Positions 1 to 25,115 of a stretch of 25,115 nt of DNA are shown here, one piece after another (the first letter of the stretch is position 1; each line of letters begins with the position of its first letter). Below the pieces are notes generated by a model. It did no database searches and was not told the origin of the DNA. It was given only the letters and a program-made list of their open reading frames with translations. Made by a program: the position numbers and the translations under genes. The DNA comes from a virus. The stretch spans positions 1 through 25,115 of the IMG/VR virus record IMGVR_UViG_3300035661_003225, one strand, 5' to 3'.

Positions 1-2
1 TT

Positions 3-551
3 ACTGGTTCCCATTGTGTAATTATTCGTAGAGATATATTTCAAATCATTCAACCACTAGTTGATGAGATTATTCAGCTGTGTCCATATGATGTTCAAGG
101 ATTTCTTGTAGGTGGGTATTTAAACCGAGACAAATCATTGGGTGAACATATTATAGCCGATGGAATACTCTCACGGATCGTTGCCAAAAAGGGTAATGTT
201 TATAAGGTACAAAACTATATCAAAAATATACGTTCGGACGAAGTAACATTTTTGATCGAAGTAAATGGAGTTTTCTCACACGGTAAGACGCTCAAAGAAG
301 CTAAAGACAGTTTAGTTTATAAAAACTCTGATCGTGATACTACTGCATATACTGCATATACTTTGTCTAGTGAAGTGAGTCATGCCGTTGCAATTAAAAT
401 GTACATGGACATTACTGGGGCATGTGCTTACGGAACAAAGATATTTGTCGATAGTCAAGATGTTAAACCAAGTTATATTATCAGTGATTTGATATCATTA
501 ACCGCAAACCAATATGGTCATCAAACATTTAAGCAGTTTTTTGAAAAATAA
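3..551 (+). CDS. Phage protein of unknown function, 5'-truncated
   Basis: The reading frame is open from the first complete codon (position 3), so the gene begins upstream of the window. The TTG at 138 is not a convincing start. The visible 182 residues end in a soluble alpha/beta-looking region with SHGKTLKEAKDSL, then DRDT, then AVAIKMYMDITGAC followed by GTKIFV. I recall this arrangement from the C-terminal part of many phage and bacterial hypothetical proteins, often behind repeat-type domains, but know of no established function. No signal peptide or membrane segment is visible in the part present. The gene is followed by a long gene-free region with its own promoters. Confidence 0.75.
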   Translation, partial: TGSHCVIIRRDIFQIIQPLVDEIIQLCPYDVQGFLVGGYLNRDKSLGEHIIADGILSRIVAKKGNVYKVQNYIKNIRSDEVTFLIEVNGVFSHGKTLKEAKDSLVYKNSDRDTTAYTAYTLSSEVSHAVAIKMYMDITGACAYGTKIFVDSQDVKPSYIISDLISLTANQYGHQTFKQFFEK

Positions 552-579
552 CTAATTAATTAAAAAAGTTAATAAACTT

Positions 580-601
580 TTAAGTAAAATTTTGATATAA
601 T
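580..601 (+). promoter_or_regulatory. Promoter for the first structured RNA
   Basis: TTAAG at 580-584 is followed by a TATAAT at 596-601 (TTGATATAAT), the spacing pattern seen at most other promoters in the window. The expected transcription start is near 608, about 15 bases before the 24-bp hairpin. No open reading frame follows, so the product is probably a non-coding RNA. Confidence 0.65.
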
Positions 602-623
602 ATTATATATAAAAAATAAGAAG

Positions 624-730
624 GGTTTGTTAATTGAGAGAAGTTTTTATTTAGATACGGTTATCAATATCGCAAGTATTCGATATTACAGTTCAACTCT
701 GTTTATAAAACTTCTTTCAATTAACAAACC
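624..730 (+). ncRNA. Long-hairpin RNA candidate 1 (24-bp closing stem)
   Basis: Bases 624-647 pair with 707-730 over 24 positions with a single G-U wobble, enclosing a 59-base interior. Inside, AATATCG (666-672) pairs with CGATATT (681-687), and ACAG/CTGT (688-691/699-702) closes a seven-base loop TTCAACT that resembles a tRNA T-arm. The motif GATACGG (654-660) also occurs in RNA candidate 2. No anticodon arm or CCA-compatible acceptor could be assembled, so I do not call it a tRNA. It lacks a U-tract after the stem, so it is not a simple terminator. Its own promoter lies just upstream. Function unknown; a processing substrate, decoy or guide are all possible. Confidence 0.6.
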
Positions 731-758
731 TTTCAAAATAATTATATAAAATGAAATA

Positions 759-925
759 CCTGCTCACTTGAAGGCAAAATAGCAGAGTGAGACTTGTTTC
801 GGGATTGCAACCGCTGGACAAGCGTGGAGATGGAAATTCTCTCAGATACAGTACGAAATTATAAGCTGTATCAAAATAGCTGGCACGTTTGAAGCTGAAC
901 GTGGATTTTATGCTGTTATAAATCC
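759..925 (+). ncRNA. Multi-hairpin structured RNA candidate
   Basis: About 165 bases visibly richer in G+C than the flanks contain six consecutive potential hairpins: 763-768/786-791, 793-797/818-822 (with inner 800-802/811-813), 826-830/838-842, 845-851/866-872, 884-889/898-903 and 904-908/920-924. An alternative pairing CTGCT (760-764) with AGCAG (781-785) competes with the first hairpin. There is no open reading frame of note. It has no obvious promoter of its own and is probably read from the promoter at 580-601. I looked for group I intron, RNase P, tmRNA and hammerhead cores and did not find them. GOLLD/ROOL-type phage RNAs are a possible comparison, but I cannot test this. Confidence 0.55.
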
Positions 926-975
926 TAACTATAAAATAACTACAAATAATTGATTGGTATTTTAGTTTAATTTGT

Positions 976-1030
976 TTATCTTAGTTTAAGGTTATTATGA
1001 TATAATTAATGTATCAAAAGAAAGAAGGAA
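976..1030 (+). repeat. Promoter-leader repeat, copy A
   Basis: This 55-base segment matches 1211-1265 at 54 of 55 positions (G at 991 versus T). It spans the promoter, the start of the transcript and an AAGAAGGAA ribosome-binding-type sequence. Copy A leads into RNA candidate 2, copy B into the RNA ligase gene, so the two units were probably generated by duplication and should be expressed together. Confidence 0.9.
986..1006 (+). promoter_or_regulatory. Promoter for structured RNA candidate 2
   Basis: TTAAG at 986-990 is followed ten bases later by TATAAT at 1001-1006, within TATGATATAAT. It lies in repeat copy A. Confidence 0.75.
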
Positions 1031-1200
1031 TGATGATTATCATTCCTTATGTGAAAACAAATATCATTAGATGATATACATTGATTTAAAGAAATTTAAA
1101 AATAAGTCCAACAGGGATGCTGGGGTATGGCGATTCTCAACCCAAACTTGATAAATGTTGATACGGATAACTGTTTATCATTAAATTTCTTTAAATCAAT
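1025..1200 (+). ncRNA. Long-hairpin RNA candidate 2 (20-bp closing stem)
   Basis: The transcript would begin near 1013. A perfect 10-bp hairpin with a GATT loop (1025-1034/1039-1048) comes first and covers the leader's ribosome-binding-type sequence. A 7-bp hairpin follows (1061-1067/1071-1077). Then 1080-1099 pairs perfectly with 1181-1200 over 20 bp around an 81-base interior. Inside, TGATAAA (1149-1155) pairs with TTTATCA (1174-1180), and its loop carries GATACGG (1160-1166), the heptamer shared with RNA candidate 1. A 14-codon ORF starting at 1030 is possible but overlaps the first hairpin and has poor spacing from the Shine-Dalgarno-like sequence. Function unknown. Confidence 0.6.
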
Positions 1201-1210
1201 TACGTATTGA

Positions 1211-1265
1211 TTATCTTAGTTTAAGTTTATTATGATATAATTAATGTATCAAAAGAAAGAAGGAA
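1211..1265 (+). repeat. Promoter-leader repeat, copy B
   Basis: Second copy of the segment at 976-1030, with one difference in 55 bases. Here the leader's AAGAAGGAA is used as the Shine-Dalgarno sequence of the RNA ligase gene. Confidence 0.9.
1221..1241 (+). promoter_or_regulatory. Promoter of the RNA ligase gene
   Basis: TTAAG at 1221-1225 and TATAAT at 1236-1241 with ten bases between, inside repeat copy B. The expected leader is about 25 bases. Confidence 0.8.
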
Positions 1266-1271
1266 AGTAAT

Positions 1272-2471
1272 ATGTTACCAACACTCGAACAATGCTTAGA
1301 AATATGTGCAAACAATATATCATTTAAATTTAAGCAAGAATTAATCGATGGAATGAAAGTCTATCAATTCACTTATTTTCTTGCAAAACACAACGATTTT
1401 ATCAATCCATTAAATCAACCTGAAAATGCAATTACTATTACTGCAGAGGAACTTCGTGGTTTGACATTTGTTGAACAATCTGATAGTACATATCGCCGTT
1501 TCTTTATGCTTCACAAATTCTTTAACATGGGACAAGTTCCCGGTTACCTTTATCATGAGGTTAAAGATCATAAGATATTAAAAGTTCAAGACAAACGTGA
1601 TGGTTCTATGATATCATTTGTTAATATTAATGATAATGTATATGCTAAATCAAAATACTCATTTCAATCTGAACAAGCAGTTGTTGCACAAAACATCTAC
1701 AATACAAATGAAGGACTTCGTGATTTTGTTGATTATTCATTAAATAACAATATTCAACCGATCTTTGAATTAACAAGTCCAATGAACCAAATTGTTTTAC
1801 GCTACAGCAAGACAGAATTAAAAATTATCCAACTTCGTGATGCTACAACAGGTATGTATGTAACGACTACAAAAGATTTCAGAGATATGGTTTTTGAAAT
1901 ATATGGTATTGAATTTGCTGATGAACTTCCCCTTGAGACATATACATTTGAAAAAATGATTGAATTACGTGAAACAATTACAGGTATTGAAGGATGGGTT
2001 GTTACTACAGAACGTGGTATGCTTAAAATCAAAACTGAAGAATATATACGTTTACATCATTTAATGACAGATTCTATCACAAAAGAAAATGAAGTTATTC
2101 GTATGACACTTGATGAAGAAATAGATGACGTTTTAGCAGAAATTCCTATAGATGCACTTGAATTACGTTTCTTCGTTGAAACAATATCAGATGGAATTAT
2201 TGATCATGTTAATGAATTTTCTGAAAAAATCAAGGAAATGTACATTGATATGAAAACCTTATATCCTGAAAGAAAAGATTTTGCAATTGCATGTAAACCA
2301 TCAGAATATTTTGGTTTATTGATGAGAGCGTATCATGATCCTTCAGATGAAGCGATTGAGAAAGAAGTAATCAATTATGTAAAATCGAAAACATCTAAGT
2401 TAGGTCTTGCAAAAGAATATCTGAAAGAATTGTGCATTGATGCACGATTTGAATCTAAAGACGAAGATTGA
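1272..2471 (+). CDS. rnlA: RNA ligase, T4 Rnl1 family
   Basis: Seals 5'-phosphate and 3'-OH RNA ends through a covalent lysyl-AMP intermediate. The 399-residue protein is close to the length of T4 Rnl1 (374). Visible nucleotidyltransferase motifs are motif I K108-R-D-G-S with the adenylated lysine, FELTSP near 165-170 (motif IIIa position), E240-G-W-V-V (motif IV) and K252-I-K254 (motif V). The C-terminal third is helical and charged, as expected for the Rnl1-specific domain that favours tRNA anticodon-loop breaks. The start has AAGGAA at a good distance and its own promoter. The likely partner is the HD-Pnk at 7076-8164, which would produce the ends this enzyme needs. The gene lies directly downstream of the structured RNAs and shares their promoter-leader. 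Family assignment is strong; the physiological substrate is inferred. Confidence 0.92.
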   Translation: MLPTLEQCLEICANNISFKFKQELIDGMKVYQFTYFLAKHNDFINPLNQPENAITITAEELRGLTFVEQSDSTYRRFFMLHKFFNMGQVPGYLYHEVKDHKILKVQDKRDGSMISFVNINDNVYAKSKYSFQSEQAVVAQNIYNTNEGLRDFVDYSLNNNIQPIFELTSPMNQIVLRYSKTELKIIQLRDATTGMYVTTTKDFRDMVFEIYGIEFADELPLETYTFEKMIELRETITGIEGWVVTTERGMLKIKTEEYIRLHHLMTDSITKENEVIRMTLDEEIDDVLAEIPIDALELRFFVETISDGIIDHVNEFSEKIKEMYIDMKTLYPERKDFAIACKPSEYFGLLMRAYHDPSDEAIEKEVINYVKSKTSKLGLAKEYLKELCIDARFESKDED

Positions 2472-2496
2472 ATTCAATAAAGGAGGAGATGATGGT

Positions 2497-3549
2497 ATGA
2501 AGAAAGAAGAATTCCTAAGACAAATACATGAATATCAATCAACACATAGAGCAGGTTATCCAGTTACTATGGAAGATATTGATGAAATGATTGCAGAAAA
2601 CGAATTTACATCAACTACACAAAGTAGAACTATTAAGCTTAGTGATAAACAGATAGAAGCAATTTTATCAAAAAGTTATTCTGCGTATTTCGGTAAATCG
2701 TTTAGAAACACACAAGATAAAATATGCCTATATATTATGGATGATGAATTAGTATGGCAAGAGGATGTATCTACAGGTATAACTAGCCCACAAGGTAGTT
2801 CAATACTAATAATTAAAGGCAATGATCATATTACCCGTGTTAATGTAAATACAAAATTTATAAAACGTGATAAAAAAGTGGAAAATCCATTTGATTATAA
2901 AGCACGCAGATACGGTCGATTAGATGAGATAATTGAATTCGCAGAAGAATGTGATAATGTAAAGAAATATTTACTTGAAAATCTTCACATTGATTTTGCA
3001 AGCAAGATCTCAAATATTAGGTTTAAGAATGAGTTCATAAAATATTATAATGATATTAGGTTTAAGAATGAGTTCATAAAATATTATAATGATAATAGAA
3101 TGGGTGATACAATGTTGAGTATGGAATACTCGGATAATATAACTAATAAGGAAAACAAAACAATGACAACAATTAATGCAAAAGTAACAAAAGACGTAGC
3201 ATCAAGTGTATTAGATGCAAACAAACAAGCGGCTCTAGCAGTAGCAGAAATTACAATAGGTAAAGCAGCATTAAAATCTGCAGGAAAATTAGTAAAGCCT
3301 AAACTACCAATGTTCGTTCGTGGTTATGCAGATACACCTTTGTTTGATGTAATCATTGCAAATCTTGTTCATATTGCAGTAGATGCACGTTTCAAAGATA
3401 ATGTAAAGGCACGTAAAATTTCTAAAGCAATGATGACTGCAGCTGCACTTACAGTATCTGAACATTTTGATGTTGATGGAATGATTGAAGATTTCATTGA
3501 TTCAATCGGTATGCCAAAAGGTGTTAGATTAGAAGATATCCAAGAATAA
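2497..3549 (+). CDS. Unknown phage protein with duplicated C-terminal module
   Basis: The ATG at 2497 follows AAAGGAGG; an upstream TTG inside the ligase gene is not needed. The 350-residue protein has three parts: an N-terminal charged region (1-60), a middle beta-rich region (to about 170) and a C-terminal module (about 223-350) that is roughly two-thirds identical by eye to residues 237-362 of the protein at 4428-5516. Between middle and tail, IRFKNEFIKYYND occurs twice in tandem from a 39-bp duplication. The module starts at an in-frame ATG (3163) preceded by AAGGA ten bases upstream, so it may also be made alone. It contains LDANKQA, KPKLPMF and AEHFD/SEHFD-type motifs. No signal peptide, membrane segment or known catalytic motif is visible. 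Function unknown. Confidence 0.85.
   Translation: MKKEEFLRQIHEYQSTHRAGYPVTMEDIDEMIAENEFTSTTQSRTIKLSDKQIEAILSKSYSAYFGKSFRNTQDKICLYIMDDELVWQEDVSTGITSPQGSSILIIKGNDHITRVNVNTKFIKRDKKVENPFDYKARRYGRLDEIIEFAEECDNVKKYLLENLHIDFASKISNIRFKNEFIKYYNDIRFKNEFIKYYNDNRMGDTMLSMEYSDNITNKENKTMTTINAKVTKDVASSVLDANKQAALAVAEITIGKAALKSAGKLVKPKLPMFVRGYADTPLFDVIIANLVHIAVDARFKDNVKARKISKAMMTAAALTVSEHFDVDGMIEDFIDSIGMPKGVRLEDIQE
3016..3093 (+). repeat. 39-bp perfect tandem duplication inside a gene
   Basis: Bases 3016-3054 are repeated exactly at 3055-3093, in frame, duplicating 13 residues. The lack of any difference between copies points to a recent event or to slippage that may still change copy number. Confidence 0.95.
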
Positions 3550-3589
3550 GTGTATAAGAGATTTGTTCTAAAAAATTAAAGGTTATATA

Positions 3590-3940
3590 ATGATAAAAAG
3601 AAGTACTTTATTAAAAAAATATTTCAAACAAAACGGGTTACGTCATATATCAGTTAATGTTGACATAGCTATATATAATTTAGGAAAGGCGTTTGAGGCT
3701 ACAAATGCTGAAGATATAATTGATAATTTGAATAAAATGAAAAATGTAAATTCATTAATTGTTTTATACAAATATTATGACAAAATAGAACACGATAACG
3801 GCAGTACTTACGATTTTGACAATATTAGAACTACTTTAGATTATATTTCTAATCATTATAGGTGCCTGAGCAGTATTAAGTGGTTAATTAATTTGATTAC
3901 TGTTATAGATTATTATACAAGATTAAAGGAACAAAAATGA
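3590..3940 (+). CDS. Small protein of unknown function
   Basis: A 116-residue, Lys/Tyr/Asn-rich, probably helical soluble protein. AAAGG precedes the ATG. Its stop overlaps the ATG of the L,D-transpeptidase gene by four bases, so the two are probably translationally coupled. No recognised motif, signal peptide or membrane span. Confidence 0.8.
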   Translation: MIKRSTLLKKYFKQNGLRHISVNVDIAIYNLGKAFEATNAEDIIDNLNKMKNVNSLIVLYKYYDKIEHDNGSTYDFDNIRTTLDYISNHYRCLSSIKWLINLITVIDYYTRLKEQK

Positions 3941-4431
3941 AACATATATTTTTATTATTTTTAGTAAGTACCGCATTGTTAGCTGATTTTACAATTAAAG
4001 TAGACGTAAAAGATTGTAAAATGTATCTTTTAGACAAAGACAAAGTTGTTAGTGAATATAATGTAGCTACTATAAAGGAAGGACTTCCTATTCCAGAAAA
4101 TGGTTATATTACTAAAGTAGATTTGGAACCTAATTGGTATCCTACACAACGAACTAAAGATTATTTTAGAGAACATAAAAATATAATTTTAAAAGATGTC
4201 GTACCTTATGGTGATCCACAAAATTATATGGGTACATTTAAAATAACAATGACAAATAGCACAACTTCTAGAGGTTCTGTATATAGAATACATGGTAACA
4301 TTGACGAATCTAAAATAGGTAAACGAGTTACAGGTGGATGCGTTAGAATGCATAATAAAGAAGGTTATGAATTTGCAACATATATTAAAAAGATAATTAA
4401 AACTAATAAAGTAAAAGTAGAATATGTATGA
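3937..4431 (+). CDS. Secreted L,D-transpeptidase (YkuD family)
   Basis: Residues 1-16 form a signal peptide (hydrophobic core IFLLFLVSTALLA, likely cleavage after A16). The catalytic motif is complete: H119-G then T-G-G-C135-V-R-M-H-N, with the nucleophilic cysteine and conserved Arg/His/Asn. Family members cross-link or trim peptidoglycan stem peptides in the periplasm. The 164-residue protein is a nearly bare catalytic domain. It overlaps the previous gene by four bases (ATGA) and the next by four, forming a translationally coupled trio. In Campylobacter, a YkuD-domain carboxypeptidase shapes helical cells, so a phage enzyme could remodel the wall during infection, protect against lysis from without, or act as a carboxypeptidase. 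Enzyme family is strong; role in the phage cycle is unknown. Confidence 0.9.
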   Translation: MKHIFLLFLVSTALLADFTIKVDVKDCKMYLLDKDKVVSEYNVATIKEGLPIPENGYITKVDLEPNWYPTQRTKDYFREHKNIILKDVVPYGDPQNYMGTFKITMTNSTTSRGSVYRIHGNIDESKIGKRVTGGCVRMHNKEGYEFATYIKKIIKTNKVKVEYV

Positions 4432-5516
4432 CAAATATGAAAATCAAAGTAACACCTGAACAATCTGAATTTATTCAAAAATACTGGTTTTCTCAGGGAT
4501 ATGTATGGGAAGATAATTCTAAAACTGTTAAAAACGTTGATTCGTCGTACATATTAACTTCTTCAGGAAAAATAAAATTTTCTGATACATCTGTATCTTT
4601 TAATGATGATACAATAACAATACTTGCATCAACTTATATTGAGAAAATATTAATTGATACGATGAGGGGTAATGAAAAAACCTGGAAAACGGTAATATCA
4701 AATAAGGAAGAATCTAAGAAGATTCAAGATGCATTTATCCGTCTAGGTGCATCATGGGATGATGATGTAATAAGAATCAAACATATAAATGCATCATATT
4801 TATGTCTAAAGAATAATATATTTGATTATAATTATGATGAATTGTCATTTTTTCTTAATGAATCTGTTGGAATTCCTGCATATATTCTTATTGAATATGC
4901 AAGGCAAGCGATTGAGAAAATAGGAAAAAACAATTATATATCTGATAAAGTTATTGCATCAGCAAATGAATATATATACGATAATTCAATTACAAATTGT
5001 AACGCTACAACATCAGCAACTACAATACGTAACACATATATAACTGATAACCTATCTTCAACAAATGTACATATTAGGCCAATAACTACTTTCATTGGTT
5101 CAGAATATATAACAAAAAATAACATAACAAAAGGAATGAAAAACGTGGCAAAAGTAGCGGATATCGTATCAAGCACATTAGATGCAAATAAACAAGCAGT
5201 AACAACTGTTGTAGAAATTACAATCGGTAAAGCAACAATCAAATCAGCAAGGAAGTTGATTAAACCTAAACTACCTATGTTCTTAAAAGGATATGCAGAT
5301 TCACCAATCTTTGATGTAATAATCGCTAACATGTTACAGATAGCAGTTGAAACACGTTTTAAAGATAATGAGAAATTACGCAAATTGTCAAAAGCAACTA
5401 TGAATGCAGCAGCACTAACTATTGCAGAACATTTTGATATTGATGGAATGATTGATGATTTTATCAATTCTATTACATTTCCAAAAGGTGTTAAACTTGA
5501 GGATATTGAGGATTAA
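4428..5516 (+). CDS. Unknown phage protein with duplicated C-terminal module
   Basis: A 362-residue protein. The N-terminal half holds two diverged copies of a small motif: a helix ending in GYVWED or GASWDDD, then a strand with SSYILT or ASYLCL (about residues 12-65 and 95-150), which I recall from small phage proteins of unknown role. Residues 237-362 are the module shared with the protein at 2497-3549. The N-terminal halves of the two proteins are unrelated, so this is a domain shuffle. AAGGA at 5131-5135 sits next to an ATG (5136) and nine bases before a GTG (5145), leaving room for separate translation of the module. The gene begins with an ATGA overlap on the transpeptidase gene. Confidence 0.85.
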   Translation: MTNMKIKVTPEQSEFIQKYWFSQGYVWEDNSKTVKNVDSSYILTSSGKIKFSDTSVSFNDDTITILASTYIEKILIDTMRGNEKTWKTVISNKEESKKIQDAFIRLGASWDDDVIRIKHINASYLCLKNNIFDYNYDELSFFLNESVGIPAYILIEYARQAIEKIGKNNYISDKVIASANEYIYDNSITNCNATTSATTIRNTYITDNLSSTNVHIRPITTFIGSEYITKNNITKGMKNVAKVADIVSSTLDANKQAVTTVVEITIGKATIKSARKLIKPKLPMFLKGYADSPIFDVIIANMLQIAVETRFKDNEKLRKLSKATMNAAALTIAEHFDIDGMIDDFINSITFPKGVKLEDIED

Positions 5517-5526
5517 TTTCCTCAAT
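5505..5526 (+). terminator. Hairpin over the stop codon of the preceding gene
   Basis: ATTGAGGA (5505-5512) pairs perfectly with TCCTCAAT (5519-5526) around a six-base loop. No run of T follows, so it may be a weak terminator or an mRNA end stabiliser rather than a classical terminator. A promoter follows within 50 bases. Confidence 0.35.
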
Positions 5527-5547
5527 AAACATAATTAGAGTATATTT

Positions 5548-5580
5548 TTAAGTATATTTTAATTATTTTTATGATATAAT
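5548..5580 (+). promoter_or_regulatory. Promoter of the 94-residue protein gene
   Basis: TATGATATAAT ends at 5580. The TTAAG element is further away (5548-5552) than usual, with AT-rich sequence between. The leader of about 80 bases includes a 6-bp hairpin with a TAAG loop (5632-5647) just before the ribosome-binding site. Confidence 0.55.
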
Positions 5581-5666
5581 TATAATAAGTTAGAAAGTTA
5601 AATGGTTCTGAGATTAATCAGTTCAATTAGAATGTATTAAGATACATAACAATAAAGGAATGACAG

Positions 5667-5951
5667 ATGGTATATTTTAAAATAGCGGCAGATGCAAAAA
5701 GCAACACACACGCAAAGATTCTTATTGAGCAGATTCATAGATTTGCTGATGAATATAAAGATGTTAGATTTAAACCTGGATGTATTACAGTTCAGGTTTT
5801 AAAGAGTATCTATAATGAAACTGATATATGGTTAAACCTTCCTGAGACTGTTACATTAATAGAAATGAAAACACTCATTAAGGCTTATTTAAAAGGCATT
5901 ACTTGTGTAGATGTTGATGATAATCATTTAGAAATTAAAATCAAATATTAA
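5667..5951 (+). CDS. Small protein of unknown function
   Basis: Ninety-four residues, mixed alpha/beta, soluble, with two Cys and no recognised motif. AAAGGA precedes the ATG. It has its own promoter and an unusually long leader for this phage. It ends just before the GIY-YIG gene, which may have inserted between it and HD-Pnk. Confidence 0.75.
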   Translation: MVYFKIAADAKSNTHAKILIEQIHRFADEYKDVRFKPGCITVQVLKSIYNETDIWLNLPETVTLIEMKTLIKAYLKGITCVDVDDNHLEIKIKY

Positions 5952-6019
5952 GATGAAGGTTTTGTGAAATGTACACACGTATCATTTAGAATGTATAAAT
6001 AATCAAAAAGGATTATTTT

Positions 6020-7036
6020 ATGCTAATATATATGCACACTTCTTTTACTTCAGGAAAATCATACATTGGAAAAACTTCTAAATCTATTAATGAAAGATTT
6101 AAAGAACATATACTAGATTCCGTAAATTCCGAGAGGCACTTTCATAGAGCTATAAGGAAATATGGTTTTGAAGATTTTACTTCTAAAATTTTAGAAGACA
6201 ACATACCTAATGACCAAATAGATAATAGAGAAATTTATTGGATTGAATATTATGATACATTTAATAATGGTTATAATATGACAAAAGGCGGTGATGGTGG
6301 AAATACTGGAGGGCTTAAACCCGAAACGTATTTAAAATTATCTGAAATAGGAGAAGATGGTCTTTCTGAATTTAATAGACGAGCTATAAGAATGGCAAAC
6401 ACTAGAAAAGAGAAAGGTAGTTATATCACTGGCTCAGAAAAAGTCAAAAGAAAGATGTTGATAGTTGATGAATTTGGGAATAATCAATATCAGAGAACTA
6501 TTAAGAGAGTAGCAGAAATTTATCATAATAAGTCAGATTCTGAAAAATTAGATATTAGAAATAAGCAGAAATTGTGGTGGGAAAATACCTCAGAAGAGTT
6601 TAAAATAGAACATTCTAAGAGGATGAGTGCTTCTGCTAAAAAACAGATTGAAAATGAATCTTTAAAGACCAAGGAATTTAGAAAAAATAAAGCGTCTGAG
6701 GCATGTTCTAATACAGTTTCATGTTTTGATATAACAGATAAGTCATATAAAAGGATTGATAAACTTTTATATTCAAAAAATCCATTATGCATAGCTGCAA
6801 GAACAAATCTAATTTCTAAGATAATAATTGGTGATAAGGTTTATATGGTGGGAAACATTCATTTTTACAATAAAATTGCAGAGCTATTGTCTTGTAAAGT
6901 TGATTGGCTTAAACAAGAAATATTAGTCCCTTATAAATCGAGAAAAAAACAATTATCTCATTTAGATGGAATAATAATTGAACTGGTTAAAATAGAAGAT
7001 ATTAATGATAATGATATTAATTTATTTTATTTTTAG
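6020..7036 (+). CDS. GIY-YIG homing-type endonuclease
   Basis: The N-terminal 100 residues form a GIY-YIG nuclease domain: IYMHTS at 3-8 and SYIGKT at 14-19, the catalytic arginine in NERFKEH, the metal-binding glutamate in DNREIYWIEYY, and NMTKGGDGGN at the end. The remaining 240 residues are basic and modular, as in the DNA-binding tails of Seg-type phage homing endonucleases. It is a free-standing gene with its own AAAAAGGA site and sits directly before HD-Pnk. Such enzymes cut alleles lacking them and spread to sister phages; the actual target is unknown. Confidence 0.88.
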   Translation: MLIYMHTSFTSGKSYIGKTSKSINERFKEHILDSVNSERHFHRAIRKYGFEDFTSKILEDNIPNDQIDNREIYWIEYYDTFNNGYNMTKGGDGGNTGGLKPETYLKLSEIGEDGLSEFNRRAIRMANTRKEKGSYITGSEKVKRKMLIVDEFGNNQYQRTIKRVAEIYHNKSDSEKLDIRNKQKLWWENTSEEFKIEHSKRMSASAKKQIENESLKTKEFRKNKASEACSNTVSCFDITDKSYKRIDKLLYSKNPLCIAARTNLISKIIIGDKVYMVGNIHFYNKIAELLSCKVDWLKQEILVPYKSRKKQLSHLDGIIIELVKIEDINDNDINLFYF

Positions 7037-7042
7037 ATTAAA

Positions 7043-7053
7043 AATGATATAAT
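7043..7053 (+). promoter_or_regulatory. Promoter of HD-Pnk
   Basis: AATGATATAAT with TATAAT at 7048-7053, 22 bases before the start codon. A clear TTAAG element is missing; TTAG/ATTAA occurs at the corresponding place. Confidence 0.5.
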
Positions 7054-7075
7054 ATACTAAATAAAAAGGAAAGAT

Positions 7076-8164
7076 ATGAAATTTACCGATATATATAGAT
7101 TAATAGAATGGTTTCAAAAGGAATATCCTAATCATGTAGAAGCTATGAGAGAATCTTCACATCATTACTCAGACAAAAGAATAAATCAATTTCATGGAGA
7201 GGGGGATATTTGGACACATACTTGTATGGTAGTAGGTGTTTCTAATCTTATGAAATATCCTGATGTAGTAGTTGCATCAGCATTACTTCATGACCTTGGT
7301 AAACCTTATGTACGTGAAATAAATGATGAGAAACAAAAGGTTTATTTCAGGAATCATGAAGGTGTTTCATTCTGGAAAGCAATAGGTGTTGTAAAACAAT
7401 TAACTGATAACGTTGAAAAACAAAAAACAATTCTTAAATTAATTGCACTTCACAGTTCAATTTTTGATAATTATAGTGATGGGGAATTTTCAAGAGATTT
7501 TCTCAAAAAATTCAGGAATGATAAAGACTTCCTTGAATTATTGAAAATGCAAGTTATATCTGATTCAATGGGTAGATTCTGTTATGATTTAGAAGATGTT
7601 CGTGAAAAATTTGATCGAATATTTGATGATAATTTCTATACAGAATTAGAAGAAACATCTAATACACCTACTGTTAAGAAACACGATAGCACCCTTACAA
7701 TTCTTATTGGACTTCCACGTTCAGGTAAATCTACATGGATTGCTAATAATGTTGTTGATGAAGTTGTAATCTCACGTGATGATACACTTGTGAAATATGC
7801 AAAAGAACATTACGATGTGAAGACTTACTCAGAGGCGTTTAAAGCACTTAATGATAATGATCAACGAAAAGTTGATTCTATTATTGCTACATTATTTCAC
7901 AATTCTATTAGAGAAGGTAAAGATGTCATAATTGATATGACAAATATGTCTAAAAAATCTCGTCATAAATGGCTTGTACGTTTTGGTGGTATCAAAAAAG
8001 CAATAGTATTTGCAACAGACCTGGATGAAATTGCACGACGTAATGAACATGACCGTAAAACAATTGGAAAATTTATTCCTCAATATGTACTTGATAATAT
8101 GGCTAAAAGTTTTGTATATCCTCAATATGATGAATTCGATACAATTGAAGTAATTATTGCATAA
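7076..8164 (+). CDS. HD-Pnk: HD phosphoesterase and polynucleotide kinase fusion
   Basis: The 362-residue protein joins an N-terminal HD phosphohydrolase (H48, H72-D73 in LLHDLGKP, N93-H94-E95, D163) to a C-terminal P-loop kinase (G212LPRSGKST220, SRDD at 233-236, IIDMTNMSKKSR at 285-295). This is the order of bacterial HD-Pnk, whose HD domain removes 2',3'-cyclic or 3'-phosphates while the kinase phosphorylates 5'-OH ends. It is the reverse of T4 Pnkp and uses an unrelated phosphatase domain. It would heal broken RNA ends for the ligase at 1272-2471, for example tRNAs cut by host anticodon nucleases. AAAAAGGAAAG precedes the ATG. The match by motif and order is strong; substrate choice is inferred. 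Confidence 0.88.
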   Translation: MKFTDIYRLIEWFQKEYPNHVEAMRESSHHYSDKRINQFHGEGDIWTHTCMVVGVSNLMKYPDVVVASALLHDLGKPYVREINDEKQKVYFRNHEGVSFWKAIGVVKQLTDNVEKQKTILKLIALHSSIFDNYSDGEFSRDFLKKFRNDKDFLELLKMQVISDSMGRFCYDLEDVREKFDRIFDDNFYTELEETSNTPTVKKHDSTLTILIGLPRSGKSTWIANNVVDEVVISRDDTLVKYAKEHYDVKTYSEAFKALNDNDQRKVDSIIATLFHNSIREGKDVIIDMTNMSKKSRHKWLVRFGGIKKAIVFATDLDEIARRNEHDRKTIGKFIPQYVLDNMAKSFVYPQYDEFDTIEVIIA

Positions 8165-8175
8165 GAAGGAATTAG

Positions 8176-8556
8176 ATGATACATTATGAACAGCATCCAC
8201 AATATGGACGAGAATATTTTTATGTAACACCTACTAAACCAATAAAAGTAAGACAAATAGTATGCATAAAAGCACCTAATAGAGAAGAAGTTTTTATTGA
8301 ACAATATAGTGTAATTTTTAATGAAGAAAATAAGAATGTTCCTATCACTATAATAGAGGATATTAATACACATGAAAAATTTGATTATGTTCTTTTACAT
8401 GGCAAGACGATGTTATTGAATACCATGGATGATGTTGTTAGACATCTTCAAATAGTACTCAATAAAAATCCTAACTACGAAGATCAATCAATACTCAATG
8501 AAATCCATGTGTTTCTTCTATCTACAAAAAAAACAAATCCTGAGTATTTCCTATAA
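8176..8556 (+). CDS. Small protein of unknown function
   Basis: A 126-residue soluble protein. It starts eleven bases after HD-Pnk with AAGAAGGA and is probably cotranscribed with it. The first 80 residues look beta-rich and the rest helical. No recognised motif, signal or membrane segment. Confidence 0.78.
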   Translation: MIHYEQHPQYGREYFYVTPTKPIKVRQIVCIKAPNREEVFIEQYSVIFNEENKNVPITIIEDINTHEKFDYVLLHGKTMLLNTMDDVVRHLQIVLNKNPNYEDQSILNEIHVFLLSTKKTNPEYFL

Positions 8557-8599
8557 TCAGAGGTTCTTCTATTCTTTAGAAGAAAAATAATAGCTAACT

Positions 8600-8620
8600 T
8601 TAAGGTTATTATGATATAAT
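8600..8620 (+). promoter_or_regulatory. Promoter of the AAA ATPase gene
   Basis: TTAAG (8600-8604) and TATAAT (8615-8620) with ten bases between. The following leader ATTATTGTAACAAACGAATG then AAAGAAGGA is nearly identical to the one at 23264-23292. Confidence 0.8.
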
Positions 8621-8652
8621 TATTGTAACAAACGAATGAAAGAAGGATTTTT

Positions 8653-9519
8653 ATGAAAAATGCACAATTAGTTTTAAACACAGATGGTAAATTTGACGTA
8701 ATGTATGAAGGTCAAATTATTATTACTCGCTCAAGTAAGAACAATGCACGTACCGATGCTAAGCGTCGTGGTTATATAGTATCAACAACAGACATTGTTT
8801 CTTCAGATGAAGTAGCAGTAGAAATGCCTCATTTTAATATTAATGATCGTTTTGGATTCTATGAAAACTTTTTAGGATTAGTTCTTGATGGTGTTAATAA
8901 TTCAATCGTTGTATCAGGTAAAGGTGGATTGGGTAAATCATTCACATTAGGTAAAGTTCTTGAAGAACGTGGATTAGAGAATGAGGTTGATTATACAACT
9001 ATTAAAGGTTACTCAACAGCACGTGCTATGTACAGAACATTGTTTGAACATAATGGTAAAGTAATTATATTTGATGACTGTGATAGCGTTCTAAAAAATG
9101 ATACAGCACTTAACATTCTTAAAGGTGCACTTGACAGTTATGACCGTCGTATCATCACTTGGGCATCAGAAGGTTTTGGTTCTGCAGATGATCTTCCTTC
9201 ATGTTTTGAGTTTACTGGACAAGTTATTTTCATCAGCAATATGGAACGCAACAAGATTGATCAAGCAATACTTTCACGTTCATTAAACGTTGATTTAAGT
9301 ATGACAAAATCTGAAGCTATTGAGCGTATGCGTGTAATCCTTCCTGAAGTTCTTCCTGAATATGGAATGGCATTGAAGGAAGATGCATTGGATTTTCTTG
9401 ATAAAAATCAATTAATCTGTAAAGATTTGAATATGCGTAGTTTATTGCAAGTTGTTAAGGTTCGTGCAAACATTCCTAATAACTGGGAACAAAATGCTAT
9501 GTACTTGATTATGCAATAA
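8653..9519 (+). CDS. AAA-type ATPase
   Basis: A 288-residue protein. The first 60 residues are a small separate region. The ATPase core has Walker A G89KGGLGKS96, Walker B VIIFDDCDS (137-145), and a sensor-like ISN followed by SRS about 70 residues later, as expected for an AAA+ fold with arginine finger. Small AAA ATPases of this type are common in large phages, where roles in replication or DNA remodelling are suggested but not settled. It has its own promoter and AAGAAGGA site. Clamp-loader large subunit (gp44) is an alternative, but the protein is short and the C-terminal collar is not recognisable, so I leave it unnamed. Confidence 0.82.
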   Translation: MKNAQLVLNTDGKFDVMYEGQIIITRSSKNNARTDAKRRGYIVSTTDIVSSDEVAVEMPHFNINDRFGFYENFLGLVLDGVNNSIVVSGKGGLGKSFTLGKVLEERGLENEVDYTTIKGYSTARAMYRTLFEHNGKVIIFDDCDSVLKNDTALNILKGALDSYDRRIITWASEGFGSADDLPSCFEFTGQVIFISNMERNKIDQAILSRSLNVDLSMTKSEAIERMRVILPEVLPEYGMALKEDALDFLDKNQLICKDLNMRSLLQVVKVRANIPNNWEQNAMYLIMQ

Positions 9520-9542
9520 CAAAAAAAAAAAAAGGATATAAA

Positions 9543-10121
9543 GTGGTTCAATTAGAAAAAGTAAGTTTCGAAGTAACATGGTCTGATAAAAAAGTTAAGT
9601 CTGGCGTTAATGCTCCTATGTGTTCTCATAAAGGATGCAAGCGCATAGCTCAAAATATGTCTGTAAGATGTGGTATTCAAATTTTCAGAAAAATCTCGAA
9701 AGAACAGATCAGAACAGGATCTGCTTCTGGTGAGGGTTATCAATGTCAGAAACATTATTTTGAATATGTAGCACAAAGAAACGGAATAACCCATACAGAA
9801 TTTATTTCAAAAATTAATTTGAAAACGGCTAAAAAAAATGGTTTTAATAATATAGCAGATTATAAAAATTCTACTCATGACTATCGTCAGTATAGAAAAG
9901 ATTATTGTGAAAATCGTGATGGTCATGTAACAGGAAAACCTTGTACATTTACCGATTTTCGTTTCAAGAAAGTTCTACAAGTAGATCATATTGATGGAAA
10001 TCCGGGAAACAATGATCCTAAAAATCTCCAAACTTTATGTTCTAACTGTCATTGTATTAAAGGTATGTTAAACGGAGATCACAAAACTCCAGGTCGTAAA
10101 AAATTAGGTATAAAGAAATAA
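9543..10121 (+). CDS. HNH endonuclease, homing type
   Basis: The GTG start follows a run of 13 A and AGGATATAAA. The C-terminal HNH domain reads VDHIDGNPGNNDPKNLQTLCSNCH with H-N-H residues and CxxC zinc ligands. Two more Cys pairs occur upstream (MCSHKGCK near 26-33, YQCQKH near 67-72). The last residues are basic (GRKKLGIKK), as in DNA-binding tails. It lies between the AAA ATPase and the queE promoter, as expected for a free-standing homing endonuclease, though a packaging-related HNH nuclease cannot be excluded. Confidence 0.82.
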   Translation: MVQLEKVSFEVTWSDKKVKSGVNAPMCSHKGCKRIAQNMSVRCGIQIFRKISKEQIRTGSASGEGYQCQKHYFEYVAQRNGITHTEFISKINLKTAKKNGFNNIADYKNSTHDYRQYRKDYCENRDGHVTGKPCTFTDFRFKKVLQVDHIDGNPGNNDPKNLQTLCSNCHCIKGMLNGDHKTPGRKKLGIKK

Positions 10122-10178
10122 TCTCCTGGGATTTTAATAAATTCAAGGAAAAATATACGATGATTGGATTGATTCATC

Positions 10179-10195
10179 TTGATAATCATTATCAA
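10179..10195. promoter_or_regulatory. Fur-box-like palindrome upstream of queE
   Basis: TTGATAATCATTATCAA is a perfect 8-1-8 palindrome and contains the full bacterial Fur 7-1-7 consensus (TGATAAT-N-ATTATCA). It lies about 30 bases upstream of the -10 of the queE promoter. AT-rich palindromes can arise by chance in this genome, so binding is inferred, not shown. Confidence 0.45.
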
Positions 10196-10209
10196 AATAT
10201 AATGTGTTC

Positions 10210-10231
10210 TTAAGGTGTTTTATGATATAAT
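10210..10231 (+). promoter_or_regulatory. Promoter of the queE-dpdA operon
   Basis: TTAAG (10210-10214) and TATGATATAAT ending at 10231, eleven bases apart. The leader of about 45 bases has no strong hairpin. Confidence 0.78.
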
Positions 10232-10282
10232 AAAATATCTAAATAGTAAATAGTATATACAAATCAAAAACAAAGGACATTA

Positions 10283-11041
10283 ATGCTACCATTGATGGAA
10301 ACATTTTATAGTATTCAAGGTGAAGGTCGTCGAGCAGGATATAATTCATTATTCATTCGCTTTGGAGGATGTAACTTCAAATGCGCTGGGTTTGGCGTAT
10401 CTTACACAACACCAGACGGTGAGAAAAAATTCGGCTGTGATTCGTTTTATTCTGTTGATCAAAAGTTCAAAAAAGAATGGGATATCAAAGATAATTATTT
10501 TGATATCGTGCTTGAAGGTAACAAATCTATTCCTGAAAAAGCAACTAGATATGATGTTGTAATCACGGGTGGTGAACCATTGATTTATTGGAATACTGCT
10601 GAATTTCAAAATCTTCTTGTTTATTACATTTCACGTGGACATAAAGTAACAATAGAAACTAATGCATCACTTGATATTGAATTCACAAAAGATTATCAAA
10701 AACAGATTCAATTCAGTATGAGTGTCAAACTTGAAAATTCAGGCGAAGCAAAACATAAACGTATTAATATTGATTCAATCACAAATATCCTTGAAAACAC
10801 AGAACAAAGTTATTTAAAATTTGTTGTTGCAAAGAAAAATTCAGATATTACAATGATAGAAATTCGTGAGATTCTTGATTCATTAGCATATTTTGCAGAT
10901 GTATATCTTATGCCATTAGGTGATACAAATGAGGTTCTTAACGAAAATCGTGTTGCAGTAGCAGAATTATGTATTAAACATAATTTTATGTATTCAGATA
11001 GAATGCATATTGCAATTTGGGGGAACAAGCCTGGTGTATAA
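10283..11041 (+). CDS. queE: QueE-like 7-carboxy-7-deazaguanine synthase (radical SAM)
   Basis: Converts 6-carboxytetrahydropterin to 7-carboxy-7-deazaguanine with S-adenosylmethionine and a 4Fe-4S cluster. The 252-residue protein opens with METFYSIQGEGRRAG, the QueE signature, and has ITGGEPL and IETNAS downstream for SAM and substrate binding. The cluster-binding cysteines are C30, C34 and C52 (C-x3-C-x17-C), not the classical CxxxCxxC: the usual third position is F37. Variant spacing of this kind exists among QueE enzymes. It shares an operon with the DpdA-like gene and carries AAAGGA before its ATG. Product feeds preQ0 synthesis, here probably for DNA rather than tRNA modification. Confidence 0.88.
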   Translation: MLPLMETFYSIQGEGRRAGYNSLFIRFGGCNFKCAGFGVSYTTPDGEKKFGCDSFYSVDQKFKKEWDIKDNYFDIVLEGNKSIPEKATRYDVVITGGEPLIYWNTAEFQNLLVYYISRGHKVTIETNASLDIEFTKDYQKQIQFSMSVKLENSGEAKHKRINIDSITNILENTEQSYLKFVVAKKNSDITMIEIREILDSLAYFADVYLMPLGDTNEVLNENRVAVAELCIKHNFMYSDRMHIAIWGNKPGV

Positions 11042-12491
11042 TGATAAAAAACAAAAACTGAAAAAACCAAAAAAGCCTGTTGATATTGAATATTGTGCCA
11101 GTGGATTCCTCGGATTCTCGGGTGCAGAATCAATGATTAAACACGGAACAAATAATAACAAGATGGAATACATCGATTATATTGTTGATTCAGTTAATTA
11201 TTTAAAAGGTATGTTTGATAAAGTCGGAATCGATATGTCGGTCATGTACAATGCACAATATGAGCAGAAGAATGGTTACATGATGGAATTGTTGAAACAA
11301 CGTGGTATGACCTTAGAAGTACATTCCGATTCAGGTGGATTACAGATTTTTAGTCGTGGTTTAGATCTGGAAGCAGAAAAACCAAATATCTTCAAATCAC
11401 AAGGCACATATTCAGATTTAGCAATGTCATTTGACTTGATGCCTATGGTGACCGTTGGTGATAGGGCAGTGGGTAAATCGATTACGTTTCATAAGGCAAA
11501 ATCAAACAATTATTTTGTAAAGGAACTTGCATATATTCGTGGCAAAGAATCTGCAAAAAATGTTATTGATCAGATTGAAGAATTTATTAAACAAGGTACA
11601 CATACCAAGATTATGTTGATTCTTCAAGGCCATCATATTGAAGATTATGATGAATACGCACGTGGGTTATATGAGATTATTCCTGAAAAGTATTATGATA
11701 GAATTCATGGTATTGCTTTAGGTGCAACCGCATATCAGCGTTTTGATGATTTAATGGACGTGTATCTACGATTACAACGTGACTTAAAACATGTACCAAA
11801 ACAACACCTTAAACAGGTGCATCTATTGGGTACAGGTACGATTGAAAGAACATTCTCATTCATGATTCTTGCAAATAAAGATTATTATGATTTCCCTTTC
11901 AAGTTCAGTTTTGATGCAAGCACACATACCTCATCTTCAACCTGGGGTAAATGGACTGAGTTACGTGATGATGGTAAGGTTACTGCGATTCACCTAGGTG
12001 GGTACAAGATGACACGTCATGCACATATGCACTTTGCTAACATGTGGGAAGAAGTGGGTCCTATAATGACAAAACATTTTCCTGAATGTAAAACGGTTGA
12101 AGATCTAATCGAATTATTTTCACCTTTCAATTCGGAAGGAAAACGATTGTCAGCAGATTTCGAAGATAAAGAAGAATATGTCAGACGAACAAATATGTAC
12201 TCATATAATTGTTTCATTCTTGAAAGTGCAACGTTCTTGAGAATCGCTAACGATATTATCAATAACAGAAATTATCTGTCTAAATCGTCAAACAAGTATA
12301 GAAAAACTGCAAGTTCAATGATTGATAACCTAAAAAATTATGATGATTATATTGCACACGAGAAAGAGTACAGAAAAATCTTTGCACATTTACGTCCTCG
12401 TAAAATCAATTATGTTAATACATTAGCAGAAATTGATGAGCTTCAACACAACAAAGAAAACAATGTCCATGACTGGAACGACTGGGAATAA
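11034..12491 (+). CDS. dpdA: DpdA-like 7-deazaguanine DNA transglycosylase (TGT superfamily)
   Basis: Exchanges guanine in DNA for a 7-deazaguanine base. The 485-residue protein has the TGT-superfamily signature H-S-D99-S-G-G-L-Q, MLILQGHH near 194-201, IHGIALG near 224-230, and SFD294AST, a candidate for the catalytic aspartate. The canonical tRNA-guanine transglycosylase zinc motif is absent, which fits the DpdA branch rather than bacterial Tgt. Start chosen as GTG 11034, nine bases after GGGGGA and overlapping the end of queE by eight bases; a TTG at 11010 is also in frame. Coupling with queE and proximity to folE support DNA modification. Family call is fairly strong; base produced and extent of replacement are unknown. 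Confidence 0.85.
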   Translation: MYNDKKQKLKKPKKPVDIEYCASGFLGFSGAESMIKHGTNNNKMEYIDYIVDSVNYLKGMFDKVGIDMSVMYNAQYEQKNGYMMELLKQRGMTLEVHSDSGGLQIFSRGLDLEAEKPNIFKSQGTYSDLAMSFDLMPMVTVGDRAVGKSITFHKAKSNNYFVKELAYIRGKESAKNVIDQIEEFIKQGTHTKIMLILQGHHIEDYDEYARGLYEIIPEKYYDRIHGIALGATAYQRFDDLMDVYLRLQRDLKHVPKQHLKQVHLLGTGTIERTFSFMILANKDYYDFPFKFSFDASTHTSSSTWGKWTELRDDGKVTAIHLGGYKMTRHAHMHFANMWEEVGPIMTKHFPECKTVEDLIELFSPFNSEGKRLSADFEDKEEYVRRTNMYSYNCFILESATFLRIANDIINNRNYLSKSSNKYRKTASSMIDNLKNYDDYIAHEKEYRKIFAHLRPRKINYVNTLAEIDELQHNKENNVHDWNDWE

Positions 12492-12505
12492 TTTCTCAGC
12501 TGTTC

Positions 12506-12527
12506 TTAAGTTTAATTATGATATAAT
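12506..12527 (+). promoter_or_regulatory. Promoter of the folE operon
   Basis: TTAAG (12506-12510) and TATAAT (12522-12527), eleven bases apart. The dyad at 12526-12548 begins at the end of the -10. Confidence 0.78.
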
Positions 12528-12548
12528 AATGATAACAAAAATCATTAT
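12526..12548. promoter_or_regulatory. Dyad at the folE transcription start
   Basis: ATAATGAT (12526-12533) is the reverse complement of ATCATTAT (12541-12548), with seven bases between. Its arms resemble Fur half-sites. It covers the expected transcription start, where it could be an operator or a 5'-end mRNA hairpin. Confidence 0.4.
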
Positions 12549-12562
12549 CAAAAAGGAAACTA

Positions 12563-13270
12563 TTGAAAACCGCACAAGATAAAATTAAGAAAGAAATAAA
12601 AAAACTACATAACAATATTGCTTTACGTGAGATTGTAGTTAGGGAGTTAGAAGATATTGAACCTTTTGCACCACATGGTAATCATGTATTAAATGATTTG
12701 CAACGAGCAGTTATTACTGAGGAAGTTGCTAAAAAATTCGAGGATATTCTTGATATTTTAAAGATTGATAGGGAAGATCCAAATGTTATAGATACTCCAA
12801 TGCGTATTGCAAGCATGTATGTAAATGAATGGATGGTAGGTCGTTATGCAGAACATCCCAGAATGGAATCATTTCCAAATAGTATTGTAGGTGGTCAGTT
12901 TGTTGTTAAAAAATGTAAGGTACAATCATTATGTTCACATCATTTTGCACCATTTTTCACAGAAGGAAACTCACAAGATAGTTATTGTATGGTAGTTTAT
13001 CGTCCTACTACAAATCTTATGGGTATCAGTAAAATCAGTCGTTTAGTTGATTATTATGCACGTAGACCACAACTACAAGAAAATCTTTGTGCAATGGTTC
13101 GTAATGATCTTGTAAAAACATTAGGTTCAGAAGATGTTATGGTGTATATGAAAAATTTAATCCATACATGTGAAAGCACACGTGGTTCAGATGATGTTGA
13201 GGCAACAACAACCTCATTAGTATTTGGAGGAGTATTTGATGATGTCACAATCAGAAGTCAGTTTATCTGA
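12563..13270 (+). CDS. folE: GTP cyclohydrolase I
   Basis: Converts GTP to 7,8-dihydroneopterin triphosphate, the first step of both folate and 7-deazaguanine synthesis. The 235-residue protein has the zinc ligands C124, H127 and C203 in SLCSHHFAPF and HTCESTRG, plus the active-site segment GISKISRLVDYYARRPQLQE, and ATTTS near the end. The N-terminal 50 residues are a helical extension as in other members. The TTG start is preceded by AAAAGGAAAC at good spacing; no better ATG exists before the domain. It has its own promoter beside the queE-dpdA operon. It is followed by an overlapping phosphoribosyltransferase gene. Confidence 0.93.
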   Translation: MKTAQDKIKKEIKKLHNNIALREIVVRELEDIEPFAPHGNHVLNDLQRAVITEEVAKKFEDILDILKIDREDPNVIDTPMRIASMYVNEWMVGRYAEHPRMESFPNSIVGGQFVVKKCKVQSLCSHHFAPFFTEGNSQDSYCMVVYRPTTNLMGISKISRLVDYYARRPQLQENLCAMVRNDLVKTLGSEDVMVYMKNLIHTCESTRGSDDVEATTTSLVFGGVFDDVTIRSQFI

Positions 13271-13784
13271 AGCAATTGATAAACTTGATGCAGCTGCAAA
13301 ATTAAATATGGAATGGAGTAATTATGATAAATGTATCAGATACTTAAATCACATAATCAATGAAAAAACAAGAGATGGTGGAAGAGGTTCGATTGTTGGT
13401 ATTCATCGTGGAAGTTTAGGTATGGCAGCACATTTAAGTAATCTCTCAGGATTACCTATGAGTATTATCAAGTTTCAAACATATAACGGTAATGATAAAG
13501 AGCCTATATTGATATGGACAGAAATCAATAATGGTGATATTATCTTCTTATGTGACGATATAATCGACACAGGAAATACCATGAAAAAATGCATTGAATT
13601 TTTTAAAGTAAAATATCCAAAATCTGAAGTGTATCCAATGGCGTTGATGGGTTCAGATAAAAAATATACATATTGTTATGAACATAATAATGAATGGGTA
13701 ATTTTCCCATGGGAAAAACTCTCTGCTTTTTCAAGTGATTCCAAAGAATGGGAAGAAAGACAATCATCACATGGACAATACTGA
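13239..13784 (+). CDS. Phosphoribosyltransferase (type I)
   Basis: A 181-residue purine-type PRTase. The PRPP-binding signature is IIFLCDDIIDTGNTMKK (about residues 103-119); GIHRGSLGMAAHLS earlier matches the PPi-binding loop region. The fold resembles xanthine-guanine or hypoxanthine enzymes. GGAGG at 13226-13230 selects the ATG at 13239; the gene overlaps folE by 32 bases and the next gene by 14. A phage could use it for purine salvage. Because it sits in the 7-deazaguanine locus, it might instead attach a deazaguanine base to ribose phosphate; that is speculation from context. Confidence 0.85.
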   Translation: MMSQSEVSLSEAIDKLDAAAKLNMEWSNYDKCIRYLNHIINEKTRDGGRGSIVGIHRGSLGMAAHLSNLSGLPMSIIKFQTYNGNDKEPILIWTEINNGDIIFLCDDIIDTGNTMKKCIEFFKVKYPKSEVYPMALMGSDKKYTYCYEHNNEWVIFPWEKLSAFSSDSKEWEERQSSHGQY

Positions 13785-14241
13785 AAACGAATGGGGTATG
13801 AGTACCCCACCTGCTAATACGATTACTGAAGAAAATAAGAAGAAAGCAAAAATCAATATATTTGACGTTATGGCATCAAGTTATGATCGAAAGAAACCTC
13901 ATGCAACAAATGAGGAAATTGAGGCGCTAAGTCCTTATATGTTTGCACGTTATTTAAGTAATAATCCTGTTTCTGTATTTTGGGCAAATGAATTAAACAA
14001 TCATCCAGATATTCCTAAAATATATCAATACAAATTTGTACGTATAAGTTTTCCTAAAGATAGAATTAAGTTTATTAGATACATCAAAAGTGAAGAATTG
14101 TTTGACAAAGATATTATTGAAAATGCATGTAGTGAATATAAATGTGGAAAAGAGGTTGCAATTAGATATCTTGAAATGTTGCCTAAGGAAGAGATAAAAA
14201 AATTGTTGGCAAAATATGATATAGGTGGTAGAAGAAAATGA
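13771..14241 (+). CDS. Possible clamp-loader small subunit (T4 gp62-like)
   Basis: A 156-residue protein. After a short polar N-terminus it has FDVMASSYDRKKP, ALSPYMFARYLSNNP, ELNNHPDIPKIYQYKFV and a C-terminal helical part ending in KYDIGGRRK. This order (F-x2-hhh, then S-P-h-M-h-x-R-x-L-S, then N-E-L-N and a terminal GG) matches small clamp-loader subunits of T4-like phages as I remember them; similarity to T4 gp62 itself is low. It would help gp44 load the sliding clamp. Start chosen at ATG 13771; ATG 13798 and an upstream GTG 13735 are alternatives, all with weak ribosome-binding sites, consistent with coupling to the PRTase gene. Confidence 0.6.
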   Translation: MDNTENEWGMSTPPANTITEENKKKAKINIFDVMASSYDRKKPHATNEEIEALSPYMFARYLSNNPVSVFWANELNNHPDIPKIYQYKFVRISFPKDRIKFIRYIKSEELFDKDIIENACSEYKCGKEVAIRYLEMLPKEEIKKLLAKYDIGGRRK

Positions 14242-14540
14242 TTAAGGTATATTTTAAATTAGATTCATATAAGAAACATACATTTAGTAATTTATGGAAT
14301 CAGGAAGAAAAAATCTTTGTTATTGATTTCATTAAAGGTTGGTTTGGTTCTAAAGAACGTTTAGTTGAACGTAAGATTACGAAAGGTGAGTTATTAGATA
14401 TTAACAATGGTACACCATATAACGGATATTATAGACAAGTGATATTTAAAAACAAAGTTGTAAGGTTAAATTATTCTAGGCATAGTAAACCTTTTTATAG
14501 TAATAATAATTTTATGATAGAGGCAAAACTTCCAGTTTAA
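14238..14540 (+). CDS. Small protein of unknown function
   Basis: One hundred residues, basic and beta-rich with many Tyr/Phe. The ATG overlaps the stop of the gp62-like gene (ATGA), so it is the last member of the folE operon. No recognised motif. Confidence 0.75.
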   Translation: MIKVYFKLDSYKKHTFSNLWNQEEKIFVIDFIKGWFGSKERLVERKITKGELLDINNGTPYNGYYRQVIFKNKVVRLNYSRHSKPFYSNNNFMIEAKLPV

Positions 14541-14581
14541 TTACGGGTATTAAACAATATATATTAACACAAAGGATAAAT

Positions 14582-15565
14582 ATGTTAAATGAATTGAAAG
14601 AAAAAATAATGTTTAATGTAATTAGCCTCTCACACATCGATCTTGACGGAATATCTTGTCAACTCGTTCTCGACCAAGTATATGGTAATATAAAAACATA
14701 TAATTGTAACTATGATAAAATTCCCGAATATCTTGACTACATTGATGATAACTGTTCTGAGTTTAGACCCGAACTAGTATACATCACTGATTTATCGTTT
14801 GAAACAAAATATGCAATTAAACTTGCTCATATTATCAAAGATCATCCAGATACCAACTTCATATATATTGACCATCATCCATATTCTGATGATTTAAAAA
14901 ATGTCTTTGAAAAAATGAAAAAACTTCCTAATTTTAAATACATCCATTCAGAGAAAGCATGTGCCACTAAATTGACATATAAGTATATTGATGCAAAATA
15001 TAAAATAAGTACACCTGTTCTTGAAAAATACGTAGAATCAGTAAATGCATACGATATATGGTTAGAGGATTCTGCATATTTTAAAGTGGGTTTCGCATAT
15101 AACGAACTGTTCTTTTTTTATAAACTAAAATCTTTCTTCTTTGAAATGCGTGATTCGTTTCACCTCAAGGATAAACATAAAGAACAATATCGTGAACTTG
15201 TTAAGAAAAAGAACGAGTATTTTGCAAAGGTAAAATCGAATAAACTAATATTTGAAGATAATAATAAATTGTTTATTTTTGCTGATGAATATAGATCTTG
15301 GATTACAATAGATTTTCCTAATTTTGATTATTATGTTGTTGCAACAACATATGCTCGTATGAGTGTAAGAATTTCACGTAATATAACAGATGAGAAGGCT
15401 GAAGAAGTAAAGAATTATATCATTGAGAATAAAGATATGAATGGTATTATATCTATAGGTGGACATCATAAAGCATTTGGTATTACAATGGAACCAAATC
15501 CAACTATAGAACATTTATTAATGCACGTTCAGGATATGTCAAAATTACTTGATAAAATTGTGTAG
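14582..15565 (+). CDS. DHH-family phosphoesterase
   Basis: A 327-residue protein with the DHH motifs SHIDLDG (H18, D20, D22), VYITDLS, YIDHHPY and, in the C-terminal DHHA1 domain, ISIGGHHKAFG. It is the size of NrnA-type oligoribonucleases and bacterial pAp phosphatases and shorter than RecJ. Such enzymes degrade short RNA, DNA or dinucleotides with Mn2+. Possible roles are recycling nucleotides or removing signalling dinucleotides such as cyclic oligonucleotides. AAAGGATAAAT precedes the ATG. It lies just before the helicase promoter. Confidence 0.85.
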   Translation: MLNELKEKIMFNVISLSHIDLDGISCQLVLDQVYGNIKTYNCNYDKIPEYLDYIDDNCSEFRPELVYITDLSFETKYAIKLAHIIKDHPDTNFIYIDHHPYSDDLKNVFEKMKKLPNFKYIHSEKACATKLTYKYIDAKYKISTPVLEKYVESVNAYDIWLEDSAYFKVGFAYNELFFFYKLKSFFFEMRDSFHLKDKHKEQYRELVKKKNEYFAKVKSNKLIFEDNNKLFIFADEYRSWITIDFPNFDYYVVATTYARMSVRISRNITDEKAEEVKNYIIENKDMNGIISIGGHHKAFGITMEPNPTIEHLLMHVQDMSKLLDKIV

Positions 15566-15568
15566 ATT

Positions 15569-15590
15569 TTAAGGTATCTTATGATATAAT
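15569..15590 (+). promoter_or_regulatory. Promoter of the helicase gene
   Basis: TTAAG (15569-15573) and TATGATATAAT ending at 15590, eleven bases apart. The promoter lies between inverted repeats TGTAGAT (15561-15567) and ATCTACA (15593-15599), which could form a cruciform or operator. Confidence 0.78.
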
Positions 15591-15599
15591 ATATCTACA

Positions 15600-15620
15600 T
15601 AATGATAACGATTATCATTA
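15600..15620. promoter_or_regulatory. Fur-box-like palindrome at the helicase transcription start
   Basis: TAATGATAA and TTATCATTA form a perfect 9-3-9 dyad covering the start of the transcript. Its core TGATAACGATTATCA matches the Fur 7-1-7 consensus at all but one arm position. A protein bound here would block initiation; as RNA it would form a 5' hairpin. Confidence 0.45.
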
Positions 15621-15632
15621 CGAAAGGACACT

Positions 15633-16994
15633 ATGGAAGAATTGATTATACAAAATCTGATAATGGATTCAGATTATTTTGGTAAAGTATATGGTTACCT
15701 TACCCCAAAACATTTTTACTCATATGAAAATATCGAGATTTTTCGTGAACTATCAGAATTATTTAAGGAATACGATAACAAACCAACAGCACGTGAGTTA
15801 GGTATTAGAATTAAAAATTCATCAAAAATTAAGAAAGATAGTAAAGATGCTGTTTTATCACGATTCAAAGAAATTCTCACAACAGATCCACAAAAAAACA
15901 AAACATTTTTGCTTGCTGAAACTGAGAAATATATTCAAAAAATTGAACTTAGTGAAGCAATTCTTAAATCGGTAGACATTATCAATAAAGGTGAGGCATT
16001 TAATCCAGTTATAGGATTGATTGAGAAAGCAATATCTATTACATTCAATTATGATACAGGTTTGGATTATAATTCAGAAGAAGCAATTCAACATCTTTAT
16101 GATTATTACAAGCAAGGATTTTCGGGTATTACTTCAGGTGTTCCATCTATTGATAAGGTACTTGAAGGTGGATTTCGTACTAAGACATTAAATATTGTAG
16201 CAGCTCCTTCGCATGGTGGTAAATCATTATTCCTTATCTCAGCAGCAGCTTCACAAATTCTAAAAGGTAAAAATGTCCTTTACCTTTCTCTTGAAATGTC
16301 AGAAGAAGAGATTGCACGTCGTATTGATGCTAACCTTATGCATCATAATGCTAATGATATTGGTTCTATGTCATTTGATGAATACAAAGCAAAACGTGAG
16401 GATATAAGAAAACATTCAGGTAAATTGAGGATTAAAGAATATTCATCAGGATATTTTAATACATTGAGATTAGAGAGTTTACTTGTTGAATTAGAAAATG
16501 AAGATAATTTTATACCCGATATTATCATTATCGATTACCTTACATTGCTTGCATCTTCAAGAACAACACTTGCACAAGCAGGAAACAATTACAGTTATTA
16601 CAAAAATATTTCTGAAGAGTTACATGGGTTTGCGAAAAAATACGGATTACCTGTTCTTTCAGCTGCACAATTAAATCGTTCTGCATATGGTAATATGGAT
16701 GTAGGTATGGATTCAGTTGCAGATTCATTAGGAATTGTACAAACTGCAGACGTCTTTTTTGTAATTATCACATCAGATCAATTGAAGGCAGAAGGTCTTG
16801 CATTAATTAAGTTCTTAAAAAATCGTAATACAGGTAAACTTGATTCAGTTACTACATGCATTGATTATCCACGCATGAAATTTACTGATTATGATGGGGA
16901 AACAGACAATTATATAGATACTGGGATGAAAGGTTCATCTTCGTATGATAACATGGGTTCCTTAGGTGGAATTCCATCAGTATTTAATTTATAA
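15633..16994 (+). CDS. Replicative DNA helicase, DnaB/T4 gp41 family
   Basis: Unwinds the lagging-strand template at the fork as a hexamer. The 453-residue protein has an N-terminal helical domain (about 1-110), a linker, then a RecA-like core: Walker A APSHGGKS (191-198), catalytic E221 in LSLEMS, Walker B PDIIIIDY with D301, and a motif H3-like LSAAQLNRS. LEGGF before the core is typical of DnaB-type proteins. Length is close to T4 gp41 (475). It is preceded by AAAGGACACT and the regulated promoter. The primase is not in the window. Confidence 0.92.
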   Translation: MEELIIQNLIMDSDYFGKVYGYLTPKHFYSYENIEIFRELSELFKEYDNKPTARELGIRIKNSSKIKKDSKDAVLSRFKEILTTDPQKNKTFLLAETEKYIQKIELSEAILKSVDIINKGEAFNPVIGLIEKAISITFNYDTGLDYNSEEAIQHLYDYYKQGFSGITSGVPSIDKVLEGGFRTKTLNIVAAPSHGGKSLFLISAAASQILKGKNVLYLSLEMSEEEIARRIDANLMHHNANDIGSMSFDEYKAKREDIRKHSGKLRIKEYSSGYFNTLRLESLLVELENEDNFIPDIIIIDYLTLLASSRTTLAQAGNNYSYYKNISEELHGFAKKYGLPVLSAAQLNRSAYGNMDVGMDSVADSLGIVQTADVFFVIITSDQLKAEGLALIKFLKNRNTGKLDSVTTCIDYPRMKFTDYDGETDNYIDTGMKGSSSYDNMGSLGGIPSVFNL

Positions 16995-17003
16995 AGGAAA
17001 AAT

Positions 17004-17336
17004 ATGTTTGATAGAGAAATTGTAGAAAAGATGTTATTAAAAAATGTCCCAGTTGATTGTAAATGTGAGTTTGTAGATTATCAACCACTTGTTGAAAATC
17101 GTGATTTAGATGGATATATAACTTATATTGAGGATCTTAGTTCATCACATAAATCTTCATTTACGAATGAAAATGTTACATCAATATTTCTTGATTTTAT
17201 TAAAAAAATGAATGTTAAAGATATAAAAATTATACGTGATAGTCTTACAATACTTGAATATATTGAACCTGCAGGGGATATTCCAAATCTTAAGTATAAA
17301 TTTAATTTTCGCTGTAAGATTGGAAATGATACGTAG
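17004..17336 (+). CDS. Small protein of unknown function
   Basis: A 110-residue protein nine bases after the helicase stop, with AAAGGAAAAAT before the ATG. It is acidic at the N-terminus and helical, with a conserved-looking end KYKFNFRCKIG. It is cotranscribed with the helicase and ends at a shared terminator. A structural role such as a baseplate hub accessory protein crossed my mind because of the C-terminal pattern, but I cannot support it. Confidence 0.75.
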   Translation: MFDREIVEKMLLKNVPVDCKCEFVDYQPLVENRDLDGYITYIEDLSSSHKSSFTNENVTSIFLDFIKKMNVKDIKIIRDSLTILEYIEPAGDIPNLKYKFNFRCKIGNDT

Positions 17337-17339
17337 AAA

Positions 17340-17373
17340 ACAAAAGGACTTTAATCCTTTTGTGTTTTGTTTA
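17340..17373. terminator. Bidirectional terminator between convergent operons
   Basis: ACAAAAGGA (17340-17348) pairs with TCCTTTTGT (17355-17363) around a six-base loop. GTTTTGTTT follows on the plus strand, and A-rich sequence (17337-17345) precedes it, giving a T-run on the minus strand. It separates the helicase operon from the lysis cassette; the minus-strand gene ends inside the loop. Confidence 0.8.
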
Positions 17374-17656
17374 GATCATTATTGAAATTATTGATACCAT
17401 CAAGCAACAAATTATAATCACTTTTAAGTGTTTTAATCTCATCAATATTATTATAAAACATTTCTGGTTTTTGAACAACAATTGAATTATTGTCGTCAAT
17501 CTTATCTACCCAATATTGATACTGTATATCATTTTTATGTTTAAATGCAGATGTATCATACATTGCTGGTTTAGGAACAACACATATTTTATCATCATTA
17601 GCACATCCATTTATCAATATTAGACTAAATAAGGCGATTAATAGCATTTTTATCAT
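17351..17656 (-). CDS. Outer-membrane lipoprotein, probable o-spanin (Rz1-like)
   Basis: A 101-residue lipoprotein with signal peptide and lipobox LINGC (Cys18). The mature part contains PKPAMYD, then a long helical segment. The gene overlaps the end of the preceding membrane-protein gene by 32 bases in another frame, as Rz1 overlaps Rz in many phages. Together they would span the periplasm and fuse inner and outer membrane at lysis. GGGAGATACA precedes the ATG. The mature part is longer and less proline-rich than lambda Rz1, so the call rests on lipobox, overlap and position. Confidence 0.65.
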   Translation of the reverse strand: MIKMLLIALFSLILINGCANDDKICVVPKPAMYDTSAFKHKNDIQYQYWVDKIDDNNSIVVQKPEMFYNNIDEIKTLKSDYNLLLDGINNFNNDLNKTQKD

Positions 17657-18020
17657 TGTATCTCCCTTTCATAAATTCAGTACAATTTCCATCCATAATT
17701 AATGTATGATTAACATCGTCACCTTTTATATATTGAATTTCTGTTTTGATTGTTTCTTTAGCAACAGCTTGTTTTTTCAATACTTCAATTTCATATTTAG
17801 ATTCTAAATCTTTATATTGAAGTGCTGTATTATTTGCAGAAATAGTTGCTTCCATACGTTCTTTTTTTATTGATGCTTCAAGATCACTATAATCTTTTCG
17901 TAATGATGTAACAGTGTGATGAAGGTATCCTATATACCCAACAATTGCTGATATTGCTAAGAGTATCGCAATTTCCTTTTTATATTTTGAAATTAAATTC
18001 AAACTGAAAAAACCTAACAT
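17625..18020 (-). CDS. Probable i-spanin (Rz-like)
   Basis: A 131-residue protein with one N-terminal membrane segment (about residues 16-34, IAILLAISAIVGYIGYL) and a coiled-coil-prone charged stretch (40-95) facing the periplasm. This is i-spanin architecture. The downstream lipoprotein gene starts within it. AAAGGAATAAA precedes the ATG, just after the holin stop. A generic membrane-anchored coiled-coil protein is the alternative. Confidence 0.68.
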   Translation of the reverse strand: MLGFFSLNLISKYKKEIAILLAISAIVGYIGYLHHTVTSLRKDYSDLEASIKKERMEATISANNTALQYKDLESKYEIEVLKKQAVAKETIKTEIQYIKGDDVNHTLIMDGNCTEFMKGRYNDKNAINRLI

Positions 18021-18021
18021 T

Positions 18022-18303
18022 TTATTCCTTTATGATTTCATTATCTATGGCATTAATAACTTTTTGTTCTGTTGTTGAATCTGATGAAGCATTTGTACCT
18101 GTGTAAAAACCTATAGCTGTACCTGCTAATCCTGCAAATATTCCATAAAAACTAACATAAGGTGAAACATCCATCCTAAAGACAACCATTGCTAAAACAG
18201 AAAGTGTTACAAACAAGAAAACAAATACAACAGAAAAAAGCATAATTTTTCTAGAACGTGTAGGCTCTTGTTCTGTCCACATTATAAACTTTTCAAACAT
18301 CAT
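18022..18303 (-). CDS. Probable holin
   Basis: About 93 residues with two membrane segments: IMLFSVVFVFLFVTLSVLAM, then FYGIFAGLAGTAIGFYTG after a short loop, with a charged C-terminus. Two-span small proteins of this type in front of spanin genes are usually holins. ATGs at 18303 and 18300 are both usable. A further ATG at 18315 would place the AAAGGA ribosome-binding site inside the gene and is rejected. Two alternative starts three bases apart could give variants, but regulation of timing is not shown. No endolysin is adjacent. Confidence 0.65.
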   Translation of the reverse strand: MMFEKFIMWTEQEPTRSRKIMLFSVVFVFLFVTLSVLAMVVFRMDVSPYVSFYGIFAGLAGTAIGFYTGTNASSDSTTEQKVINAIDNEIIKE

Positions 18304-18333
18304 ATTTCCTTTCATTGATTTTTATTATTTATA

Positions 18334-18457
18334 TCAATTAATGATGTTATAAGGGTGAATATGATATTATCAATTAATAATGTTATAATGTTAATTATGA
18401 TATAATCAGTATAATTTATATCAATTAATAATGTTATAAGGTTAATTATGATATAAT
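18334..18457 (+). promoter_or_regulatory. Triple tandem promoter repeat before the topoisomerase gene
   Basis: Three copies of a unit begin with TCAATTAATRATGTTATAA at 18334, 18370 and 18421, each followed by a TATGATAT-type -10: 18361-18369 (degenerate, TATTAT), TATAAT at 18401-18406 and TATAAT at 18452-18457. Units are 36 and 51 bases long. The last lies 22 bases before the start codon. The region also holds the start of the divergent lysis transcript; GATATAAAT on the minus strand near 18331-18339 is a weak -10 candidate for it. Confidence 0.75.
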
Positions 18458-18478
18458 CAATATAATTAAAGGAAACTA

Positions 18479-20365
18479 ATGAGTAAATCAATTGAAGATA
18501 AGTATAAAAAATTAACAGATATAGAGCATTGTATTCATCGTCCTGGTACATATGTAGGGAACACAAAACCACATAAATTAGACATGTTCATTCCTAAATC
18601 AATTGGTAATTATGAGATGGAATATAGAGAGGTAAATTTTATTCCAGCATTTATCAAATTGTTTGATGAAATAATCACAAACTGTGTTGACGCATCAAAA
18701 ATTAAAGGATCTCTATTAAATACTGTTAAAGTAAATGTTACACCTGAAGGACGTATTACAGTTGCTGATAATGGTGGAATTCCTGTTGTTATTCATAAAG
18801 TGTATGAGCAATACATTCCTGAAATTATCTTCTTTGAATTACGCTCAGGAAGTAATTATAATGATGATGATCAGCGTACAGGTGCAGGTACAAATGGATT
18901 AGGTTCTAAACTCACAAATATTTTTTCAAAATATTTCTCTGTAACTACATGTGATGGTGAGAACAAATTTCATCAGGAAGCAACAGATAATCTGCATGTT
19001 AAAAGTAAGGTGAAAATATCTAAGTGTTCAAAGAATGGAACAACTATCAATTATATTCCTGATTATGAATATTTTAAAATGACATCTGATGATGATTTCA
19101 ATGCAGGTTATGGACTTGATGAAACACATCTTAAATTAATCTATAAACGTGTTCTTGACGTTGCTGGTTGTAATGCGAATCTTCGTGTTTATTTTAATGA
19201 TGTTAAAATAGACATTAAAAACTTTCAAGAGTACAGTAAGATTTTTTGTGATGATGTTATGTTTGATAAAGATAACGATTGGGATATTGGTATTGGTTAT
19301 TCTGAGAATGGATTCAAACATTCATCATTTGTAAACTCAGTTATCACATATAAGGGTGGTAATCATATTGAGTTTGTTAGTGAAAAAATCATCTCAAAAA
19401 TTCGTGAATTTATTGCTAAAAAATATAAGACAGATATTCGACCATCTGATATTAGAAATCATGTATTTTTGTTTGTTAATGCAAGTGTTGTTAATCCTGC
19501 TTTCGATAGCCAGACAAAAGAATTTTTGATTACAGAATCGAAAGAATTCAATGGAACAGGTCCAAGATACAATTACGTACCAACTCAAACATTCCTCAAT
19601 AAGATATTCAAATCTGAGATTGTAGAATCTATTTCAGATTGGCTTGATAAAAAAGCAACGGCAGATGAGAATAAAGAATTACGTGCATTAAATAAGGCAT
19701 TGTCTAAGAAAAAAGTAGAAGGATTAATTGAATGTTCAACTCAAAAACGTTCTGAAGCAGTTCTAGGATTGTTCGAGGGTATGTCTGCTTTAAATGGTGT
19801 TCGTAAATTCAGAAATGCACAAAAATTCGCTGCATTTCCATTAAGAGGAAAGTTCATAAACGTTTCTGAATTAACACCTAAAAATGTAATGAAGAATGAA
19901 GAAGCACAAAAATTAATGTCTGCAATTGGTTTACGTATGGGTGAGGAACCTGATTGGGTGAATCTGAGATATGGATCAATTTTGTTCTTTGTTGATGCCG
20001 ATACAGATGGAACGTCTATTGCATGTCTATTGACAAACTTTTTCTACAAATATTGGCCTCAGTTGTTTGAACGTGAGATGATATTCCTTGTATTGACACC
20101 AATTGTTGTATCATCAAAGAAAAATGAATTAAAACATTTTTATACTGAAGAAGATTTCGAGGATTTCGTTAATTCAGATGAAAGCAAAGGATGGACATCA
20201 GCATACAAAAAAGGATTATCTGCACTTGATGAAATATCGTACAAGGAAATGATGGATGCACCAGTTAAAGTTATGTTATCATCAAATGCTGATACTGCAA
20301 AACAATTAAACGTATGGTTTGGAAAAGATCCTACTGAGCGTAAGAAATTACTTACAAAGGATTAA
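18479..20365 (+). CDS. DNA topoisomerase II large subunit (T4 gp39-like)
   Basis: The ATP-hydrolysing and TOPRIM half of a T4-type topoisomerase. The 628-residue protein has the GHKL ATPase signs EIITNCVDA, DNGGIPV and GAGTNGLGSKL (about residues 62-145), a GyrB-like transducer, PLRGKFINV, and the TOPRIM metal site DADTDG. The expected EGDSA motif reads IECSTQ, keeping the catalytic Glu but not Gly-Asp. It is contiguous, whereas T4 splits the region into genes 39 and 60. The breakage-reunion subunit (gp52) is not in the window. AAAGGAAACTA precedes the ATG; expression is from the triple promoter. Confidence 0.92.
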   Translation: MSKSIEDKYKKLTDIEHCIHRPGTYVGNTKPHKLDMFIPKSIGNYEMEYREVNFIPAFIKLFDEIITNCVDASKIKGSLLNTVKVNVTPEGRITVADNGGIPVVIHKVYEQYIPEIIFFELRSGSNYNDDDQRTGAGTNGLGSKLTNIFSKYFSVTTCDGENKFHQEATDNLHVKSKVKISKCSKNGTTINYIPDYEYFKMTSDDDFNAGYGLDETHLKLIYKRVLDVAGCNANLRVYFNDVKIDIKNFQEYSKIFCDDVMFDKDNDWDIGIGYSENGFKHSSFVNSVITYKGGNHIEFVSEKIISKIREFIAKKYKTDIRPSDIRNHVFLFVNASVVNPAFDSQTKEFLITESKEFNGTGPRYNYVPTQTFLNKIFKSEIVESISDWLDKKATADENKELRALNKALSKKKVEGLIECSTQKRSEAVLGLFEGMSALNGVRKFRNAQKFAAFPLRGKFINVSELTPKNVMKNEEAQKLMSAIGLRMGEEPDWVNLRYGSILFFVDADTDGTSIACLLTNFFYKYWPQLFEREMIFLVLTPIVVSSKKNELKHFYTEEDFEDFVNSDESKGWTSAYKKGLSALDEISYKEMMDAPVKVMLSSNADTAKQLNVWFGKDPTERKKLLTKD

Positions 20366-20366
20366 T

Positions 20367-20498
20367 ATGTATGAGATGACATATTTAGAACATCTACAAG
20401 GAAGATTTAAAACACTTGTAGATATGTATGTAACAGGAGATAAAGATGTTATCACTGAGATGCGTGAAACATTGAAAAAAATAATGGGGTTAAAATGA
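20367..20498 (+). CDS. 43-residue protein, start of a small-gene operon
   Basis: Starts with ATG just after the topoisomerase stop, six bases behind AAAGG, and ends with an ATGA overlap on the next gene. Helical, with YLEHLQGRFKTLVDMY then charged residues. Good spacing at both ends supports it as a real gene. Function unknown. Confidence 0.65.
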   Translation: MYEMTYLEHLQGRFKTLVDMYVTGDKDVITEMRETLKKIMGLK

Positions 20499-20770
20499 AA
20501 GATGCTTTAGGATTCGATATCGTCTTGGGTAATATATATGGTTACTCAAGTAGACAAAATGGTTGTGTTAAAGTTGTTATTGGTAAGGCGATTAAATTTA
20601 ATAAGTCTGATTATAATAGTTCCACAGTAACCCTAGAGGTAATTCATCGTGGAAAAGCTGTTTATGATAAAGCAATTGAAGGTATATCATCTACAAGAAC
20701 AATCAGTTGCACAGGTAACACAATATTTCCTATTGACTTAACAAATAAACCTACTTGGGTAATTTTATAA
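20495..20770 (+). CDS. Small protein of unknown function
   Basis: Ninety-one residues, beta-rich, with LGFDIVLGNIYGYSSRQNG and KVVIGKAIKF. I recall this pattern from small phage proteins with an SH3-like barrel, but no function is known. Coupled to the 43-residue gene by the ATGA overlap. Confidence 0.75.
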   Translation: MKDALGFDIVLGNIYGYSSRQNGCVKVVIGKAIKFNKSDYNSSTVTLEVIHRGKAVYDKAIEGISSTRTISCTGNTIFPIDLTNKPTWVIL

Positions 20771-20774
20771 TTAT

Positions 20775-20795
20775 TTAAGTTTATTATGTTATAAT
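20775..20795 (+). promoter_or_regulatory. Promoter of the 99-residue protein gene
   Basis: TTAAG (20775-20779) and TATAAT (20790-20795), ten bases apart; here the extended -10 reads TATGTTATAAT. Confidence 0.72.
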
Positions 20796-20816
20796 TATAT
20801 ATCAAAAAGGAATATC

Positions 20817-21116
20817 ATGTTAACATTTACACCCGATTTAATTAGTACATTATTTACATTAAAGATTGACATTTCTAAATTAAAACAACTTAAGGCAACT
20901 GCAACTCTTGATAATTATTCAGGAAAAGAAATGGTTACCTCTGGTGAATATATGAATGATGATGTTCTAATAACTGTTGTACAAGATAATTACAAACATA
21001 TCTTGTATTTCAATGGACAAGAACCAGTTTTTTATGTTAATACATGGGATTATGATTTTGAAGGATTTGAACAAGAAACAATTATCGATGAAATGGATTA
21101 TGTGTTAATTGATTAA
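20817..21116 (+). CDS. Small acidic protein of unknown function
   Basis: Ninety-nine residues. The C-terminal half is very acidic (YDFEGFEQETIIDEMDYVLID). AAAAAGGA precedes the ATG and the gene has its own promoter. No recognised motif. Confidence 0.75.
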   Translation: MLTFTPDLISTLFTLKIDISKLKQLKATATLDNYSGKEMVTSGEYMNDDVLITVVQDNYKHILYFNGQEPVFYVNTWDYDFEGFEQETIIDEMDYVLID

Positions 21117-21169
21117 TGGAATAATTATAAAACGGCAAAGTTCAATAAATAATCTAAAAGTTGGTTATT

Positions 21170-21700
21170 GTGAAAAGTTTTGAAGAAATAGCGTTATTTG
21201 AAGATTTACGTAAATTAGGAAAGGCGGATGATTATAGAAAAGCCGCAGGTATCGATCAAGATAAACGTGATGATATTCTTAAGGATATTCATGATAAAGA
21301 TATCAGGGATACAAAGGATTCATTAGCAAATCACACTGTTGGTATTGTAAATGGTATAACAATTTATAAATCAGTGCATTCTAGTGAGATTCGTGATGGT
21401 GATGGTTCTCCTCGTGATTATGGCGTAGAGAATGAATTTCTATTGAAAATATTCAAAAAACTATTCCTGAGACCAACATACAATCCTAAAAAGAAAACTA
21501 TGGTGGCATATAGAAATATAAAAAAGAAATTTGACTTAATGGTAATATCACCACTTGAGAACAGAACAATCACTATTATAACTATGATTCAAGGTAACGA
21601 ATCAAGTGCACAAAATTATTTTGGTCCTTCACATGTGCAAGATCAAAAGGCAATGATTGAAAGCATTGGAATTATTGAGGATTTCTATATTATAGATTAA
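21170..21700 (+). CDS. Protein of unknown function
   Basis: A 176-residue soluble protein. The N-terminal third is charged and helical. The C-terminal part has RDYGVENEFLLKIFKKLF, then KTMVAYRNIKKKFDLMVISP and ITIITMIQGN, a pattern of alternating strands that looks like a conserved phage domain I cannot name. Start is GTG 21170, nine bases after AAAAG; TTG 21161 is also in frame and cannot be ruled out. Confidence 0.72.
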   Translation: MKSFEEIALFEDLRKLGKADDYRKAAGIDQDKRDDILKDIHDKDIRDTKDSLANHTVGIVNGITIYKSVHSSEIRDGDGSPRDYGVENEFLLKIFKKLFLRPTYNPKKKTMVAYRNIKKKFDLMVISPLENRTITIITMIQGNESSAQNYFGPSHVQDQKAMIESIGIIEDFYIID

Positions 21701-21715
21701 TTAATTTATTTTAGT

Positions 21716-21736
21716 TTAAGTTTAATATGTTATAAT
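21716..21736 (+). promoter_or_regulatory. Promoter of the Cys-motif protein gene
   Basis: TTAAG (21716-21720) and TATAAT (21731-21736), ten bases apart, with TATGTTATAAT as at 20790. Confidence 0.72.
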
Positions 21737-21762
21737 TATTGTATCAAAACAAAGGTTGCAAT

Positions 21763-22473
21763 ATGAATTCGATTAAACTTCCTCTTTTCTCAATTATTTC
21801 TGTTAAACGTAATGTTGGTGGTTGTTGTGACCATTGTGGAAGAAATCTAAAACATGTTGTGACACTTAAAGATAATAGTAATAATAAAGTTCTTGATTTA
21901 GGAACTGGTTGTGTAAAAACATTTACTGGAAAAAATCTAAAAGAGATTTATGCTGAAGAAAAAATTCATCAATCTCAATTAAGAGAACTTGACATTGAAA
22001 CAAAAGCAAGAGCCCGTGTCTTTAATTTTAAAGAAGTAAATCCTGAGATGATGAATTATATTGAGAATAATCAAAATAATCAATTCATTAGAAATATGAA
22101 AAAAGTTATTGAGGAACAAGGAACACTTAGTTCTAATATGTATGCTACTGTGTACAGTATGATGTTACCTGTTGCTAACCTAGATGAGAAAGTAAAAGAT
22201 TTGGATGCAACATTGATTCGTATCAAAAAAGATACAAATAATTTTGGATATCAATCAGCTGATACTTATACGCTTTTTTGTGAAACTAACGGTGAATTAA
22301 TTCGTGTATTCTTTAGTTCTATGACTGATAAATTAAATACATTACTTAAAGATAAAGGTGTATATACAAGTGATGGTGAACAAATACCAGAATTATTCGA
22401 TAAACAGATTCATTTAAATGTTTCAGGATCATTTGATGGGTATAAAATTAAACGTGCTAAACTAACAAAATAA
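21763..22473 (+). CDS. Putative zinc-binding protein of unknown function
   Basis: A 236-residue protein. The ATG at 21763 has AAAGG seven bases upstream; the in-frame ATG at 21739 overlaps the leader and is less likely. Residues 20-55 contain GGCCDHCGRNLKHV, then LDLGTGCVKTFTG. The CxxC and later Cys resemble a small zinc-binding fold seen in phage and plasmid proteins next to a GxxCV-xxFTG motif. The rest is helical and charged with a beta-rich end. Nucleic-acid binding is possible, but not shown. Confidence 0.75.
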   Translation: MNSIKLPLFSIISVKRNVGGCCDHCGRNLKHVVTLKDNSNNKVLDLGTGCVKTFTGKNLKEIYAEEKIHQSQLRELDIETKARARVFNFKEVNPEMMNYIENNQNNQFIRNMKKVIEEQGTLSSNMYATVYSMMLPVANLDEKVKDLDATLIRIKKDTNNFGYQSADTYTLFCETNGELIRVFFSSMTDKLNTLLKDKGVYTSDGEQIPELFDKQIHLNVSGSFDGYKIKRAKLTK

Positions 22474-22481
22474 GGAAATTA

Positions 22482-22703
22482 ATGACGTTACAATATTTGG
22501 GAAGCAATAATTACAAGGTTTTCTTAAATCATCAGGAACCAATCATCATGACTCAGGAAGATCTGCTTGAATTAAATAATGATATTATGAATATATTTCT
22601 TAATAAAAAATATTCAAGTATCTATAGAGGCATAATGTCAAAAAGTTTTAATGAAGAACATCTAAATCTAACAACTAATAAAATGGTATTTGCAGAAGAA
22701 TAA
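22482..22703 (+). CDS. Small protein of unknown function
   Basis: Seventy-three residues. AAGGAAATTA precedes the ATG, eight bases after the previous stop. The first part forms two short strands (LQYLGSNNYKVFLN), then helices. Member of a close-packed operon. Confidence 0.72.
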   Translation: MTLQYLGSNNYKVFLNHQEPIIMTQEDLLELNNDIMNIFLNKKYSSIYRGIMSKSFNEEHLNLTTNKMVFAEE

Positions 22704-22707
22704 GATT

Positions 22708-22905
22708 ATGAAACCACAAGAATTAATTGAACATCTTAATAAATGTATGAAGAATGATACGGGTATTGATGACGATTATTCTGTAGATATTAGATTATAT
22801 CTACAGATGTTTGAATATGAAAATGATGCATATAATGAATTGTATTCAAGAATAAAACAAAAACAAAGATGGAAGGAAGAATATGAGAAGATTAAAAGTA
22901 ATTAA
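22708..22905 (+). CDS. Small helical protein of unknown function
   Basis: Sixty-five residues from ATG 22708; an in-frame TTG-type start at 22690 would overlap the previous gene. Charged, with DDDYSVDIRLYLQMFEYEND. It overlaps the next gene by 23 bases. Confidence 0.68.
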   Translation: MKPQELIEHLNKCMKNDTGIDDDYSVDIRLYLQMFEYENDAYNELYSRIKQKQRWKEEYEKIKSN

Positions 22906-23110
22906 ACAAACAATGGAATGGTATGATATACCTGATGATGTAGTTCTTGATATGGAAAAACTTACAAAAGATTACCATTCTAAAATATCAAATCTAATAT
23001 CAATCAATATTATATCTGATGATAAAATAGATGAGGAATTCACACCAAGTGATATTACAGAAATGAAGGAAGATGAATGTTCAGAAAAATTATTACCACA
23101 ATCGGAATAA
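22883..23110 (+). CDS. Small acidic protein of unknown function
   Basis: Seventy-five residues. AAGGAAGAAT precedes the ATG. Basic at the start and very acidic at the end. Its last 34 bases are also the start of the lipoprotein at 23077-23235 in another frame. Confidence 0.68.
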   Translation: MRRLKVIKQTMEWYDIPDDVVLDMEKLTKDYHSKISNLISINIISDDKIDEEFTPSDITEMKEDECSEKLLPQSE

Positions 23111-23235
23111 TATTGATGTTTAGTGGATGTACTGCATATTACGACCCATATCCATATGATAATTATCACCCATACTACAGACAACATTATTATCAGCATC
23201 ATTATTATCAACATACACAAATCTACTATAGATAA
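23077..23235 (+). CDS. Tyr/His-rich small lipoprotein
   Basis: Fifty-two residues starting at ATG 23077, six bases behind AAGGAAG. Residues 1-18 are a lipoprotein signal (FRKIITTIGIILMFSGC) with Cys18. The mature part consists largely of Tyr, His, Gln and Pro, for example YYDPYPYDNYHPYY then HYYQHHYYQH. It would be anchored in the outer membrane or the periplasmic face of the inner membrane. It could bind metal through its histidines, block superinfection or act with other envelope proteins; none is shown. It overlaps the preceding gene and is easily overlooked because of its size. Confidence 0.75.
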   Translation: MFRKIITTIGIILMFSGCTAYYDPYPYDNYHPYYRQHYYQHHYYQHTQIYYR

Positions 23236-23246
23236 TTAATCTTATT

Positions 23247-23267
23247 TTAAGTTTATTATGATATAAT
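23247..23267 (+). promoter_or_regulatory. Promoter of the 37-residue protein gene
   Basis: TTAAG (23247-23251) and TATAAT (23262-23267), ten bases apart. The leader down to AAGAAGGA is nearly identical to that of the AAA ATPase gene at 8615-8649. Confidence 0.8.
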
Positions 23268-23301
23268 TATTGTAACAAACGAATGAAAGAAGGAATTTCA
23301 A

Positions 23302-23415
23302 ATGAGAGATTTAAATATTTTAAAAAGTCATAGAGGTGAGATCCGTATGAATACGAGATCTATAAGAGATAAATCAAAATACACACGTAAATTAAAACAC
23401 AAAGAAGGATTTTAA
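23302..23415 (+). CDS. 37-residue basic protein
   Basis: Starts with ATG after AAGAAGGAATTTCAA, under a strong promoter, and ends in TAATG coupled to the next gene. About a third of the residues are Arg or Lys (for example RSIRDKSKYTRKLKHKE), suggesting nucleic-acid or host-protein binding. Function unknown. Confidence 0.68.
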   Translation: MRDLNILKSHRGEIRMNTRSIRDKSKYTRKLKHKEGF

Positions 23416-23639
23416 TGGATTTCAAACAATATGAATCATTTGCAAAGCAATGGTTAAAACAAGATTTCAATTTAAAAGGAAAGATTGATGGTGATACATT
23501 AATCATTCAAGGTGAGTATTCAGAGTTTATTGATGAATTCTGTGAGGAAAACGGTATCACTTATGAAGAAAGTATCGGTGATATGATTTTAATCGATTTA
23601 TCAGAAGACGATGAGTTTTGGGAAGATTTTTTATCTTGA
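23415..23639 (+). CDS. Small acidic protein of unknown function
   Basis: Seventy-four residues with a very acidic C-terminus (DLSEDDEFWEDFLS). It starts on the ATG of a TAATG stop-start overlap. The contrast with the very basic 37-residue protein before it suggests the two might bind each other. The acidic character could also mimic DNA, as in phage anti-restriction proteins; that is only a thought. Confidence 0.7.
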   Translation: MDFKQYESFAKQWLKQDFNLKGKIDGDTLIIQGEYSEFIDEFCEENGITYEESIGDMILIDLSEDDEFWEDFLS

Positions 23640-23893
23640 AAACATTGTTAAAATTGAGTTTTCTTGTAGTTATTATTGCTGGTTTAACTGGTTGTACTTC
23701 TCCACAAGATGCTGAAAAAGCGTTAAAAGCAGAAGGTATGACAAACATTCAAATGAATGGATATTCATGGTTTGCATGTTCAAAAGATGATTTTTATCAT
23801 ACTGGGTTTACAGCAACAAATTTCTTAGGAAAACCTGTCGAAGGTACTGTATGCTCTGGGTTGTTATTTAAAGGCTCTACAATTCGTTATTAA
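23636..23893 (+). CDS. Small lipoprotein of a common phage/plasmid family
   Basis: Eighty-five residues from TTG 23636, overlapping the previous stop, with GGGAAG 12 bases upstream; TTG 23618 is an alternative. Signal peptide with lipobox LTGC (Cys19). Mature part: DAEKALKAEGMTNIQMNGYSWFACSKDD, then GKPVEGTVCSGLLFKGSTIRY. This pattern (GYS-F/W-x-C-S-K-D-D and C-x-G-x-x-F-KGSTIR) is one I recall from many small exported proteins of phages and plasmids, with no known role. The two cysteines could form a disulphide. Confidence 0.75.
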   Translation: MKTLLKLSFLVVIIAGLTGCTSPQDAEKALKAEGMTNIQMNGYSWFACSKDDFYHTGFTATNFLGKPVEGTVCSGLLFKGSTIRY

Positions 23894-23929
23894 TCCATTT
23901 TTAAGGATAATAAATTTAAAGGAATACTT

Positions 23930-24442
23930 ATGGAAATATTCACAACATTATGGGAAAGTCCACAAAAGAATAGGATGGGTGAACCATTCTTGTCAGTAAA
24001 ATCGTGGGACAATCGATATTATTTTTCAGAACGTGCAGGAATTGATTCTATTGCATTTGTATTGTATGATCAAAGAACAAATAAGTACGGATTGGTTCGT
24101 GAATTTAAATGTCCTATTAATGAATTTCGTGCAACAGCATTTGGTGGTTCATTAGATTCAGATGAATATATGTTGGACATTGTTATTTCTGAATGTCGTG
24201 AAGAAGCAGGATTTGTAGTAAATAAAGAAGATATTCACCCATTAGGTAAAGTGCTTGTAAGTACTCAATCAAATCAACATTGTTATCTGTATATGGTAGA
24301 AGTTGATATTCGTAAACAAATTGAACCACAGCCTGAAAACGATTTGGAATCACTAGCAACTGTTGAGTGGTTTTCTAAGAATGAGGTAAATCAATTAGAA
24401 GATTGGAAGGCAATAACTATTATTGTTAAATCATATCTATAA
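23930..24442 (+). CDS. Nudix hydrolase
   Basis: A 170-residue protein with the Nudix box G73-x5-E79-x7-S87-E-C-R-E-E-A-G-F, which keeps the metal-binding glutamates (E88, E91, E92) but has Ser at the usual Arg position. Nudix enzymes hydrolyse nucleoside diphosphates linked to another group, such as dNTPs, ADP-ribose, NAD or NADH. Substrate is not evident. AAAGG precedes the ATG. In the 7-deazaguanine setting it could clean modified or unmodified nucleotide pools; that is speculation. Confidence 0.85.
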   Translation: MEIFTTLWESPQKNRMGEPFLSVKSWDNRYYFSERAGIDSIAFVLYDQRTNKYGLVREFKCPINEFRATAFGGSLDSDEYMLDIVISECREEAGFVVNKEDIHPLGKVLVSTQSNQHCYLYMVEVDIRKQIEPQPENDLESLATVEWFSKNEVNQLEDWKAITIIVKSYL

Positions 24443-24449
24443 TATTATT

Positions 24450-24470
24450 TTAAGGTTAATATGATATAAT
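24450..24470 (+). promoter_or_regulatory. Promoter of the solo HD gene
   Basis: TTAAG (24450-24454) and TATGATATAAT ending at 24470, ten bases between the elements. Confidence 0.8.
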
Positions 24471-24492
24471 TATTGTATAAAAAGGAAACATT

Positions 24493-24945
24493 ATGAACAA
24501 AATTTTATCAAAACCATTTTTAACCTCATTATTCATTAAACAAAACAGATGGCATAAACATAGCGTTTTAGGGCACACATTAAGTGTTACTTTTCACGCA
24601 ATTAAATCAGGTCAATTTCGTTTTATTGTTCCTGCATTACTTCATGATATTGGTAAACCTTTTGTTGCACATCAACGTAATCCAAAAGATGTTGTATCTG
24701 GAACTTATAGTTTTACAAATCATGAGGAAATGAGTTGGCACATTATTAAAAATTGTCCTTTTATTTCTGATTGGACAAAAGATATTATTCGTCACCATTA
24801 CCTATTACGTGATATGTATCTAAGTGAACAAAAAGGACTTGTTGCTCGTGGACGTCGTGTAACTAGACGTTGGGAGAAACTTACACCTGAATTGAAAAAG
24901 GATCTCGAAATTTTCTTAGCAATTGATGATGCAGGGAAAAAATAA
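24493..24945 (+). CDS. Solo HD-domain phosphohydrolase
   Basis: A 150-residue protein consisting of an HD domain only: H28 in GHTLSV, LLHDIGKPF (His-Asp near 51-52), TNHEEMSW and RHHYL. The core LLHDxGKP-(x)n-NHE is shared with the HD half of HD-Pnk at 7076-8164, so it may be a paralogue and may also act on 2',3'-cyclic or 3'-phosphate RNA ends. Other HD enzymes hydrolyse dNTPs or cyclic dinucleotides. It is short for a dNTPase. AAAAAGGAAAC precedes the ATG. Confidence 0.82.
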   Translation: MNKILSKPFLTSLFIKQNRWHKHSVLGHTLSVTFHAIKSGQFRFIVPALLHDIGKPFVAHQRNPKDVVSGTYSFTNHEEMSWHIIKNCPFISDWTKDIIRHHYLLRDMYLSEQKGLVARGRRVTRRWEKLTPELKKDLEIFLAIDDAGKK

Positions 24946-24999
24946 ATACTTTATAAAACACAAGAGAATTATTATTATTAATGATAATTGAGGAAACAC

Positions 25000-25115
25000 A
25001 TGAAATTTAAAAATTTATTATTAAACGAGATATTAATTACAGTTGGTGCTAAACCTTATCCACTTTCAGGAAACGTTGTTATACTTGCAGGTGGTGCAGG
25101 TTCAGGTAAAGGATT
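25000..25115 (+). CDS. P-loop NTPase, 3'-truncated
   Basis: ATG 25000 follows GAGGAAACAC. The 38 visible residues include VVILAGGAGSGKG, a Walker A motif, near residue 27-38; the window ends inside it. Possible families are kinases, including zeta-toxin-like or nucleotide kinases. Following a solo HD protein, it repeats the HD-then-P-loop order of HD-Pnk, but as separate genes; too little is visible to say more. Confidence 0.75.
   Translation, partial: MKFKNLLLNEILITVGAKPYPLSGNVVILAGGAGSGKG

What the first reader, a model, noticed from the sequence alone, without database searches (positions are those of the whole stretch)
580..1271. Cluster of structured RNAs beside an Rnl1-type RNA ligase
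A 720-bp gene-free stretch in an otherwise packed phage genome holds three strongly structured segments and three promoters, the last of which drives an RNA ligase. The RNA ligase and the second long hairpin share a nearly identical promoter-leader. In the two long hairpins (24-bp and 20-bp closing stems) the 5' and 3' ends would sit next to each other in a duplex. That makes them possible substrates for cleavage and ligation, for instance into circular RNAs, or decoys for host nucleases. The link to the ligase is inferred from proximity and shared regulation only.
Basis: partly seen in the sequence, partly recalled or inferred. Interest (0 to 1): 0.82.

Follow-up and report, generated by a model that had tools for sequence, protein, structure and literature searches.

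The report
Phage cluster of long-stem noncoding RNAs
A phage that probably infects Campylobacter-like bacteria carries a 720-base gene-free stretch that appears to encode two or three unusually stable small RNAs closed by long double-stranded stems; known Campylobacter phages carry a similarly built, unannotated cluster, so this looks like an overlooked class of phage RNA, but nothing ties it to the RNA ligase gene next door.

Summary
Window 552-1271 is the only gene-free gap of 300 nt or more in 25 kb. It holds a 28-bp stem around a 59-nt core (seg1, z -8.7), a multibranched segment (seg2, z -2.5) and a 20-bp stem around an 81-nt core (seg3, z -3.7). Two phage-type promoters there face no ORF of useful length. 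No Rfam family fits and no sequence relative was found. The ligase link does not hold: the "shared" promoter-leader is a phage-wide promoter (7 near-identical copies), and the three closest ligase relatives (75-85% identity) keep the ligase and its HD-Pnk partner but lack the RNAs. The key comparison: Campylobacter Firehammerviruses carry a 683-nt gene-free cluster of the same make-up (30-bp stem, 21-bp stem, multibranched RNA), conserved in 10 distinct sequences with a few compensatory changes, 106 kb from the ligase in CP220. A Fletchervirus is known to express an abundant 158-nt ncRNA. Best reading: standalone phage ncRNAs closed by RNase III-sized helices, probably structural decoys or regulators; function is inferred, not shown. 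A 16-nt match of seg3 to the C. jejuni CRISPR repeat is recorded as a weak anti-CRISPR lead.

The parts
578..601 (+). Promoter 1, TTTTAAGT box and TGATATAAT; drives seg1 and probably seg2
   Evidence: Third, variant copy of the -10 element shared with promoters 2 and 3; same box as gene promoters of this phage with spacing +1
620..734 (+). Seg1: long-stem RNA, 28-bp closing helix (620-647/707-734) around a 59-nt core
   Evidence: z -8.66; longest stem found in 60 shuffles was 21 bp; both departures are G.U on this strand (+ -43.5, - -37.0 kcal/mol)
654..702 (+). Core of seg1: three possible hairpins (654-665, 666-687, 688-702); the last is T-arm-like (ACAG-UUCAACU-CUGU)
   Evidence: Three-hairpin fold -43.2 vs MFE -43.5; only such T-arm-like hairpin in the window
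752..964 (+). Seg2: multibranched segment, 9-bp closing helix and about six hairpins
   Evidence: z -2.45, 3/200 shuffles; more stable on + than - strand
985..1008 (+). Promoter 2, copy of the phage-wide promoter, upstream of seg3
   Evidence: One mismatch to the 24-nt box
1025..1048 (+). Leader hairpin, 10 bp, which buries the ribosome-binding site copied with the promoter
   Evidence: Perfect inverted repeat; only a 14-codon ORF follows
1080..1200 (+). Seg3: long-stem RNA, 20-bp closing helix (1080-1099/1181-1200) around an 81-nt core with three hairpins
   Evidence: z -3.67; inverted repeat 26 nt at 92%
1087..1102 (-). 16-nt exact match to the C. jejuni type II-C CRISPR repeat, inside the seg3 5' arm (lead only)
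1220..1243 (+). Promoter 3, drives the RNA ligase gene
   Evidence: Exact copy of the 24-nt box
1272..2471 (+). Neighbour, not part of the RNA cluster: Rnl1-type RNA ligase, 399 aa
   Evidence: PF09511, 63.5 bits vs cut-off 28.3
7076..8164 (+). Neighbour: HD-Pnk-type end-healing protein, conserved partner of the ligase
   Evidence: HD and AAA_33 domains; kept near the ligase in L012, L014, Los1

Best explanation
The stretch is a noncoding RNA locus of a large phage, probably of a Campylobacterota host. Two phage promoters (593 and 998) transcribe two or three small RNAs that are not translated: seg1 (with seg2 behind it) and seg3. Seg1 and seg3 are each folded back by a long helix that brings their ends together around a compact multi-hairpin core. 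Shown: the helices and their statistical strength, the promoters, the absence of ORFs, and a similarly built, conserved cluster in Firehammerviruses. Inferred: transcription, and that the closing helix is a stability clamp and RNase III processing site. Most likely use, in my judgement: an abundant phage RNA that occupies a host RNA-binding or RNA-processing factor, as a decoy or regulator (this last step perhaps 0.25). Independence from the ligase is better supported than dependence on it.
For: Folding statistics. Phage-type promoters facing no ORF, all other copies close to gene starts. Masked ribosome-binding site in the seg3 leader. G.U rather than A.C departures on the transcribed strand of seg1. 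Analogous 683-nt cluster in Campylobacter phage CP220 with two long stems and a multibranched RNA, conserved in 15 phage records, stem arms invariant at 116/122 positions against 107/188 in the RNA1 and RNA2 cores, compensatory changes. Published RNA-seq: the most densely transcribed feature of Campylobacter phage NCTC 12673 is an unannotated 158-nt ncRNA (PMC6024767).
Against: No expression data for this phage or for the Firehammervirus cluster. No homologue of seg1-3 was found, so covariation could not be tested in the window's own RNAs. No sequence similarity to the Campylobacter phage RNAs, so the parallel is architectural only. Seg2 is only modestly structured. Covariation events in Firehammervirus are few.
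Confidence: 0.6

Rival explanations
1. One reading: the two long-stem RNAs are cleaved and their adjacent ends joined by the neighbouring Rnl1-type ligase, giving circular RNAs.
For: Proximity; complete end-healing and sealing pair in the phage; ends of both stems would be juxtaposed.
Against: Ligase relatives keep ligase and HD-Pnk but not the RNAs; in CP220 the analogous RNAs lie 106 kb from the ligase; the promoter is phage-wide; Rnl1 enzymes prefer single-stranded ends (own knowledge).
Confidence: 0.07
2. DNA elements rather than RNAs: the inverted repeats are miniature mobile elements, protein-binding sites or a replication or recombination site.
For: Campylobacter phages carry IS200/IS605 remnants, one inserted in the loop of Firehammervirus RNA1; seg1's inverted repeat extends to 46 nt at 83%; seg3 folds almost equally well on both strands.
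Against: Single copies, no matching copies in relatives; departures in the seg1 stem are G.U on the transcribed strand and seg2 is more stable on +; no similarity of seg1-3 to the IS605-type end; promoters read into the elements.
Confidence: 0.12
3. tRNA mimic: seg1 is a cloverleaf-like RNA with a 28-bp acceptor-like helix and T-arm and D-arm look-alikes that decoys tRNA-acting enzymes such as anticodon nucleases.
For: Three-hairpin fold nearly isoenergetic with the MFE; the T-arm-like hairpin is the only one on either strand of the window, background about 5 per 100 kb per strand.
Against: ARAGORN and the Rfam tRNA model reject it; 8-nt 'anticodon' loop; 4 unpaired nt between T-arm and closing stem; seg3 shows no such motif; noticed after the fact.
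Confidence: 0.08
4. RNA anti-CRISPR: seg3 imitates the repeat/anti-repeat duplex of type II-C CRISPR and titrates Cas9 or its RNAs.
For: Exact 16-nt match to the C. jejuni repeat in the 5' arm and 13 nt in the 3' arm; alignment score p about 0.003 in shuffles; RNA anti-CRISPRs of phages that mimic repeats are known (PMC10651486).
Against: Match covers 16 of 36 nt, in the AT-rich middle; the GTTTTAGTCCC half, recognised by Cas9 as far as I know, is absent; 14-nt matches occur in coding DNA of a relative; seg1, seg2 and the CP220 RNAs show no convincing match; host unknown; found post hoc.
Confidence: 0.05
5. Leader or attenuator structures of the ligase transcript: read-through RNA regulates ligase expression.
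For: Same strand, directly upstream; no terminator identified between seg3 and the ligase (one search lists none at the end of seg3).
Against: The ligase has its own full promoter after seg3; relatives express the ligase without these structures; seg1 and seg2 lie 300-650 nt upstream.
Confidence: 0.08

Closest known systems
Intergenic RNA cluster of Firehammervirus (CP220 56036-56718; CPt10, CP21, IBB_35, CC_R7 and others), largely unannotated, described here
   Same: Gene-free 0.7-kb stretch on the coding strand, promoter-led, two RNAs with 20-30-bp closing helices and one multibranched RNA
   Different: No sequence similarity; next to the tail tube gene and near HD-Pnk, far from the ligase
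158-nt ncRNA of Campylobacter phage NCTC 12673 (nt 7110-7267; PMC6024767)
   Same: Unannotated structured phage ncRNA, shown to be abundant
   Different: No 20-bp closing stem, single RNA, no sequence similarity
Ornate phage RNAs GOLLD and ROOL
   Same: Phage-borne structured noncoding RNA
   Different: No Rfam match at any threshold used; the segments are far shorter
RNA anti-CRISPRs / solitary repeat units (PMC10651486)
   Same: Small phage RNA from an intergenic promoter; partial repeat match in seg3
   Different: Only 16 of 36 repeat positions; long closing helix with a large core

Membership tests
Known Rfam families incl. GOLLD, ROOL, tRNA, tmRNA | Covariance model score at or above the family's gathering threshold | tested here: not met
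   0 matches at gathering; at E up to 10 only below-threshold chance matches; ARAGORN finds none
Firehammervirus long-stem RNA cluster | Sequence or covariance-model similarity | tested here: not met
   Alignments within shuffle range (best z about 2.0); RNA2 model finds nothing in the window
Firehammervirus long-stem RNA cluster | Architecture: two RNAs closed by helices of 20 bp or more plus one multibranched RNA in one gene-free stretch | tested here: met
RNA anti-CRISPR (type II-C repeat mimic) | Full-length similarity to a CRISPR repeat | tested here: not met
   16 of 36 nt only
RNA anti-CRISPR (type II-C repeat mimic) | Matches the repeat of the actual host and inhibits its Cas9 | not testable with these tools
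   Host unknown
tRNA / tRNA-like RNA | tRNA model or ARAGORN acceptance | tested here: not met
Circular RNA made by the phage ligase | Conserved linkage of RNA and ligase | tested here: not met
Circular RNA made by the phage ligase | RNase R-resistant RNA with junction reads | not testable with these tools
   Needs infected-cell RNA
Rnl1-type RNA ligase (neighbour gene) | Pfam RNA_lig_T4_1 above curated cut-off | tested here: met
   63.5 bits vs 28.3

The most novel reading that the evidence does not exclude
Seg3 is a permuted tracrRNA/crRNA mimic: the 5' arm imitates the anti-repeat, the 3' arm the repeat, and the core a tracr tail plus guide. It would jam type II-C Cas9, and if the neighbouring ligase joined the open ends of the duplex it would become a circular single-guide-like decoy.
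Probability: 0.03. Interest if true: 0.9.

Novelty: new variant of a known kind. Interest (0 to 1): 0.5.

Why it matters
Structured phage RNAs outside tRNA clusters are mostly unannotated. If these clusters are real RNAs, they are a recurring component of Campylobacter-type phages that can be tested in existing isolates (CP220, CPt10, CP21) by simple Northern blots. They would add to the few known cases in which phages act on their hosts through abundant small RNAs.

Tried and rejected
(1) Rfam at gathering and permissive thresholds: nothing credible; the MIR529 hit is on the other strand and only reflects a long hairpin. (2) Sequence relatives: blastn in phages and plasmids, exact 18- to 20-mers in IMG/VR and GTDB; the two hits (L036, L041) are GC-rich coincidences. 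(3) Following the upstream protein (1-551): its relatives L037-L040 lack the RNAs. (4) Shared promoter as evidence of a ligase link: rejected, it is phage-wide. (5) IS200/IS605 origin of the window's RNAs, prompted by the IS remnant in Firehammervirus RNA1: no similarity. (6) Long stems elsewhere: G001 40739 lies in an ORF and G004 97613 in repeated sequence; Los1 has none of 20 bp. (7) CP220's 2.3-kb gap of high structure is an array of inverted repeats, not RNA genes. (8) G003 64145-64267 has the same layout (22-bp stem, three hairpins), but its 5' arm overlaps a terminator-like hairpin and no promoter precedes it, so it is only a tentative parallel. (9) The 12-nt motif GATACGGWTAWC shared by seg1 and seg3 exceeds chance, but no common fold or meaning was found. 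(10) Host promoter signature: the 23-nt promoter has no exact match in GTDB genomes, so it did not identify the host.

Full report
WHAT IS THERE. The window is a 25,115-base IMG/VR fragment of an AT-rich, T4-like phage. It carries an Rnl1-type RNA ligase (1272-2471, PF09511) and an HD-Pnk-type end-healing protein (7076-8164, HD plus P-loop kinase domains). In the phage collection the HD-Pnk protein is found mostly in Campylobacter phages (53 of 70 records), and the best matches of its DnaB-type helicase include many Campylobacter phages. The host is therefore most likely a member of the Campylobacterota (inferred).

The stretch 552-1271 is the only gap of 300 nt or more without an ORF of 60 aa. 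Seg1 (620-734) is closed by 28 bp (26 Watson-Crick, two G.U) and folds 8.7 standard deviations below shuffles. In a scan of 833 overlapping windows its position is the most structured of the contig. Seg3 (1080-1200) is closed by 20 bp, z -3.7. Seg2 (752-964) is multibranched with a weaker z of -2.5. In 60 dinucleotide shuffles of the window only three stems of 20 bp or more arose in all, the longest 21.

TRANSCRIPTION. The -10 element TGATATAAT occurs at 593, 998 and 1233. The 24-nt promoter box found at 985 and 1220 recurs five more times in the window with at most two mismatches, against none expected, each time shortly before a gene. It also matches sites in front of genes in Campylobacter phages and in T4-like coliphages. 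The identity between the seg3 leader and the ligase leader is therefore a property of this phage's promoters, not evidence of co-regulation with the ligase. Behind promoter 2 the ribosome-binding site that came with the promoter copy is buried in a perfect 10-bp hairpin (1025-1048) and only a 14-codon ORF follows. That fits an untranslated RNA.

THE LIGASE LINK. Ligase relatives of 85% (L012) and 75% (L013, L014) identity have small ORFs and an rIIA-like gene, or the rIIA-like gene alone, directly upstream of the ligase (the gene name is from own knowledge), and no match to seg1-3 elsewhere in their records (the records are partial). What stays near the ligase is the HD-Pnk gene, in these phages and in Campylobacter phage Los1. 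The ligase is thus best read as part of an ordinary RNA end-healing and sealing pair.

THE COMPARISON THAT MATTERS. A scan for long stems with 30-130-nt loops found two adjacent, non-repetitive elements in Campylobacter phage CP220, at 56129-56301 and 56327-56433. They lie in a 683-nt gene-free, promoter-led stretch (56036-56718) between a thymidylate kinase gene and a tail tube gene, 1.5 kb downstream of CP220's HD-Pnk gene. A third, multibranched RNA follows. The make-up is that of the window: two long-stem RNAs and one multibranched RNA. A T4-like coliphage used as control has a single 19-bp stem in 168 kb.

The Firehammervirus cluster is present in 15 Campylobacter phage records at 84-100% identity, mostly without annotation. 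Among 10 sequences the closing-stem arms are invariant at 116 of 122 positions, whereas the cores of RNA1 and RNA2 are invariant at 107 of 188. Changes that occur mostly keep the pairing: A-U to G-C in the RNA1 closing stem, A-U to G-C in the RNA2 core, and two adjacent double changes in the UGUGG/CCACA helix of RNA3 in IBB_35 (2 of 500 shuffles reach this, but that helix was chosen after seeing the alignment). The RNA1 covariation by itself does not beat its control. With so few events this is supportive, not conclusive. In three phages an IS200/IS605-type remnant sits inside the RNA1 loop while the closing stem is intact. Rfam has no family for the cluster, and an open-access literature search did not turn up a description of it. 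In CP220 the ligase homologue lies 106 kb away.

For Fletcherviruses, published RNA-seq reports that the most densely transcribed feature of NCTC 12673 is an unannotated 158-nt noncoding RNA (PMC6024767). It is structured (z -3.5 on the minus strand) but has no 20-bp closing stem. So an abundant structured RNA has been observed in a Campylobacter phage, although not yet for the clusters described here.

IS IT THE SAME FAMILY? Not by homology: no alignment between the window's RNAs and the Firehammervirus or NCTC 12673 RNAs exceeds shuffles convincingly, and a covariance model of Firehammervirus RNA2 finds nothing in the window or the IMG/VR relatives. The resemblance is one of architecture and setting. 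It could be common descent with fast divergence, or convergence.

MECHANISM. The steps that can be read from the sequence are promoters, no translation, and a folded RNA with adjacent ends closed by a helix long enough for RNase III. Beyond that is inference. The strong conservation of both arms in Firehammerviruses, with variable or even interrupted cores, argues that the closing helix is the functional constant. A clamp or processing helix on an abundant RNA that occupies a host RNA-binding or RNA-processing factor is the reading I prefer, at modest confidence. A report that RNase III is upregulated in C. jejuni phage carrier-state cultures (PMC4804229) makes RNase III one candidate target.

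A LEAD RECORDED, NOT CLAIMED. The seg3 5' arm contains TAAAGAAATTTAAAAA, an exact 16-nt match to the complement of the C. jejuni type II-C CRISPR repeat; the 3' arm matches the repeat over 13 nt. Shuffles give p about 0.003. Against it, the match lies in the AT-rich middle of the repeat, the GTTTTAGTCCC half is missing, 14-nt matches occur in coding DNA of a relative, and the comparison was made after noticing the string. Likewise, a T-arm-like hairpin in the seg1 core is unique in the window and a three-hairpin fold is nearly isoenergetic with the MFE, but no tRNA model accepts it. Both are kept as rivals.

VERDICT. A well-supported cluster of structured, probably noncoding RNAs, with an analogous conserved cluster in known Campylobacter phages that appears not to have been described. 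The ligase interpretation is not supported. Function remains open and is easy to test in isolates.

Noticed in passing
L083:3037-3719 (CP220 56036-56718) and homologues in L084-L092: Conserved, largely unannotated noncoding cluster with three structured RNAs in Firehammervirus phages; in CC_R7 several tandem copies of an AT-rich, promoter-like repeat precede it.
   Followed up: yes
L091:445-630, and the RNA1 loops in L090 and L092: Remnants matching the end of IS200/IS605 (ISCaje) TnpB elements are inserted in the loop of Firehammervirus RNA1; CC_R7 has 14 places matching this sequence.
   Followed up: partly
window 1272-2471 and 7076-8164: Rnl1-type ligase plus HD-Pnk-type end-healing protein: an RNA-repair pair also found near each other in Campylobacter phage Los1 and in the IMG/VR relatives.
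   Followed up: partly
window 10283-13784: Genes that look like QueE, a TGT/DpdA-like protein, FolE and a phosphoribosyltransferase, possibly for 7-deazaguanine DNA modification (from reading the translations; CP220 has an annotated QueE-like gene).
   Followed up: no
L050:4145-4267 (G003 64145-64267): 22-bp stem around a 79-nt, three-hairpin core in a related phage, more stable on the + strand (-35.9 vs -23.7 kcal/mol), directly after a terminator-like hairpin.
   Followed up: partly
window 5461-5590 and 12391-12610: Further strongly folding stretches around gene ends and promoters, z -5.1 and -4.4.
   Followed up: no
L001 1501-1555 (Shigella phage SF2-1): The window's promoter-leader matches a site just before a T4-like coliphage gene at 84% over 55 nt, a surprisingly close match between distant phages.
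   Followed up: no
window 654-665 and 1160-1171: Motif GATACGGWTAWC occurs in the cores of both seg1 and seg3 and not elsewhere in the window; no shuffle of 100 had two.
   Followed up: partly
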